From Geodermatophilus tzadiensis (lineage in GTDB: Bacteria; Actinomycetota; Actinomycetes; Mycobacteriales; Geodermatophilaceae), in the NCBI RefSeq assembly GCF_003002915.1, contig NZ_PVTG01000018.1, forward strand, positions 1 to 64,000: DNA of 64,000 nt, written 5' to 3'. Below the pieces are notes generated by a model. The model worked only from the letters and a program-made list of their open reading frames with translations. It ran no database searches and was not told the origin of the DNA. Positions within the stretch are counted from its first letter, which is position 1, and every line of letters begins with the position of its first letter. A program made the position numbers and the translations under genes. This document shows positions 1 to 64,000 of this stretch, piece after piece.

Positions 1-81
1 CGCCGGCATTCCCGGCTCGGCAACCTCAGCCCCGCCGACTACGAGAACATGCACCTGACACAGAACGAGGTGTCCGCCTGA
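1..81 (+). mobile_element. 3' end of an IS3-family transposase (truncated by window)
   Basis: Frame 1 is open from the window edge to a TGA at 79-81. The last residues include HSRLGNLSPADYE, which resembles the extreme C-terminus of the rve-type OrfB transposase of IS3-family elements (typically HSxLGYLSPxxFE). The catalytic DDE residues would lie outside the window, so activity cannot be judged. The sequence after the stop should contain the right terminal inverted repeat, but without the left end I cannot delimit it. The flanking DNA is full of broken frames and unusually A/T-rich, which fits an insertion hot spot next to the tRNA-Asn at 3.1 kb. Confidence 0.65.
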
Positions 82-456
82 CGGGGGTCACTTCAAACCA
101 GGATGTCTACATGGGCCGAGGGCTGCCGAACCCGCAAGCAGCAGCCGCGCTCCAGCGGCTCCGGCAGGTCCGACCATCACTCCGACCGACTTGTAGGCGC
201 TCGAGGCGGAATTCGAGGACGCGGGCATGCCGATGTCTTCGTCTTTGAGCAGCCGTTCGCGGCCAGCTTCGGCGTGCTGACCATCGGCTATGGCTACGCC
301 GGGTTCACCGCCAGGCGCTACCCGACCGCGTTCGCGAAGGGTGGCGACGCCGACAGCAGCACCGGGAACAGGCTGCTGGCGCCCGCCTTCTAGCCTGCTG
401 ATCGCAGATCAGTCCCGGGTCGTTTGTCGCCCGTGAGGCTCAGGCATGCTCGTCAC
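82..456. other. intergenic stretch beyond the IS3 fragment
   Basis: I see no convincing gene. A 96-codon open frame at 103-393 has no Shine-Dalgarno and codon choice unlike its neighbours. The stretch probably contains the IS end and decayed flanking sequence. Confidence 0.4.
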
Positions 457-1146
457 GTGCGAGTCGCCGAGCTGGTCCTCGACTACGTCAAAGTGCTCGT
501 CTGGCCCGGCGTCGTGGTCCTTGCGCTTTGCCTGTTCCGCCTGCGGCTCCAAGAATTGCTGGCGCGACTCACCTCCTTTGAGGGACCAGGAGGGGTAAAG
601 GCGGCTTTCACAGAGGGGCTCGCCCAGGTGCAGGAGCGCTTGCAACAGACGGAGACCGGGCAGACCCCGCAGGACAGGACCGGTGCAGCTCCATCGCCCG
701 GCGCCGAGAATGAGATTTCGGAGTGGCTGGCCGAAGTTGACGACATGAGGCGATCCACGCTTGCGTACCTGGAGAAGGTCCGCACACGGTCGGTCAAAGC
801 CGGGGCAACAGCCCCCGCATTGGCGCTTGCCTGGGACAGGCTCGAGGACTTCTTCCGTCAGCTTGCGACGGCCCTAGTGCGCCGGGGGATGCCCTTGGCG
901 GATACGCCTATCGACACAGTGGTGCGCAGTTTTGGGGGTGACGACCTCAAGGCATCGGTGCAGGATCTACGCCGCCTCAAGGACCAGACGCTTTACCGCT
1001 TCGAGTTCATCACGGAGGTTCAAGCGGACGACTTCGTCCGAACCGTGGAGAACGTCGTCAGGCTGACGTCATCGCTGGCGACGTCCCGGATCCCAGCGCC
1101 GATCGAGACGGGCAAGACGCAAAACGACCAGGCCGCGTCCACGTAG
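457..1146 (+). CDS. hypothetical membrane-anchored protein
   Basis: About 229 residues from the GTG at 457; a TTG at 424 in the same frame would add 11 residues but cuts across a non-coding looking stretch. Residues about 10 to 30 form one hydrophobic segment (VLVWPGVVVLALCLFRL), followed by the pattern LLARLTSFEGPGGVKAAF, which is common in actinobacterial proteins with one N-terminal membrane helix and a cytoplasmic domain. The rest is charged and probably helical, without a catalytic motif I recognise. It ends in TAG (1144-1146); no GGUC-loop hairpin follows, so I read this as an ordinary stop. It stands alone on the plus strand between an IS fragment and small orphan genes, suggesting accessory cargo. 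Confidence 0.55.
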   Translation: MRVAELVLDYVKVLVWPGVVVLALCLFRLRLQELLARLTSFEGPGGVKAAFTEGLAQVQERLQQTETGQTPQDRTGAAPSPGAENEISEWLAEVDDMRRSTLAYLEKVRTRSVKAGATAPALALAWDRLEDFFRQLATALVRRGMPLADTPIDTVVRSFGGDDLKASVQDLRRLKDQTLYRFEFITEVQADDFVRTVENVVRLTSSLATSRIPAPIETGKTQNDQAAST

Positions 1147-1525
1147 GTCAGCGCATCCAGTTCACAGGAAAAAGGATCCGGTCCATAACAGTCCGTTGGA
1201 CAACACCGTGCCGCCTGGTTCCAGTGGACGGCCACGTGTCTGCGCTGAAGATAGGTTTGTGAGCACAGAGGCCGAGCCGAAGCAAGATTGGATCTGGTGG
1301 CTCGCCGGACTGGTCGCTGTATACGGCCGCTGGTGAGCTTGGGGTGCAGCTCACCCCGCCTCGTGGAAAGCGGGCCTGTTGGACTGCCTCAAGTCTTGGC
1401 CGATCTCTTGGTGGCCGCTCTGCTCCTCGGGGCTCGGCTCAGCAAGTAGCGGGCTTGCCGGCATTGGCCTACCGCATGTGCTTCGAACGACGCCACCTGA
1501 CGCAGAGCGTGCGGCGCACCAGGAC
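1147..1525. other. intergenic stretch without a supported gene
   Basis: Open frames here are short, lack ribosome binding sites and do not show the strong G/C third-position bias of real genes in this genome. Nothing recognisable was found on either strand. Confidence 0.4.
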
Positions 1526-1681
1526 TCACTTCGTCATAAGGATGTCCACACCCTGACACTTGGGGCAGGCGGCCAGGGTGTAGAGGTTGCTGAGGAAGGT
1601 GTTGGCGCGGTGTAGCTCGTTGCCGGCGGCGATCCGCCTTCCTGAGGCACCGAGGGTGAAAGCCGCTCCCGCCTGCTCCAT
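1526..1681 (-). CDS. small CPKC-containing ORF, possible gene remnant
   Basis: A 51-codon ORF from ATG at 1681 to TGA at 1526-1528. Nearly all codons end in G or C, as in genuine genes of this genome and unlike the surroundings, which argues for present or recent coding use. The C-terminal part reads LAACPKCQGVDIL and carries a single CxxC pair, as in half of a zinc ribbon. I do not recognise the family. It may be the 3' remnant of a larger protein lost during rearrangement of this region. Confidence 0.3.
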   Translation of the reverse strand: MEQAGAAFTLGASGRRIAAGNELHRANTFLSNLYTLAACPKCQGVDILMTK

Positions 1682-1721
1682 CTTGAGACCAGTCCGCTGA
1701 AGACGGCCGCCTAAACCTTGT

Positions 1722-1982
1722 TCATTGGCGATCGCATTGCTGACGGCCGAGTCCAGTTGCCACTGGCTGTTGCAGCGACGACAGGAGCAGGAGACGGTGT
1801 CCTTGCGGGTTTATTCGACTCATGCCACGCCACTGCGCTAGAGGGACTGCGACGGGCGCGCTCGTTTCGTTACCCCTTGAGACCTCGACTGACCCCTTAC
1901 CATCACCTGTAGGCACCGCGATTGCGATGCAGATCAGAATCGCAAAGATCACAATGCAAGTAATGACTACACTTGAGTCCAT
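1722..1982 (-). CDS. small hypothetical membrane protein
   Basis: An 86-residue ORF. The ATG at 1982 is preceded by GAAGGA at a good Shine-Dalgarno distance. Residues about 4 to 23 are strongly hydrophobic (VVITCIVIFAILICIAIAV) and would make one membrane helix or an uncleaved signal anchor. The remainder is polar with no motif. Codon bias is weak in the C-terminal half, so the true product might be shorter or the gene decaying. It lies just downstream of the lipoprotein gene on the same strand. Confidence 0.35.
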   Translation of the reverse strand: MDSSVVITCIVIFAILICIAIAVPTGDGKGSVEVSRGNETSAPVAVPLAQWRGMSRINPQGHRLLLLSSLQQPVATGLGRQQCDRQ

Positions 1983-2022
1983 ACGGACATCCTTCGGTTG
2001 AACCTTGAGGGTAGCGACGTTC

Positions 2023-2331
2023 TTAGCGGTCCCCGAATAGTGGGTCGTTCATCTCAGAGGCATTAGGACAGTACAGTTCAAGCGCCTCACCTAGGAGGAT
2101 GCCTGCCTGGTCCCCAGTGAGACCGGCATCAGTTGCTTGGCTCAGGTATCCAAGCGCGCCGTCAGTCTTCAGGGTCTCGCAGGATGAGCGCATCAGCTCT
2201 AGCAGCGTCTCGTCGTCTGATGCGGCAAAGAGTGGCACCTCGCGCAGGGTCTCGAGAGCCGACTCCTCGGGCGATTGCTCGCAGGCGACGAGTGACATGC
2301 ACGCGGCACTGATAACGATGAACTTCCTCAA
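2023..2331 (-). CDS. small lipoprotein, DUF732-like
   Basis: About 102 residues. I chose the TTG at 2331 because GAAGGGG lies six bases upstream and the product then begins directly with a signal peptide (LRKFIVISAACMSLVAC); an ATG at 2355 would add eight residues before it. LVAC is a lipobox, so the mature protein should be lipid-anchored at its cysteine on the outer face of the membrane. The rest is a small helical domain with two further cysteines (SSCETLK and LELYCP), spaced as in the short secreted DUF732-type proteins of actinobacteria, probably joined by a disulfide. Function unknown. DUF732 membership is a pattern impression only. Confidence 0.5.
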   Translation of the reverse strand: MRKFIVISAACMSLVACEQSPEESALETLREVPLFAASDDETLLELMRSSCETLKTDGALGYLSQATDAGLTGDQAGILLGEALELYCPNASEMNDPLFGDR

Positions 2332-2678
2332 GACGACCCCTTCGTCGATCAACATACCCGGTGGCGGGCCATGGGAGTGATCGGCAAAGTGCCGGTGTAG
2401 TTAACTCGTCCGTGATGGCCACTTCCGCGCCTGAAGGTGCCACCCGTCCGCAGGGGGACGTCTGTCACCAATCATGTTCAGGAACGTCGAAGCATGTTCA
2501 ACGGGCATGCCAAGGTGATCACCTCCGGGTGCCCCAGCGCTGTGAGGCGGATGGTGCACGGGAACTCGACGTCGTCCCCCTCATCGGACCCGGGCGCCCG
2601 GACACGCTTCAGTCACGAGATGTCACACCAGGGGGTCGACGGGCGTGGCGCGTCCGCGCCTGCGGCTATGCCGTCCGA
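2332..2678. other. intergenic stretch, no gene seen
   Basis: Promoter region for the divergent lipoprotein and small plus-strand gene. Open frames crossing it have poor codon bias and no ribosome binding site. Confidence 0.4.
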
Positions 2679-2858
2679 GTGACGATCTCCATCCGTCTGC
2701 TGGACGAGCGCCGCTTCGACCCGCCGCGGGACGTCGAGGTGGAGAACGGCGGTCCGTGGTGGTCCGGGGAGCAGACGGCGTGGCGGCTGTGCGACTACGG
2801 CTGGGGCCGTCACCTCACGAGTGTGCCGCCGGAGCGCGTCCGCCTCAGGGCACGGTGA
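2679..2858 (+). CDS. small hypothetical protein
   Basis: 59 residues from GTG at 2679. G/C-rich third positions start exactly here, while the longer frame upstream looks non-coding. The product is rich in Trp, Arg and Glu (RRFDPPRDVEVENGGPWW; TAWRLCDYGWGRHL) and reads like a compact soluble domain. No family recognised. It is the last gene before the tRNA-Asn, at the boundary between the disturbed region and the conserved backbone. Confidence 0.45.
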   Translation: MTISIRLLDERRFDPPRDVEVENGGPWWSGEQTAWRLCDYGWGRHLTSVPPERVRLRAR

Positions 2859-3003
2859 GGCGCTCCGACCCCGACGCACAGCTCAGGGAAGGCGACCCCG
2901 CGACGCCGGCACGTCCTCGTCGCCGACCCGCGTAAGGGTCACCGCCCGCGGAAGGACGCCCTTGCCCGAGGTGGGCGGTCCGCTCGTTTGTTGGTCGTAG
3001 ATT

Positions 3004-3029
3004 GGTCGTGGGTCCCCGAGCCCACGACC
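3004..3029 (-). terminator. hairpin downstream of tRNA-Asn
   Basis: Perfect 9-bp inverted repeat GGTCGTGGG / CCCACGACC with an 8-nt loop, 27 nt past the 3' end of the minus-strand tRNA-Asn. It probably ends that transcript. There is no U-tract, as is common in very GC-rich actinobacteria. Confidence 0.5.
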
Positions 3030-3056
3030 GTGTCAGGCCGCTGACCTGCGGTGTTG

Positions 3057-3129
3057 CTCCCCCGATTGGACTCGAACCAATAACCCTGCGATTAACAGTC
3101 GCATGCTCTGCCAATTGAGCTACGGGGGA
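3057..3129 (-). tRNA. tRNA-Asn (anticodon GTT)
   Basis: Read on the minus strand, a 7-bp acceptor stem (TCCCCCG with CGGGGGA), discriminator G, D arm with GCTCAATTGGCAGAGC, anticodon loop CTGTTAA, and a T arm with GGTTCGAGTCC form a complete cloverleaf of 73 nt. The anticodon GTT reads AAC/AAU. CCA is not encoded. Its 3' end faces the disturbed, IS-containing region at 1-3 kb, as expected if integrative elements have used this tRNA gene as a target. Confidence 0.95.
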
Positions 3130-3268
3130 CGGGCGGCTGCGAGCCGCGCGCCCGTCGAGAATACCCCACGGCTCCTGACGACCCGCGGAGGCTCTCCCAT
3201 CGCGGACGGTCCGGTGCCGCCGTAGCGTGATCACCCGGTCGTCCCCGTCTCGAACCCGGAGGTCCCCC

Positions 3269-3586
3269 GTGGCCAAGTTCTCCTTCCTCGTCGGCTTCGG
3301 CGCCGGCTACGTGCTCGGCGCGCGCGCCGGCCGCGAGCGCTACGAGCAGATCCGCGGACTGTGGTCCGACGCCAAGGACAACCCGCAGCTGCAGGGCCTG
3401 GCCGGCATGGCCCAGGCGCGCGCCGACGACGTCGTCAGCTCGGTCAAGGCCAAGATGGGCCGCGACGCCGAGCCCACCGGCAGCGCCGCCGGGCGCAGCA
3501 CCGGCACCACGACGACGCCCCCGGCCACCGCCACCAGCTCTCCCGACGTCACCGCACTGCCGGTCGACCCGCCGCCGGTCGCCTGA
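3269..3586 (+). CDS. YtxH-like small membrane-associated protein
   Basis: 105 residues from GTG 3269, preceded by GGAGG at 3258-3262. The N-terminus (FSFLVGFGAGYVLGARAGRE) is a short glycine-rich hydrophobic segment followed by RxxYEQI, the layout of YtxH-type proteins of actinobacteria, which anchor with one N-terminal helix. A helical middle is followed by a low-complexity Thr/Pro/Ala tail. Function unknown; stress-linked roles are proposed for relatives. Convergent with the dnaG operon. Confidence 0.7.
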   Translation: MAKFSFLVGFGAGYVLGARAGRERYEQIRGLWSDAKDNPQLQGLAGMAQARADDVVSSVKAKMGRDAEPTGSAAGRSTGTTTTPPATATSSPDVTALPVDPPPVA

Positions 3587-3624
3587 CCGCCCGACCGGTG
3601 CCGGACCGGGGCCAGGGGGCGGCC

Positions 3625-4206
3625 TCAGTCCGGCTGGTCGGTCGCGACGGCCTCGGCGAGCTTGCGGCGGGCGATCTCGCGCATCTCCGGGTCGCCGCGG
3701 TGGGCGTCGTCGTCGAAGACCACCGTCCACTCACGCGCCGCCTGGCCGGGCACCCGCCGCGCCACCAGCAGCACCCCGCCGCCGTTGGGCAGCGGCGAGC
3801 GCCGGCTGGCCACCACCGTGTCGTCGACCCGGCGGCGCACCACGGCCGGCAGGTCGCCGGCGTCGGCCAGCGCGTGCCGCTGCACGGGCTCCCGCGCCTG
3901 GACGCCCGGCTCGACCTCGGTCAGCGCGGTGACGGCGAAGCTGCCGCCGCCGTCGTTGGTGGCCGTCCAGCGCGCCGAGCCGACCTCGTGCCAGCGCAGC
4001 ACGCCGACCTCGCCGGCCTCGGGCAGCGGCAGGTCGGCGGGCACCACGCGCAGCCCGCGGCTGGTGGCCACCAGCCAGCCCCGCTCCCGCACCAGCTCAC
4101 CCCAGGCCAGCACCCGCTCGTCGGGGTCGGTCGAGGCGGCGACGACGGCGCGCACGAGCTCCGGCGGGCGGGTGAACCGGCGGCGCAGCGCCGCGGCGAG
4201 GCTCAC
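3625..4206 (-). CDS. hypothetical protein coupled to dnaG
   Basis: 193 residues from GTG 4206, which overlaps the dnaG stop by four bases (GTGA), so translation is probably coupled. The protein is soluble and beta-rich, with an RGWLVATSRGLRVVP stretch, suggestive of a PH-like fold in which a short basic N-terminus (LAAALRRRF) precedes a sheet-rich domain. A 3' ARRKLAEAV helix closes it. I do not recognise a named family. The link with primase is positional only and does not demonstrate a replication role. Confidence 0.75.
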   Translation of the reverse strand: MSLAAALRRRFTRPPELVRAVVAASTDPDERVLAWGELVRERGWLVATSRGLRVVPADLPLPEAGEVGVLRWHEVGSARWTATNDGGGSFAVTALTEVEPGVQAREPVQRHALADAGDLPAVVRRRVDDTVVASRRSPLPNGGGVLLVARRVPGQAAREWTVVFDDDAHRGDPEMREIARRKLAEAVATDQPD

Positions 4207-6086
4207 TCGCCCAGCCCGCCGATCGCCCGCTTGCGCAGCGAGATGGCCCGCTGCTCCAGTTCCATCAGCCGGGAGAACTGGCGCATGTACTCGTCGCCCT
4301 GCTCGACCGGGTTCATCCGCTGCAGCTTGCCCTTGATGGCCGCCACCTGCCGGTTGGTGTGCATCTCCTCCAGCCGGGCCAGCACCGCCGTCACGTAGCC
4401 GGCTTCGGCCTCGCCCACCGAGCGCAGCGGCTCGACGGCGAGCGCGGTCAGCATCGCCCGCGCCGTCTCCCGGTCGCAGTGCTCGGCCACCTGGTCGAGC
4501 CACTCCGGCCCGGTCACGGTGGCCGCCGCCGCTCCCCCGGCGCCGGTCACGGCCGCGGCGACGGCGGCGTAGTCGGGGTCGGTGTAGGCCTCCGCCGGGA
4601 CGGCGTCGAACGACGGCCCGGCGACCTCGGGCACCTGCAGCGCGGCCTTCACCGCCTCGCGCTCGACGGCCACCGCGGCGTCGTCCGGCGTCCGCTTGGG
4701 CACCCGCGGCCGGGCGCGGGACGAGGCCACCTCGCCGCCGGTGATCCGCCGGATCCGCTCGAGCACCTCGCCCTCGTCGGTGTCGCCGATCAGGCCGGCC
4801 AGCCGGCGCGCGTAGGCCGGGACCAGTGCGTGGTCCTTGACCTGCGCCAGCAGCGGCGCCGTCTTGTCGAGTGCCGCGACCCGGCCCTCGACGGTGTCCA
4901 GGTCGTAGTCGGCCAGCGTGGTGCGCAGGACGAACTCGATCAGCGGCGTCCGCCGGGCGACCAGGTCGCGGACCGCGGCGTCCCCGTGCGCCTGCCGCAG
5001 CTCGCAGGGGTCGCGGCCGTCGGGCTCCACGGCGACGAACGTCTGCGCGACGAAGCGCTGGTCCTCCTTGAACGTCTTCATCGCGGCGGCCTGGCCGGCG
5101 GCGTCGCCGTCGAAGGTGTAGACGACCTCCCCGCGGAACTCGTCCTGGTCCATGAGCAGCCGGCGCAGCACGCCGATGTGCTCGGGCCCGAACGCGGTGC
5201 CGCAGGAGGCGACCGCCGTGGTCACCCCGGCGAGGTGGCAGGCCATGACGTCGGTGTAGCCCTCGACGACGACGGCCTGGTGCCGCCGGGCGATGTCGCG
5301 CTTGGCCCGCTCGATGCCGTAGAGGACGCTGCTCTTCTTGTACAGCGGCGTCTCGGGGGTGTTCAGGTACTTCGGGCCGGGGTCGTCGTCCACGAGCTTG
5401 CGGGCGCCGAAGCCGATGACGTCGCCGGTGATGTCGCGGATCGGCCAGACCAGCCGGCGGTGGAAGCGGTCGATGAGCGTGCCGCGCGAGGACTCCTTGG
5501 CCAGCCCGGCGGTCACCAGCTCCTGCTGGCTGTAGCCCCTGCCCCGCAGGTGCCGGGTCAGCGCGTCCCAGCCGGCGGGGGCGAACCCGCAGGCGAAGTC
5601 GACGGCGACCTGCCGGTCGAAGCCGCGGTCGGCGAGGAACTGCCGCGCCGGTGCCGCCTCGGGGCTGCGCAGCTGCTCGACGTAGAACTCCGCCGCCGCC
5701 GTGTTGGCCGCCACCAGCCGGGCCCGCTGCCCGGCCTGCGCGCGGTCGGGCGCCCCGGTGGGCCGGCCGCCGTCGTCCTCGTACCTCAGGTCGACGTTCG
5801 CCCGCGCCGCCAGCCGCTCGACCGCCTCGGTGAAGCTCAGGTGGTCGATCTGCTGCACGAAGCCGATGACGTCGCCACCGGCTCCGCACCCGAAGCAGTG
5901 CCAGAGGTTCCTCGAGAGCGTGACGTGGAACGACGGCGACTTCTCGTCGTGGAACGGGCACAGGCCCTTGAGGCTGCCGCCTCCGGCGCGCTTGAGCTGC
6001 AGGTGCTCGCCGACCACCTCGTCGATCCGGCTGCGCTCGCGCACCAGCGCGATGTCCGCCGCTCGGATGCGTCCCCGGCCGGCCAT
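4203..6086 (-). CDS. dnaG: DNA primase
   Basis: 627 residues, normal for DnaG. It synthesises RNA primers for lagging-strand replication and binds DnaB through its C-terminus. The N-terminal CHC2 zinc-binding domain shows C43, H46, C64 and C67 (LCPFHDEKSPSF ... WHCFGCGAGG). The catalytic Toprim core follows with VVVEGYTDVMA at about residue 270 and YTFDGDAAGQ around 320, giving the acidic metal-binding residues. The helical C-terminal third (DEYMRQFSRLMELEQR) is the helicase-interaction domain. ATG start with GGAGGGGG upstream. In mycobacteria and relatives dnaG often sits near dgt; that gene is not present next to it here. Confidence 0.97.
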   Translation of the reverse strand: MAGRGRIRAADIALVRERSRIDEVVGEHLQLKRAGGGSLKGLCPFHDEKSPSFHVTLSRNLWHCFGCGAGGDVIGFVQQIDHLSFTEAVERLAARANVDLRYEDDGGRPTGAPDRAQAGQRARLVAANTAAAEFYVEQLRSPEAAPARQFLADRGFDRQVAVDFACGFAPAGWDALTRHLRGRGYSQQELVTAGLAKESSRGTLIDRFHRRLVWPIRDITGDVIGFGARKLVDDDPGPKYLNTPETPLYKKSSVLYGIERAKRDIARRHQAVVVEGYTDVMACHLAGVTTAVASCGTAFGPEHIGVLRRLLMDQDEFRGEVVYTFDGDAAGQAAAMKTFKEDQRFVAQTFVAVEPDGRDPCELRQAHGDAAVRDLVARRTPLIEFVLRTTLADYDLDTVEGRVAALDKTAPLLAQVKDHALVPAYARRLAGLIGDTDEGEVLERIRRITGGEVASSRARPRVPKRTPDDAAVAVEREAVKAALQVPEVAGPSFDAVPAEAYTDPDYAAVAAAVTGAGGAAAATVTGPEWLDQVAEHCDRETARAMLTALAVEPLRSVGEAEAGYVTAVLARLEEMHTNRQVAAIKGKLQRMNPVEQGDEYMRQFSRLMELEQRAISLRKRAIGGLGE

Positions 6087-6226
6087 GGGCCCCCTCCGTC
6101 GTGCTGCTGCGCGGAAGCCGGTGCGCTCCCCGCCCCGATCATCCCCCGTCGGTACGAAGGGTCGTCAGAGCCCCGCCACCGCCCGGGCCACGGGTACCGG
6201 GCCTGGGGTCCTGAGCTCCCGCTCGC

Positions 6227-6739
6227 TCAGCTGCCCCCGGCCGCCGCGGCGCCGCCTGCGATCGCCGCCGTCGCCGCGGCCTGGTCGCGGCGGCTCATCA
6301 CGAGCCCGAGCCAGAGCAGGAAGACCTGGTGGTCCAGCGGCAGGGAGTCGTCAGCGGTCAGGGTCGGGCGCGGCGACCAGCCGCCCGTCGTCCCCGTCTC
6401 GGCGACCACCCGGTCGCCGGACAGGTACCGGTGTCCCCCCTTCCACCGGGACACGACCTCCGACCGGAGCGTCGTCCCCTCCAGGTCGGCCTCCCACGTG
6501 CCCTTCCAGAACGACGTCTGCCGGGCGCGCAGCCGGGCGGCGTCCTCCGGCTCGCCTGCCCGGCGACCGGTGAGCGTCCCCCTGCTCTTGGCGAGGACCC
6601 ACTCGCGGTCCCCGACGACGGCCGTGGCCGCCTCCTTCCAGTTCGACGCCCGCAGCGTGGCGACGACGAGGCCGTCGCGGAGCACGGGCAGGACACCCTT
6701 CCCGGTGCCGGCCGAGCCGGCCTTGCCGAGTTCGAGCAC
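6227..6739 (-). CDS. hypothetical protein
   Basis: 170 residues. The first part has repeated short beta-strand-like stretches rich in Trp and Arg (FWKGTWEADLEGTTL; SRWKGGHRYLSGDRVV), ending with a hydrophobic segment (HQVFLLWLGLVMSRRD) and an Ala/Gly tail. This resembles small beta-barrel proteins that bind lipids or the membrane face, but I cannot assign a family. It is ten bases from the next upstream gene on the same strand (YdcF-like) and likely cotranscribed with it. Confidence 0.65.
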   Translation of the reverse strand: MLELGKAGSAGTGKGVLPVLRDGLVVATLRASNWKEAATAVVGDREWVLAKSRGTLTGRRAGEPEDAARLRARQTSFWKGTWEADLEGTTLRSEVVSRWKGGHRYLSGDRVVAETGTTGGWSPRPTLTADDSLPLDHQVFLLWLGLVMSRRDQAAATAAIAGGAAAAGGS

Positions 6740-6749
6740 GTCTCCTCCC

Positions 6750-7376
6750 TCAGCCGACGCCCGGGGCTCCCGCCACGCTCTCGCCGGTCGCCCGGTAGAG
6801 CAGGTAGGCCGCGGTCTCCCGGAGGATGTAGCGGAACTGCGTGGTGCGCGTCTGCACGGCCGGGCCCTGGCGGGTGGGCGAGCTGGTCACCTCCATGCCG
6901 GCGTCCTCGGCCATCCGCTCGGCGCGCATGGCGTGCCAGGGGTCGGTGACCAGGACGGCGGTGGACCAGCCGCGCTCGGCGTAGGCCGCGCCCACCGCCC
7001 GCATGCTCTCCAGCGTGTCCACGCCCTCCGGCACCGCCAGCAGCGAGTCGCCCGGGATGCCGGCCTCCTCGAGGTAGGCGCGGCCGGCGTCGGCCTCGGT
7101 GAACTGGTCACCGGCCGCCTTGCCGCCGACGGTCACCACCACGGGGGCCACGCCGTCCTCCCACAGCGACAGCGCGTGCTCCAGCCGCGCCGCGAAGATC
7201 GACGACGGGACGCCGTTGTACTGCGCCGACCCGAGCACCACGATCGCGTCGGACGAGGGGCGGGCGTCCTGCCGCGCGGTCCACCAGATGGCCGCGGCGG
7301 TCGAGGCCACCAGGAGCAGCACCGCGAGGACGACGGCGCCGAACACCCGGTTCACCAACGCCCCCGCCCACCTCAC
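6750..7376 (-). CDS. YdcF-like DUF218 family membrane protein
   Basis: 208 residues. An N-terminal helix (VFGAVVLAVLLLVASTAAAI) anchors a domain outside the membrane. The domain opens with DAIVVLGSAQYNGVPSS, the hallmark of the DUF218/YdcF/SanA fold, followed by RLEHALSLW and VVVTVGGKAAGD, then TAVLVTDPWHAMRAERMA, which supplies the conserved TxxxHxxR-type element. SanA/YdcF proteins influence envelope integrity and vancomycin tolerance in other bacteria; the actual reaction is unknown. Start GTG at 7376. Cotranscribed with the hypothetical gene downstream. Confidence 0.85.
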   Translation of the reverse strand: MRWAGALVNRVFGAVVLAVLLLVASTAAAIWWTARQDARPSSDAIVVLGSAQYNGVPSSIFAARLEHALSLWEDGVAPVVVTVGGKAAGDQFTEADAGRAYLEEAGIPGDSLLAVPEGVDTLESMRAVGAAYAERGWSTAVLVTDPWHAMRAERMAEDAGMEVTSSPTRQGPAVQTRTTQFRYILRETAAYLLYRATGESVAGAPGVG

Positions 7377-7434
7377 CGGTCGAGGATGACACGGGCCCCG
7401 TACCGGGCGTGACAGGTGTGGCGGGCGTGGCGGA

Positions 7435-7463
7435 GGGGGCTCCCCGGCGGGCGGGGAGCCCCC
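7435..7463 (-). terminator. hairpin downstream of ppdK
   Basis: Perfect 11-bp stem GGGGGCTCCCC / GGGGAGCCCCC with a 7-nt loop, four bases past the ppdK stop codon on the minus strand. Its symmetry also lets it protect the YdcF-like transcription unit from read-through. Confidence 0.7.
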
Positions 7464-7466
7464 TGG

Positions 7467-10178
7467 TCAGGAGCCGGAGAGGTCCGTGCCGAGCGCCGCC
7501 CGGCCCGCCTCGAGACGGGCCACCGGCACGCGGAACGGCGAGCAGGACACGTAGTCCAGCCCGACCTCGTGGAAGAAGTGCACCGAGTCGGGATCGCCGC
7601 CGTGCTCTCCGCAGACGCCGAGCTTGAGGTCCGGCCGCGCCGACCGGCCCTCCTCGGTGGCGACCTCCACGAGCCGGCCGACGCCGGGACGGTCCAGCGA
7701 CTCGAACGGGGAGACGCCGAAGATGCCCTTGTCCAGGTAGGCGTGGAAGAACGCGGCCTCGACGTCGTCGCGGGAGAAGCCCCAGGTCATCTGGGTGAGG
7801 TCGTTGGTGCCGAAGGAGAAGAACTCGGCCGAGTGGGCGATCTCGGCGGCGGTGAGCGCCGCGCGCGGCACCTCGATCATCGTGCCGATGAGCACGTCGA
7901 GCTCGACGCCGCACTCCGCGAACACCGCCGCGAGCACCTGCTCGGACTCCTCGCGGATGGCCTCCAGCTCCTGCACCGCCCCGACCAGCGGGATCATGAT
8001 CTCCGGCCGCGGGTCACCACCGGCGCGCTTGCGCGCGCAGGCCGCCTGGGCGATCGCCCGCACCTGCATGGCGAACAGCCCCTTGACCACCAGGCCCAGG
8101 CGCACGCCGCGCAGCCCGAGCATCGGGTTCTGCTCGTGCAGCCGGCGGACGGCGGCCAGCAGCCGCAGGTTGGCCTCGTCCGGGTGTCCCTGCGCCTCGG
8201 CCACCGCCACCCGCACCGACAGGTCGGTGAGGTCGGGCAGGAACTCGTGCAGCGGCGGGTCGAGCAGCCGCACGGTCACCGGCAGCCCGTCCATCGCCTC
8301 GAAGATCTCGAGGAAGTCCTGCTCCTGCAGCGGCGCGAGCGCGTCGAGCGCGGCCTGCTTGTCCTCGTCGGTCTCGGCGAGGATCAGCTTCTCCACCAGT
8401 TGCCGCCGGTCGCCGAGGAACATGTGCTCGGTGCGGCACAGGCCGATCCCGCGGGCGCCGAAGCGCCGGGCACGGGCGGAGTCCTCGGGGGTGTCGGCGT
8501 TGGTGCGCACGTCCAGCCGTCGCGCGCCGTCGGCGTGGGTCAGCACCCGGTGCACGCTGCGCACCAGGTCGTCGGCCTCAGCGGAGTCCGGGTCGATCTC
8601 GCCCTCGAAGTAGCGGACGACGGCCGACGGCTCGACCGGCACCTCGCCCAGCCACACCCGGCCGGTGGACCCGTCGATGGAGATGACGTCGCCCTCCTCG
8701 ACGGTGACGCCGCCGGGCGCGGTGAAGCGGCGGTTCTTCGTGTCGACCTGCAGCTCCTCGGCGCCGCAGACGCAGGTCTTGCCCATGCCCCGGGCGACGA
8801 CGGCGGCGTGCGAGGTCTTGCCGCCGCGGCTGGTGAGCACGCCCTCGGCGGCGATCATCCCGGACAGGTCGTCGGGGTTGGTCTCCCGCCGGACCAGGAC
8901 GACCTGCTCGCCCCGGTCGGCCCACTGGACGGCGGTCTCGGACGAGAACACCGCCTTGCCGACGGCGGCGCCGGGCGAGGCGTTCATGCCCTGGGTGAGC
9001 TGGGTGGCGTCCCCACCGGAGACGAAACGCGGGAACATCAGCTGGGCGAGCTGGTCGCCGCTGACCCGCCGGACCGCCTCGTCCGTGTCGATGAGGCCCT
9101 CGTCGACGAGCTGGGTGGCGATGCGGAAGGCGGCGGCCGCCGTCCGCTTGCCCACGCGGGTCTGCAGCATCCAGAGCTTGCCGCGCTCGACGGTGAACTC
9201 GATGTCGCACAGGTCGCGGTAGTGCGACTCCAGCCTGCTCATGATCTCCATGAGCTCGCGGTAGGCGCCGGCGTCGATGCGCTCGAGCTCGGTCAGCGGC
9301 ACGGTGTTGCGGATGCCGGCGACGACGTCCTCGCCCTGCGCGTTCTGCAGGTAGTCGCCGTACACGCCCTGCTCGCCGCTGCCCGGGTCGCGGGTGAACG
9401 CGACGCCGGTGCCGGAGTCGGGGCCGAGGTTGCCGAAGACCATCGAGCACACGTTGACCGCGGTGCCCGCGTCGCTGGGGATGCGCTCGCGGCGGCGGTA
9501 GAGGACGGCGCGCGGGGAGTTCCACGAGTCGAAGACGGCGTTGATGGCCAGGTCCATCTGCTCGCGCGGGTCCTGCGGGAAGTCCCGGCCGGTGTGCTCG
9601 CGCACGATCGCCTTGAACCGGTCGACGACGTCGTGCAGGTGCTCGGCGTCGAGGTCGAGGTCGAGGTCGGTGCCCTGCTCGCGCTTGGCCTCGTCGAGGG
9701 CGTGCTCGAAGTGCTCGCCGTCGATGTCGAGCACCGTCTTGCCGAACATCTGGATCAGCCGGCGGTAGGAGTCCCAGGCGAAGCGGTCGCTGCCCGACTG
9801 CGCCGCCAGGCCCTGCACCGACTCGTCGTTGAGGCCGACGTTGAGGACGGTCTCCATCATCCCGGGCATCGAGGCCGCGGCCCCGGAGCGGACCGAGACC
9901 AGCAGCGGGTCCGACGGCTCGCCGAGGGTCTTGCCCATCGCCTTCTCCAGCGCGGTCAGGTGCTCCGTCACCTGGTCGGCGAGGTCGGGCGGGGTGCTGC
10001 CGTGCTCGAGGTAGAAGCGGCAGGCGTCGGTGGTGATGGTGAACCCCGGCGGCACCGGCAGCCCCAGGTTGGTCATCTCGGCGAGGTTCGCGCCCTTGCC
10101 GCCGAGCAGGTCCTTCTGTTCCTTGGAGCCCTCGCTGAAGTCGTAGACCCAGGTGGTCGTGCTCGTCCCGCTGCTCAC
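7467..10178 (-). CDS. ppdK: pyruvate, phosphate dikinase
   Basis: 903 residues, full length. It interconverts pyruvate + ATP + Pi and phosphoenolpyruvate + AMP + PPi. The N-terminal ATP-grasp domain starts with LLGGKGANLAEMTNLGLPVP. The swivelling phosphohistidine domain has GGKTSHAAVVARG at about residue 456 with the catalytic His. The C-terminal PEP/pyruvate barrel ends with GVCGEHGGDP, whose Cys856 is the catalytic acid. GTG start with GGAGG a few bases upstream. The 175-bp upstream region holds two copies of CAGACGTC. It lies just downstream of a dha/PTS operon that needs PEP, suggesting it helps to supply PEP during growth on dihydroxyacetone, glycerol or organic acids. Confidence 0.97.
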   Translation of the reverse strand: MSSGTSTTTWVYDFSEGSKEQKDLLGGKGANLAEMTNLGLPVPPGFTITTDACRFYLEHGSTPPDLADQVTEHLTALEKAMGKTLGEPSDPLLVSVRSGAAASMPGMMETVLNVGLNDESVQGLAAQSGSDRFAWDSYRRLIQMFGKTVLDIDGEHFEHALDEAKREQGTDLDLDLDAEHLHDVVDRFKAIVREHTGRDFPQDPREQMDLAINAVFDSWNSPRAVLYRRRERIPSDAGTAVNVCSMVFGNLGPDSGTGVAFTRDPGSGEQGVYGDYLQNAQGEDVVAGIRNTVPLTELERIDAGAYRELMEIMSRLESHYRDLCDIEFTVERGKLWMLQTRVGKRTAAAAFRIATQLVDEGLIDTDEAVRRVSGDQLAQLMFPRFVSGGDATQLTQGMNASPGAAVGKAVFSSETAVQWADRGEQVVLVRRETNPDDLSGMIAAEGVLTSRGGKTSHAAVVARGMGKTCVCGAEELQVDTKNRRFTAPGGVTVEEGDVISIDGSTGRVWLGEVPVEPSAVVRYFEGEIDPDSAEADDLVRSVHRVLTHADGARRLDVRTNADTPEDSARARRFGARGIGLCRTEHMFLGDRRQLVEKLILAETDEDKQAALDALAPLQEQDFLEIFEAMDGLPVTVRLLDPPLHEFLPDLTDLSVRVAVAEAQGHPDEANLRLLAAVRRLHEQNPMLGLRGVRLGLVVKGLFAMQVRAIAQAACARKRAGGDPRPEIMIPLVGAVQELEAIREESEQVLAAVFAECGVELDVLIGTMIEVPRAALTAAEIAHSAEFFSFGTNDLTQMTWGFSRDDVEAAFFHAYLDKGIFGVSPFESLDRPGVGRLVEVATEEGRSARPDLKLGVCGEHGGDPDSVHFFHEVGLDYVSCSPFRVPVARLEAGRAALGTDLSGS

Positions 10179-10353
10179 CGCGCACCTCCGCGCTCGTCCG
10201 CCGGCTGGTCGTTCCCCACCGGGGACGGCGCCGGGGGTCGCCCGCCACGCCTCCGCTGGGGGCTCCGATCACGACGGTGTGCCCAGACGTCTCAGACGTC
10301 CGCTCGGAGCAGGACAGTGATGGTGGCCTACCGGCGAGGGACACGCCAGCCCG

Positions 10354-12836
10354 TCACGCGTCAGGAGCCGGGCGTGACCGGACTCCCGGTCCGTCCGCGA
10401 CGGCGGCGCGGACCAGCGCCCGGACCTCCGCCGCGCCGGCCGCGGCCAGGCACCGCCGCGCCAGCTCGGCGCACGCGCCGGAGTCGAGCCGCCGGACGGC
10501 GGCCTTGACGGTGGGCACCGCCGACGGCGCGACGCTGAGCTCCCGGACGCCGAGGCCGACGAGCACGGGGACGGCGGCGGGGTCGGCGGCGGCCTCCCCG
10601 CACACCGACACCGGCACCCGGCCGGCCGCGCGGGACGCCGTCTCGCCGACCAGGCGCAGCACGGCCGGGTCGAGCGGGTCGGCGAGGGCGGCCAGCGCCG
10701 GGGAGCCGCGCTCGGCGGCCAGCGTGTACTGGGTGAGGTCGTTGGTGCCGATGCTCAGGAAGTCGACGTGGGGCAGGAACGCCTCGATGTTCAGGGCGAC
10801 CGCCGGCACCTCGACCATGACGCCGACCCGCAGCCCGTCGGGCACCGGGCCGGGGGCGGCGGCCTCGGTGAGCAGCCGGCGCACCGCGAGGACCTCCTCG
10901 ACGACGGTGACCATGGGGACCATCAGCCGCACGGGCCCGTGCCGGGCGGCCCGGCAGACGGCGGCGAGCTGGGTGCGCAGCAGGTCCGGCCGGGTGAGCG
11001 ACAGGCGCAGGCCGCGGACGCCGAGGAACGGGTTGGCCTCCGCCGCCTGCGGCCAGTAGCGCAGGGGCTTGTCCCCGCCGACGTCGAGCGTGCGGACGGT
11101 CACCGGGCGTCCGGCGAGCGCGTCGAGCACCGCCGCGTACTCGCGCTCCTGCTCCTCGGCCGTGGGGGGCCGGTCGCGGTCGAGGAAGAGGACCTCGGTG
11201 CGGAGGAGGCCCACGCCGTCGGCGCCGGCCGCCGCGGCGGCCCGGGCGTCGGTCACCGACCCGACGTTGGCGCTCACCGCGACCCGCCGGCCGTCCCGGG
11301 TGACCGCCTCGCGGGGAGCCTCGGCGGCGTCCCGCGCGCGCCGGTCGGCGAGCTCCCGCCGGCGGGTGCGGTACTCCTCCGCGACGGCGGCCGGCGGGTC
11401 GACGAGGACGCGCCCCTCGGTGCCGTCGACCACCAGCGGCGTGCCGTCCGGGACGTCGAGCAGGCCGGGCCCGGCGGCGACGACGGCCGGGATGCCGAGG
11501 GCGCGGACCAGGATCACGGCGTGCGCCGTCGGGCTGCTCCCGGACAGCACGACACCGAGCACCCGCCCCGGGTCGAGGGCGCCGGCGAGGGCGGGCGTGA
11601 GGTCCTCGGCGACGAGCACGCCGTCGACGTCGACGTCGTGCACCGGGGCCTGCCCGGCGAGGACGCGCAGCACCTGGTCCCCCACCGCGCGCACGTCGGC
11701 GGCCCGTGCCCGCAGGTACGGGTCGGGCAGCGCCGCCCACTGCGCCTCCAGGGCGGTCACCGCCCGCGCCCACGCCCCGGCGGCCGACGTCCCCGCGTCG
11801 GTGCCCGCCCGGGCCGCGCCGGTCAGCTCGGCGTCGTCGAGCAGGAGGAGGTGCGCGTCGAAGACGCCGGCCTGCCCGGGACCGGTGCGGTCGCGGGTGC
11901 GCCGCACGTCCCGCCGCACCGCGGCGAGGGCGTCGGCCAGCCGGCGCTCCTCGTGCTCCGGCGGCCCGGCGGGGCGCTCGTCGACCGGGACGGGGACGGC
12001 GCGCAGGCGGACGGCGGGACCGATCGCGATGCCGGGCGAGGCCGGCAGCGGTCCCGCCGACGGCGCCGGGTCCGGTCGCTCCCCGTCCGGGTCGGGGGCC
12101 TCGTCGAAGGCGCGGGCCGCCAGCGCCAGCACCCGGTCCACGGCCTCGCGGGCCTCCGGGCCGGCCGCGGCGACCTCGACCTCGTGGCCGCGCAGGGCGC
12201 CCAGGGTGGCCACCCGGCTGAGGCTCCCGGCCGGGACGGGTCCGGCGCCGGTGGTCAGGTTGCGCACCGTGACGTCGGCGTCGAGCCGGCGCACCTCGCC
12301 GACCAGCCGGGCGGCGGGGCGGGCGTGCAGGCCGTGCGGGTTCGCCACCACGAAGGACCCGGTCAGCCGGCCGTCCGCGGCCGGAGCCGGCTCCCCGTCA
12401 GGGGCGGTGCCCAGGTGGGTGTCCTTCGCCAGCAGCGCGGCCCGGGCCTCCGCGGCGACCTCCGCCCGGTCGGCCCCGCCGGCCGCGACCACCGAGGCCA
12501 CCAGCAGCCCCTCCACCAGCGGCGCCGGGGAGAGGACGACGCGCTCGCGCACGTCGTCGGGCAGCAGCTCCAGCGCGAGCTCGGCGCTGAGCACGGCGCT
12601 GCCCACGTCCATGAGCACCACGACACCGTCGCCGTCGTCCACCTCCTCGACCGCGGCGGCGATCCGGACGGCGTCGGTGCCGAACGTCGACTCGTCCAGC
12701 CCGGCGGCGACCGCGGTGCGCGCCGGCCGGCCGGAGACCACCTCCGCGGCCAGCCCGACCGCGGCCTCGGCGAGCGCCCGGCTGTGCGACACCACGACGA
12801 TCCCGACGCGGGACCCGCCGGCGGCGCGCGGTGCGC

Positions 12837-12840
<4 letters not shown>
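10354..12840 (-). CDS. dhaM: DhaM-HPr-enzyme I fusion phosphotransferase
   Basis: 828 residues carrying the whole phosphorelay from PEP to dihydroxyacetone kinase in one chain. Residues 10-140 are the EIIA-Man-type DhaM domain (VGIVVVSHSRALAEA with phosphorylated His19). Residues about 155-245 are an HPr domain (NPHGLHARPAARLV, phospho-His in GLHARP). From about 260 on is enzyme I: ASPGIAIGPAVRL, the swivel domain with SPTAHAVILVRALGIP, the DVGGDKPLRYWP element, and VSVCGEAAADP near the C-terminus. GTG start overlaps dhaL by four bases. In the family, DhaM passes phosphate to ADP bound by DhaL. The fused HPr and EI make the system independent of general PTS proteins. Confidence 0.95.
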
Positions 12841-13487
<647 letters not shown>

Positions 13488-13490
13488 CGC

Positions 13491-14492
13491 TCAGACCCCC
13501 CACCGCAGGGCGGGGGTGCGCACGGGGGCGTCCCACAGCGACAGGAGCTCGTCGTCGACCCGCAGCAGCGTCACGGACGAGCCGGCCATGTCCAGCGAGG
13601 TGATGTAGGGCCCCACCAGGGACCGGGCGACGTCGAGGCCGGAGCCGGTGAGGATGCGGTGCACCTCGTTGTAGAGCACGTACAGCTCGAGGAGCGGGGT
13701 GCCGCCGAGCCCGTTGACGAAGCAGAGCACCCGGTCCCCGCGGCCGAAGGGCAGGTCGGCCAGGACCGGCTCGACGAGCATCGCGGCGATGTCGCGCGCC
13801 GGCGCCAGCGGCACCCGCTCCCGCCCGGGCTCGCCGTGGATGCCGACGCCGAGCTCCATCTCGCCCTCGCCGAGCTCGAACGTCGGGTGGCCCACGGCCG
13901 GCACGGTGCAGCTGGTCAGCGCCACGCCCATGCTCCGGCCGTTCGCGTCCACCCGGCGGGCCACCTCGGCGACCTCGTCGAGGGACCGGCCCTGCTCGGC
14001 CGCCGCGCCGGCGATCTTCTCCAGCAGCACCGTCACGCCGACGCCGCGGCGGCCGGCCGTCCAGGTGCTGTCCTGGACGGCGACGTCGTCGTCGGTCACC
14101 ACCGCCACCACGCGCGAGCCGGTCTCGGACTCCGCGAGCTCCGCGGCCATCTCGAAGTTCATGACGTCGCCGGTGTAGTTCTTCACCACGTGCAGCACGC
14201 CGGCGCCGCTGTCGGCGAGCTTCGTCGCGGCCAGCACCTGGTCGGGCACGGGGGAGGTGAACACCTCGCCGGCGCACGCCGCGTCGAGCATGCCGAGCCC
14301 GACGAAGCCCCCGTGCAGCGGCTCGTGCCCGGAGCCGCCGCCCGACACCAGACCGACCTTGCCCGGCCGCGGCAGGTCCGCCCGGTGGACGACCCGGTTG
14401 GCGTGGTCCACCCGCAGGTCGGGGTGCGCGGCCTCGATGCCGGCGAGCGCCTCGGGGACGACGTCCGCGGGGTCGTTGATCAGCTTCTTCAT
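13491..14492 (-). CDS. dhaK: dihydroxyacetone kinase, substrate-binding subunit
   Basis: 333 residues from ATG 14492, with GAGGAG upstream; a longer frame to 14567 has no start signal. DhaK binds dihydroxyacetone covalently through a histidine as a hemiaminal. The active-site His is in ELGVGIHGEPG (about residue 215), and the SGGGSGHEP loop near residue 50 closes the site. VVKNYTGDVMNFEMA is also diagnostic. First gene of the dhaK-dhaL-dhaM operon. No dedicated DhaR/DhaS regulator is seen nearby, so control is unknown. Confidence 0.95.
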   Translation of the reverse strand: MKKLINDPADVVPEALAGIEAAHPDLRVDHANRVVHRADLPRPGKVGLVSGGGSGHEPLHGGFVGLGMLDAACAGEVFTSPVPDQVLAATKLADSGAGVLHVVKNYTGDVMNFEMAAELAESETGSRVVAVVTDDDVAVQDSTWTAGRRGVGVTVLLEKIAGAAAEQGRSLDEVAEVARRVDANGRSMGVALTSCTVPAVGHPTFELGEGEMELGVGIHGEPGRERVPLAPARDIAAMLVEPVLADLPFGRGDRVLCFVNGLGGTPLLELYVLYNEVHRILTGSGLDVARSLVGPYITSLDMAGSSVTLLRVDDELLSLWDAPVRTPALRWGV

Positions 14493-14600
14493 GACCGGGG
14501 CTCCTCGTCGGGTCGCAGATGGGGACGTGCTGGTGGCAGTGGACACCCACCAGCCGTCCGCCCGCACCCGTCGCGACGCCGGCGCCCGGTCGCGGGCCCG

Positions 14601-14996
14601 TCAGGCGACGACGGCGAACCCGACGACGGCGAAGACGAGGGTGAGCAGGCAGACGAGGATGCCGACGTAGAGGCCGGTGCGGTTCACCGGCGAGGGGGCC
14701 GGCGAGCGGTAGTCCGGGAAGCCGCTGGCCAGCGCGCCCTGCGGCAGCCGCGGGGCCTGCTGGGGCGTCGGCGCGAACTGCGGCCGCGGCGGCAGCTGCA
14801 CCTGGCCGGGGTGCACCACCTGGGTGGGCGCGGCGGGCTGTGGCACGGCGGAGCGGGGCACGGCGGAGCGGGGCACGGGCGGCTGCGGCGGGGCCGGGAC
14901 GGCGGCCGGTGGGTACGGCGCCGCAGGGACCGGCGGGTAGGAGGCGTACTGCCCGGCCGGGGCGTATGGCGCCGGCTGGTGGGGCGGCTGCGACAA
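14601..14996 (-). CDS. proline-rich protein with C-terminal membrane anchor
   Basis: 131 residues from TTG 14996, preceded by GAGAGGAA. About 95 residues of Pro/Ala/Gln-rich low complexity (YPPVPAAPYPP; repeated PRSAV units) lead into one C-terminal hydrophobic helix (GLYVGILVCLLTLVFAVVGF). Tail-anchored topology places the proline-rich part in the cytoplasm, where it could bind SH3-like or WW-like partners or simply act as a spacer. No catalytic domain. Faces the dha operon on the same strand but is 108 bp away. Confidence 0.65.
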   Translation of the reverse strand: MSQPPHQPAPYAPAGQYASYPPVPAAPYPPAAVPAPPQPPVPRSAVPRSAVPQPAAPTQVVHPGQVQLPPRPQFAPTPQQAPRLPQGALASGFPDYRSPAPSPVNRTGLYVGILVCLLTLVFAVVGFAVVA

Positions 14997-15109
14997 CGTC
15001 GTTCCTCTCGAGCAGGACCCGCCGGACCTCCGGACGGGCGGCGCACATGGTGACAGCCGCCCCCCGGGGGCGCCAGGGATCCCGTCGCGCCTCGGTGTGC
15101 GCTCCCCGG

Positions 15110-15580
15110 TCAGCCCGCGGGCGAGCTGCCGCAGACGCGCGGGCCGTCCTCGAGGACGACGGTCAGCGTGGTCTCGGTGCTCGCGGCGCCGTCGTCCCAG
15201 CGGACGCGGACCTCCTGCGAGTCCTGCCCGTCGAGCTCGCCGGGCTGCACGCCGACCACCTCGCCGGTGCCCGACGGGACGTACTCGAGCGCCCGCTCCC
15301 CCGCCTCGAGGCCCTCCTCCTCGGCCCGGTCCCGCTCGGCCTCGCACAGCAGCTCGCCGGCGGTCTCGGTGTCCCCGGCCTCCAGGGCGGCCAGATAGAC
15401 GCCGACCACCTCGCGGGCCTGGTCCTCGGCGGAGCCCTTGACCAGCGGCAGGGCCACCACCGCGGCCACCGCGACCGCGGCCGTGCCGCCCAGCATCCCG
15501 ATGATGAACCTGTTGCGGGTGCGCGGTTTCCCGGTGTGCAGCGCCTCCGGGCCCTCGTCGTACAGGTAGGGGCCGCTCAT
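15110..15580 (-). CDS. hypothetical membrane-anchored protein with NTF2-like domain
   Basis: 156 residues. A short cytoplasmic N-terminus (ALHTGKPRTRNR) precedes one membrane helix (FIIGMLGGTAAVAVAAVVAL). The extracytoplasmic part (QAREVVGVYLAALEAGDTETAGELLC ...) follows the helix-then-sheet order of NTF2-like/DUF4878 domains, with two cysteines (LLCEAE and PRVCGSS) that may form a disulfide. Start ATG overlaps the dusB stop (ATGA), so it is translationally coupled to dusB. Ligand unknown. Confidence 0.7.
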   Translation of the reverse strand: MSGPYLYDEGPEALHTGKPRTRNRFIIGMLGGTAAVAVAAVVALPLVKGSAEDQAREVVGVYLAALEAGDTETAGELLCEAERDRAEEEGLEAGERALEYVPSGTGEVVGVQPGELDGQDSQEVRVRWDDGAASTETTLTVVLEDGPRVCGSSPAG

Positions 15581-16740
15581 CCGCCGCTCGTCTCCAGTTC
15601 GGCGCCCGCCGGCGGGCGCGGGTCGTCGCGGTCGTCGAGCCAGCCCTCGGGCAGCGCCACCGGTCGCGGGCTGCTGGTGCGCCCGCGGGGCCCGCCGAGG
15701 ACCGCCGTCGGGTAGGGCTGGTCCTCGATCCGGTCGAGCAGCCCGGCCAGCTCGTCGAGCGAGCCGACCATGGCCAGCGCGCGGCGCACGTCGGAGCCGA
15801 CCGAGAAGCCCTTGAGGTACCAGGCGACGTGCTTGCGGAAGTCGGTGCAGCCGTGCAGCTCGCCCTGCTCGGCCGACAGCAGCTGCGCGTGCCGGAGCAT
15901 GACCGCGGCCACCTCGCGCAGCGTCGGCAGCGCCCGCCGGGTCTCCCCCGCGAAGGCGGCGGCCAGGTCGCCGAACAGCCACGGCCGGCCCAGGCAGCCG
16001 CGGCCGATGACGACGCCGGCGCACCCGGTCTCGCGGACCAGCCGCAGTGCGTCGTCGGCCTCCCAGACGTCGCCGTTGCCCAGCACCGGGATGTCGACGC
16101 TCTCCACCAGGCGGGCGATCGGCGCCCAGTCGGCGGTGCCGCTGTAGAGCTGGTCGGCGGTGCGCCCGTGCAGGGTGATCGCGGCGGCGCCCTCGTCCTG
16201 GGCGATCCGGCCGGCGTCGAGGTAGGTGACGTGGTCGGCGTCGATGCCGATGCGGGTCTTGACCGTCACCGGGACGTCGCGCGCCGCGCGGACGGCGGCG
16301 CGCACGATGTCGCGGAAGAGCACGCGTCGCCACGGCAGCGCCGAGCCGCCGCCCTTGCGGGTCACCTTGGGCACCGGGCAGCCGAAGTTGAGGTCGACGT
16401 GCGCGGGGCGGACGCCGGCGACCTGCTCGTCGACGAGCATCTCCACCGCGCGCCCGACGGTGGCCGGGTCGACGCCGTAGAGCTGCACGGAGAACCCGGC
16501 CGCCGCCTCCTCGGGCGTGGCCCGGATCATCCGCAGGGTCTTCTCGTTGCGCTCGACCAGCGCCCGCGTGGTGATCATCTCGCACACGTAGAGGCCGGCG
16601 CCGAACTCGCGGCACAGCGTCCGGAACGCGGGGTTGGTGATGCCCGCCATCGGCGCGAGCACCACCGCGGGGTCCACCGTCAGCGGCCCGAGCCGCAGCG
16701 GCGGCAGCGCCGTCGACGTCGGCTCGAGGGTGGCGGTCAC
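15577..16740 (-). CDS. dusB: tRNA-dihydrouridine synthase
   Basis: 387 residues from GTG 16740. It reduces uridines in the D-loop of tRNAs using FMN and NADPH. The FMN-binding TIM barrel starts with PAVVLAPMAGITNPAFRTL. The catalytic cysteine lies in NFGCPVPKVTRKGGGSAL, where it protonates the uracil ring. VTVKTRIGID and ITLHGRTADQLYSG are further family blocks, and NGDVWEADDA marks the phosphate-binding loop. The C-terminal helical domain binds tRNA. Frame extends upstream to 16875 but that part has no start signal. Confidence 0.96.
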   Translation of the reverse strand: MTATLEPTSTALPPLRLGPLTVDPAVVLAPMAGITNPAFRTLCREFGAGLYVCEMITTRALVERNEKTLRMIRATPEEAAAGFSVQLYGVDPATVGRAVEMLVDEQVAGVRPAHVDLNFGCPVPKVTRKGGGSALPWRRVLFRDIVRAAVRAARDVPVTVKTRIGIDADHVTYLDAGRIAQDEGAAAITLHGRTADQLYSGTADWAPIARLVESVDIPVLGNGDVWEADDALRLVRETGCAGVVIGRGCLGRPWLFGDLAAAFAGETRRALPTLREVAAVMLRHAQLLSAEQGELHGCTDFRKHVAWYLKGFSVGSDVRRALAMVGSLDELAGLLDRIEDQPYPTAVLGGPRGRTSSPRPVALPEGWLDDRDDPRPPAGAELETSGG

Positions 16741-16777
16741 GACGCCCAGGGTAGGTCGCGGCCGGCCGTGGCCGGGG

Positions 16778-17197
16778 TCACCCGCGGGGTCGGCCGGAGG
16801 TGTCCGGCACGGTCCGCAGCCCGGTGTGCCGCGCCAGGACGGCGAAGTCGCGGTCGCGGTGCAGCACACCGACACCGTGCCGCAGCGCCACGGCGGCCAC
16901 CACGCAGTCGTTCAGCGAGCGCGGCGTGTCCCCCGCCCGCCGGCAGGCCCGGTACAGGGCGGCCGCGGTCTCCGCGTCGACCGGGGACTCCTGCCGGAGG
17001 AGCTCGGCGCCGGCGAGGAAGCGGGCGAGCTGCCCGGCGCGCTCCTCGTCGGTCGTCCCGGCGAGCACCTCGAGGAGCACGACGTCGGTCGCGGCCGCCT
17101 CCCCGTCGGCGATGAGCGCGTGGAGCAGGTCGGTCTCGATCCCCCCGTCCCCGCGCAGGTAGGCGGTCCACACCGACGAGTCGACGAGGACGGTCAC
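16778..17197 (-). CDS. vapC: VapC-like PIN-domain toxin ribonuclease
   Basis: 139 residues. PIN-domain RNases cut tRNA or rRNA and use four acidic residues around Mg/Mn. Visible here: D6 in VLVDSSVW, an acidic residue in VVLLEVLAG (about 43), D in SLNDCVVAAVA (about 97) and D in HRDRDFAVLA (about 116). Length and order are typical of VapC. GTG start overlaps the antitoxin stop by four bases (GTGA). The downstream region is dusB in the same direction but separated by the dusB promoter. Confidence 0.92.
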   Translation of the reverse strand: MTVLVDSSVWTAYLRGDGGIETDLLHALIADGEAAATDVVLLEVLAGTTDEERAGQLARFLAGAELLRQESPVDAETAAALYRACRRAGDTPRSLNDCVVAAVALRHGVGVLHRDRDFAVLARHTGLRTVPDTSGRPRG

Positions 17198-17427
17198 CGG
17201 TCGACCGGCTCCCCGGCCTCCCCGCGGCGGAGCGCGTCGAGGTCGCCCTCCCACCCGCTGCCGCGCATGGCGTGCATCTCGCGCGGGCTCATGGGCGCCG
17301 CGCTGACCTGCCGGAGGGCGGAGTCGACGGCGTCCTTCTTGGGGCGCAGCCCGTACCGCCGCATGACCCGGTCGACCAGGTCGTCGTCGATGTCGATGTT
17401 GGTCCGGCCCGCGAGGACCCCGTACAC
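17194..17427 (-). CDS. vapB: VapB-like antitoxin
   Basis: 77 residues from GTG 17427; the frame is open further upstream but the inverted repeat at the start and the family length argue for this start. The N-terminus RTNIDIDDDLVDRVMRRYGL is the ribbon-helix-helix-type DNA-binding motif of VapB antitoxins, and KKDAVDSALRQV continues it. The C-terminal tail (DALRRGEAGEPVDR) would wrap around the toxin. Coupled to vapC. Autoregulation through the palindrome at 17421-17440 is likely. Confidence 0.88.
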   Translation of the reverse strand: MYGVLAGRTNIDIDDDLVDRVMRRYGLRPKKDAVDSALRQVSAAPMSPREMHAMRGSGWEGDLDALRRGEAGEPVDR

Positions 17428-17440
17428 ACCGAGGTGTACG
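17421..17440. promoter_or_regulatory. inverted repeat at the vapB start, candidate operator
   Basis: Arms CGTACAC and GTGTACG pair perfectly across a 6-bp spacer (ACCGAG) and overlap the vapB start codon. VapB-VapC complexes bind such palindromes to repress their own promoter. Position and symmetry fit, but no binding data exist. Confidence 0.6.
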
Positions 17441-18675
17441 CGGGTGTGTCCTCGGCGGGACGGAGCGCCGGGCATGGGACGGGCCCGCGCTGGGCAGAGG
17501 GGGTCTCCGCCCACCCGAGACCAGGAGGACCGCGTGCCGAGGTCGTTCCCCGCACCGCCGAGGGCAGCGGGAACCCTCGTGCCCGGCGTCGAGCGGATCG
17601 CCGTCCTGCGGGCCAACTTCCTCGGCGACCTGGTGCTGACGCTCCCGGCGCTGGCCGCGCTGCGGGCCGCCTACCCCGACGCGGAGGTCACCTACCTGGG
17701 CGCGCCGTGGCACCCGGGGCTGCTGGAGGGCCGGCCCGGACCGTGGGACCGGGTGGTCGTCGTCCCGCCGTGGCCGGGCGTCCGCGACGAGCCGGGCGCC
17801 TCGCGCGACACCGCCGAGGTGCGGGACTTCCTCGCCGCCCAGCGGGCGGAGGGCTACGACCTCGCGCTGCAGCTGCACGGCGGGGGCGGCAACTCCAACC
17901 CGCTGGTGTCCGCCCTCGGCGCCCGGGTGACCGCCGGTGCCCGCGACACCGGCGCCCCGGCCCTCGACCGCGACCTGCCCTACGCGCACGACCAGCACGA
18001 GGTGCTGCGCTGCCTGGAGGTGGCCGGGCTGGTCGGCGCCGTCCCGGTGGAGCTGCAGCCGCGGCTGGCCCTCACCCCGGCCGACGTCGCGGCCGCCGAC
18101 GCGGTGCTGCCCGCCGGACCCGGACCGCTGGTCGCGCTGCACCCCGGCGCCCAGGACCCGCGGCGCCGCTGGCCGGCCGGGTGCTTCGCCGCCGTCGCCG
18201 ACGCGCTGGCCGCCGAGGGCGTGCAGGTGGTGCTGGTCGGCTCCGGCGCCGACGACCGGCGGGCGGCCGACGCGATCCGCGCGGCGTCGTCGGCCCCGCT
18301 CCTGGACCTGGTCGGCCGGCTGTCGCTCGGCGCGCTGGCCGGCGTCCTGGCCCGCTGCCGGCTGGTGGTGGCCAACGACTCCGGGCCGCGGCACCTCGCC
18401 GAGGCCGTGGGGACGGCGACGGTCGGCGTCTTCCTCGAGCGCAACCTGCTCAACGCCGGCCCGCTCACCCGCCGGCGGCACCGCGTGGCCGTCTCCGCCC
18501 GCACCGACTGCCCCGTCTGCGGCACCGACCAGCGCCGGTCCCGCTGCGGGCACGACCGGTCACTGGTCGCCGACGTGCCGGTCGCGGCCGTGCTGACCGC
18601 CGCCCTCGACCTGCTCGAGGGCGGCGGCCCCGCCGTCTCCCCCGCCGCCGAGGACGGCCGGGAGCGGCGGCCGGG

Positions 18676-20070
<1,395 letters not shown>

Positions 20071-20277
20071 GAGCGGGGTGCTCCATCCGGCTGGCGGTCG
20101 GCGGCTGACCGGCCCACGGTAGTCGCCCGCGGCGCCGGGACCGCCCGCGGGACGGGGGCGTCGGCGGGCGGCGTCGCCGCAGGTCGTCTGGTGTCGCCGC
20201 CCGGCCCCGGGCACAGTGACCTCCCAGGCAGCGACGAGACGGCGGGGTCGAGCAGCGGCCGCGCCGGAGGAGGTCCG

Positions 20278-21735
20278 ATGACCAGGTCAGACCGCGCCGG
20301 CACCGTCGGGGACACGCCGGGCGGGGACGTCGCCGGCGCCTTCCCCACGCGCCACCACCCGCGCCCCGAGGTCCGGGACCTGCCCGAGGAGCCACGGCGG
20401 TACCTGCGGCTGATCGGTCCGGGCATCATCGCCGCCGGCGTCGGCCTGGCGTCCGGGGAGTTCATCCTCTACCCCTACATCGCCTCGCAGGTGGGGCTGG
20501 TCTTCGTCTGGGCGGCCCTCGTCGGGCTGCTCACCCAGTACTTCCTCAACATGGAGATCGAGCGGTACACGCTGGCCACCGGCGAGACCGCGCTCACCGG
20601 GTTCAGCCGGTTCTGGCGGCACTGGGGACTGGTCTTCGCGCTGCTCACCTACTTCGCCAACCTGTGGCCGGGGTGGTCGACGAGCTCGGCGACCCTGGTC
20701 ACCTACCTGGTCGGCGGGGAGCCGCGCTGGATCGCGATCGGCATGCTGGTGGCGATCGGCCTGATCCTCACCCTGGCCCCCGTGGTGTACGTGGCGCTCG
20801 AGCGGGCGCAGATGCTCAAGGTCGCCGCGGTGCTGGTCCTCTTCGCCGTCGCCGCGGTCGTGGCGGTGGGCGCCGCGGCGTGGTCCGACGTGCCCCAGGT
20901 GGTGACCCGGCCGCGCATCCCGGTCGAGGAGCTGGGCTTCGCGCTGCTGCTGGGCGCGCTGGCCTTCGCCGGTGGGGGCGGCGGGCAGAACCTCGTGCAG
21001 TCCAACTGGATCCGCGACAAGGGCTTCGGGATGGGCGCCTACGTGCCCCGGCTGGTCAGCCCGGTGACCGGTGAGCCGGAGGCGGTGCCGAGCACCGGGT
21101 ACGTGTTCGAGCCGACCCCGGACAACATGCGGCGGTGGCGCGGGTGGTGGCGCTTCGCCAACGTCGAGCAGCTGAGCACGTTCGTCCTGATCACCTTCGT
21201 CACCATCCTGTTCACCTCCCTCCTGGCGTACTCGACGGTCTTCGGCCGCGACGACGTCGCCAACGACATCGGCTTCATCGAGATCGAGGGCCAGGTGCTC
21301 GGCGAGCGGGTCGGCACCTGGTTCCAGTACTTCTTCTGGGCGGTCGGCGCGTTCGCGCTCTTCGCCGCCGCGCTCGGGATCGTCGACTACACCAGCCGGC
21401 TCGCCGCCGACGTCATCAAGACCTCGTACGCCCGGGACGCCAACGAGAGCAAGGTCTACTCGGGCCTGGTGTGGGGCCTGATCGCCATCGGCGTGGTCGT
21501 GCTGCTCGCCGGCCTCGACCAGCCCCTGGTGCTGCTGGTCATCTCCGCCGTCGTCGGCGGGTTCATGATGTTCGTCTACGCGGGCCTGCTGATCCTGGTC
21601 AACCGGAAGGTCCTGCCCGCACCGGTCCGAGTGCGCGGCGTGCGGCTGGCGGCCCTGGTCTGGGCGGTGCTGCTGTTCGGCACGCTGTCGGTGCTGACCT
21701 TCCGCGCGCAGCTGCAGACCCTCTTCGGCGGCTGA
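20278..21735 (+). CDS. Nramp-family transporter lacking the DPGN motif
   Basis: 485 residues from ATG 20278, with GGAGGAGG upstream. About 11 hydrophobic helices in an Nramp/LeuT arrangement. Canonical Nramp metal carriers have DPGN in helix 1 and MPHN in helix 6. Here helix 1 reads [20 protein letters not shown] and helix 6 reads [18 protein letters not shown], so the metal-binding Asp-Asn and Met-His are absent. It belongs to an actinobacterial Nramp-related branch whose substrate is unknown. A divalent metal, proton-coupled role should not be assumed. A hydrophilic 60-residue insertion ([17 protein letters not shown]) is on one face. Confidence 0.85.
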
Positions 21736-21745
21736 CGGCGGCCGG

Positions 21746-22705
21746 TCAGGCCTGGGCGTACCCGCAGACGGTCGGCCGGCCCTCGTCGGCGACGGTGACC
21801 ACGAACGAGACCTGCGCACCGGTGTCGAGGGTGACGTCGAAGGTGACCTCGTCGACGTCGCCCGCGGCCGCCGCGCCGGTGGCCGAGCCCTCGACGATCC
21901 GCCCGCCGAGGAAGGCGTCGAAGTCGGCCAGCAGCGCGTCGGGGTCGGCGAGCTGTGCCTGCCCGTCGGTGCACAGGTCGGCGTAGGCCGCCTCGCCGTC
22001 GCGGTCGACCACCGCCTGCACCCACGCGGCCGCGAAGTCCGGGCTCTCGGGGAGGTTCAACTCCCCCGTCCCGCCGCCACCGCCACCGCCGGTGGGCGCG
22101 CCGGCGCCGCCGCCGAACCCGCCCTCGCCCGTGGGGCCGGCCGACGTCGACGGCGCCGGGGAGGTGGAGGTGGTGGAGGTAGTCGACGGCGCGGGCGTCG
22201 ACCGGCTCGTGGGTGCGGCGGCGGGTCCGTCGTCCCCGCGGGTGAGCAGCACCGCGGCCAGGACGCCGCCGGCGACGAGCAGGACGCCCAGTGCCACGAG
22301 CAGGGCGACCAGCGGGCCGCGGCTCCTCCTCGGCCGCTGCGGCGGCGGGCCGTACCCGGGGCCGCCGTAGCCGGGGGCGCCGTAGCCCGGAGCGCCCTGG
22401 CCGGGCCCGCCCGGCGGGCCGTACGGCGGCGGGCCCCAGGACGCCTGCTGGCCGTAGGGCGGCTGCTGGCCCCAGGCCGGCTGCTGGCCGTACGGGGGCT
22501 GCTGGCCCCAGGGAGCCTGCCCCGGCGCCGGTGGCTGCTGCGGTACCGGGCCGCCGAGCCGCAGGGTGGGGTCCCGCTGCTCCGGCGGACCGCCGGGCAG
22601 CCGGTCGGTGGGCTCGTCGGGCACCGCCGGACGCCCCGGGACGGGCGGGAGGCGGGCCTCGCGCGTGCGGTCGGGCGGCGTCCCGTCCTGCGGCGGCTGG
22701 GTCAT
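21746..22705 (-). CDS. proline/glycine-rich membrane protein with extracytoplasmic domain
   Basis: 319 residues. A long cytoplasmic low-complexity region has repeats of the type WGQQPPYGQQP and PGYGAPGYGGP (residues about 60-130). One membrane helix follows (PLVALLVALGVLLVAGGVLAAV), then a Ser/Thr/Pro linker and a C-terminal NTF2-like domain (SPDFAAAWVQAVVDRDGEAAYADLC) with two cysteines that could pair. Such Pro/Gly/Tyr-rich tails in actinobacteria are often kinase substrates. A PknB-type kinase with a matching tail lies 0.5 kb away. Convergent with the Nramp relative, ten bases apart. Confidence 0.75.
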   Translation of the reverse strand: MTQPPQDGTPPDRTREARLPPVPGRPAVPDEPTDRLPGGPPEQRDPTLRLGGPVPQQPPAPGQAPWGQQPPYGQQPAWGQQPPYGQQASWGPPPYGPPGGPGQGAPGYGAPGYGGPGYGPPPQRPRRSRGPLVALLVALGVLLVAGGVLAAVLLTRGDDGPAAAPTSRSTPAPSTTSTTSTSPAPSTSAGPTGEGGFGGGAGAPTGGGGGGGTGELNLPESPDFAAAWVQAVVDRDGEAAYADLCTDGQAQLADPDALLADFDAFLGGRIVEGSATGAAAAGDVDEVTFDVTLDTGAQVSFVVTVADEGRPTVCGYAQA

Positions 22706-22745
22706 CGCCTGTCCTCCCGGGCCTGCTCGTCCTGTCCGACGCAGG

Positions 22746-23048
22746 CTACGCACCCCCGTCGCCCGGGGAGTCCCGCAGCGGCAGGAAGGCGCCGGGCTCG
22801 TCGACGGCGTGCAGCCACACCGGCGCCCCCGCCACCTTGACCTCGGCGGCCGAGAGCGCGCGGCGGTAGGAGCCCACGCCGTCCCACCGGGTCACCAGCG
22901 CCCACAGCCCCGGGTCGTCGGCGCAGCGGCCGGACTCACCGCCGAGGAAGCCAGGCCGGGCGGCGAGGGCCGCGAGCAGCCGGTCGAGGTCGGCGGGCAG
23001 GCCGGCCGCCGACGCCTGGGACACCCGCAGCCGGGTCACCGCGAACAC
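22746..23048 (-). CDS. antibiotic biosynthesis monooxygenase-like (dimeric alpha-beta barrel) protein
   Basis: 100 residues from GTG 23048. The order of a first strand (VFAVTRLRVSQ), helix (DLDRLLAALAARPGFLGG), then RCADDPGLWALVTRWDGVGSYRRALS fits the ferredoxin-like ABM fold seen in monooxygenases and heme-degrading proteins. Catalytic residues are not conserved enough to predict an activity. Longer upstream starts in the same frame exist, but they would add an unconserved tail. It is divergent from the kinase gene. Confidence 0.65.
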   Translation of the reverse strand: MFAVTRLRVSQASAAGLPADLDRLLAALAARPGFLGGESGRCADDPGLWALVTRWDGVGSYRRALSAAEVKVAGAPVWLHAVDEPGAFLPLRDSPGDGGA

Positions 23049-23230
23049 CGGCCCATCGTGCCGCAGCGCGCGGACGCCGACGGCTCCGACGGCGGGCGCG
23101 GTGACGGTCCGCTCCACCGCGACGACGGTGCTGGCCGGGCCCGGGTCGCCGTCCCTAGACTCCGCCGACGACCCCGCACCGGACGCCGGATCCGACGAGC
23201 ACCCCGGCTGCGGCACACGGAGGACGACCG

Positions 23231-25063
23231 GTGGAGTTGCAACAGTTCGGCCCCTACCGCATCGAGGCGCTGCTCGGCCGCGGCGGGATGGGCGAGGTCT
23301 ACCGCGCCTTCGACACCGAGCACGACCGCACGGTGGCGCTGAAGGTGCTCTCCGAGCACCTGGCGGCCGACACGGGCTACCGGGAGCGCTTCCGGCGCGA
23401 GGCGCACCTGGCCGCCCGCCTCAACGAGCCGCACATCGTGCCCATCCACCGCTACGGGGAGGTCGAGGGCCGGCTGTTCCTCGACATGCGTCTGGTGCCC
23501 GGCCGCGACGTCGCCGCGGTGCTGGCCGAGGAGGGGCCGATGAGCCCCGAGCGGGCGGTGTCGGTGGTCGGCCAGATCGCCCGGGCGCTGGACGCCGCGC
23601 ACGCCGACGGCCTGGTGCACCGCGACGTCAAGCCGTCGAACGTGCTGCTCACCGGCACCGGCGACGACGAGTTCGTCTACCTCGTCGACTTCGGCATCGC
23701 CCGGTCGACGTCGGACGCGCAGGGCCCGGCGCTCACCCAGACCGGCGCGGCGCTCGGGTCGTTCGACTACATGGCGCCCGAGCGCTTCCTCGAGAGGCCG
23801 ATCGACCGGCGGGTCGACGTCTACGCCCTGGCCTGCGTGCTCTTCGAGTGCCTCACCGCGCGCCGCCCGTTCACCGGCGACGGGTTGGCCACGCTGATGT
23901 ACGCCCACCTCAACACCACGCCGCCGCCGCCGTCGGCTCTGCGTCCGGGCCTGCCCCGGGCGCTCGACGACGTGGTCGCCCGCGGGCTGGCCAAGGAGCC
24001 CGGCGAGCGGTACGCGAGCTGCGGCGAGCTGGCCGCGGCGGCGCGGGCGGCACTCGCCTCGGTGGGCGTGGCGGCCCGGCCCGAGGCGGCCCCGCCGACG
24101 GCGGTCACGCCGCTGCCGGTGCGGCCGCAGACCGTGGGCTTCGGGGCCACCGGCTACGGTCCGCCGTCCTCCCCCGGGGTCCCCGCGGCCGGCTACGGGC
24201 CGCCGTCGAGCCCCGGCCTGCCCACCGCGTTCGGCCCGCCGTCGAACCCGGGCCCGCCCGTGGGCTACGGCCCGCCGTCGAACCCCGGCCCGTCCGTCGG
24301 GTACGGCCCGCCGTCGAACCCGGGCCCGTCCGCCGGCTACGGCCCGCCGCCGGGTCCGGGCTTCCCGCCCGCGGGTCCGGGCTTCCCGTCGCCGGGTGGG
24401 GCGTCGCCCTCCGGACAGCGCAGGAGCACCAGGCTGCCGGTGGTCCTGGCCGGGCTCGCGGCGGTCGTCGTGCTCGCCGTCGTGGCGGTCGTCGCCCTCG
24501 CCGGCCGGTCGGGTGACACCACGACCGACACCCCCCAGGCCGGCGGCAGCAGCGGACAGGCCGGGACCTCGAGCGGCGCGGGCGCCACCACCGACCCCGA
24601 GCCCGACCCGGAGGAGCAGCTGCGCGCCGTGCTGCCGGCCGGTTTCGACGCCGCCTCCTGCACGACGCAGGGCGCCGCCGGTGACGGCGACCTCGCCGCC
24701 CTGCAGTGCGGCGCGGCGCGGCAGCAGCCCGGCCCGCAGGTCGCCTTCTTCTACCTCTACGAGGACGGCGCCGCGGTCGACGCGGTGTTCGTCTCCGACG
24801 TGACCGGCGTCGGGCTCTCCCCGCTCGGCAGCACCGACTGCCCCGACGCCCAGGGCTACCGCGGGTACGACGGCCCCGACGGGGAGCTCGCCGGTCGGGT
24901 GGCCTGCTGGGTCGACGACGAGGGCGACGCCAACCTCGCCTGGACCCAGGACGACGTCGCCGCGGAGGGGCACGTGGTGGTCGCCGGCGGCGGCGAGGCC
25001 GGGCTGGCCGACCTGTGGACCTGGTGGAACGACGCCGACCAGAGCGACTTCCGGGCCGGCTGA
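23231..25063 (+). CDS. PknB-type transmembrane serine/threonine protein kinase
   Basis: 610 residues from GTG 23231. The N-terminal 275 residues are a complete Hanks kinase: GRGGMGEVY glycine loop, catalytic K38 in [19 protein letters not shown] catalytic loop, LVDFGIAR metal loop, and DYMAPER substrate loop. A Pro/Gly/Tyr-rich spacer ([10 protein letters not shown] repeats, about 310-395) leads to one membrane helix ([20 protein letters not shown]). The extracellular C-terminal part has several cysteines ([27 protein letters not shown]) and no PASTA repeats. The sensor therefore does not look like a peptidoglycan-binding one. A strong hairpin follows the stop. Confidence 0.93.
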
Positions 25064-25075
25064 ACAGGACCGCCA

Positions 25076-25121
25076 CGACGAGGGCCCGTCCCCACCGGCC
25101 GGTGGGGACGGGCCCTCGTCG
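25076..25121. terminator. long bidirectional terminator hairpin
   Basis: Two perfectly complementary 23-nt arms abut at 25098/25099 with no spacer; a hairpin of about 21 bp with a tight turn results. It lies between the convergent kinase genes (stops at 25063 and 25131) and can stop transcription both ways. Confidence 0.85.
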
Positions 25122-25130
25122 CGTGCGGGC

Positions 25131-25976
25131 TCAGGCGCGGACGCCGCCCAGCGCCGCCGCGGCCAGCCGGTCGAGCCGCAGCGCCACCTGCTCGGCGGTC
25201 GGCGGGCGCTGCCCCACCGGGGCCAGGCACTCCGACACCAGCGCGGCCTCGTCGTCGGTCAGACCCGGGCTGATCGCGGGCTCGGCGCTCATCACCCGGC
25301 GGATGGCCAGCAGCGGCTCGCCGTCGGGCAGCTCGCCGTAGAGGCCGGTGCCGGTCAGCGCCCGGTTGAGCGTGGCGCCCAGGGCGAACACCTCCGTGGC
25401 GCGCGACGGGCGGTCGCCGCGCAGCAGCGCCGGGTCCAGGTACTCCACCGAGGCGGCGCTGGCCATGCCGGTCAGGGTCACGCCCGGGGCGAGGTAGCGC
25501 GCCAGGCCCAGGTCGGAGAGCTTGCCGCCCTCGTCGGTGAGCAGGACGTTGGCCGGCTTGATGTCGCCGTGGGTGAGGCCGGCCTCGTGCAGGGCGTGCG
25601 CGGCGTGCGCGGCGTGCGCCACCGCCCGCAGCACCTCGCCGCGGCTCAGCGGCCGGGCCGGCGCGGCCAGCGAGCCGAGCGGGCAGTACTCCATCGCGTA
25701 CAGGAAGCTGTCCTGCAGCACCGCGTCGTAGACCCGGACCAGGTAGGGCGAGGCCACCTGCGCGAACGCCCGCAGCTCGCGCACCCCGCGCTCGTAGGCC
25801 TGCTCGCTGTGCGTGCCGGTGAAGACCTTGACCGCGACGTACTCGTCGGGCAGCCCGAGGCGGGCCGGCGGGCGGGCGAGGTAGAAGCGGCCGTTGTTGC
25901 CCTCCCCCAGCACGCGGACCACCTGGTAGTCCGCGATGTTGGCGGGCGCCGCGCCCACCAGGCCGACGGCATCCAT
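25131..25976 (-). CDS. protein kinase-like protein with HGD and DLG motifs
   Basis: 281 residues, soluble, no membrane segment. Kinase order is intact: VLGEGNNGRFYLA loop, VAVKVFTG lysine, EYCPLGSL hinge. The catalytic loop reads THGDIKPANVLL (HGD for HRD) and the metal loop KLSDLGLARY (DLG for DFG). HGD kinases usually phosphorylate small molecules or act as atypical protein kinases. A long loop then SVEYLDPALLRG follows. Asp in HGD and in DLG are both present, so activity is plausible. Tail to tail with the PknB-type kinase. ATG start at 25976. Confidence 0.88.
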   Translation of the reverse strand: MDAVGLVGAAPANIADYQVVRVLGEGNNGRFYLARPPARLGLPDEYVAVKVFTGTHSEQAYERGVRELRAFAQVASPYLVRVYDAVLQDSFLYAMEYCPLGSLAAPARPLSRGEVLRAVAHAAHAAHALHEAGLTHGDIKPANVLLTDEGGKLSDLGLARYLAPGVTLTGMASAASVEYLDPALLRGDRPSRATEVFALGATLNRALTGTGLYGELPDGEPLLAIRRVMSAEPAISPGLTDDEAALVSECLAPVGQRPPTAEQVALRLDRLAAAALGGVRA

Positions 25977-26244
25977 CCACGTCCTCCTGAACTCTGTTGC
26001 TCCCCGGCCCAGCCGGGACGCCGCTGGTGCGCGGCAGCGGGTCAGTGTGCCGCCCGCCCCGCGGTCCCGGAAGCCGTTCGCGCCCGCCGCCGTCCCGCGT
26101 CCGCGAACCCCCTACGCGGTGCCGGCCGGGGCTAGCATCCGCGCCCGCACCGCCCGGGTCCCCCGGCGGGACGGGGTCGTCGCGGCCCTGCCCGCAGGCG
26201 TCCGGGCACCGTGACCCGGACACCTCGACACCCCCGGAGCAGCC

Positions 26245-28371
26245 GTGGAGCCGCGCCCCGTCGCAGAGATCATCGCCTACGTCTTCATCGACCTGGCGGT
26301 GATCATGGTGATCGCCCGGCTCATGGGCCGGCTGGCGGTCAAGGTCGGCCAGCCCGCCGTCGTCGGCGAGATCGTCGCCGGCATCATGCTCGGCCCGACC
26401 CTGCTGGGCGCCCTGCCCGGCGACCTGGACACCCTGCTGTTCCCGCCCGACATCCGGCCGTTCCTCAACGTGCTGGCGCAGCTGGGCCTGGTCCTGTTCA
26501 TGTTCCTCATCGGCCTCGAGGTCGACCTGTCGTTCATCCGCGGCCGGGAGAAGGTCGCCGTCTCGGTGTCGATGGCCTCAATCCTGCTGCCGTTCGCGCT
26601 CGGGGTGCTGCTGGCCACCTACCTGCACACCCACCACGACGTCTTCACCGCGGCGGACGGCGCGACGTCGGTGATCCCGTTCCTCGGGTTCGCGCTGTTC
26701 CTGGGCGTGGCCATGTCGATCACGGCGTTCCCGGTGCTGGCCCGCATCCTGGCCGAGCGGCAGATGCACCGGATCCCCACCGGGGTGCTGGCACTGGCCT
26801 GCGCCGCCGTCGACGACGTCCTGGCCTGGTGCCTGCTGGCCGTCGTCGTGGCGATCGTGGCGGCGAGCTCGTTCACCGGCGTGGTGCTGATCCTGGGCCT
26901 GTCGATCGTCTTCGCCCTGGTGATGTTCCTGGTCGTCAAGCCGCTGCTGCGGGTGCTGGTGACGACCTACGAGCGGCTGGGGCAGCTGACGCCGGAGATG
27001 CTCGCCGGCGTGCTCATCGGCATCCTCGCCAGCGCGTGGGTGGCCGAGGAGATCGGCATCCACTTCATCTTCGGGGCGTTCCTGTTCGGCGTCGTCATGC
27101 CGCGCAAGGGCGCGGCGCGGCTCAACCACGAGATCATCGACCGGCTCGAGCAGGTCAGCGTGCTGCTCCTGCTGCCGGTGTTCTTCGTGGTCACCGGCCT
27201 CAACGTCGACGTCGGCGCGATCGACCTGACCGGCGTGGGCGAGCTGGCGCTGATCCTGCTGGTCGCGATCTCCGGCAAGTTCGTCGGCGCGTTCGCCGCG
27301 GCCCGCGCGCAGCGCGTCCCGCGGCGGCAGGCCACCGCCCTGGCGACGCTGATGAACACCCGCGGGCTCACCGAACTGGTCATCCTCAACATCGGCGTGC
27401 AGCAGGGCGTCCTCGACGGCGAGATGTTCACCCTGATGGTGATCATGGCCGTGGTGACGACGGTGATGGCCTCGCCGCTGCTCAACGTCATCTACCCGAA
27501 GCGGATCCTGCAGCGCGACATCGCGGCGGCCGAGCGGGCCGAGATGGGGCTGACCGACGCCTACACCGTCGTGGTGGTCGTCGACGACCTCGACCGCGAC
27601 ACCGGCCTGGTCGACCTCGCCTGCGACCTCGTCGGCCGCGAGCGGCCGGCCCAGGTCGTGCTCACCCGGGTGGTGCGCCGGTCGCGGCCCAAGCCGGAGG
27701 TGTCCAGCGGCCTGGGTGCCGACCTCGAGCTCATGGCGACCGTGGCCGGCGAGCTGCGGACGCTGGCCCGCCGTGTCGAGGAGCGCGGCCTGCGGGCCTC
27801 GGTGGCCTCGCGCTTCAGCGAGGACCCGTGGGCCGAGGTCGCCGACCTGGCCGGCAGCAGTGCGGCCGACGTGGTGCTCGTGCGCAGCGGCTGGGGCATC
27901 GCCGAGGGAGCGCTCGCCGCCGGGACGGGCACCCCGTGGCCGCCGTCGCTGCACGGGTCGGTGGTCGTGGTCTCCGGTGAACTGGGCGAGGCCGGGCTGC
28001 AGCCGGGCGGGCCGGTCGCCGTGGTGCAGGACGCCGACGCCGACGGCCGCGCGGCCCTGCGGGTGGCCGCGCACGCGGCGGTCGGCAGGTCGGCGCTGCT
28101 GCAGCTGCGGTCCGGCGGCCGGCGCGGGGTCCGGCGCACCGTCGCCGACTCGCTGCGCCGGGCGGGGGTGCACGTCGCCGCCGACGCCGAGGCGCTCCCG
28201 GCGCTGCTGGTCGCCCCCGCCGGTGCGGCGCCGGTGCCGGCCGCGGACGACCTGACGCCGATCCTGCTGGTGCACGCCGGCACCGCCGACGCCGACCGCG
28301 ACATGGACGAGACGCTGGCCGCCCTCGCCCCCGCCGCCCGTCCGGGGACGCCCCGCGCCGAGTCGGTCTGA
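26245..28371 (+). CDS. CPA2-family cation:proton antiporter (KefB/NapA-like)
   Basis: 708 residues from GTG 26245. Residues about 10-410 are the sodium/hydrogen exchanger domain with about 12 helices: VGEIVAGIMLGPTLLG, FLIGLEVDLSFIRG, MSITAFPVLARILAE, and VDDVLAWCLLAVVVAIV with paired aspartates that bind the cation and proton. MNTRGLTELVILNIG is also typical. The last 290 residues are soluble with two Rossmann-like, universal-stress-protein-type halves (LVRSGWGIAEGAL; LLVHAGTADADRD), presumably regulatory. It probably exports Na+ or K+ and helps pH or osmotic homeostasis. Confidence 0.92.
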   Translation: MEPRPVAEIIAYVFIDLAVIMVIARLMGRLAVKVGQPAVVGEIVAGIMLGPTLLGALPGDLDTLLFPPDIRPFLNVLAQLGLVLFMFLIGLEVDLSFIRGREKVAVSVSMASILLPFALGVLLATYLHTHHDVFTAADGATSVIPFLGFALFLGVAMSITAFPVLARILAERQMHRIPTGVLALACAAVDDVLAWCLLAVVVAIVAASSFTGVVLILGLSIVFALVMFLVVKPLLRVLVTTYERLGQLTPEMLAGVLIGILASAWVAEEIGIHFIFGAFLFGVVMPRKGAARLNHEIIDRLEQVSVLLLLPVFFVVTGLNVDVGAIDLTGVGELALILLVAISGKFVGAFAAARAQRVPRRQATALATLMNTRGLTELVILNIGVQQGVLDGEMFTLMVIMAVVTTVMASPLLNVIYPKRILQRDIAAAERAEMGLTDAYTVVVVVDDLDRDTGLVDLACDLVGRERPAQVVLTRVVRRSRPKPEVSSGLGADLELMATVAGELRTLARRVEERGLRASVASRFSEDPWAEVADLAGSSAADVVLVRSGWGIAEGALAAGTGTPWPPSLHGSVVVVSGELGEAGLQPGGPVAVVQDADADGRAALRVAAHAAVGRSALLQLRSGGRRGVRRTVADSLRRAGVHVAADAEALPALLVAPAGAAPVPAADDLTPILLVHAGTADADRDMDETLAALAPAARPGTPRAESV

Positions 28372-28378
28372 ACCCCGC

Positions 28379-28421
28379 CGTCGGAGCCCGCGTCACCCGC
28401 CGGGGGGCGCGGGCTCCGACG
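28379..28421. terminator. hairpin downstream of the antiporter gene
   Basis: Perfect 14-bp stem: CGTCGGAGCCCGCG pairs with CGCGGGCTCCGACG across a 15-nt loop, eight bases after the antiporter stop codon. Confidence 0.75.
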
Positions 28422-28465
28422 CGTCCGGGCGCTGCCGCGGGGGCACCTGTCCTCGCGGCGCTCGG

Positions 28466-28630
28466 TCGTGCTCTGCCCCGCCACCGTGGGCAGAGCACGA
28501 GGAACGGCGGCTGACCTCCGTGGTTCTCCCTCGTGCTCTGCCCCGCCACCGTGGGCAGAGCACGAGGAACGGCGGCTGACCTCCGTGGTTCTCCCTCGTG
28601 CTCTGCCCCGCCGGCGTGGGCAGAGCACGA
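28466..28630. repeat. cluster of three palindromic units in a 65-bp tandem repeat
   Basis: Units at 28466-28500, 28531-28565 and 28596-28630 each have arms TCGTGCTCTGCCC and GGGCAGAGCACGA around a 9-nt loop. Units one and two are identical and followed by identical 30-bp spacers. The third differs only in the loop (ccgccggcg-type). A fourth copy is at 56916-56962. All lie in gene-free space past 3' ends, like REP/terminator-type dispersed repeats. Confidence 0.9.
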
Positions 28631-28665
28631 CCGGGCGCCGGAGGTGCCCAGGCCCCGGACGCAGC

Positions 28666-28697
28666 GGCGCCCGCCTCCCGGGTGGGAGGCGGGCGCC
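28666..28697 (-). terminator. hairpin downstream of the FHA gene
   Basis: Perfect 14-bp stem GGCGCCCGCCTCCC / GGGAGGCGGGCGCC with a 4-nt loop, thirteen bases beyond the FHA-protein stop on the minus strand. Confidence 0.75.
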
Positions 28698-28710
28698 GGG
28701 ACCGGTGCGG

Positions 28711-30237
28711 TCAGAAGCCGCCGTGGGGTGACTCGAAGGCGAACTGGCGGCCGCCCATGCGCACGGCCGTGCCCGGGGTCAGCCGGATCGGCTGGTCGGG
28801 CACCAGCGACGACCAGCCGGGTGCACCGCGCGGGGCGACGAGCGTGCCGTTGGCCGAGCCGGTGTCGACCAGCAGCACGTCCCAGCCCTCGAGGCGGATT
28901 TCGGCGTGGTGCCGGCTGACGCCCCCGGTCGGGTCGACCACCAGCAGCGGCCGCAGCTGGCCGGAGGCGACGCGCTCGTCGGTCTCCGGCTCCCGGCCGA
29001 CCAGGTAGTCCGTGTCCAGGCTGACCGTCGCGCCGTCGTCGAAGACCAGCAGCCCCAGCGGCGGGCGCGGACCCTCGACGAGCACCGCGGTCTGCTGCGT
29101 CGTGCGGATGCCGCACAGCGCGCAGAACCCGGCGCGCGGGTCGTTGAGGTGCCCGTTCTTGCAGCGGATGCCCTTGACCTGCGGACGCTCGTCCTCGGGC
29201 TCGCCTGCCGGGGCACTCGCGGCGGGCTCGGCACCCGGCATGGGCAGCGGCTCGCGCCGTGGCTCGGGCGGAGCGGCGTCGCCGAATAGCAGCGCCGACT
29301 TCTTGGGCGCGGGCAGCTCCACCGGCGGCGGGGCGGGCTCGACCGGAGGCGGGACCGGCGCGACCGGCGGCGGGGCGGCGTGACCGTGGGCCGCGTGGTC
29401 GCCGTGGTGCGCGTGGTCGTGCGCGGCGTGGTCGTGCGGCGGCGCGGGTGGTGCCACGACCTCGGCCGGCCGCACCGGCGGGGTCGGCACCGCCGGCCGC
29501 GGGGGCGGCGGCATCGGCGGCGGCGTGACGTGCGGCGCCGGCAGCCGCAGCTGCGTCGTCCCCGTGGGGACGGGGCCCGCGGCCGCCGGTGCCGGCGCCG
29601 GGGCCAGGACCGCCGCGGCACCCGGGACGGCGCCGGCCTCGAGGTCGGCCAACGGGTGCGGCGCGGTGTCGGCCGGTGAGCCGGCCGACAGGTGCAGCGC
29701 CGCCGGCGGCCAGGTGACGAACCGGTCGAGCACCGGCGTCCCGTTGGCCAGCTCCTCGCCCTCGGCCGGGGTCAGGCGCAGGCCGAGGTCGGGCACCTCG
29801 GCGGTGCCGCCACCGACGAGCACGAGCGCCAGCCCGTCCTCGGTCGCGGCGGCCACCGCGAACGACGGCGGGTCGGTCACCGTGAGGAGCCAGCCCCGCA
29901 GCTCCTCGTGCAGCCGCCGCCCCGGGGCGCGGCTGCCGGCCGCCGAGACGCGCCGGCAGAGGGTGACCAGCTCGCCGACGTGCGCGTCGCCGGCCGGAGC
30001 GGCGACCGGTGCCGCGGGCACGGGGGCCGGTCCCCAGCCGACCAGCGCCGGCCGGACCGGCGCGGTGGCCGGGCCGGCCGGGGAGGTGGTCACCCCGGCG
30101 ACCAGCAGCACCCCGGGCAGCCGCACGACGAGGTCCCGCCCCGGGGCGACCCGGACGGCGACCTGGTCGAAGGGCGGCACCGTGGCCGGCGCGCCGGACG
30201 CGCCGGCCAGCGGGACCGGCGGCGTGGGGACCGACAT
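28711..30237 (-). CDS. FHA-domain protein with zinc ribbon and His-rich linker
   Basis: 508 residues. An unassigned N-terminal domain of about 250 residues is followed by a Pro-rich linker. It contains a histidine-rich patch (about fifteen His in thirty residues, including HDHAAHDHAHHGDHAAHGHA). A zinc ribbon follows (CKNGHLNDPRAGFCALCG). The last 110 residues are a forkhead-associated domain: LVGREPETDERV, GVSRHHAEIRLEG, and LVDTGSANGT. FHA domains bind phosphothreonine, so this may be read by the Ser/Thr kinases encoded upstream. It is the last gene of a three-gene unit, overlapping the membrane protein gene by one base. Confidence 0.88.
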   Translation of the reverse strand: MSVPTPPVPLAGASGAPATVPPFDQVAVRVAPGRDLVVRLPGVLLVAGVTTSPAGPATAPVRPALVGWGPAPVPAAPVAAPAGDAHVGELVTLCRRVSAAGSRAPGRRLHEELRGWLLTVTDPPSFAVAAATEDGLALVLVGGGTAEVPDLGLRLTPAEGEELANGTPVLDRFVTWPPAALHLSAGSPADTAPHPLADLEAGAVPGAAAVLAPAPAPAAAGPVPTGTTQLRLPAPHVTPPPMPPPPRPAVPTPPVRPAEVVAPPAPPHDHAAHDHAHHGDHAAHGHAAPPPVAPVPPPVEPAPPPVELPAPKKSALLFGDAAPPEPRREPLPMPGAEPAASAPAGEPEDERPQVKGIRCKNGHLNDPRAGFCALCGIRTTQQTAVLVEGPRPPLGLLVFDDGATVSLDTDYLVGREPETDERVASGQLRPLLVVDPTGGVSRHHAEIRLEGWDVLLVDTGSANGTLVAPRGAPGWSSLVPDQPIRLTPGTAVRMGGRQFAFESPHGGF

Positions 30238-30671
30238 CAGAGGAGTCTCCCGCCGTTGATCCGCCAGTGGATGAAGGGCACGCGCATCGGGCCGTTGGCC
30301 ACCAGCCACACGATCAGCCACACGCTGACGAAGTGGATGGCGAAGGCCGGGCCGGGCAACGAGCGCACCCACGGGATGGCGCCGCCGGCGAACAGGAACC
30401 ACACCAGCAGACCCTCGGGGATGCCGGTGAGCAGGCCGAAGAGCGTGGGCCAGTCCTTCTCCCACCGGAACTGCTGGATGCCGTGGTAGACGAGCTCCCA
30501 GAGCACGCCCAGCACGGTCACCACCAGGAGCACGGAGAAGGTCGCCTCGTAGGACGCGCCGAGCGAGGCCCCGGTGGGCAGCACGGGCGTGATGATCAGG
30601 GTCCAGATCGATCCGACCACGGCCAGCAGGAAGATCCTGGTCTGGATGCGGCCGTTGAGGGTGGGCAGCAC
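30237..30671 (-). CDS. four-helix integral membrane protein
   Basis: 144 residues. Hydrophobic segments lie near residues 13-33, 45-65, 80-105 and 110-130 (IFLLAVVGSIWTLIITPVL; FSVLLVVTVLGVLWELVYHG; PGPAFAIHFVSVWLIVWLV). Charged and Trp-rich loops (QQFRWEKDWP; PFIHWRINGG) face the same side. No family recognised. Translational overlap with the FHA gene and 40-bp spacing from the upstream oxidoreductase gene suggest one complex or process. A scaffold role for the FHA protein is possible. Confidence 0.8.
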   Translation of the reverse strand: MLPTLNGRIQTRIFLLAVVGSIWTLIITPVLPTGASLGASYEATFSVLLVVTVLGVLWELVYHGIQQFRWEKDWPTLFGLLTGIPEGLLVWFLFAGGAIPWVRSLPGPAFAIHFVSVWLIVWLVANGPMRVPFIHWRINGGRLL

Positions 30672-30711
30672 GGGTGTCTCTCTCGATCGTCGGGATGGGG
30701 GGCGCGGGCGG

Positions 30712-32259
30712 TCAGATCTGCTTGTTCCGGACCCACTTCCACCACTGGCTGGTCGACCGTCCCGGCCCCAGCCTCCTCGCGAAGCCCTGCCTGATCAGGT
30801 CGTCGGCGATCTCCTGCGCGGCGATCTGCAGCCCGAAGAAGGTGTCGACGCCGGGGAACGGACCGCCCAGGGTCGCGCTGCCGGAGGCGTAGATCTTCCC
30901 ACCGTTCGCGGTGCCGGTGACCTCGAAGTTGCGCTGCACGTCGAGCCGGCCCACCGGGTTGCGCCCGGCGCCGGAGTGGTCGAGCAGGTCGGCCAGCACG
31001 CGGTGCTCGCGGATGTCCGCCTCCAGCCCGGTGCAGTCGATGACGGCGTCGAAGGTGCCCACGTGCGGACCCTGGTCCGGGGTGCCCACCCGCACCTCGA
31101 CCAGGTCGCCGACCGGCCGCATGTCCTCGATCGAGCCGATCATCACGCGGTACCAGCCCTCGGCGCGGCCGCGCCTGAGCTGCTCCTGCCAGTCCCGCCG
31201 CACCGGCGTGTTGGTGCCGCCCATCTCCTCGTAGAGCCGCTTGCGCTCGGCACCCTCGCTGGTGCGCACCTGCTGCTTGAGCTGCCCGCCCCACACCGAC
31301 TTCGGGTAGTTGAACCCCTGGTAGGCCCAGCCGTCGGCACCCTTGCGCCGCTTGAGGATGCCGGTGCCGTGCGGCTTGTCCACGTAGGTGCGGAACAGGT
31401 GCACGATCTGCGTCTGCAGGCCGCGCTGGTCGCGGTCGTCGATGAGCCGCTGCAGCACGCGGGAGGCGACGATGCCGCCGCCGCGGATGAGCACGGTGCC
31501 CGGGCGCTGCTGCAGCCGCTCGTAGACGTGCTCGTGCCGCTCGTAGGCGTTGACGACCCTCGAGTAGTCGTTGTGCTCGCTGCGGTAGCGCTGCAGGTCG
31601 GGCAGGAACTTCAGGCCCGGGTAGCCGACGGCGACGTGCACCCACTGGCTGCGGTAGGCGATCCGCTTGGTCGGCGTCGCCCCCTCGGGCGGGGTCAGGA
31701 CGGTGAAGTACCCGCCACCCACGCGGCGCCGGACCATCCGGACCTGGCCGTGCACGACCATCTCCGGGTACCGGATCCGGTGCATCTCCTTCTCCATCGA
31801 CTCGAACGCGTGCCCGGCCCTCGGCGTGTAGTAGTTCGCGAAGATCGGCTCGACCAGCACGTTCCAGGCCTGCTTGAGGTCGCCCTGCAGCGCCTCGCGG
31901 ACGGCGTAGCTGGGGAAGCCCCAGATGTTGTCGGGGCAGGACGAGGAGTCCGACCGCAGCCGCTCGCCCCGGGGGATCTGGGAGACCGTCGTCAGGTACT
32001 CGTAGCTCTCCCACGGCATCTTCAGCGGGGTCAGCACCCGCATGGCGCTGGTGGGGACGCCGCAGATGCGCAGGTAGTCGACGGTCACGAAGGACCCGAT
32101 GCCGCCCCCGAAGGTGACGAACGGGACGTCGATGACCGGGATGCCCGCCTCGGCCAGCATCTGGTCGGTCCAGGAGTCGGTGGCGATCAACTGGTCGGTG
32201 AGGTCACCGGGCTGCGCCGGGGTCCGGGCGTGCTGGGGCGCGATCGTGCTCTCGCTCAC
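30712..32259 (-). CDS. FAD/NAD(P)-binding Rossmann-fold protein, function unknown
   Basis: 515 residues from GTG 32259; the longer frame to 32322 lacks a better signal. VPFVTFGGGIGSFVTVDYLR (about residue 45) is a dinucleotide-binding glycine loop, and TVLIRGGGIVASRVLQRLID in the middle is a second one, the two-Rossmann order of flavin monooxygenases and related oxidoreductases. TFDAVIDCTGLEADIRE is typical of the NAD-linked motif in such enzymes. It ends with KIYASGSATLGGPFPGVDTF and QIAAQEIADDLIRQG. Substrate unknown. It heads the operon with the membrane protein and the FHA protein, an association I do not know from described systems. Confidence 0.7.
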   Translation of the reverse strand: MSESTIAPQHARTPAQPGDLTDQLIATDSWTDQMLAEAGIPVIDVPFVTFGGGIGSFVTVDYLRICGVPTSAMRVLTPLKMPWESYEYLTTVSQIPRGERLRSDSSSCPDNIWGFPSYAVREALQGDLKQAWNVLVEPIFANYYTPRAGHAFESMEKEMHRIRYPEMVVHGQVRMVRRRVGGGYFTVLTPPEGATPTKRIAYRSQWVHVAVGYPGLKFLPDLQRYRSEHNDYSRVVNAYERHEHVYERLQQRPGTVLIRGGGIVASRVLQRLIDDRDQRGLQTQIVHLFRTYVDKPHGTGILKRRKGADGWAYQGFNYPKSVWGGQLKQQVRTSEGAERKRLYEEMGGTNTPVRRDWQEQLRRGRAEGWYRVMIGSIEDMRPVGDLVEVRVGTPDQGPHVGTFDAVIDCTGLEADIREHRVLADLLDHSGAGRNPVGRLDVQRNFEVTGTANGGKIYASGSATLGGPFPGVDTFFGLQIAAQEIADDLIRQGFARRLGPGRSTSQWWKWVRNKQI

Positions 32260-32395
32260 GGTGGGAGGTCCGTCCTCTGTCGGGGGAGGCGCCACTGTCG
32301 GTCGGCGCCGTGGACCTGTCAACGGATTCCGGCGCGGCTCCGGGGACCCGCCGGAGGGGCCCCGTCAAGAGCCGCGGCGCGGGCCGAGAGAGCCG

Positions 32396-33148
32396 TCAGG
32401 CGCTGCCGAAGCGGCGCTGGCGGGACGCGTACTCCTCGCACGCCGCCCACAGGTGCCGGCGGTCGAAGTCGGGCCAGAGGGTGTCGAGGAAGACGAACTC
32501 GGCGTAGGCCGACTGCCACAGCAGGAAGTTGCTCGTCCGGTTCTCCCCGGAGCTGCGCACGAACAGGTCGACGTCGGGCATGTCGGGCTCGTCGAGGAAC
32601 CGCGCGACGACGTCCTCGGTGACCTTCCCCGGGTCCAGCCGTCCGGCGGCGACCTCGCGGGCGATGGCGGCGGCGGCGTCGGCGATCTCGGCCCGGCCGC
32701 CGTAGTTGACGCACATGGTCAGCGTGAGGACGTCGTTGTCCTTCGTGAGCTCCTCGGCGACCTCGAGCTCCTTGACGACGCTGCGCCACAGCCGCGGGCG
32801 CCGGCCGGCCCAGCGCACCCGGACGCCGAGTTCGTGCATCTCGTCGCGGCGGCGGCGGATGACGTCGCGGTTGAAGCCCATGAGGAAGCGGACCTCCTCG
32901 GGGCTGCGCCGCCAGTTCTCGGTGGAGAAGGCGTAGGCGCTGATCGCCCCGATGCCCAGCTCGATGGCGCCCTCGACGCAGTCGAACAGCGAGGACTCCC
33001 CCGCCTCGTGGCCCGCCGTCCGGGGCAGGCCCCGCTGCTTGGCCCAGCGGCCGTTGCCGTCCATGACGATCGCGACGTGCCGGGGCACCCTGTCCGCGGG
33101 GATCGACGGCGGCCGCGCGCCCGAGGGGTGCGGGTTCGGCGCCTTCAC
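32396..33148 (-). CDS. uppS: isoprenyl transferase (polyprenyl diphosphate synthase)
   Basis: About 250 residues from GTG 33148, which has a GAGTGAGG Shine-Dalgarno in the recO end; GTG 33160 is an alternative that would overlap recO. It makes the cis-prenyl carrier lipid for cell-wall synthesis. [19 protein letters not shown] has the catalytic Asp and phosphate-binding residues; [29 protein letters not shown], and [19 protein letters not shown] complete the cis-prenyltransferase signature. Downstream of recO with a one-base gap. Confidence 0.96.
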
Positions 33149-33149
33149 C

Positions 33150-33938
33150 TCACGCCTCACTCAGCAGGCCCGCTTCCCGCCGGGGGGCGACGTCGGAGCG
33201 GTCGACCAGCGGCAGCGACCGCAGCCCGCGCTCGAGGTGCCACTGCAGCAGCGCGGCCACCAGCCCGCTGCCCTCGCGCCGCTGGCCGCTCTCGCTGGCC
33301 TCGGCGGTGTCCCAGTCGCCGGACAGCAGCGCCTCCAGGTGACCGATGGTGACCGGGTTGGGCATCGCCGAGCCGGTGGGCCGGCACTCGCGGCAGACGG
33401 TGCCGCCGGCCGGGACGGAGAAGTGCCGGTGCGGGCCCTCGGTGCCGCAGCGGGCGCAGTCGCCGAGCGCCGGCTCCCAGCCGGCCACCGACATGGCGCG
33501 CAGCAGGAAGGCGTCGAGGACCAGCCCCGCCGGGTGGGTGCGGTCGGACAGTGCCCGCAGCGCGCCGATGACGAGGAGGAACAGTCGCAGCGAGGGCTCC
33601 TTCTCCTCCGCCGTCAGCCGGTCGGCGGTCTCCAGCACCGCGGTGCCGGCGGTGTAGGCCGGGTAGTCCCCGGCGATCACCGAGCCGTAGGAGCGGATGG
33701 ACTCCGCCTGGCTGACGATGTCGAGGCTGCGGCCGGTGTAGAGCTGCAGGTCGACGTGGCTGAAGGGCTCGAGCCGGGCGCCGAACTTGCTCTTGGTGCG
33801 GCGCACGCCCTTGGCCACCGCCCGCACCTTGCCGTGCCGGCGGGTGAGGACCGTGACGATCCGGTCGGCCTCCCCCAGCTTCTGGGTGCGCAGGACGACG
33901 CCCTCGTCGCGGTACAGCGCCTTCGGTGTGGTGCTCAC
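33150..33938 (-). CDS. recO: DNA repair protein RecO
   Basis: 262 residues. RecO anneals single strands and loads RecA with RecR. The N-terminal OB-fold begins [20 protein letters not shown] and includes [20 protein letters not shown], then [19 protein letters not shown]. The C-terminal domain has a zinc-type cluster ([15 protein letters not shown] ... TVCRECRP). GTG start immediately after the era stop (TGAGTG context). Normal size and order in the actinobacterial era-recO-uppS group. Confidence 0.95.
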
Positions 33939-34853
33939 TCAGTACCCGAGCCTGTTCAGCTTCTTGGGGTCGTCCTGCCACTCGCCGAGGACGGTGACGT
34001 GCAGGTCGAGGTGGACGCGGGCGCCGAGCAGCTGCTCCAGGCCGGCGCGCGCCTCGGTGCCGATGGCCTTGATGACCGACCCGCCCTTGCCGAGCAGCAT
34101 CGGCTTCTGGCTGGGGCGCTCGCAGTGCAGCAGCGCGTGCACCTCCACCAGCTCCGCTCCCTCCCGCTTGGGGTCGGGCCGGCGGTTGAGCTCCTCGACG
34201 GTGACGGCGAGGGAGTGCGGCACCTCCTGGAACACCTTCTCCAGCGCCGCCTCGCGGATGAGCTCGGCGATCTGGCGGTCGGTGTCCTCGTCGGTGGTCT
34301 GCTCGTCGGGGTAGAGCGGCGGGCCCTCGGGCAGCAGGCCGACCAGCAGGTCCTCGAGCAGCTCGACCTGGTCGCCCGCGACCGCGCTCACCGGCACGAC
34401 CTCCGCGGCCTCGACCAGCTGGCTGGCGGCCACCAGCTGCTCGGCGACCTGCTTCCTGCTCGCGGCGTCGGTCTTGGTCACGACGACGACCACCGGCGCC
34501 GTGACCTCGCGCAGCTGGCGGGCGATGAACCGGTCGCCGGTGCCGACGGGCTGGTCGGCGGGGATGCAGAACACCACGACGTCGACCTCGGAGAGGGTGT
34601 CGCGGACGACGTCGTTGAGCCGGCGGCCGAGCAGGCTCTTGGGCTTGTGCAGGCCGGGGGTGTCGACGAGCACCAGCTGGCCGCCGGGCCGGTGCACCAC
34701 CCCGCGGATGGCGTGCCGGGTGGTCTGCGGGCGGTTGCTGACGATGCCGACCTTCTCGCCGACGATCGCGTTGGTCAGCGTGGTCTTGCCGGCGTTGGGG
34801 CGGCCCACCAGGCAGGCGAAGCCGCTGCGGTACGGCTGCTCCGGCGTGCTCAC
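33939..34853 (-). CDS. era: GTPase Era
   Basis: 304 residues. Era binds 16S rRNA and helps 30S assembly. GTPase motifs: G1 GRPNAGKTT (17-25), G2 TTRHAIRGVV, G3 DTPGLHKPKS, G4 VTKTDA near residue 127. The C-terminal KH domain contains PMLLGKGGSVIKAIGTEAR, which recognises the 3' end of 16S rRNA. ATG start. It stands at the start of the era-recO-uppS set and follows the CDA-like gene by 131 bp that include an inverted repeat. Confidence 0.97.
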   Translation of the reverse strand: MSTPEQPYRSGFACLVGRPNAGKTTLTNAIVGEKVGIVSNRPQTTRHAIRGVVHRPGGQLVLVDTPGLHKPKSLLGRRLNDVVRDTLSEVDVVVFCIPADQPVGTGDRFIARQLREVTAPVVVVVTKTDAASRKQVAEQLVAASQLVEAAEVVPVSAVAGDQVELLEDLLVGLLPEGPPLYPDEQTTDEDTDRQIAELIREAALEKVFQEVPHSLAVTVEELNRRPDPKREGAELVEVHALLHCERPSQKPMLLGKGGSVIKAIGTEARAGLEQLLGARVHLDLHVTVLGEWQDDPKKLNRLGY

Positions 34854-34984
34854 CGGCCCAGTCTCCCACCCCGCTGTGACATCGTCGGCCTACCGGCCGA
34901 CACCGCGGCCACGTGCCGTCCCCTCCACGCGTGGAGCCCCCACGACCGCTCCTCGCGGAGGCCTCCGGCCCCCACTCGTCGCGG

Positions 34985-35323
34985 TCAGGAGGTCGAGCGC
35001 AGCACCCCGTCGGGGCCGGCGAGGTGCACCGGCGCGGACGGCGTCAGGTCGTGGACCGCGGCCAGCCCGGCCGCCTCCACGGCGTCGGCACCGGAGACGA
35101 CCGCCGCCGCCTCCAGGCCCTCCACCCCGCTGGACACCGCCGCCGCGACCGCGGCCTGCAGGGCGGACAGCTGCAGCGAGGGCAGCGCCACGCTCGCGGC
35201 CACGTAGGTGCGCCCGTCGGTGTCGCGCACCGCGGCGCCCTCGGGTGCGCCGGTGCGGCCGCGGGCGGAGCGGGCCAGGGTGACGAGCTTGGCGTCCTCG
35301 GGCTGCAGGTCAGGTGCCGACAC
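34985..35323 (-). CDS. degenerate cytidine deaminase-fold protein
   Basis: 112 residues. The sequence aligns with the cytidine deaminase core (LVTLARSARGRTGAPEGAAV, then TYVAASVALPSLQLSALQAAV), but where cytidine deaminases have the zinc motif (C/H)AE and PCxxC, this protein has LSALQAA and no cysteine at all. It therefore cannot bind the catalytic zinc. Actinobacterial genomes commonly have such a gene between era and the CBS-domain gene. Its role is unknown, possibly structural or ligand-binding. Six bases separate it from the CBS gene. Confidence 0.75.
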   Translation of the reverse strand: MSAPDLQPEDAKLVTLARSARGRTGAPEGAAVRDTDGRTYVAASVALPSLQLSALQAAVAAAVSSGVEGLEAAAVVSGADAVEAAGLAAVHDLTPSAPVHLAGPDGVLRSTS

Positions 35324-35329
35324 GGGGCG

Positions 35330-36661
35330 TCAGCCTTCCACGCCCGCCGAGACGTCGGCCCGGGTGGCCCCGGACTGGTGCTCGGGGTCGGCGTCGGGCA
35401 GCCGCGTGACGAGCAGGGTGTCGATCCGGTTGCGCCGGCCGCCGGTGCTCTCGGCCACCAGCAGCAGCCCGGCGACCTCCGCCTGCGAGCCCTCGATCGG
35501 CACCAGGCCCAGCTCCCGGGCGAGCAGCCCGCCGACGGTCTCGACGTCGTCGTCGCGGGGCAGCTCGACGTCGAAGAGCTCGGCGAGGTCCTCCACCGGC
35601 AGCCGGGCGGTGATCCGCACCGACCCGTCGTCGAGGTGCTCGACCGGCGGGCGCTGCACGGCGTCGTGCTCGTCGGCGATCTCACCGACGATCTCCTCGA
35701 GGATGTCCTCGATGGTGACCAGCCCGGCGAAGCCGCCGTACTCGTCGACCACGATCGCGATGTGCGTGCGGCGGGCCTGCATGTCGCGCAGCAGCTCGTC
35801 GACCGGCTTGGACTCCGGCACGAACGCCGCCGGCCGCATGAGCTCCTCGACCCGGGGCCCGCGCGAGTCGCCGAGGTTCTGCGACCGGCGCACCAGGTCC
35901 TTGAGGTAGACGACGCCGACGACGTCGTCGACGTTCTCCCCGATCACCGGGATGCGGCTGAACCCGCTGCGCAGCGCCAGGGCCAGCGCCTGCCGGACGG
36001 TCTTCGTGCGCTCGATCCAGACGACGTCGGTGCGCGGCACCATGACCTCGCGGGCGATGGTGTCGCCCAGCTCGAACACCGAGTGGATCATGTTGCGCTT
36101 GCCGGACTCGACGACGCCGCGCTCCTCGGCCATGTCGACCAGCTCGCGCAGCTCCACCTCGGTGGCGAACGGCCCGTCGCGGTAGCCGCGGCCCGGGGTG
36201 ATCGCGTTGCCGACCAGGATGAGCAGCGTGGCCACCGGGCCCAGGACGCGGCCGAGCAGCCGCACCAGCCCGGCGGTGGCCAGCGCGGTCGGGTAGGCGT
36301 GCTGGCGGCCCAGGGTGCGCGGGCCGACGCCGACGAGCACGTAGCTGACGACGGTCATCACCGCGGCGGCGACCAGGACCGCCCGGCCGGTGCCCTCGAC
36401 CAGCTCGAGCACGACCACGGTGACCAGGACCGCGGCGACCATCTCGCAGACGATCCGCAGCAGCAGGAGCAGCGACACGTGCCGCGCCCGCTCGGAGAGG
36501 ACGTCCTCCAGGGTGGCCGCCCGGCGCACGCCGTCGCGCCGCAGCTCCTCGACGCGCGCCTTGGACACCCGCTGCAGGGCGGCGTCCAGCGCGCCGAAGA
36601 GCCCGGCGAGGGGCACCAGGCAGACGGCGACGACCAGCAGGGCGATCGCGCCGGCGCTCAT
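35330..36661 (-). CDS. CNNM/CorC-type (hemolysin C family) membrane protein with CBS pair
   Basis: 443 residues. The N-terminal DUF21 region has four hydrophobic segments (AIALLVVAVCLVPLAGLFGA; SLLLLLRIVCEMVAAVLVTV). Two CBS domains follow, with VMVPRTDVVWIER and AFVPESKPVDELLRDMQ, typical of adenine nucleotide or Mg binding. The C-terminal CorC-HlyC domain reads HLDDGSVRITARLPVEDLAE. Family members are implicated in Mg2+/Co2+ efflux or resistance. ATG start four bases from the ybeY stop. Confidence 0.93.
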   Translation of the reverse strand: MSAGAIALLVVAVCLVPLAGLFGALDAALQRVSKARVEELRRDGVRRAATLEDVLSERARHVSLLLLLRIVCEMVAAVLVTVVVLELVEGTGRAVLVAAAVMTVVSYVLVGVGPRTLGRQHAYPTALATAGLVRLLGRVLGPVATLLILVGNAITPGRGYRDGPFATEVELRELVDMAEERGVVESGKRNMIHSVFELGDTIAREVMVPRTDVVWIERTKTVRQALALALRSGFSRIPVIGENVDDVVGVVYLKDLVRRSQNLGDSRGPRVEELMRPAAFVPESKPVDELLRDMQARRTHIAIVVDEYGGFAGLVTIEDILEEIVGEIADEHDAVQRPPVEHLDDGSVRITARLPVEDLAELFDVELPRDDDVETVGGLLARELGLVPIEGSQAEVAGLLLVAESTGGRRNRIDTLLVTRLPDADPEHQSGATRADVSAGVEG

Positions 36662-36665
36662 CGCG

Positions 36666-37169
36666 TCACCGCGACCCGGGCCCCCGTTCGGCCGGCTCGC
36701 CGGTCACCGGCTGCCGCGGCGCGGACCGCCAGCCCTCGAGCAGGCGGTTCTGCAGGCCGAACATCTCCCGCTCCTCCTCCGGCTCCATGTGGTCGTAGCC
36801 GAGCAGGTGCAGCACGCCGTGGGTGGCCAGCAGCAGCAGCTCGTCGTCCATGGAGTGGCCGGCGGCGCGGGCCTGCCGGACGGCGACCGACGGGCACAGC
36901 ACCACGTCGCCGAGCAGGGCCGGGCCCGGCTCGGGGTCGTCGGGCCGGGCGGTGTCGAGCTCGTCCATGGGGAAGGCCAGGACGTCGGTCGGCCCCTTCT
37001 CCCCCATCCAGCGCTCGTGCAGCGTGGACATGTGGTCGGGGTCGACGCACAGCACCGACAGCTCGGCCATCGGGTTGACGCCCATCTCGGCGAGCACGTA
37101 CCGGCAGATGCCGGTCAGCTCCGCCTCGTCGACGGCGATCTCGGACTCGTTGGCGACCTCGACGGGCAC
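36666..37169 (-). CDS. ybeY: endoribonuclease YbeY
   Basis: 167 residues from GTG 37169. Single-strand RNase for rRNA 3' processing and ribosome quality control. The zinc site is [11 protein letters not shown] (three His), near residue 125. [20 protein letters not shown] and [12 protein letters not shown] are the other conserved blocks. A C-terminal tail beyond QNRLLEGW is longer than in E. coli. It follows phoH with a five-base gap, the classic phoH-ybeY-CBS order. Confidence 0.96.
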
Positions 37170-37174
37170 CGCGC

Positions 37175-38317
<1,143 letters not shown>

Positions 38318-38409
38318 GTGCCCTCGACCCTGCCTTCCTGGCACTGAGGCTGCTGACCGGTCGAGTCTACCCGCGCGCGGGGGCCCGGAACCGCCCTCGC
38401 GGGCGGCCC

Positions 38410-39237
38410 TCACCGCCCGGTGTAGCTCGCCCTGCCCGGTCCCTCCTCGAGGAAGGAGGCCACCGCGCCGCGCAGGTCGGCGGTGGCGAACAGCGGCCCG
38501 GACACCTGCGCGGTGATCTCGTCGGCGGCCCGCACGCCGTGCCGGACGGCGGTGGTGACCAGCCGCTTGGTGGCCGCGTGCGCCAGCGTCGGCCCGGCCG
38601 CCAGCCGGCGGGCGAGGTCGCGGGCGGCCTCGGCGAAGCCGTCGTCGGGCAGCACGCGGTTGACCACGTCCCACCGCTCCAGGACGGCGGCCGGGTAGTG
38701 CTCGCCGGTGAGGATGAGCTCCTTGGCCCGCGCCGGGCCGGCGCGCTCGGCCAGCCGCTGCGGCCCGCCCATGGACGGGGTGAGCCCGACGACCACCTCG
38801 ACCAGCCCGAAGGAGGCGCGCTCGGCGGCGACCAGCAGGTCGCAGGCGAGCGCGATCTCGAAGGCCGCGGTGAGGGTGAGCCCGTGCGCGGCGAAGACCG
38901 TGGGCACCGGGAGCTCCTCGATCGTCTGCGCGATGCGCAGGAGCCGGGCCCACAGCGCGGTGCCGCGCTGCGCGGGCTCGGGGCCCTCGGCGATCTCCCG
39001 GAAGCCGTGCACGTCGACCCCGCCGGAGACGACCTTCCCCCGGGCCTCGAGGAGCACCGCGCGGGCGCGGTCGGGGCGGCCGGGCTCGGTGAGGGCCACC
39101 AGCTCGGCCAGGACCTGCTCGAAGCCGGCGTACACCGGCTCGTCGAACAGGTTCAGCGGCGGCTTGTCCAGCACGACCACGGCGACGTCGCCGTCGCGCT
39201 CGAGCCGGACGGGGGCGGCGCCGGGTGCCTGGGTCAT
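38410..39237 (-). CDS. enoyl-CoA hydratase/isomerase family protein
   Basis: 275 residues from ATG 39237; GTG 39246 is in frame three codons earlier. Crotonase fold: VAVVVLDKPPLNLFDEP, oxyanion-hole region LEARGKVVSGGVDVHGF and AHGLTLTAAFEIALACDLLVA. In true hydratases two glutamates lie in the active site; the segment SFGLVEVVVGLTPSMGGPQ has one in the second position (VE). The first catalytic Glu is replaced (AAFEIALA has a shifted one), so the exact reaction is open. Single gene between phoH and a HIT-family gene. Confidence 0.85.
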   Translation of the reverse strand: MTQAPGAAPVRLERDGDVAVVVLDKPPLNLFDEPVYAGFEQVLAELVALTEPGRPDRARAVLLEARGKVVSGGVDVHGFREIAEGPEPAQRGTALWARLLRIAQTIEELPVPTVFAAHGLTLTAAFEIALACDLLVAAERASFGLVEVVVGLTPSMGGPQRLAERAGPARAKELILTGEHYPAAVLERWDVVNRVLPDDGFAEAARDLARRLAAGPTLAHAATKRLVTTAVRHGVRAADEITAQVSGPLFATADLRGAVASFLEEGPGRASYTGR

Positions 39238-39261
39238 GCCGGTCACCCTGCCACGGACGGC

Positions 39262-39621
39262 TCAGCCGGGCGGCCACCCCAGGTCGCGGCCGCCCAGGAC
39301 GTGCAGGTGCAGGTGGTGCACGGTCTGGCCGGCCTGCGGGCCGGTGTTGGCCACCAGCCGGTAGCCCGGCTCGGGGCCGTCGTCGGTGGCCAGCCCCTCC
39401 TGGACGGCGACCGCGTGCGCGGCGGCCACGACGTCGGCCAGCAGCTGCGGGTCGGCGCCCACGAGCAGGCCGGCCGTCGCGTGGTGGTCCTTGGGGATGA
39501 CCAGCACGTGGGTCGGGGCCTGCGGGTTGATGTCGCGGAAGGCCAGCGTCCGATCGGTCTCGTGCACGACGTCGGCCGGGATCTCCCCGGCGACCATGCG
39601 GCAGAACAGGCAGTCGCTCAC
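39262..39621 (-). CDS. HIT-family (histidine triad) nucleotide-binding protein
   Basis: 119 residues. HIT hydrolases cleave aminoacyl- or phosphoramidate adducts of AMP. The triad reads TVHHLHLHVLGG near the C-terminus, with the middle His as nucleophile. The N-terminus CLFCRMVAGEIPADVVHE shows the two Cys typical of many bacterial members (with a possible zinc site). NPQAPTHVLVIPKDHH is the central block. GTG start. Divergent from the ABC importer; 41 bp separate it from the first candidate start of that operon. Confidence 0.95.
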   Translation of the reverse strand: MSDCLFCRMVAGEIPADVVHETDRTLAFRDINPQAPTHVLVIPKDHHATAGLLVGADPQLLADVVAAAHAVAVQEGLATDDGPEPGYRLVANTGPQAGQTVHHLHLHVLGGRDLGWPPG

Positions 39622-39696
39622 GCGCGCACCCTAGGGGGCGCCGGGGACGGCCGGAGGTCAGGATGGGTCGCCCACCACCGATCCCCTGGAGGTCCC

Positions 39697-39807
39697 GTGC
39701 CCCTCCCCCACCGACCCGGCCGGACGTAGTGGCCGCCCGTCGCGCTCTCCGGTCGGGGAGCCCCGTCGTCCCGTCCCTCTCGCGCCGCGCGTTCCTCGCC
39801 GGCCTGA
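39697..39807 (+). CDS. candidate Sec-sensing leader ORF with in-frame UAG
   Basis: GTG 39697 has GGAGG at 39688-39692. The ten codons to TAG 39727-39729 read VPLPHRPGRT and nearly all end in G or C, unlike the overlapping extension of the substrate-binding-protein frame, which uses CCA, CCT, CGT and GTA. The TAG overlaps the GTG start of the next gene (TAGTG). If UAG is read as Sec, translation continues 25 codons to TGA 39805-39807, out of frame with the transporter gene. A 7-bp hairpin with GGUC loop starts 14 nt after the TAG, and the loop begins at +22, exactly as in the AhpD-like selenoprotein of this window. I infer a leader that couples transporter translation to Sec-tRNA supply. Alternative: plain coupling leader with chance hairpin. 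Confidence 0.5.
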
Positions 39808-40655
39808 CCCTCGCCGCCGCTACCGCCTGCGGCCGCTCCTCCCCCGTCGGCCGTGGGACGGCCGCACCCGGCTCGCTCTCCATCGGCGCCATCCCCGACC
39901 AGGACCCCGAGGTCCTGCAGCGGCTCCACGGCACCGTGGCCGACTCGCTGTCGGCAGCGCTCGACCTCGACGTCACGTACACGCCGGTCACCGACTACGG
40001 CGCGGCGGTCTCCCTGTTCCGCACCGGCGACCTCGACCTCGTCTGGTTCGGCGGGCTGACCGGCGTCCAGGCCCGGTTGCAGACCCCGGGCGCCACGACG
40101 ATCGCCCAGCGTGACGTCGACACGGACTTCCACTCGGTGTTCGTCGTGCAGTCCGCCACCGGGCTCGCGCCGTCGGACGACCTGCGCCCGCTGGCCGGCC
40201 TGCGGTTCACCTACGGCGCGGAGACCTCGACGTCGGGCCGGCTGATGCCCGCGTGGTTCCTGCAGCAGGCCGGCGTCGACCCGCAGGGCTTCCCCGGCGG
40301 CCCCGGCTTCTCCGGCTCGCACGACGCCACGTTGCAGCTCGTCGCCTCGGGCAGCTACCAGGCCGGTGTGCTCAACGAGCAGGTGTGGGCCGCGCGCACC
40401 GCGGAGGGCGCGGTCGACCCGTCGGTGGTCGCCTACGCCCGGACGCCGGGCTACCACGACTACCACTGGCTGCTCGGCCCGCGCGCCGCCGACCTCGCCG
40501 GCCCGCTGCGCGACTACTTCACCGGCCTGCGCGCCGACGACCCGGACGACGCCGCCGTCCTCGACCTGTTCGGCGCCGGGTCGTTCGTGCCGGCGCGCGC
40601 CTCGGACCACGACCGGATCGAGCAGATCGGCCGCGAGCTGGGGCTGGTCACCTGA
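39729..40655 (+). CDS. ABC importer substrate-binding lipoprotein, putative selenate type
   Basis: 308 residues from GTG 39729. This start gives a standard Tat lipoprotein signal: SLSRRAFLAGLTLAAATAC with twin Arg and lipobox cysteine near residue 34. ATG 39663 (GGAGG at 39652) would add 22 atypical residues. The mature domain belongs to the PhnD-like periplasmic binding proteins; SIGAIPDQDPEVLQRLHGTV, LDLVWFGGLTGVQARLQ and RDVDTDFHSVFVVQ match, from memory, the subfamily annotated as putative selenate ABC transporter binding protein (TIGR04553 type). Phosphonate or other oxyanions remain alternatives. GTG start overlaps the leader TAG. First gene of a three-gene importer operon. Confidence 0.85.
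   Translation: MAARRALRSGSPVVPSLSRRAFLAGLTLAAATACGRSSPVGRGTAAPGSLSIGAIPDQDPEVLQRLHGTVADSLSAALDLDVTYTPVTDYGAAVSLFRTGDLDLVWFGGLTGVQARLQTPGATTIAQRDVDTDFHSVFVVQSATGLAPSDDLRPLAGLRFTYGAETSTSGRLMPAWFLQQAGVDPQGFPGGPGFSGSHDATLQLVASGSYQAGVLNEQVWAARTAEGAVDPSVVAYARTPGYHDYHWLLGPRAADLAGPLRDYFTGLRADDPDDAAVLDLFGAGSFVPARASDHDRIEQIGRELGLVT
39744..39761 (+). promoter_or_regulatory. bacterial SECIS-like hairpin in the selenium importer leader
   Basis: Stem GCUCUCC / GGGGAGC (7 bp, one G-U) closed by the tetraloop GGUC at 39751-39754. The loop starts 22 nt after TAG 39727-39729. The E. coli fdhF SECIS has a GGUC loop 18 nt after its UGA. The AhpD-like gene at 60.4 kb has GGUCGG at the same +22. SelB binds such loops in known systems. 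Confidence 0.5.
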
Positions 40656-41395
40656 GCGCCGTCCTGCGGCTGACCGGCGTGACCGTCCGCCTCGGGACGG
40701 CGACCGTGCTCGACGGCGTCGACCTCACCGTCGGCGCCGGCGAGCGGGTGGCCCTGGCCGGGGCGTCGGGTGCCGGGAAGTCGACGCTGCTGGGCGTGGT
40801 CAACGGCACCGTGCCGCCGTCGGCCGGGTCGGTGCGGGTGCTCGGGGCGGACCCGGCGGCGCTGCGCGGGGCGGCGCTGCGCCGGCTGCGCGCCCGGGTG
40901 GGCACGGTGCACCAGCACCTGGAGCTGGCCGGCGCGCTGCGGGTGGTGCACGAGGTCAACGCCGGGCGGCTGGGGTCGTGGCCGGCGCTGCGGGCGGCGT
41001 GGTCGCTGGTGCGGCCGCAGGGCGTGGCCGACGTCGTCGCCGCGCTGGCGCAGGTGGGCCTGGCCGACCGGGTGTTCGACCGCACCGACGCGCTCTCGGG
41101 TGGGCAGCGGCAGCGCGTGGCCGTCGCGCGGGTGCTCGTGCAGCAGCCCGACCTGGTGCTGGCCGACGAGCCGGCGTCCGCGCTGGACCCGGTGCTCACC
41201 GAGCGGGTGCTCGGCCTGCTCGCCGGGCCGGCGGGCCGCGGCGGCGCGCTGCTGGCCGCGCTGCACGACCCCGCGCTGGCGCTGCGGCACTGCGACCGGG
41301 TGGTGGGCCTGGCCGCCGGCCGGGTGGTCCTCGACGCCCCGGCGGCCGCGCTGACCGTCGCCGACCTCGCCGGGCTCTACGGGACGCCGGCGTGA
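40652..41395 (+). CDS. ABC importer ATPase (PhnC-like)
   Basis: 247 residues if translation starts at CTG 40652, which overlaps the preceding stop as CTGA; the first GTG in frame (40679) would remove the first beta strand (SAVLRLTGVTV). Walker A GASGAGKSTLL, signature LSGGQRQRVAVARVL, Walker B LVLADEPASALDP, and the H-loop ALLAALHDPALAL are intact. Powers the adjacent permease. The protein sequence is close to PhnC-type ATPases, in line with the PhnD-like partner. Overlaps the permease gene by GTGA. Confidence 0.92.
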   Translation: MSAVLRLTGVTVRLGTATVLDGVDLTVGAGERVALAGASGAGKSTLLGVVNGTVPPSAGSVRVLGADPAALRGAALRRLRARVGTVHQHLELAGALRVVHEVNAGRLGSWPALRAAWSLVRPQGVADVVAALAQVGLADRVFDRTDALSGGQRQRVAVARVLVQQPDLVLADEPASALDPVLTERVLGLLAGPAGRGGALLAALHDPALALRHCDRVVGLAAGRVVLDAPAAALTVADLAGLYGTPA

Positions 41396-43008
41396 CCGCG
41401 CTGCTCGAGCGGCCGGCCGCCGTCGCCCCCCGCCTGCGGCGCGACCGGCGGCGCTGGGCGTGGGGGCTGGCCGCGCTGGCCGCCGTCGGCTGGTCGGTGG
41501 CCGGGGCGCTCGACGGGGTCAACCCGGCCGGGGCGGCCCAGGTCGGCGCCTTCGCCGCGGCCGCCCTCTCCCCCGCCGTCGACGGCGCGTTCCTCGGCGT
41601 GCTGGCGACGGCGGCGCTGGTGACGGTCGCCTACGCCGTCCTCGGCACCGCGCTGGCCGTGCTGCTCGGGGCGCTGGGCGCCGGAGCCGCCGCGCGCACC
41701 ACCTGGGGACGGCGCCGGCTGGGCCGGCTGGGCCGGCTGGCCACCCGCGGGGTGCTCGCCGTCCCCCGCGGGCTGCACGAGGCGGTGTGGGGGCTGCTGC
41801 TGGTCACCGTGCTGGGCCTGGACCCGTGGGTCGGCGTCCTGGCGATCGGCCTGCCCTACGGCGCGGTGACCGCCACGGTGTTCGGCGCGCTGCTCGACGA
41901 GGTGCCCCGCGGGCCGTACGAGGCGCTGCGGGCGGCGGGGGCGGGGCGGGTCGCCGCGGCGCTGTACGGGCTGCTGCCCCGGGCGGCCGGCGGGCTGCTG
42001 TCCTACGCCTGCTACCGGCTGGAGTGCGCGGTGCGCTCGGCCGTGGTGCTCGGCCTGGTCGGCGCCGGCGGGCTGGGCTACCAGCTGTCGCTGTCGTTCT
42101 CCTCGCTGCGCTGGCCGCAGGTGTGGAGCGCGGTCTACGCGCTGGCGCTGCTGTGCCTGGCCGCCGACGTCGCCGGTCGCGCGGTGCGCCGCCGGCTGGC
42201 CGCCCCGCGGCGGCGGGCCGGCGTGCTCTCCCGCGACCGGGTGCTCACGGCCGCGGTGCTCGGCACGCTCGCCGCGGGAGCGTGGTCGTGGTGGTTCCTG
42301 GCGCTGTCGCCGGCGTCGCTGGTGTCGGCGCGGGCCCGCGAGCAGGTCGGTGTCGTGCTGCGCGCCGCGTGGCCGCCGTCGGCCGACGCCGACCTGCTGC
42401 GGTCGGTGGCGTCGGCGGCGGTGGGAACCGTGCAGACGTCGGTGCTCGCGATCGCGCTCGCGTCCGTGGGGGCGGTGGTCGTGATGGGGGTCGCGGCGCG
42501 GCCGGCCGGGCGCTGCCCGCCGGGCCGGCGCCTGGCCGGCGTGCTGGTGCGGCTGGCGCTGCTCCTGCTGCGCGCGGTGCCGGCGCCGGTGTGGGCGCTG
42601 GTCCTGCTGTTCGTGCTGCTGCCCGGGGTGCTGCCGGGCGCGGTCGCGCTGGGCGTCTACACGCTGGGGGTGCTCGGCCGGCTGGCCGGTGAGGCGGTCG
42701 AGGAGGCCGACGCCGGTCCGCGGGCGGCGCTCGGCGCGCTGGGGGCGCACCCGGTGGCCGGGTGGCTGTACGGGGTGGCGCCGGTGGTGGCCGGGCCGGT
42801 GCTGGCGTACGCGCTCCACCGGTGGGAGGTGACCGTGCGGGACACGCTGCTGGTCGGGCTGCTCGGCGCCGGCGGGCTCGGGGCGCTGCTGGCCTCGGAG
42901 CTCGCCACGTTCGACTGGCCCGCGGTCGCCACGGTGCTCGCCGCGACCGTCGTCCTCACCCTCGCCGTCGACCTGGTCGGTGACCGCGCCCGCCGCGCGC
43001 TGCGCTGA
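41392..43008 (+). CDS. ABC importer permease, fused duplicate (PhnE-PhnE-like)
   Basis: 538 residues, twice the length of PhnE. Each half has about six helices and an EAA-type loop: the first half RGPYEALRAAGAGRVAAALYG, the second AGPRAALGALGAHPVAGWLYG, both followed by similar stretches (RAAGGLLSYACYRLECAVRS against VAGPVLAYALHRWEVTVRD). Such tandem fusions can form the full transmembrane domain in one chain. Together with the PhnD-like binding protein and PhnC-like ATPase it makes a complete importer with one copy of each gene. GTG start within the ATPase stop. Confidence 0.9.
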   Translation: MTALLERPAAVAPRLRRDRRRWAWGLAALAAVGWSVAGALDGVNPAGAAQVGAFAAAALSPAVDGAFLGVLATAALVTVAYAVLGTALAVLLGALGAGAAARTTWGRRRLGRLGRLATRGVLAVPRGLHEAVWGLLLVTVLGLDPWVGVLAIGLPYGAVTATVFGALLDEVPRGPYEALRAAGAGRVAAALYGLLPRAAGGLLSYACYRLECAVRSAVVLGLVGAGGLGYQLSLSFSSLRWPQVWSAVYALALLCLAADVAGRAVRRRLAAPRRRAGVLSRDRVLTAAVLGTLAAGAWSWWFLALSPASLVSARAREQVGVVLRAAWPPSADADLLRSVASAAVGTVQTSVLAIALASVGAVVVMGVAARPAGRCPPGRRLAGVLVRLALLLLRAVPAPVWALVLLFVLLPGVLPGAVALGVYTLGVLGRLAGEAVEEADAGPRAALGALGAHPVAGWLYGVAPVVAGPVLAYALHRWEVTVRDTLLVGLLGAGGLGALLASELATFDWPAVATVLAATVVLTLAVDLVGDRARRALR

Positions 43009-43019
43009 GCCGGGACCGC

Positions 43020-43053
43020 CGTCCTCCCGCACGTGCCATCGCGCGGGAGGACG
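43020..43053 (+). terminator. hairpin downstream of the importer operon
   Basis: 11-bp stem CGTCCTCCCGC / GCGGGAGGACG with a 12-nt loop, 11 bases after the permease stop. Convergent rsmE stops about 90 bp further on. Confidence 0.65.
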
Positions 43054-43145
43054 CCCCACGACGGCCTTCCTGCAGGGGCGCGCCGCGAGCGTGCGAGCGG
43101 CGGGGGGCAGGGAGGTCCTTCATCTGATCGTCGCCGGGCACCCGC

Positions 43146-43913
43146 CTACCGCCAGCGGGTGGTCACCGACAGGGCGGCCAGGGCGGCGGCGCCGGCGGTC
43201 GAGGTCCGCAGCACCTCCGGGCCGAGCCGCACCACCTGCGCGCCGGCCGCCCGCAGCGCCACCACCTCGCCGTCGGTGAGCCCGCCCTCGGGCCCCACGA
43301 CGACGGCGACCGTGCCGCTCGCGGGCACCTCGACGCCCGACAGCGGACGGCGGCCCTGCTCGTGCAGCACCAGCGCGAGGTCGACGTCCTCGAGCTCGCC
43401 GCACACCTGCCGGGTGGTCATCGGCTCCGAGACCTCGGGCACCCGCGGCCGCCGCGACTGCTTGCTCGCCGCCCGCGCCGCGGCCCGCCACCGGGCCAGG
43501 CCCTTCTCGACGCGGTCCTCGCGCCAGCGGGTGACGCAGCGCGCGGCCGCCCACGGCACGATCCGGTCCACGCCGAGCTCGGTGGCCAGCTCCACGGCCA
43601 GCGGTCCGCGGTCGCCCTTGGGCAGCGCCTGTACCAGCCACAGCTCCGGCTCGGCCTGCGGCACCTCCAGCCGGGCGGTCACCTGCACCCGCAGGCCGGC
43701 CGCGCCGGCGTCGAGCACCGTGCCCTCGGCGACCGTGCCGCGGCCGTCGCCGATCCGCACCGGCTCGCCGGTGGTCAGCCGCAGCACGTCGACGGCGTGC
43801 CGGCCCTCGGCCCCGCCGACGAGCAGCTCGGGTGCGTCGGGCAGCTCGTCGAGCAGGAACAGCGGGGCGCCGTCGAGGACGGGCCGCTGCTGGCCGGGGG
43901 CCGGCCCGCTCAC
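43146..43913 (-). CDS. rsmE: 16S rRNA (uracil1498-N3)-methyltransferase
   Basis: 255 residues from GTG 43913, overlapping dnaJ by four bases. RsmE methylates U1498 in the decoding centre. It has the SPOUT knot: VVVGPEGGLTDGEVVALR and LGPEVLRTSTAGAAALAAL near the C-terminus, with the N-terminal PUA-like region (HAVDVLRLTTGEPVRIGDG). ELWLVQALPKGDRGPLAVELATELGV is also conserved. It ends in TAG (43146-43148) with no SECIS-like hairpin behind it, showing that UAG still terminates normal genes here. Confidence 0.94.
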   Translation of the reverse strand: MSGPAPGQQRPVLDGAPLFLLDELPDAPELLVGGAEGRHAVDVLRLTTGEPVRIGDGRGTVAEGTVLDAGAAGLRVQVTARLEVPQAEPELWLVQALPKGDRGPLAVELATELGVDRIVPWAAARCVTRWREDRVEKGLARWRAAARAASKQSRRPRVPEVSEPMTTRQVCGELEDVDLALVLHEQGRRPLSGVEVPASGTVAVVVGPEGGLTDGEVVALRAAGAQVVRLGPEVLRTSTAGAAALAALSVTTRWR

Positions 43914-45061
43914 TTGAAGGGGTTCCGCACCCGCGAGAACAGCCCGCCGTGTCCGTCGCCGGACCCCGACGCGGACGCCGGACGGTCCTCGCTGCGGAGC
44001 ACCGCGAGCTCGCGCAGCAGCTTCTCCTGCTCGGCGTCGAGGCGGGTCGGCGTCTGGACGTCGACGTGCACCAGCAGGTTCCCGCGGCCGGTGGCCCGCA
44101 GCCGCGGCGCGCCCTGCCCACGCAGGGTGAGCACGGTGCCCGGCTGGGTGCCGGGGCGGACGTCGACGTCGGTCTCCCCGCCGTCGAGCAGGGTCAGCGG
44201 CAGCGTGGTGCCCAGCGCCGCGGCGGTCATCGGCAGCGTGACGTGGCAGTGCAGGTCCTCGCCGTCGCGGCGGAACACCTCGTGCGGGCGCTCGCGGATC
44301 TCCACGTACAGGTCGCCGGCCGGCCCGCCGCCGGGGCCGACCTCGCCGCGGCCGGTGAGCCGGATCCGCATGCCGTCCTCGACGCCGGCGGGCACCTTGA
44401 CCGGGATGGTCCGGCGGGCGCGCACCCGGCCCTCGCTGCCGCACTCGGGGCACGGCTCGGGGATGACCTGGCCGGTGCCGGCGCAGGTCGGGCAGGGCCG
44501 GGTGGACACGACCTGGCCGAGGAACGAGCGCTGCACGCTCTGCACCTCGCCGCGGCCGGAGCAGGTGGCGCAGGTGACCGGGTGGGTGCCCGGTGCGGTG
44601 CCCGCGCCGCTGCAGGTGCCGCACAGGACCGCGGTGTCGACGGTGATCTCCTCGGTGGTGCCGAAGACCGTCTGCTCCAGGTCGAGCTCGATGCGGATCA
44701 GCGCGTCGTCGCCCTCGCGCACGCGGCTGCGGGGGCCGCGGGCGCCCATCCCGCCGGCGCCGCCGAAGAAGGCGTCCATGATGTCGCCGAGGCCGCCGAA
44801 GCCGGCCTGCCCGAACGGCGAGCCGCCGCCGGCACCGGGGCCGGTCTCGAACGGGTCGCCGCCGAGGTCGACGATGCGGCGCTTGTCGGGGTCGGTCAGC
44901 GCCTGGTAGGCGCGGCTGACCTCCTGGAAGCGCTCCTTGGCCTCGGGGTCGGGGTTGACGTCGGGGTGCAGGTCGCGCGCCAGCCGCCGGTAGGCCTTCT
45001 TGATGTCGGCGTCGGACGCGCCCCGGGACAGCCCGAGGACGCCGTAGTAGTCGGTTGCCAT
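43910..45061 (-). CDS. dnaJ: chaperone DnaJ (DnaJ2-type)
   Basis: 383 residues. J domain at 1-70 with HPD at 32-34 (DLHPDVNPD). A Gly/Phe-rich linker (GGLGDIMDAFFGGAGG) follows. Four CxxCxGxG zinc repeats are in place: CGTCSGAG, CATCSGRG, CPTCAGTG and CPECGSEG. The C-terminal substrate-binding barrels follow. As in mycobacteria, this is the second DnaJ, in an operon with hrcA and rsmE rather than with dnaK. Under HrcA/CIRCE control. ATG start 14 bases from the hrcA stop. Confidence 0.97.
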   Translation of the reverse strand: MATDYYGVLGLSRGASDADIKKAYRRLARDLHPDVNPDPEAKERFQEVSRAYQALTDPDKRRIVDLGGDPFETGPGAGGGSPFGQAGFGGLGDIMDAFFGGAGGMGARGPRSRVREGDDALIRIELDLEQTVFGTTEEITVDTAVLCGTCSGAGTAPGTHPVTCATCSGRGEVQSVQRSFLGQVVSTRPCPTCAGTGQVIPEPCPECGSEGRVRARRTIPVKVPAGVEDGMRIRLTGRGEVGPGGGPAGDLYVEIRERPHEVFRRDGEDLHCHVTLPMTAAALGTTLPLTLLDGGETDVDVRPGTQPGTVLTLRGQGAPRLRATGRGNLLVHVDVQTPTRLDAEQEKLLRELAVLRSEDRPASASGSGDGHGGLFSRVRNPFK

Positions 45062-45075
45062 CTGTCTTCGAGACC

Positions 45076-46098
45076 TCAGCTCTCGGCCAGCAGCTGGCCG
45101 ACGTAACGGGCCACGGCGCGGACCGCGGCCATGTTGCCCGGGTAGTCCATGCGGGTGGGGCCGACGATGCCCAGGCCCCCGAGGGCCCGGTCCCCGGTGC
45201 CGTACCCCACGGAGACGACCGATGCACCGGTCAGTGCCTCGTGCGCGTTCTCCTCGCCGATGCGCACCAGCACCGCGCCGCCGGTGTCGACCTCGCTGAT
45301 CAGCTTGAGGACGACGACCTGCTCCTCCAGCGCCTCCAGCAGCGGGCGCAGGCTGCCCGGGAAGTCCAGGGCGGTGCGGGCGAGGTTCGCCGTCCCGCCG
45401 ATGACCAGCCGGTCCTCCCCCGGCTCGACCAGCGTCTCCACCAGCGTGGCGCTCACCGCGGCCACCAGCGCCCGCAGGTGCGGCGGCGCGGTGTCGACCA
45501 GGTCGGGCACCCGGCTGCCGGCGTCGGCCAGGCGGGCGCCGGCGAAGGCGGAGTTGAGCAGCGCGCGGAGGTCGGCGACGTCGTCCTGGGCCATGTCGAC
45601 CGGGCACTCCACGACCCGCTGCTCGACCCGGCCGGTGTCGGTGATGAGCACCAGCAGCAGCCGGGAGGCGGTCAGCTGCACCACCTCGAGGTGGCGGACG
45701 GCGCTGCGCGAGAGCGTCGGGTACTGCACGACGGCGACCTGGTGGGTCAGCTGCGCCAGCAGCCGCACCGTGCGGCCCAGGACGTCGTGCAGGTCGACGG
45801 CGCCGTCGAGGAAGCGCTCGATCGCCTTGCGCTCGGCGGCCGACAGCGGCTTGACCGCCGAGAGCCGGTCGACGAACAGGCGGTAGCCCTTGTCGGTGGG
45901 CACGCGGCCGGCGCTGGTGTGCGGCTGGGTGATGTAGCCCTGCTCCTCGAGGACGGCCATGTCGTTGCGGATGGTGGCCGGCGAGACGCCGAGGTCGTGC
46001 CGCTCGGCGAGGGCCTTGCTGCCCACCGGGTCGTTGGTGGAGACGTAGTCCTGGACGATGGCCCGCAGGACCTGCAGGCGGCGTTCGTCGTGCGCCAC
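45076..46098 (-). CDS. hrcA: heat-inducible transcription repressor HrcA
   Basis: 340 residues from GTG 46098, with GGAGG eight bases upstream. HrcA binds the CIRCE element with GroEL as the thermosensor partner. The winged-helix domain holds [15 protein letters not shown] and [19 protein letters not shown]. The GAF-like and dimerisation region includes [18 protein letters not shown], and the C-terminus has [26 protein letters not shown] element lies 80 bp upstream, so the gene represses itself and the downstream dnaJ. Confidence 0.97.
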
Positions 46099-46176
46099 GG
46101 TGACACCTCCCCGTACCGGTCGACGTGCCCGTGCGGGCTCCGGGAGACGCGGCCTGCTCCCACCGGGCGCCCCGGT

Positions 46177-46209
46177 GGGCTGGCACTCGCACGGACCGAG
46201 TGCCAGCCC
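46177..46209. promoter_or_regulatory. CIRCE operator upstream of hrcA
   Basis: Inverted repeat CTGGCACTC - N9 - GAGTGCCAG at 46180-46206, extended to 12-bp arms by GGG/CCC outside. It keeps the GCACTC core and 9-bp spacing of CIRCE (consensus TTAGCACTC-N9-GAGTGCTAA). It governs hrcA-dnaJ-rsmE and may touch the divergent gene at 46366. Confidence 0.92.
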
Positions 46210-46365
46210 AGCATACGACCGGGCGGCTGGTTCGTCGCGGACTCGGACGCACGCCACACCCGCAGGGGGCGGGCGGGCCCCCCGAGCCGGTGGATAGGCT
46301 GACGGACCGACGGTGCCGGAACGGGGTGGGTCAGGACGGAGGTCGGGTCCCTGGTCTTCAAAGCG

Positions 46366-46677
46366 GTGCGCGACGGTCGTCCCTATCCCGAGCACGGCCT
46401 GGCCACGAAGGACTGGGCGATGATCCCGCCCCGGCAGATCCGGCTCGACACGCTGGTCACCACCAAGCGCGAGCTGGCCCTGGACACCCTCCTGGCCGAC
46501 GACTCCACCTTCTACGGCGACCTCTTCCCGCACGCCGTCCAGTGGCACGGCGAGCTCTACCTCGAGGACGGCCTGCACCGGGCGCTGCGGGCGGCACTGC
46601 AGCAGCGCACCGTCATCCACGTCCGCGTGCTCGACCTCGACGCGCTCATGCCCGCCGACCCCGGACGCCCGCACTGA
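46366..46677 (+). CDS. conserved actinobacterial protein divergent from hrcA
   Basis: 103 residues from GTG 46366. The product [20 protein letters not shown] and [19 protein letters not shown], ending [15 protein letters not shown] helices, is the same small protein that is encoded next to hrcA in mycobacteria and relatives (from memory, Rv2375-like). Function unknown. CTG 46351, with GGAGG at 46338-46342, would add VFKAV before the first residue and is a good alternative start. A TAGGCT -10 box is at 46295-46300. It is translationally linked by overlap (CTGA) to the acetyltransferase gene. Confidence 0.8.
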
Positions 46678-47144
46678 CCACGCCGCTCGCCGAGCTGGAC
46701 GGGGTCGTGCTGCGCCGGGCGCACGCGGACGACGTCCCGGCCATCGTGACGCTCCTGACCGACGACGTCCTCGGCGCCGGCCGCGAGGTCGCCGACCTCG
46801 CCCCCTACGAGGCGGCCTTCGCCGCGGTGGACGCCGACCCCGCGCACCTGCTGGTGGTCGCCGACGACGGGGGCGCCGTCGTCGGCACGCTGCAGCTGAC
46901 GTTCCTCCCCGGGCTGTCCCGCGGCGGCACGCTGCGGGCCCAGGTGGAGGGCGTGCGGGTGGCCGCGGCGGTCCGCGGGCGCGGGCTGGGCGAGGCGATG
47001 CTGCGGTGGTGCGCCGACGAGGCCCGCCGCCGTGGCGCGAGCCTGGTGCAGTTGACGACCGACAAGCGCCGCACCGACGCCCACCGCTTCTACGCGCGCC
47101 TCGGCTACGTCGCCTCCCACGAGGGCTTCAAGCTGGAGCTGTAG
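46674..47144 (+). CDS. GNAT-family N-acetyltransferase
   Basis: 156 residues if CTG 46674, which overlaps the preceding stop (CTGA), is used; GTG 46707 gives 145 residues starting [13 protein letters not shown] and is the conservative choice. GNAT elements are visible: the N-terminal [16 protein letters not shown], central [20 protein letters not shown] with the acetyl-CoA pyrophosphate loop RGRGLGEA, and C-terminal [19 protein letters not shown]. Substrate unknown. The stop is TAG (47142-47144) without a following GGUC hairpin. Confidence 0.85.
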
Positions 47145-47273
47145 GGCCCGCCGTGCGGCTCGCGTGCCCTGCGGCGCTGCTCGGTCCGCAGCGGCCGACG
47201 GTGCAGCCTCGCGCCGCGTCGTCCTCCCGGCATGCTCCGGCCTCCGTGCACCTCCCTGTCCCTACGCAGCCCG

Positions 47274-47966
47274 TTACGGGAGGGTCCGCGGTCCGCTCAC
47301 GACTGTCGGCTCGACTTGGGCGTCTCGACGTCGGGCCGGTCGCCGTATCGCCTCCGCGAGCACGAACGCCCCGGCTGCGCCCGTCAGCAGGCCCGAGATC
47401 GCCTCCCACCACGGCTGGGCGTCCCAGGGACCGATCGCGTAGGAGAAGAAGGCGACGAGCGGTGATGCCAGGATCAGCAGCACCGCCGCCGCACCGCTCG
47501 CCCAGCCGCGGGCGAACACCGCAACGCCCGCGAACAGCAACGGCGGTAGCAGGAGCCAGCACCAGATGGTGACGTTCGAGCCCACGGGGCTGACCACGGT
47601 GCCCTCGAGACCCGAGCGCAGGGCCGCCAGTCCGACGTCCGTCACGCTCAGCACGGTCGCCAGGAGGGCCGCGACGGAGGGAAGCCCTGGCCTTCGTCCG
47701 GTCAGAGCCCAGGGCAGGGGCAGGAGAGCGATGGCGAGGACGAGCAGCGACGCACCGGCCAGCTGTGCAGCCGCCCCCGCGGGCAGCCACGGCTCCTGGG
47801 GTGGGAGGAAGTCGTAGAGGTGGTCCATCCGTGTCTCACACGACCGGGTCTCCTGGTTCCCGCGCCACGGGCATGCACCGGCCCAGCGCTGCCAGGACGC
47901 GGCGTGCACGAGGCCTCCGGACGCCATCAGCGTCGTCGCCACCCACACCTTCACGACCCTCGACAC
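47274..47966 (-). CDS. multi-pass membrane protein, function unknown
   Basis: 230 residues. A signal-like N-terminus (VWVATTLMASGGLVHAASW) is followed by about four hydrophobic helices (AGASLLVLAIALLPLPWAL; SVAALLATVLSVTDVGLAAL; WCWLLLPPLLFAGVAVFA; AAAVLLILASPLVAFFSYAI) and a final one. Four cysteines lie in the first loop (ACPWRGNQETRSCETR) . No family recognised. Convergent with the acetyltransferase. It borders the accessory patch at 48-50 kb. Confidence 0.6.
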   Translation of the reverse strand: MSRVVKVWVATTLMASGGLVHAASWQRWAGACPWRGNQETRSCETRMDHLYDFLPPQEPWLPAGAAAQLAGASLLVLAIALLPLPWALTGRRPGLPSVAALLATVLSVTDVGLAALRSGLEGTVVSPVGSNVTIWCWLLLPPLLFAGVAVFARGWASGAAAVLLILASPLVAFFSYAIGPWDAQPWWEAISGLLTGAAGAFVLAEAIRRPARRRDAQVEPTVVSGPRTLP

Positions 47967-48041
47967 CAGGGCTCCCCTCCCCCGCAGAGCGTGCGGCGCC
48001 TCGGCAGGCGTGTCCGTTCTGAGGATCCGTCGGCCCGTCGA

Positions 48042-48061
48042 GTGTCCTGGAGCGGCCCACT
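48042..48061 (+). repeat. 20-bp imperfect direct repeat, copy 1
   Basis: GTGTCCTGGAGCGGCCCACT, matching the copy at 48522-48541 in 17 of 20 positions. The copies frame a 460-bp stretch at the edge of the accessory patch. They could be attachment-site remnants or ends of a small element. Confidence 0.4.
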
Positions 48062-48088
48062 ACGGGGGAGCCGAGCCAGGTCCAGCGG

Positions 48089-48262
48089 TCACATCGGGCA
48101 GGCGCTTGCTCGGTGCACGGCGGCCCCGCGAGCGGCGTTCGTTTCGCCGTGCTCCAGTTCGTACGTGCACTCGCTGCACGGTTGCCCCTCGGGGACCCGG
48201 AGACTCCCGGGATGCTCGCGCCAGTCGTGCCTACAGGCCGGACAGGTCCCGTGGGACCGCAC
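48089..48262 (-). CDS. small zinc-ribbon protein
   Basis: 57 residues from GTG 48262. Two CxxC knuckles (TCPACRHDWREHP and PCSECTYELEHGE) separated by about 20 residues match a group of small actinobacterial zinc-ribbon proteins that end after an EHGE-type segment. Presumably binds zinc; partner unknown. The longer frame upstream has poor codon bias. The short C-terminal tail (RASACPM) is atypical, so the end may be altered by the rearrangement here. Confidence 0.45.
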   Translation of the reverse strand: MRSHGTCPACRHDWREHPGSLRVPEGQPCSECTYELEHGETNAARGAAVHRASACPM

Positions 48263-48486
48263 GTGACGGCGTCGTACTGGATTAGCGAGAACGCAGGCGA
48301 AGCCGTTGGCAGTGCCTTTGACCATGTCGCTGTGGCCACAGGCAGGCACCCCCTCGTCCGCAGCACAAGGTTTGAGGAGATTACGGTCTTCGCCGGCAGC
48401 GCAGCATACGACCCGTCCAAGCAACGGCCCAACAGCTACACGGTGCTCGGGCGCCGCTGATCCGGGACTGGCGGTGGCGACTTGCG

Positions 48487-48512
48487 TCGCCGTAAGCCCG
48501 CCTTTACGGCGA
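48487..48512. terminator. hairpin at the edge of the accessory patch
   Basis: Perfect 9-bp stem TCGCCGTAA / TTACGGCGA with an 8-nt loop. It lies 109 bp beyond the stop of the orphan gene at 48621 and next to the second copy of the 20-bp repeat. Confidence 0.45.
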
Positions 48513-48521
48513 GCCCCGCAG

Positions 48522-48541
48522 GTGTCTCTGAGCGGCCCACT
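48522..48541 (+). repeat. 20-bp imperfect direct repeat, copy 2
   Basis: GTGTCTCTGAGCGGCCCACT; see copy 1 at 48042-48061. Confidence 0.4.
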
Positions 48542-48620
48542 TAGGAACATCCATGCGTGGGGCCGGGCCGTGCTGGACCGCGCAGGACAGGAACCGCTGG
48601 CAGACGGTGCATCGCGATCG

Positions 48621-49844
48621 TCAGATCTGGAGATCCTTAAGTGTCTCCACTCCCAACCAGAAGGCCGCAGCGCCGGAGGGCACGACGCAGTGTGGTTGTA
48701 GCGCCTCGCGGTAGTACCGATCATCGGTTCCGACGTAGCGGATTCGCCGCAGCCAGGTAGGCTCGGCTTCGGCGGAGTCGCGAGCGAACTCGTCATTCAG
48801 CTCGAAGCGGTGCTTCTCCTTCAGTCTGCCGCTATGGCGATTCCACCACTCCTCCGAGTCAATCAGCAACAGCGTGCAGATTTCTGGCCGCAGATTTAGG
48901 AGATTGACCGCCACCCCAGTAAGACAGAATCGCGCTTGGCCCTCGTCAAGCAACTGGCGTAGGTACCTAAGATGTGCATGGCCGTAGAACGACCTCGGGT
49001 CCATCTGAGGTCGCTCGTCCCCAACGTTGAACAGCTCCTCCAGGTACTCGCGATACATGCCATGCGTGACGGAGAATTCAACTTCGTCATCGTCCGCCTC
49101 GGCCTGAAGCATGAAGGAGGGAATCACGTGAGCCATGCTACCGTGGAGGGGTGCCTTATTCTTCTCAGATCGCCTCTTAAGCAGTAAGTAGGTGTCAGGT
49201 CCGTCCCTATAAGCTATGAGCACCGAAACGGCTAGGCCAGCCGCACGCAGGGACCCATCGACTACGGGATCGCTCACCTGACTATGCAGGTTGCCCCTAA
49301 GAATCAACTTTTTCTGCATCCTTGAGAACCGGCGCTTCTCCTCCCGTGAGGAAGCGGCAGTCAGGAACTCGTAGGATAATGCGTCGCAGGTATCAAAAAC
49401 TTGGAGATAGCGGTCGACGCGGCAGTCGATCGTGAGGCTTTCACCCACGTTCAGGTGAACCATAGAGAATGTTGCCTTGTTGATCTTCGGGTCTACCGTT
49501 CCTCGCTTCTCTAGCATCTTCCGATACCGCGACGAACTCGCGCTCAGGTTTGTCTGCTTCGCAGGCGGACTTCGGTCGAGTTGGCCAAGTACCGATTCCG
49601 GTCGATCACGCTGCTCCTCGGGTGCTGGGAAAATGGCGACCGGATATCGATGATCGCCTCGGACCAGCAATGGCTGCTCCTGATATTGGTCGCATAAGTA
49701 GTCAAGGACCGCTGGACGTAAAGCTTCGCGCGCCCGAGTGAGTTGCTTCTCTATGGCCCACCGAGCAAGGCGACTTCGACCGTGCCAGAGGTCGGTCAGC
49801 GCCGCCTTCGCTGACGTGTAGACCGAAGGGGGGAGAGTCTCCAC
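48621..49844 (-). CDS. orphan protein with a Nudix-like motif, probably acquired
   Basis: 407 residues from GTG 49844; the frame extends to 50021, but that part lacks coding bias. The composition is visibly more A/T-rich than its neighbours, with many codons ending in A or T, a sign of transfer. The N-terminal third is helical and basic. The middle-to-C-terminal part has SVLIAYRDGPDTYLLLKRRS followed by a long gap and HGMYREYLEELFNVGDE, reminiscent of a Nudix box (REUxEExG) with the glycine displaced, then VAVNLLNLRPEICTLLLI and WWNRHSGRLKEKHRF. Hydrolase activity on a nucleotide is possible, but not established. I do not recognise the family. No partner gene accompanies it. Confidence 0.65.
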   Translation of the reverse strand: METLPPSVYTSAKAALTDLWHGRSRLARWAIEKQLTRAREALRPAVLDYLCDQYQEQPLLVRGDHRYPVAIFPAPEEQRDRPESVLGQLDRSPPAKQTNLSASSSRYRKMLEKRGTVDPKINKATFSMVHLNVGESLTIDCRVDRYLQVFDTCDALSYEFLTAASSREEKRRFSRMQKKLILRGNLHSQVSDPVVDGSLRAAGLAVSVLIAYRDGPDTYLLLKRRSEKNKAPLHGSMAHVIPSFMLQAEADDDEVEFSVTHGMYREYLEELFNVGDERPQMDPRSFYGHAHLRYLRQLLDEGQARFCLTGVAVNLLNLRPEICTLLLIDSEEWWNRHSGRLKEKHRFELNDEFARDSAEAEPTWLRRIRYVGTDDRYYREALQPHCVVPSGAAAFWLGVETLKDLQI

Positions 49845-50181
49845 GTGGGCTACCGTCCCACGACATCGGCGAAGTGGGCAGGCAGCACAACGCGATCCCC
49901 AACTGAGGAGTCGACTTCGGGGCCCGCTTCGGGCCGCGGGCGGGTCGAGGATGAAACTCTGCCCGCCCGCCGCAGTTGCGGGGAGGGTGACTTGCGGGTG
50001 GTGAATTAAGGGTCGAGCCAACTGCAGAGGGCGCGCCGGTTCGCCCAGCAGGCTCCGGCCGGTGTCCCTGAAGCCGCCTTCAAGGACGCGCGAGGGGCGT
50101 ACGGGATTCGCAGGACAGCGCCTCGTCCGGGAGGGCGGTCTACTGGCGAGGCCCGTCCGGAGCGCGCGAGGCGTCCCGCGG
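49845..50181. other. intergenic stretch upstream of the orphan gene
   Basis: Contains the promoter region of the minus-strand orphan gene and the 3' flank of the response regulator. I see no gene or RNA. Base composition shifts back to G/C-rich around 50.0 kb. Confidence 0.45.
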
Positions 50182-50787
50182 CTACAGCCAGCCCTTGTCG
50201 GCGGCGACGCGGGCGGCCTCCACCCGCGTGCGGGCCCCGGTCTTGCCGATCGCCGAGGACAGGTAGTTGCGCACCGTCCCCTCCGACAGGAAGAGCCGGC
50301 GGGCGATGTCGGCGACGGTGGCGCCGTCGGCGGCCTCGCGCAGCACGTCGGCCTCGCGCGCCGACAGCGGGGTGGCCCCGAGGGCCAGCGCCGCGGCCGC
50401 GAGCTCCCGGTCGATCACCCGCTCCCCGGCGACGACGGCCCGGATGGCCCTCGCCAGCTCGGCGACCGGCGCGTCCTTGACCAGGAACCCGGCGGCGCCG
50501 ACCTCCATCGCCCGCCGCAGGAAGCCGGGCCGCCCGAAGGTGGTGAGCACGACGGCACGCACCGCGGGCAGCTCCGCGGCCAGCTCGCGGGCGGCCTCGA
50601 TGCCGTCCTGCCCGGGCATCTCGATGTCGAGCAGCGCGACGTCGGGCGCGTGCTCGCGCGCGGCGGCCAGCACCTGGTCGCCGCGGCCGACCTCGGCGAC
50701 GACGGTGATGTCCTCCTCGAGGTCGAGCAGCGCCCGCAGCGCGCCGCGGACCATCGACTGGTCCTCGGCCACCAGCACCCGGATCAC
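50182..50787 (-). CDS. NarL/LuxR-family response regulator
   Basis: 201 residues from GTG 50787, overlapping the kinase stop by four bases. The receiver domain has the acidic pair at 8-9 (VLVAEDQ), phosphorylated D54 in ALLDIEMPGQDG, T83-type switch in VVLTTFGRPG and K in FLVKDAP. The C-terminal LuxR helix-turn-helix (LSAREADVLREAADGATVA ... LFLSEGTVRNYLSSAIGK) binds DNA. It very likely controls the ABC-2 exporter behind the histidine kinase gene. Stop is TAG (50182-50184). Confidence 0.95.
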   Translation of the reverse strand: MIRVLVAEDQSMVRGALRALLDLEEDITVVAEVGRGDQVLAAAREHAPDVALLDIEMPGQDGIEAARELAAELPAVRAVVLTTFGRPGFLRRAMEVGAAGFLVKDAPVAELARAIRAVVAGERVIDRELAAAALALGATPLSAREADVLREAADGATVADIARRLFLSEGTVRNYLSSAIGKTGARTRVEAARVAADKGWL

Positions 50788-51896
50788 CGGGTCCCCGCCT
50801 CCGCCGGGACCGCGACCAGCGGCAGGACGGCCCGCAGCTCGTACCCGCCGTTGCGTCCCGCGCCGCCGGTCAGCGCCCCGCCGAGCGCGCCCACCCGCTC
50901 GGCCAGCCCGGCCAGCCCGGACCCGGGCTCGGTGTCGTCGGCGGGCCCGCGACCGTCGTCGGTCACGGTGAGCACCGCCGCCGCGCCGTCGTCGGTGAGG
51001 GTGACGGTCACCGCGCGGGCGCCGCTGTGCCGCAGCACGTTCGTCGTCGCCTCGCGGACCACCCAGCCGAGCGCGGCGTCGACCGGCCCGGGCAGCGGCG
51101 GCACCCGGGCCGGCAGCCGCGCGGCGATGCCCGCGCCCGACAGCGCCGAGCGGGCCTCGGCCAGCGCCTGGGCGCAGCTGACCTGCCGGTAGCCGCTGAC
51201 CGCGTCGCGGACCTCGGCCAGCGCGCGGCGGGCGGCGGCCTCGACGTCGGCCATCTCGGCGCGCGCCCGGGCGGGGTCGACCTCGGCCAGCCGCCCGGCC
51301 AGCTCGCTCTTGAGCGCGATGAGCGACAGGCTGTGGCCGAGCAGGTCGTGCAGGTCGCGGGCGAAGCGCAGCCGCTCCTCGGCGACGGCGTTGCGGGCCA
51401 GCTCCTCGCGGGCCTCGGCCAGCTCGGCGTTCACCGACACCAGGTGCCGGGTGCCGCGCAGCGCGAACGCGGTCAGCAGGCACAGCACCGGCAGGACGAG
51501 CAGCCCGGTCTCGCCGTGCAGGGTGACCACCGCGGCGCACACCAGCGCGGCCGCGAGGACCGCCGGCCACGTCCAGCGGGTGGGCAGCGCCACGGTCGAC
51601 GCCGCCGAGACGTAGATCAGCAGCCCGGCCCAGGACGGCCCCAGCCACACCGCCAGCCCGGTGCCGAGGACGGCGACCACGGCCAGCCGCCCGAGCAGCG
51701 ACCCGCTCCAGCAGCCGCCGAACGCCCGCCGGAAGACGTCGAGGTAGACGCCGGTGAACACCAGCAGCGCGGCACCGGCGACCACGCGGACGCCGAGCGG
51801 GCGGTCGGTGGTGACCAGGTCGGCGGCCGGGAAGAACTGGAACAGCAGCCAGGGCAGCGCCCAGCCGACGCGGTACCAGCGGGGACGGGGGTCCAC
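50784..51896 (-). CDS. NarX/DesK-type sensor histidine kinase
   Basis: 370 residues from GTG 51896. Four to five N-terminal membrane helices (residues about 12-145) form an intramembrane sensor. The HisKA_3 dimerisation domain has RFARDLHDLLGHSLSLIALK with phosphorylated His183. The HATPase domain is present: LGWVVREATTNVLRHSGAR, VTDDGRGPADDTEPGSGLAGLAERV. Like DesK and LiaS, it probably senses membrane state. Pairs with the overlapping response regulator. Confidence 0.94.
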   Translation of the reverse strand: MDPRPRWYRVGWALPWLLFQFFPAADLVTTDRPLGVRVVAGAALLVFTGVYLDVFRRAFGGCWSGSLLGRLAVVAVLGTGLAVWLGPSWAGLLIYVSAASTVALPTRWTWPAVLAAALVCAAVVTLHGETGLLVLPVLCLLTAFALRGTRHLVSVNAELAEAREELARNAVAEERLRFARDLHDLLGHSLSLIALKSELAGRLAEVDPARARAEMADVEAAARRALAEVRDAVSGYRQVSCAQALAEARSALSGAGIAARLPARVPPLPGPVDAALGWVVREATTNVLRHSGARAVTVTLTDDGAAAVLTVTDDGRGPADDTEPGSGLAGLAERVGALGGALTGGAGRNGGYELRAVLPLVAVPAEAGTR

Positions 51897-51916
51897 GGCG
51901 CCCGACCGTAGCCCGC

Positions 51917-52657
51917 TCAGCCCGCGACCGCGGGCAGCGACCGCCGCCGGGCGGCGACCACGGCCAGGACCGCGAAGGCGAGCGCGAACGCGGTGAGGGC
52001 CGCGGCCGCGGCGGGGGACGGCGGCCGGCCCTCAGCGGCGGCGCGGCCGGCCTCGGCGTACCAGTAGGACGGCAGCCCGTGCGCCACCGCGCGCAGGCCC
52101 GAGGGGAACAGCTCGACCGGCACCCACAGGCCGCCGAGCGCGGCCAGCACGGTGCCGACGATCCCGACCGCGCCGCCGGCGGCCCGCTCCTCCAGCGCCC
52201 AGCCGAGCAGCAGCCCCAGCGCCACGAACGCCGCCGACCCGAGCCACAGCACGCCGACCAGCCCGGCCCACTCCCCCGGCGCGAGCCGCACGCCGTTGAC
52301 GAACCGGCCGGTGAGGGCGACCACGACCAGCGGCGGCAGGGTCAGCAGCATCCCGACGGCGACGTCGACGGCGACCACCGACGTCTGCGGCACCGGGGTG
52401 ACCCGCAGCTGCCGCAGCCACCCCGACGCGCGGTCGAAGGAGAGCCGGACGGTCGCGCCGAGGGCGGCCCCGATGGCGCCGTAGGCCATCATCGCGACCA
52501 TCGTGGCCGCCGCCTGCTCGGGGCTGACCCCGCCCGGCGTGCCGGCGAAGACCTGGGTGAAGAAGACGGTGAAGGCGGCCGGCAGCAGCACGGTGAAGAA
52601 CAGGAACTGCCGGTTGCGGGCCACCCGGCGCAGCTGGAAGGCGAGCAGCGGGCTCAT
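51917..52657 (-). CDS. ABC-2 type exporter permease
   Basis: 246 residues, six helices: RQFLFFTVLLPAAFTVFFTQ, AATMVAMMAYGAIGAALGAT, VAVDVAVGMLLTLPPLVVVA and others, with the final PSYWYAEAGRAAAEG motif-type turn common in ABC-2 exporters. ATG overlaps the ATPase stop (ATGA). Exports an unknown hydrophobic compound or drug. It is the third gene of the exporter/two-component unit, 21 bp upstream of the kinase start. Confidence 0.92.
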   Translation of the reverse strand: MSPLLAFQLRRVARNRQFLFFTVLLPAAFTVFFTQVFAGTPGGVSPEQAAATMVAMMAYGAIGAALGATVRLSFDRASGWLRQLRVTPVPQTSVVAVDVAVGMLLTLPPLVVVALTGRFVNGVRLAPGEWAGLVGVLWLGSAAFVALGLLLGWALEERAAGGAVGIVGTVLAALGGLWVPVELFPSGLRAVAHGLPSYWYAEAGRAAAEGRPPSPAAAAALTAFALAFAVLAVVAARRRSLPAVAG

Positions 52658-53532
52658 CGGGTTCCCCCGGTCAGGGTCAGGACGGCGTCCTCGAGGCTGG
52701 CGCCGCGGACCTCGAGGTCGGCCAGCGGGACGCCGGCGGCGAGCAGCGCGCGCAGCGTAACGTCGACGTCGGTGGTGGTGAGCGCGACGGTGCCGCCCTG
52801 CCGGTCGACGGCGGTGACGCCGGGCAGCGGGTCGGGCAGCCGGCCCGCGGTGAGGCGGACGGTGCGCCCACCGACCGCCGAGCGCACCTGCGCGGAGGCC
52901 CCGTCGGCGACCACCCGCCCACCGGCCAGCACCACCACCCGGTCGGCGACGGCGTCGGCCTCCTCGAGGTGGTGGGTGGCGAACACGACGGTGGTGCCGC
53001 GGGCGGCCAGGTCGCGCATCGTCGTCCAGAAGGCCCGGCGGCCCTCGGCGTCCATCGCCGACGTGGGCTCGTCGAGCAGCAGCAGCGGCGGCTGACCGGC
53101 CAGGGCGAGGGCGAGCAGCACGCGCTGGCGCTGGCCGCCCGACAGCGCGCCGACGTCGCGGCCGAGCAGCCCGCCGGTGCCGGTGGTGGCGGTCAGGTCC
53201 TCGAGCGGCCAGGGGTCGGGGTAGCTGCTGCGGACCAGGTGCACCACCTCGCCGACGCGCGCGTCCCCCGGCAGGCCGCCGTGCTGCAGCATCGCGCCGA
53301 CGCACCCGGCGCGGACGGCGTCGGCCGGGCGGCGACCCAGCACGCGCACGCTGCCGACCGCGGGGCGCAGCAGCCCGAGGACGGCGCCGACGGTGCTGGA
53401 CTTGCCCGCGCCGTTGGGACCGAGCAGCGCGACGGTCTCGCCGCGGCCGATGCGCAGGTCGAGGCCGTCGACGGCGAGGACGTCGCCGTGGCGGACGGTG
53501 AGGCCGGAGACCTCGAGAGCGGTGGTGGACAC
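52654..53532 (-). CDS. ABC exporter ATPase (DrrA-like)
   Basis: 292 residues. Walker A GPNGAGKSST, Q-loop region MLQHGGLPGDARV, signature LSGGQRQRVLLALAL, Walker B LLLLDEPTSAMD, H-loop VFATHHLEEAD. The C-terminal 70 residues (VRLTAGRLPDPLPGVTAVDR) are the regulatory extension common in exporter ATPases for drugs and lipids. GTG start. First gene of an operon ATPase-permease-kinase-regulator, the layout of self-controlled LiaRS/DesKR-type export modules. Confidence 0.94.
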   Translation of the reverse strand: MSTTALEVSGLTVRHGDVLAVDGLDLRIGRGETVALLGPNGAGKSSTVGAVLGLLRPAVGSVRVLGRRPADAVRAGCVGAMLQHGGLPGDARVGEVVHLVRSSYPDPWPLEDLTATTGTGGLLGRDVGALSGGQRQRVLLALALAGQPPLLLLDEPTSAMDAEGRRAFWTTMRDLAARGTTVVFATHHLEEADAVADRVVVLAGGRVVADGASAQVRSAVGGRTVRLTAGRLPDPLPGVTAVDRQGGTVALTTTDVDVTLRALLAAGVPLADLEVRGASLEDAVLTLTGGTR

Positions 53533-53602
53533 GGCGTCGAGCCTGTCCGCGCACCCGGTGCCGGCAGTAGTGCGGGACGTCGCCGTCCCGCCGTGACACC
53601 TG

Positions 53603-54823
53603 TCAGTCCGTGAGGTCCCGCACGACGGCGTCGGCGAGCAGGCGGCCGCGGTCGGTGAGCACCGCCCGGCCGGCCGCGTGGGCGGCCGGGTCGAGCAGGC
53701 CGCGGGCGACGGCGTCGGCGGCGCGCAGCCGGCCGGCGTCCGACAGCGCGGGAAGCGGCAGCCCGTCGCGCAGCCGCAGGCCGAGCATCACCGTCTCCAG
53801 CGCGCGGTCGGCGGGCTCGAGGACCTCGCTGTCGGCCACCGGGTCCTCCCCCGCAGCCAGCCGCTGCGCGTAGGCGGCCGGGTGCTTGACGTTCCACCAC
53901 CGCACCCCGCCGACGTGGCTGTGTGCACCCGGCCCGACGCCCCACCAGTTCGCGTTGGCCCAGTACAGCTCGTTGTGCCGGCAGCGGGCGGCGTCCCCGC
54001 GCGACCAGTTGCTCACCTCGTACCAGTCGAACCCGGCGCCGCGCAGCACGGTGTCGGCCTGCACGTAGCGGTCGGCGAGCACGTCGTCGTCAGGCAGCGG
54101 CAGCTCGCCGCGGGCGATGCGGCGGGCCAGCCGGGTGCCCTCCTCGACGATGAGCGCGTAGGCGCTGACGTGGTCGACCGGCGCGGCCAGGACGGCGTCG
54201 AGGGAGGCGGACCAGTCGGCGTCGGTCTCGCCCGGCGTGCCGTAGATGAGGTCGAGGTTGACGTGCGCGAAGCCGGCGGCGCGGGCCTCGCGTGCGGCCT
54301 GGACGGCGCGGCCGGGGGTGTGCCGGCGGTCGAGGACGGCCAGCACGTGCTCGGCGGCCGACTGCATGCCCAGGCTCAGCCGGGTGAAGCCGGCCGCGCG
54401 CAGGGTGCCCAGGCTCGCCGGCGTCACGGACTCGGGGTTGGCCTCGGTGGTCACCTCGACGTCGTCGGCGACGGGGAACAGCTCCCGGACGGCGGCCAGC
54501 ACGGCGGCCAGGTCCTCGGCGGGCAGCAGCGTCGGGGTGCCGCCGCCGACGAAGACGGTGGAGACCGTCGGCAGGTCGGGGCCGAGGACGTCGGCCGCGC
54601 GGCGCAGCTCGGTGATCGCCGTCCCGGCGTACTCGGCGCGGTTCGCGCCGGGGCCGAGCTCGTCGGAGGTGTAGGTGTTGAAGTCGCAGTAGCCGCAGCG
54701 GGTGGCGCAGAACGGCACGTGCACGTAGAGCCCGAAGGGCGTGCGGGCCAGTCCCTCGCGGGCGCTGTCGGGGAGCTGCAGGGTCCGCGGCGGGGCCTCC
54801 AGCAGCGGCAGGACGGTGTTCAT
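53603..54823 (-). CDS. hemW: radical SAM protein HemW (heme chaperone)
   Basis: 406 residues. HemW binds heme and uses a 4Fe-4S cluster with SAM; older annotation is coproporphyrinogen oxidase-like. C39, C43 and C46 in HVPFCATRCGYCDF coordinate the cluster, and the next residue pattern (CDF with Phe) distinguishes HemW from HemN, which has a fourth cysteine. TVFVGGGTPTLLPAEDLA and GFAHVNLDLIYGTPGET are the barrel blocks. C-terminal winged-helix region (GLRLRDGLPLPAL). In many bacteria near hrcA-dnaJ; here it is 7.5 kb away. Confidence 0.95.
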   Translation of the reverse strand: MNTVLPLLEAPPRTLQLPDSAREGLARTPFGLYVHVPFCATRCGYCDFNTYTSDELGPGANRAEYAGTAITELRRAADVLGPDLPTVSTVFVGGGTPTLLPAEDLAAVLAAVRELFPVADDVEVTTEANPESVTPASLGTLRAAGFTRLSLGMQSAAEHVLAVLDRRHTPGRAVQAAREARAAGFAHVNLDLIYGTPGETDADWSASLDAVLAAPVDHVSAYALIVEEGTRLARRIARGELPLPDDDVLADRYVQADTVLRGAGFDWYEVSNWSRGDAARCRHNELYWANANWWGVGPGAHSHVGGVRWWNVKHPAAYAQRLAAGEDPVADSEVLEPADRALETVMLGLRLRDGLPLPALSDAGRLRAADAVARGLLDPAAHAAGRAVLTDRGRLLADAVVRDLTD

Positions 54824-54861
54824 CTGACCCCAGTGTGCCGCGCCGGGCAGGATGTCCGGTC

Positions 54862-55629
54862 GTGGCTGACGACGACGTGCTGCAGGTCTCGGTCGAGCGC
54901 GGGGTGGCGACCCTCACGCTCGACTCCCCCGCCAACCGCAACGCCCTCTCCCGCGCGGTGCGGGCCCGGCTGCGCGAGGCGCTCGACGCCGCGCTGACCG
55001 ACGATGCGGTGCGGGTCGTCGCGCTCGACCACACCGGCCGGGTGTTCTGCTCGGGCATGGACCTCACCGAGGCGGCCGGGGCGGGCGCCGGCGACCAGGG
55101 CGTGCGCGAGCTGCCCGAGCTGCTCGAGCGGATCTGGACCGCCCCCAAGCCCGTGGTGGCCACCGTGCGGGGTCCCGCGCGGGCCGGCGGGGTCGGGCTG
55201 CTGGCCGCCTGCGACGTCGTCGTGGCCGGCGCCTCGGCGACCTTCGCCTTCTCGGAGGTGCGGCTGGGCATCGTGCCCGCGGTGATCTCGGCAGTGGTGC
55301 TGCCACGGGTGCTGCCGCACGTGGCGCACCGGCTGATGCTGACCGGTGAGGTCTTCGACGCCGCCGCCGCGGCCGCCGGCGGGCTGGTCGACCTCGCCGT
55401 GCCCGACGACGAGGTGGACGCCGCCGTCGAGGCGCAGGTGCGGGCGCTGGCCGCGGGCTCGCCGTGGGCGCTGGCCGAGACCAAGCGGCTGCTGCGGGCG
55501 GGCGGGCTGCGCGGCTCCTTCGACGACCTGCTCGACCTCTCCGCGCGGGCGTTCGCCGGCGAGGAGGGGCAGGAGGGGATCGCGGCCTTCCGGGAGAAGC
55601 GGCCGGCGCGCTGGGTGCCGGCCTCCTAG
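54862..55629 (+). CDS. enoyl-CoA hydratase/isomerase family protein
   Basis: 255 residues from GTG 54862. The crotonase fold shows VATLTLDSPANRNALSRAV, GRVFCSGMDLTEAAG (oxyanion hole), ARAGGVGLLAACDVVVAGA and FAFSEVRLGIVPAVISAVVL, with Glu in the second catalytic position (SEVRLGI). The first Glu position has Ala (ARAGG), so a standard hydratase mechanism is unlikely, but isomerase-type chemistry is possible. KRPARWVPAS ends the chain. Terminates at TAG with no SECIS-like element following. Divergent from hemW. Confidence 0.9.
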   Translation: MADDDVLQVSVERGVATLTLDSPANRNALSRAVRARLREALDAALTDDAVRVVALDHTGRVFCSGMDLTEAAGAGAGDQGVRELPELLERIWTAPKPVVATVRGPARAGGVGLLAACDVVVAGASATFAFSEVRLGIVPAVISAVVLPRVLPHVAHRLMLTGEVFDAAAAAAGGLVDLAVPDDEVDAAVEAQVRALAAGSPWALAETKRLLRAGGLRGSFDDLLDLSARAFAGEEGQEGIAAFREKRPARWVPAS

Positions 55630-55661
55630 CGCCGGCCGCGGGTGCGCGGGACCCTGCGGGC

Positions 55662-55820
55662 GTGACCGCACCGGAGGACCCCCGCGCCCGCTTCCGCTCC
55701 CTGCCGCAGCCCGTCGACCCCGAGGACACCGTGGAGACGGTGGACACCTCCGCGACGCGCCCGGCCGCCACCGAGAGCGACGAGCGGGACCGGCTGCTGC
55801 GCGACGCCGGCGGCGCCTGA
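55662..55820 (+). CDS. small acidic hypothetical protein
   Basis: 52 residues from GTG 55662. G/C third positions and a consistent acidic composition (VDPEDTVETVDTSATRPAAT) argue for coding. No hydrophobic segment and no motif. Weak Shine-Dalgarno. It may be translated with the preceding gene. Confidence 0.45.
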   Translation: MTAPEDPRARFRSLPQPVDPEDTVETVDTSATRPAATESDERDRLLRDAGGA

Positions 55821-55860
55821 CCGCCCGCAGCGGTCCGTGTGGCCCCTGCGGGGTCCCGGC

Positions 55861-56808
55861 TCAGTCGTCGACCGTCACCGCGTCGAGGCCCTCCTCGGGC
55901 GCCGGGTACCGCGGGTCCATCGCCTCGAGGGTGTCGGCGATGGTCCGGGCGATCACCAGGTTGCGGTACCACTTGTTGTTGGCCGGCACGACGTACCAGG
56001 GGGCGACGTCGGTCGACGTGTTGCCGAGGGCCTCCTCGAAGGCGGCCATGTAGTCGTCCCAGTAGCGGCGCTCGCGCAGGTCGTTGGCGGAGAACTTCCA
56101 CCGCTTGTCGGGGTCGGCGAGCCGGCTCTCCAGGCGGCGCTTCTGCTCGTCCCGGGAGATGTGCAGGTAGAACTTGAGCACCGTGACGCCGCTGAGCGAG
56201 AGCGCCTGCTCGAACTGGTTGATGACGTCGTAGCGGGGCCGCCAGACCTCCTCCGGCACCAGCCCCTTCACCCGCACCACCAGCACGTCCTCGTAGTGCG
56301 AGCGGTTGAAGATGCCGATCATCCCGCGCGAGGGCACCCGCTGGTGGTAGCGCCAGAGGAAGTCGTGGGCCGACTCCTCCGCGCTCGGCGCCTTGAACGA
56401 CGAGACCTGGCAGCCCTGCGGGTTCACGCCGCGGAAGACGTGCTTGATGGTGCCGTCCTTGCCGCCGGTGTCCATGGCCTGCAGCACCAGGAGCAGGCTG
56501 CGCCGGTTCTCCGCGTAGAGCCGGGCCTGCAGGTCGGCGATCCGGTCGCGGTGGTGGGCGAGCTCGTCGGCGGCGTCCTTCTTGCGCCCGAAGTGCTCGG
56601 ACTCGTCGGGGTCGACGTCGGCCAGCCGGACACCGGCACCCGGCTCGACGCGGTAGCGGGGGTAGTCCGGCTCCGGCGGTGGGTCGGCCACCACGACCTG
56701 CTCCGGCCGCGCGGCCCGCGACTGCCGGCCGGCGGCCGACCGTGCGGCGGTGCGGGTCTCGCGCGACTCGGCCGCGGTCCCGCCCGCGGCGCTCGTCCTG
56801 CCGGCCAT
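55861..56808 (-). CDS. ppk2: polyphosphate kinase 2 family protein
   Basis: 315 residues from ATG 56808, with GGGAGG upstream. PPK2 enzymes transfer phosphate between polyphosphate and NDP/NMP. Walker A-like AMDTGGKDGTIKHVFRG, GVNPQGCQVSSFKAPSAEE, FLWRYHQRVPSRGMIGIFNRS and the lid region RDEQKRRLESRLADPDKRWKF-type are all recognisable (quoted in parts). Residues 1-45 form a disordered Ala/Arg-rich extension. Single-domain class I, where GDP or ADP phosphorylation is usual. Directional preference cannot be told. Confidence 0.92.
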   Translation of the reverse strand: MAGRTSAAGGTAAESRETRTAARSAAGRQSRAARPEQVVVADPPPEPDYPRYRVEPGAGVRLADVDPDESEHFGRKKDAADELAHHRDRIADLQARLYAENRRSLLLVLQAMDTGGKDGTIKHVFRGVNPQGCQVSSFKAPSAEESAHDFLWRYHQRVPSRGMIGIFNRSHYEDVLVVRVKGLVPEEVWRPRYDVINQFEQALSLSGVTVLKFYLHISRDEQKRRLESRLADPDKRWKFSANDLRERRYWDDYMAAFEEALGNTSTDVAPWYVVPANNKWYRNLVIARTIADTLEAMDPRYPAPEEGLDAVTVDD

Positions 56809-56915
56809 GCCGACCTCCCGGGTGACGGTCCTCCCCGGCACACCGCGCCGAGCGGGTGCGGGCAGTACCCCGGGCGCCGCCGTCCCTACCGCCCGCGCGG
56901 AACCGTCGGTCCTCG

Positions 56916-56962
56916 GGTCGGTCGTGCTCTGCCCCGCCGGTGTGGGCAGAGCACGACCGACC
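56916..56962 (-). repeat. fourth copy of the dispersed palindromic repeat; likely selB terminator
   Basis: 19-bp arms GGTCGGTCGTGCTCTGCCC and GGGCAGAGCACGACCGACC surround a 9-nt loop. The core equals the three units at 28.5 kb. It lies 35 bp after the selB stop on the minus strand and so probably ends the sel operon. Confidence 0.85.
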
Positions 56963-56997
56963 GCACCGGGACAGTCCCCCCATCCGCGCCGTGGGGG

Positions 56998-58737
56998 TCA
57001 GCGCAGCCGGCGGGTGGCGTCCGGCAGCTTCTCGGTCACCCCGCGCGCGTCCAGCCACTCCATCAGCGGCACGGCCACGCGCCGAGACGTCCCCCAGGCC
57101 GAGCGGGCCTGGCTGAGGGTGAACGGCTGCGGCACCGCGAGCAGGCGCGCCCGCGCCTGCTCCTCGACCCCCGGCGCCAGGTAGACCCCCTCCGCGACGC
57201 GCACGAGCTGCCCGTCGCGCACCGCCGCGGCCAGCTCGCGCGGACCGAGCCGCGCGGCGCGCAGCTCCTCGGCGTCGGGCGCGGCGAACGGGTTCCCCGC
57301 CAGCCGGGCGCGGACGGCGTCGACCGCGCGCTGCACCGCCGGCGGGAGGCCGGCGGCGGCCACCACCACGCGTCCCCCGCGCAGCGCCAGGGGCGTGCGG
57401 ACGACGAGCCCGACCAGGTCGTCCGCGGGCAGGTCCAGCTCGCGCCGGACGAGCGCCACCGGCGGCCCCGGCTCCAGCGGGTGCGCCTGCCGGTGGGCGG
57501 CGACCAGCCCGGGCACCCGCCGCGCGAGCTCGTCGACCAGCCCGGGCGCGAGCAGCCACGGCCCGGCGCGGACGGCGTCGTCGGGCACCGGCCAGCCCAT
57601 CGCGGTGAAGTCGTCGGCGCGCACCACCCGGCGCCGTGCCAGGTCGGCGGCCGCACCGGCGGGCCCGGTGTCCTGCCCGTCCAGTTCGGCGGCGCGCTGC
57701 CGGGCCGCGCCGCGGCGGCGCAGCTCGGGCGGGGCGACGTCGCGGACGTCGGCGCCGAGCACCCGGCGGGCGCCCGGGTCGCGCAGCAGCACCCGGTCGC
57801 CCACCCGCAGCGGCAGCGGGCCGGCCAGCCGCAGCCGCACCGCCGCCCCCTCCAGCGGGCGCACCCGCACCGGCACCGCCGCCGAGCCGACGTGCAGCAC
57901 CGCCTCGGCCGGCAGCTGGTCCTCCGGCTCGCGCGCCAGCACGACGTCGACCTCGGCGGTGGACCGGAACGCGCCCGGGGTGAGCAGCGCGTCGCCGCGG
58001 GAGAGGTCCTCGACCGCGACGCCCCGCAGGTTGAGCGCCACCCGGGCGGTGGCGGACGCCCGGTCCACCGGCCGCCCCAGCGACTGCACGCCGCGCACGC
58101 CCACCTCGCGCCCGCCGAGCAGCAGCCGGTCGCCGGCGGCCACGGTCCCCGCGGCGAGCGTCCCGGTGACCACCGTGCCGGCCCCGCGGATGGGGAACGC
58201 CCGGTCGATCCACAGCCGCACGGGCGCGGCGGGGTCGGGCGCGGGCAGCCCGGCCAGCAGCGTCTCCAGGGCGGCGGCCAGCTCGGGCACACCCCGCCCG
58301 GTCGGCGCGCTGACGGCCACGCCCGGCACCGCGCCCATCGACGTCGCGGCCAGCCGCTCGGTGGCGTCGGCGAGCACCGGCGCGGGGTCGGCGAGGTCGG
58401 CCTTGGTGACGGCGAGCAGCGCGTGCCGCACGCCGAGCGCGTCGAGGACGGCGACGTGCTCGGCGGTCTGCGCCGACCAGCCGTCGTCGGCCGCCACCAC
58501 GACCAGCGCGGCCGGCACCGGGCCGACGCCGGCCAGCATGTTGCCGACGAACCGCTCGTGCCCGGGGACGTCGACGACGGCGACCACCCGGCCCGAGGGC
58601 AGCGTCGTCCAGGCGAAGCCGAGGTCGATGGTCAGCCCGCGGCGGCGCTCCTCCTCCCACCGGTCGGGCTCCATGCCGGTGAGCGCGCGGACCAGCGTCG
58701 ACTTGCCGTGGTCGACGTGACCGGCGGTGGCGATCAC
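56998..58737 (-). CDS. selB: selenocysteine-specific elongation factor
   Basis: 579 residues from GTG 58737, which overlaps the selA stop (GTGA). SelB brings Sec-tRNA to recoded stop codons by binding the SECIS RNA. G1 GHVDHGKST (6-14), G3 DVPGH (56-60), G4 TKAD (111-114) are all present. The C-terminal four winged-helix domains end with LMEWLDARGVTEKLPDATRR, the SECIS-reading part. E. coli SelB is 614 residues, similar. In this genome its partner tRNA has anticodon CUA, so SelB must promote UAG decoding. Followed by a strong palindromic terminator. Confidence 0.96.
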   Translation of the reverse strand: MIATAGHVDHGKSTLVRALTGMEPDRWEEERRRGLTIDLGFAWTTLPSGRVVAVVDVPGHERFVGNMLAGVGPVPAALVVVAADDGWSAQTAEHVAVLDALGVRHALLAVTKADLADPAPVLADATERLAATSMGAVPGVAVSAPTGRGVPELAAALETLLAGLPAPDPAAPVRLWIDRAFPIRGAGTVVTGTLAAGTVAAGDRLLLGGREVGVRGVQSLGRPVDRASATARVALNLRGVAVEDLSRGDALLTPGAFRSTAEVDVVLAREPEDQLPAEAVLHVGSAAVPVRVRPLEGAAVRLRLAGPLPLRVGDRVLLRDPGARRVLGADVRDVAPPELRRRGAARQRAAELDGQDTGPAGAAADLARRRVVRADDFTAMGWPVPDDAVRAGPWLLAPGLVDELARRVPGLVAAHRQAHPLEPGPPVALVRRELDLPADDLVGLVVRTPLALRGGRVVVAAAGLPPAVQRAVDAVRARLAGNPFAAPDAEELRAARLGPRELAAAVRDGQLVRVAEGVYLAPGVEEQARARLLAVPQPFTLSQARSAWGTSRRVAVPLMEWLDARGVTEKLPDATRRLR

Positions 58738-60044
58738 CTCCACCGGCCGGCCACCTCCAGCACCGCGGCGGCCAGGTCGCCGTCGCACGCCGGCGGCACG
58801 CTGCGCAGGTCCAGCAGCGTGCGCCCGTCGGCCACGTACCCCACGACCGGCGAGGCGCCGAGCCGCAGCGGCCCGGCGAACGGCTCGGGCAGCGAGACCG
58901 CGGCGCTGGGCAGCGGGTGCTCCGGCGCCCCACCGCCCCCGACGCGGGCCGCCGAGTCCACCGCGCGGGCGTCGACGCCGGCGGCGACCAGCCGGGCGAC
59001 CAGCGCGGCCGCCCGCGCGCGCAACCCCTCGACGTCGGCGGCGAGCATCTCCTGCACCGGCGGCAGCGGGCCGCGCAGCGTGGCCTCCAGCGCCGCGAGC
59101 GTCGTCTTGTCCACCCGCAGCGCCCGGTACAGCGGGTGCCGGCGCAGCCGCTGCACCAGCTCGGCGCGGCCCAGCACCAGCCCCGCCTGCGGGCCGCCGA
59201 GCAACTTGTCGCCGCTGGCGAGCACCAGGTCGGCGCCGTCGGCGAGCGTCGTCTGCAGGTCCGGCTCCTCGGGCAGCGCCGGGTGCGGCCGCAGCAGCCC
59301 CGAACCGACGTCGGCCACCAGCGGCACCCCGGTCCCGGCGAGCGCTCCCGCGAGCGACGCCACCGGCACCGCCCGGGTGAACCCGCGGACGACGAAGTTC
59401 GACGGGTGCACCTTGAGCACCGCGCCGGTGTCCGGGCCCAGCGCCCCCGCGTAGTCCTCGAGCGCCACCCGGTTGGTCGTCCCCACCTCGCGCAGCCGGG
59501 CACCGGTGGCCTCCAGCAGCTCGGGGATGCGGAAGCCGTCGCCGATCTCCACCAGCTCGCCGCGGGCGATGACCAGCTCGCCGCCGAGCGCGGTGGCCAC
59601 CAGCGCGAGGGCGGCCGCGCAGTTGTTCACCACGATCGCCGCCTCGGCCGCCGGCACGGCCGCCAGCAGCGCGGCCAGCGCCGCCTCCCCGCGCGGGCCG
59701 CGGCGGCCGGTGCCCAGGTCGAGCTCGACGTCGGTGGTGCCGCTGGCCGCGACGACGGCCTCGACCGCGGCCGGCGACAGCGGTGCCCGCCCGAGGTTGG
59801 TGTGCACCACGACGCCGGTGGCGTTGAGCACCGGCCGCAGGCTGCCCGCCGTCCGGGGCAGCGCGGCCAGGACGGCGGCGACGGCGTCCCCGGCGTCGAG
59901 TCGCCCGTCGCGGACCTGCTGCTGGACGGCGCGGACGGCGTCCTTGACCAGCTCGCGGCCCAGCCGGGCGCACGCGGCGGCCACCGCGGGGTCGGCGAGC
60001 AGCGTGTCGGTGCGGGGCACGGCCCGCCGCGGGTCGGCGCTCAT
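58734..60044 (-). CDS. selA: L-seryl-tRNA(Sec) selenium transferase
   Basis: 436 residues. SelA converts seryl-tRNA-Sec to selenocysteyl-tRNA-Sec, using PLP and selenophosphate. The PLP Lys is in ASGDKLLGGPQAG at about residue 280. VLNATGVVVHTNLGRAPLS, AIVVNNCAAALALVATAL, VGTTNRVALEDY and FVVRGFTRAVPV are conserved blocks. No good Shine-Dalgarno precedes ATG 60044. A 14-bp perfect palindrome sits 15-28 nt upstream. 43 nt separate it from the selenoprotein gene. Normal length. Confidence 0.96.
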   Translation of the reverse strand: MSADPRRAVPRTDTLLADPAVAAACARLGRELVKDAVRAVQQQVRDGRLDAGDAVAAVLAALPRTAGSLRPVLNATGVVVHTNLGRAPLSPAAVEAVVAASGTTDVELDLGTGRRGPRGEAALAALLAAVPAAEAAIVVNNCAAALALVATALGGELVIARGELVEIGDGFRIPELLEATGARLREVGTTNRVALEDYAGALGPDTGAVLKVHPSNFVVRGFTRAVPVASLAGALAGTGVPLVADVGSGLLRPHPALPEEPDLQTTLADGADLVLASGDKLLGGPQAGLVLGRAELVQRLRRHPLYRALRVDKTTLAALEATLRGPLPPVQEMLAADVEGLRARAAALVARLVAAGVDARAVDSAARVGGGGAPEHPLPSAAVSLPEPFAGPLRLGASPVVGYVADGRTLLDLRSVPPACDGDLAAAVLEVAGRWR

Positions 60045-60058
60045 CGCCGCCGAGCGTA

Positions 60059-60072
60059 GGTCGCGCGCGACC
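60059..60072 (-). promoter_or_regulatory. palindrome in the selA leader
   Basis: GGTCGCGCGCGACC is self-complementary and lies 15-28 nt ahead of the selA ATG, which lacks a clear Shine-Dalgarno. In E. coli a SECIS-like hairpin ahead of selA lets SelB repress selAB translation. A similar role here is only a guess, since the loop does not present GGUC. Confidence 0.3.
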
Positions 60073-60087
60073 GTCCGGGCCGGGAGG

Positions 60088-60696
60088 TCAGCCCCCGTCC
60101 GCGCCGTCGGCGGGGAGCTGCGGGAGCCGGACCGGGCAGGAGGTGCCCAGCTGGTCCATCGTCTCGGCGTCGACGTCGGTGCGGACGGCGGCGTGGAACC
60201 GGCTGATCATCTGGTTGAGGCCGCAGGTGAAGGTGATCTCCAGGACCTGCTGCACGGTGAAGTGCTCGCGCAGCGCCGCCCACGTCGCGTCGTCGATGGG
60301 TTGCATGAGCGTGGACTTCCGGCAGAACACCACGATCGCCGCCTGGTCCGGGGTGAACAGCCCCTCGGGCAGCGGGTCGTCGAGGACGTGGGCCATCTGC
60401 TCGTCGCTGATACCGGCGCTCCGACCGAGCACCACGTGGGTGGGCGTCTAGTAGAAGCACTCGTTGGTGACGGCGGAGGTGTAGTACGCCAGCTCCCGCT
60501 GCACCGGGTCGAGGCTGTTGCGGAAGTAGGCGACCTGCCCGAGCTGGAGCACCGCCTCGAGGATGTCCGGGTGGTTGGCGATGCCGCGGTAGACGTTCAC
60601 CTCGCGCCCACGGCTCTCCCGGACCACCCCCAGCAGGGCGCGGGCCTTGGGGTCGGCGTCGGGGTCGTTCCCCGAGACCAGGGGGATGCGTGCCAC
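60088..60696 (-). CDS. AhpD-like peroxidase-type selenoprotein, Sec encoded by in-frame UAG
   Basis: 202 residues with U83 encoded by TAG at 60448-60450. GTG 60696 has GGAGG seven bases ahead. The frame reads on without change on both sides of the TAG, and the joined product matches the carboxymuconolactone decarboxylase / AhpD fold. E68, C80, U83 and H87 repeat the AhpD catalytic layout (Glu, CxxC, His with spacings 12, 3 and 4), with Sec replacing the second Cys (ECFYU then TPTH). Selenium should speed thiol-peroxide chemistry. The C-terminus has a second helix pair (EITFTCGLNQMISRFHAAV). It follows tRNA-Sec and precedes selA on the same strand. Standard callers would split it into two ORFs. 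Confidence 0.93.
60415..60433 (-). promoter_or_regulatory. bacterial SECIS element of the AhpD-like gene
   Basis: Inside the coding sequence, directly downstream of TAG: stem GGUGCUC / GAGCGCC (7 bp, one G-U) with a GGUCG loop. The GGUC starts at +22 after the UAG. Loop sequence equals that of E. coli fdhF (GGUC). The same GGUCGG at the same distance occurs in the importer leader at 39.75 kb. Confidence 0.8.
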
Positions 60697-60729
60697 CGTC
60701 GGGCCTCCTCGGACGTCGCTGTCCCGGGT

Positions 60730-60762
60730 GTCCGGCCGGGGACGGCACGTCCCCGACCGGAC
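60730..60762 (-). terminator. hairpin between tRNA-Sec and the selenoprotein gene
   Basis: GTCCGG / CCGGAC and GGGGAC / GTCCCC form a 12-bp stem with a 2x2 internal loop and GGCAC apex, eight bases beyond the tRNA-Sec CCA. It may end or attenuate the tRNA transcript, or help to liberate the tRNA 3' end, leaving only part of transcription to enter the selenoprotein-selA-selB genes. Confidence 0.5.
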
Positions 60763-60769
60763 GACGAGC

Positions 60770-60865
60770 TGGCGGAGGCGGACGGGAATCGAACCCGCCT
60801 GACCGAGCTGCTCGGCCACGTCGGCTTTAGAGGCCGCGGGGGCCACCAGGCGCCCTGACGCCTCC
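60770..60865 (-). tRNA. selC: tRNA-Sec with anticodon CUA (reads UAG)
   Basis: 96 nt including encoded CCA. Acceptor GGAGGCG pairs with CGCCTCC, discriminator G. The long variable arm GGCCGAG / CUCGGUC (7 bp) and GCGGG-UUCGAUU-CCCGU T arm are typical of tRNA-Sec. The anticodon loop is CUCUAAA between CGGC and GCCG; E. coli has CUUCAAA. C32-U33 and A37-A38 are thus kept and positions 34-36 are CUA instead of UCA. The eighth acceptor pair is a U-C mismatch. Located between selD and the selenoprotein gene. The 5' end falls seven bases past a TAGGCT -10 box. Confidence 0.92.
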
Positions 60866-60882
60866 ACCGGGGAGCCTACGGT
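60855..60882. promoter_or_regulatory. overlapping divergent promoters for selD and tRNA-Sec
   Basis: On the plus strand CTGACG (60855-60860) and TACGGT (60877-60882) are 16 bp apart and put the start near GTG 60889, so selD would be leaderless. On the minus strand TAGGCT (60878-60873) lies seven bases before the tRNA 5' end. The two -10 boxes share bases and cannot be used together. Assigned from consensus only. Confidence 0.55.
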
Positions 60883-60888
60883 GAGGCG

Positions 60889-61896
<1,008 letters not shown>

Positions 61897-61945
61897 CGGC
61901 GGCGCGCTGTCGCCCGCCGGGCGGCGGTGTCCTAACGTCCGGCGC

Positions 61946-62911
61946 ATGCGCGCCGTCTTCGTCTCCACGCCCTCGCCCGACGACCCGCTCTCCGTCCTGG
62001 AGGTCGGTGACCGCCCCGACCCCGAGGTGCCCGACGGCTGGACGACGGTGCAGGTGAAGGCCGTCTCGCTCAACCACCACGACCTGTTCAGCCTCCGCGG
62101 CGTCGGGCTGCCGCAGGAGCGGATGCCGATGATCCTGGGCACCGACGCGGCCGGCCTGGACGAGGACGGCAACGAGGTCGTCGTCCACGGCGTCGTCTCC
62201 ACCCCCGGCTGGACCGGCGACGAGACCCTCGACCCGAAGCGCACGCTGTTCTCCGAGCTCTACCAGGGCACGATGGCCGAGCGGGTCGCCGTCCCCCGGC
62301 GCAACGTGCTGCCCAAGCCGGCCGAGCTGTCCTTCGCCCAGGCCGCCTGCCTGCCCACCGCCTGGCTGACCGCCTACCGCATGCTCTTCGTCAAGTCCGG
62401 GCTGCGCCCCGGGCACACCGTGCTCGTGCAAGGCGCCAGCGGCGGCGTCGCGACCGCGCTGGTGGTGCTCGGCAAGGCCGCCGGCTTCCGCGTGTGGGTC
62501 ACCGGCCGCAGCGAGGAGAAGCGGCAGGCGGCGCTGGACCTGGGCGCCGAGCAGGCGTTCGAGACCGGCGCGCGGCTGCCCGAGCGGGTCGACGGGGTGA
62601 TGGAGACCGTCGGCAAGGCGACCTGGAGCCACAGCGTCAAGTCGCTCAAGCCCGGCGGCGTCATCGTCACCTCGGGGGCCACCACCGGCCACGACCCCAG
62701 CGCCGAGCTCAACCGGGTCTTCTTCACCCAGCTGTCGGTCATCGGCTCCACGATGGGCACCCGCGACGAGCTCGAGGCGCTGGTGCGGATGTGCGTGGCC
62801 ACCGGCGCCCGCCCGATCATCGACGTCGAGCTGCCGCTGGAGCAGGCCCGCGACGGCTTCGCCCGCATGCTCGAGGGCCGCACCGCCGGCAAGATCGTCT
62901 TCACCGTCTGA
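61946..62911 (+). CDS. zinc-type alcohol dehydrogenase / quinone oxidoreductase family (MDR)
   Basis: 321 residues. GroES-like N-terminal part with VQVKAVSLNHHDLFSLRGVG and GTDAAGLDEDGNEV, and a Rossmann part with GHTVLVQGASGGVATALVVLGKA (nucleotide-binding GASGGV) and KSLKPGGVIVTSGATTGHDP. None of the structural zinc cysteines is present, so it belongs to the zinc-free quinone-reductase-like branch. NADPH is the likely cofactor. TAACGT at 61933-61938 is seven bases before ATG, which suggests a leaderless mRNA. Convergent with the MFS gene; they overlap by 11 bp. Confidence 0.92.
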   Translation: MRAVFVSTPSPDDPLSVLEVGDRPDPEVPDGWTTVQVKAVSLNHHDLFSLRGVGLPQERMPMILGTDAAGLDEDGNEVVVHGVVSTPGWTGDETLDPKRTLFSELYQGTMAERVAVPRRNVLPKPAELSFAQAACLPTAWLTAYRMLFVKSGLRPGHTVLVQGASGGVATALVVLGKAAGFRVWVTGRSEEKRQAALDLGAEQAFETGARLPERVDGVMETVGKATWSHSVKSLKPGGVIVTSGATTGHDPSAELNRVFFTQLSVIGSTMGTRDELEALVRMCVATGARPIIDVELPLEQARDGFARMLEGRTAGKIVFTV

Positions 62912-64000
62912 GCGGGCGCTCCCGCAGCAGGAGCAGCGCCGCGGCCGCCGCCAGCCCGGCGGCGACCGCGGCCCCGGCGAACACCGTGTGCAGCTGGGTG
63001 AGGACGGCGGCGTCGGTGGCCGCCTCGTAGGCGGGGCAGTCGGCCGGCGACGTGGGGCAGATCGTCAGCGGCGAGCCGATCGCCGCCACCTCGGCGGTGA
63101 ACCGGCGCAGCGCGACGGCGGTGAGCAGCGAGAGCCCCACCAGCATCCCGACGGTCCGGGCGACGACGGCCAGCGCGCCGGCGCTGCCGTGCACCGCGGG
63201 GCTGGTGACCGCCAGGAGCACCGCGTTGACCGGCGCGATCGCCAGGCCGAAGCCCAGGCCCGCGGCCAGCAGCACGACCGTGGACCACCGGCCGTCCAGC
63301 GAGGTCTCGTCCCAGCCGGTCATCGCCCACAGCGCCGGCGCGGCCAGCGCCATCCCGCCGGCGGCCACGACCCGCGGCGCGACCACCCGGCACAGCCACC
63401 CGCCGGCCACCGCGCCCACCGGCACCCCGACGAGCAGCCGCAGCAGCACCAGCGCGGCGCCGAGCTGGTCGCCGGGCGTCGTCGTCGCCCGGGCGAACAG
63501 CGGGACGTCGACCAGCGCGGCCACCAGCGCCACGCCCACCAGCAGGTTCACCAGCAGCGCGCCCCACGCCCCCACCGGTCGCAGCTCGCGCAGCGGCAGC
63601 ACCGGGTCGGGCGTGCGCCGCTCGTGCAGCCAGAACCCCGCGCCGGCTGCCGCGGCGACCGGCAGCAGCACCGGGCCGTGGGCGACCACCTCGGTGGCCG
63701 GGTCGGCGGCGGCGAACGCCCACACCAGCGACCCGAGCGCGACGACGGCGAGCAGCGAGCCCACGACGTCGACCTCGCGCACCAGCCGCGGCAGCCCCCG
63801 CAGCGGCAGCACCGCACCGTCCGGGGTGGCGAGGGCGCGGGCCACCAGCGCGGCACCGGCGACCACGGCCGTCAGCAGCAGCGGCGTGGAGGCGGCCACG
63901 CCGTCGAGCAGCGGCACCCAGGCCAGGCCGAGGGTGACGTCCTCGGCGAGCACCGCGGGCTCGGCCAGCAGCAGGCCGAGGGCGGCACCGGCGACCAGCA
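62901..64000 (-). CDS. MFS drug-efflux transporter, DHA2 (14-TM) type, 5' end outside window
   Basis: The frame is open to position 64000, so the N-terminus is missing; about 366 residues remain with about ten helices. PDGAVLPLRGLPRLVREVDVV is the soluble loop between helices. LDGRWSTVVLLAAGLGFGLAIAP and AGALAVVARTVGMLVGLSLL match the 14-helix EmrB/QacA branch, driven by proton exchange. A C-terminal extracytoplasmic loop has two Cys (LTICPTSPADCPAYE). Substrate unknown. Confidence 0.88.
   Translation of the reverse strand, partial: LVAGAALGLLLAEPAVLAEDVTLGLAWVPLLDGVAASTPLLLTAVVAGAALVARALATPDGAVLPLRGLPRLVREVDVVGSLLAVVALGSLVWAFAAADPATEVVAHGPVLLPVAAAAGAGFWLHERRTPDPVLPLRELRPVGAWGALLVNLLVGVALVAALVDVPLFARATTTPGDQLGAALVLLRLLVGVPVGAVAGGWLCRVVAPRVVAAGGMALAAPALWAMTGWDETSLDGRWSTVVLLAAGLGFGLAIAPVNAVLLAVTSPAVHGSAGALAVVARTVGMLVGLSLLTAVALRRFTAEVAAIGSPLTICPTSPADCPAYEAATDAAVLTQLHTVFAGAAVAAGLAAAAALLLLRERPLRR

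What the first reader, a model, noticed from the sequence alone, without database searches (positions are those of the whole stretch)
39688..39807. Possible selenocysteine-sensing leader controlling a selenium importer
Ahead of the substrate-binding protein lies a short ORF with its own GGAGG, GC-rich third positions and an in-frame TAG that overlaps the GTG of the transporter gene (TAGTG). A 7-bp hairpin with a GGUC loop follows, with GGUCGG at +22, exactly the distance and sequence seen in the AhpD-like selenoprotein. If Sec-tRNA is scarce, ribosomes end at UAG and can restart at the overlapping GTG; if Sec-tRNA and SelB are abundant, they read through in the wrong frame to TGA 39805-39807 and skip the transporter start. 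This would be a direct feedback from Sec supply to selenium uptake by stop-codon recoding, which I have not seen described. E. coli selAB repression through a SECIS-like leader is a distant precedent.
Basis: inference. Interest (0 to 1): 0.95.

Follow-up and report, generated by a model that had tools for sequence, protein, structure and literature searches.

The report
Selenocysteine-codon switch on selenium importer gene
In soil bacteria that carry a selenocysteine tRNA with the UAG anticodon, a short leader, mostly ten codons and ending in UAG, with a hairpin of the selenocysteine-insertion shape behind it, overlaps the start of a putative selenium-importer gene at 57 of 61 loci examined; it likely lets the cell sense its selenocysteine supply and is predicted to cut importer synthesis when that supply is high.

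Summary
The leader (SD, start, UAG overlapping the transporter GTG, 7-bp hairpin with GGUC loop at +22) is found at 57 of 61 homologous loci in Geodermatophilaceae; of the 4 without it, 2 are cut by contig ends and 2 hold divergent binding proteins. In the 57 the loop never varies, the stem covaries, and the leader ORF is in frame with the UAG; it stops at UAG while the transporter genes themselves stop at UGA (56 of 56 readable). The hairpin geometry equals that of 9 of 9 UAG-containing AhpD-like genes. In three further genomes the same leader stands before an unrelated ArsP_1 permease: it is portable. Corrections: no UGA version was found (none at 8 loci outside the family), and long out-of-frame read-through cannot be general, since UGA follows UAG directly in 33 of 57. 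Best reading: SelB with Sec-tRNA competes with release factor at the leader UAG, and termination feeds reinitiation at the overlapping GTG. Translation of the leader, Sec insertion, the sign of regulation and selenium transport itself are inferred, not shown.

The parts
39659..39664 (+). -10-like element CAGGAT, probable promoter of the leader transcript; overlaps the rival start ATG 39663
   Evidence: motif NASGAT 36-60 nt before the leader start in 56 of 57 loci, mean 1.2 and at most 4 in 200 letter shuffles; promoter function inferred
39688..39692 (+). Shine-Dalgarno GGAGG of the leader ORF
   Evidence: GGAGG or AGGAG 3-10 nt before a GTG/ATG in 57 of 57
39697..39729 (+). leader ORF, GTG + 9 codons + UAG
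   Evidence: in frame with the UAG in 57 of 57; lengths 21-51 nt, all multiples of 3; start GTG or ATG
39727..39729 (+). UAG, predicted Sec codon of the leader
   Evidence: present with the hairpin in 57 of 59 loci whose upstream DNA is held (TAGTG was the anchor of that count); tRNA-Sec anticodon CUA in 56 of 57 leader genomes, none found in the 57th
39729..40655 (+). putative selenate/selenium ABC transporter substrate-binding protein, start GTG overlapping the UAG
   Evidence: TIGR04553 265 bits, cut-off 250; no ATG/GTG/TTG upstream in frame in 16 of 57 loci
39744..39761 (+). SECIS-like hairpin, 7 bp, loop GGUC at +22 from UAG
   Evidence: 397 of 399 cells paired, 3 pairs with changes on both sides; RNAalifold finds the same hairpin unaided
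39730..39807 (+). frame read if UAG is decoded as Sec, to TGA; 25 codons here
   Evidence: not conserved: next codon UGA in 33 of 57
40679..41395 (+). ABC transporter ATPase (start approximate)
   Evidence: PF00005
41392..43008 (+). ABC permease, PhnE-like, two domains
   Evidence: TIGR01097, PF00528
60774..60865 (-). tRNA-Sec, anticodon CUA
   Evidence: RF01852 65.3 bits; ARAGORN reads anticodon cta and labels it tRNA-Pyl
60088..60696 (-). AhpD-like (CMD family) selenoprotein, Sec UAG 60450-60448, GGUC at +22: reference for the hairpin geometry
58734..60044 (-). SelA
   Evidence: TIGR00474
56998..58743 (-). SelB
   Evidence: TIGR00475 272.5 bits, cut-off 242
60889..61896 (+). SelD
   Evidence: TIGR00476

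Best explanation
A conserved short ORF ends in UAG, with a hairpin of the family's Sec-codon geometry behind it and the likely GTG start of a putative selenium transporter overlapping it; the UAG is probably decoded in part by SelB with selenocysteyl-tRNA, so the leader would act as a sensor of Sec supply that is predicted to lower transporter synthesis when Sec-tRNA is plentiful. Shown: the sequence features, their conservation, the covariation, the tRNA gene with the UAG anticodon, and the reuse of the leader before an unrelated permease. Inferred: ribosomes translate the leader from its own SD. When Sec-tRNA is scarce, release factor 1 ends translation at UAG and the ribosome restarts at the overlapping GTG. 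When SelB with Sec-tRNA sits on the hairpin, which begins 15 nt into the transporter ORF, it takes the UAG from the release factor, and the engaged complex and displaced ribosome reduce restart at GTG. Because the codon after UAG is UGA in 33 of 57 loci but UGG or UGC in 24, with at least 10 changes on the tree, the effect should be exerted at the UAG and hairpin, not by the length of read-through.
For: 57 of 61 loci carry it (57 of 59 with upstream DNA held). CCGGTCGGG, not used as anchor, is invariant in the 57. 397 of 399 pair cells kept; pairing, covariation score and cells changed on both sides exceed all 500 shuffles. The leader stops at UAG in the 57, the transporter genes at UGA in 56 of 56 readable; the two loci without it show no such hairpin behind any stop codon. 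Leader ORF in frame 57 of 57, one third expected. Arg CGG and Ser TCG codons inside the hairpin are fixed, against 1 of 28 invariant Arg/Ser/Gly columns in the body. Geometry equals 9 of 9 UAG AhpD-like genes. The leader model hits 61 of 112 family genomes: the 57 it was built from, three with an ArsP_1 permease behind it (one of them with a binding protein as well), one relic. In G092 the permease stands in the same place, between the HIT gene and the RNA methyltransferase gene. Pattern scan of the genome collection (84,980 species genomes): 45 stretches, 41 in this family, 40 of them with all 7 pairs and one with 5; the 4 foreign ones have broken stems.
Against: No expression, ribosome or selenium data. 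The name of TIGR04553 is itself putative (hypoth_equivalog), and the weak NCBIfam relatives of the ArsP_1 permeases, all far below their cut-offs, are efflux proteins, so the direction of transport there is open. In 33 of 57 UGA follows UAG directly, so Sec insertion need not remove the ribosome from the GTG. GAGGA before the GTG in 37 of 57 could let GTG be initiated independently. No UGA counterpart found. Hairpin not unusually stable. In one search the number of pairs with changes on both sides (3) and of further pair types (8) is reached by 101 and 100 of 500 shuffles. TAGTG was the anchor, and the sequences are related, so invariance is not 57 independent events. Two UAG-decoding genomes have a divergent binding protein without the leader (L098, L099).
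Confidence: 0.66

Rival explanations
1. SelB roadblock: SelB with Sec-tRNA binds the hairpin and directly hinders initiation at the GTG, as recalled for the E. coli selAB leader; actual insertion of Sec at the UAG is incidental.
For: Hairpin begins 15 nt after the G of GTG in the 57 leaders; the codon after UAG is free to vary.
Against: Would not need UAG, its exact spacing, or an in-frame leader ORF, all conserved.
Confidence: 0.17
2. Ordinary translational coupling: the leader ORF simply feeds ribosomes to the transporter; UAG is just a stop and the hairpin a coding or structural coincidence.
For: Overlapping stop-start pairs are common in bacteria (general knowledge); folding energy is not exceptional.
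Against: UAG as stop where these genes otherwise end in UGA; stem covariation; in the fetched DNA the same geometry occurs elsewhere only at AhpD-like Sec codons; leader kept when the gene is swapped.
Confidence: 0.07
3. The leader is a positive switch: Sec insertion at UAG, then termination at UGA (GUGA overlap), restarts the transporter better than RF1 termination does, so import rises with Sec supply.
For: UGA directly after UAG in 33 of 57.
Against: 24 of 57 have UGG or UGC and would read on for 14-188 codons; the class changes at least 10 times on the tree, so the sign would have to flip often.
Confidence: 0.07
4. The leader encodes a functional selenopeptide of about 11 residues.
For: UAG and hairpin are of Sec-coding type; Pro-rich peptide, mostly ending Arg-Thr.
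Against: Peptide and length vary (21-51 nt); the Arg-Thr codons overlap a likely SD of the GTG in 37 of 57.
Confidence: 0.03

Closest known systems
E. coli selAB SECIS-like leader (Thanbichler and Bock 2002; recalled, the paper is not held)
   Same: SelB/Sec-tRNA thought to act on an mRNA hairpin ahead of a selenium-related gene
   Different: as recalled, a hairpin in the untranslated leader, no Sec codon in a leader ORF overlapping the start; target is Sec machinery, not transport
Leader-peptide attenuators that sense aminoacyl-tRNA (trp, his; recalled)
   Same: a short ORF whose decoding depends on one charged tRNA controls the operon
   Different: here the sensing codon is a stop codon in competition with a release factor and the output is predicted to be restart at an overlapping start, not a terminator
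prfB (RF2) programmed frameshift autoregulation (recalled)
   Same: competition between termination and recoding at a stop codon makes a feedback loop
   Different: frameshift at UGA inside the gene senses RF2; here Sec insertion at UAG would sense Sec-tRNA and SelB, and the target is uptake
bSECIS elements of Geodermatophilaceae UAG selenoprotein genes (PMC5330540, passages read)
   Same: UAG with hairpin; GGUC at +22 in 9 of 9 AhpD-like genes
   Different: those lie inside enzyme genes; this one ends a short leader

Membership tests
bacterial SECIS with UAG Sec codon | genome has tRNA-Sec reading that codon, with SelA, SelB, SelD | tested here: met
   CUA tRNA-Sec, SelA, SelB, SelD in the window; CUA in 56 of 57 leader genomes; SelA/B/D not searched in the others
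bacterial SECIS with UAG Sec codon | hairpin with GGU-type loop at fixed distance after the codon | tested here: met
   GGUC at +22 in 57 of 57, as in 9 of 9 AhpD-like genes; +19 in one variant leader (L217), the spacing of E. coli fdhF
bacterial SECIS with UAG Sec codon | Sec is inserted in vivo | not testable with these tools
   needs mass spectrometry or 75Se labelling
bacterial SECIS with UAG Sec codon | match to an Rfam family | tested here: not met
   no Rfam match at E up to 1 in 39600-39900; the AhpD-like gene of the window is not hit either at gathering thresholds, so this does not discriminate
translational attenuator / leader ORF | conserved short ORF with SD ahead of the gene | tested here: met
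   SD, start and frame in 57 of 57; translation itself not tested
translational attenuator / leader ORF | regulation depends on charged tRNA | not testable with these tools
   experiment needed
E. coli selAB-type SECIS leader | hairpin binds SelB with Sec-tRNA and represses | not testable with these tools
   binding not measured; primary paper not held
selenium transporter (TIGR04553) | score above curated cut-off | tested here: met
   265.3 against 250 bits; family name itself is putative

The most novel reading that the evidence does not exclude
A stop codon used as a nutrient sensor: bacteria measure their selenocysteine supply by whether a UAG at the end of a short leader is read as Sec or as stop, and this decides restart at the overlapping start codon of a selenium transporter. 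The cassette is portable and has been kept when the ABC transporter was replaced in place by an unrelated ArsP_1-type permease, which this marks as a new candidate selenium transporter.
Probability: 0.6. Interest if true: 0.95.

Novelty: new variant of a known kind. Interest (0 to 1): 0.9.

Why it matters
It would be a feedback loop in which genetic-code recoding itself is the sensor for the element that the recoding needs. It makes the question of how bacteria match selenium uptake to Sec synthesis directly testable with simple reporter mutants, links two putative transporter families to selenium, and gives a compact natural read-out of UAG-Sec decoding useful for code engineering. My nine paper searches (open-licence library only, several lists capped) listed no description of it; UAG-Sec decoding in this family is already in print (PMC5330540, passages).

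Tried and rejected
Start at ATG 39663: judged unlikely; it lies in a -10-like element kept in 56 of 57 loci, 16 of 57 loci have no ATG/GTG/TTG upstream in the transporter frame, and the unrelated permeases share the N-terminus coded from the same GTG.

UGA counterpart of the leader: sought at 8 loci outside the family (L100-L102, L135-L138, all above the TIGR04553 cut-off, and L140, below it; the genomes of L100-L102 have UCA tRNA-Sec; the others were not checked) and, with model R1, in 397 genomes of the order, family members included. None convincing. One 6-bp triloop match in L100 was judged chance. Of 17 genomes outside the family with a weak R1 hit (at most 33.7 bits) I looked at 10; the 10 sites, and 4 weak ones inside the family, are not leaders, except a contig-end fragment in G002 (L245). 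L246 (G139) holds a TAGTG with a 7-bp GGUC hairpin at +21, taken as chance and not examined further. In one search I printed L135 and L138 on the wrong strand; one search repeats the test on the right one. One search's scan recovers 55 of 57 leaders as positive control.

Read-through product as a real protein: rejected, since its length is 0 to 188 codons.

Other genes in this genome under the same leader: R1 found one copy (strict filters).

AhpD-like homologs: 10 of 112 genomes; one of the ten hits (L260, about 36% identity) has no UAG and was left out of the 9 of 9.

Wrong frames of mine: (fourth protein) and one search used a wrong frame of the AhpD-like gene, mended; one search used a wrong frame of the downstream gene, mended with the same outcome.

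Full report
What is there. The window holds a CUA-anticodon tRNA-Sec (60774-60865, minus), SelA, SelB and SelD, an AhpD-like gene with an in-frame UAG and, about 20 kb away, an ABC operon whose binding protein scores above the curated cut-off of TIGR04553, 'putative selenate ABC transporter substrate-binding protein'.

Comparative test. A search of 112 genomes of the family, the own one included, found the binding protein in 62; I examined the upstream DNA of 61 loci (the 62nd, in G098, was a fragment; a leader before a binding protein in the record of the same MAG is seen as L149). 57 of 61 have the in-frame TAGTG followed by the hairpin. The four others: two cut by contig ends (L082, L092), two divergent binding proteins at 54-55% identity without it (L098, L099). 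Note that TAGTG was the anchor of this count, so its invariance among the 57 is by construction; the informative numbers are 57 of 59 loci with upstream DNA, and the features not used as anchor. The organisms, by named records with the pattern, are Blastococcus, Geodermatophilus, Modestobacter and Goekera.

Conservation. CCGGTCGGG is invariant in the 57, with GGUC at +22 in each. The seven stem pairs hold in 397 of 399 cells; three pairs show changes on both sides. Percentage paired, cells changed on both sides and covariation score exceed all 500 shuffles; the number of such pairs and of pair types does not (101 and 100 of 500 reach them); sliding the partner lowers pairing to at most 58%. 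RNAalifold, given no structure, returns the same hairpin. On a tree of the binding proteins without their first 30 residues, the fewest changes are 8 for stem pair 5, 4 for pair 4, 6 for the leader start codon and 10 for the codon after UAG.

The leader is probably translated. The first ATG or GTG 3-10 nt behind an SD is in frame with the UAG in 57 of 57 (one third expected, relatedness aside); the ORF is 30 nt in 47 and 21, 24, 27, 39, 42 or 51 nt in 10, always a multiple of three. It ends in UAG, but the binding-protein genes of the same loci end in UGA in 56 of 56 that could be read. In L098 and L099 no such hairpin follows any of the three stop codons. Inside the hairpin the Arg and Ser codons of the transporter frame are fixed (CGG, TCG; the following Gly is not), while only 1 of 28 invariant Arg/Ser/Gly columns of the body uses one codon throughout; over all amino acids it is 27 of 103. 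This points to selection on the RNA.

It has Sec-codon geometry. Nine UAG-containing AhpD-like genes in the family, the own one included, have GGUC at +22 in 9 of 9. Over 3230 distinct TAG sites of the fetched loci, a pool rich in leaders, the strict geometry occurs 63 times: 58 leaders, each identified, and 5 AhpD-like Sec codons. E. coli fdhF has GGUC at +19, the spacing seen in one variant leader (L217). The anticodon CUA was read in 56 of the 57 leader genomes; in G097, a 72% complete genome, no tRNA-Sec was found.

It is portable. A covariance model of the leader (R1), built from the 57, matches 61 of 112 family genomes: the 57, and four more. In G092, G098 and G033 the leader stands before an ArsP_1 (PF03773; scanned for the first two) permease, unrelated to the binding protein; the G033 protein is 76% identical to that of G092. 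In G092 the permease lies between the HIT gene and the RNA methyltransferase gene that flank the ABC operon of the window; in G098 the same methyltransferase gene follows; in G033 neither flank is in the 3.9 kb looked at. So at least in G092 the transporter was replaced behind the leader. The permease (E up to 1e-60) occurs in 4 of 112 genomes; the fourth, G007 at 62% identity, begins at an ATG of its own and shows no leader in the 160 nt read. In G058 the ABC operon is missing between the same flanks and the leader remains as a relic. A second, 31-bit match in G079 is not a leader.

Limits of spread. An exact pattern over the genome collection (84,980 species genomes) gave 45 stretches, 41 in this family (one record is titled Bacillus sp. 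AZ43 but has the contig length of G030 of this family); 40 of the 41 have all seven pairs and one has five; the four outside have broken stems. In the order and class samples (397 and 394 genomes) the binding protein was found at eight loci outside the family, one of them below the cut-off; none has the leader, and three of those genomes have UCA tRNA-Sec.

Mechanism. The transporter most likely starts at GTG 39729, not ATG 39663: 16 of 57 loci have no other start upstream, ATG 39663 sits in a -10-like element kept in 56 of 57, and two unrelated proteins begin at the same GTG. What happens at the UAG is a contest between release factor and SelB with Sec-tRNA (inferred). The common effect should therefore lie at the UAG and the hairpin itself. 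I favour termination-reinitiation when Sec is scarce and interference when SelB is engaged, giving negative feedback; the sign is the least certain step. Against it stand the possible SD (GAGGA) before GTG in 37 of 57, the efflux names of the weak ArsP_1 relatives, and the absence of any expression data.

Relation to known systems. UAG-Sec decoding in this family is published (PMC5330540, passages), with formate dehydrogenase, UGSC-motif and AhpC selenoproteins; the passages shown do not mention a leader. E. coli selAB control by SECIS RNA is the nearest precedent, known to me from recall and from reference lists. Nine searches of the paper library listed no report of a Sec-codon leader on a selenium transporter; several lists were capped and the library lacks most subscription journals.

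Noticed in passing
L216:458-1585, L217, L218:35-1180: ArsP_1 (PF03773) permease behind the Sec leader, in place of the ABC operon in G092: a candidate new selenium-linked transporter; weak NCBIfam relatives are efflux proteins.
   Followed up: partly
G059 (L039 1173-1263; C11:15836-15927): One genome carries two tRNA-Sec genes, one with anticodon CUA and one UCA, so both UAG and UGA might be read as Sec in one cell.
   Followed up: no
genera g5, g6, g7 of the family (L040-L045, L048): tRNA-Sec with UCA in the 7 loci read and no binding protein found in these genera: the codon switch to UAG probably happened inside the family.
   Followed up: no
window 60770-60865: ARAGORN labels the CUA tRNA-Sec as tRNA-Pyl; Rfam calls it tRNA-Sec. 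A source of misannotation.
   Followed up: yes
L215 (G058): Leader with promoter-like element intact but ABC operon missing: a relic.
   Followed up: partly
G111 C52:112609-112695: second RF01852 match, 51 bits, in a UAG-decoding genome whose binding protein lacks the leader.
   Followed up: no
L255 (G009): AhpD-like frame read by the search holds one TGA besides the TAG; not examined.
   Followed up: no
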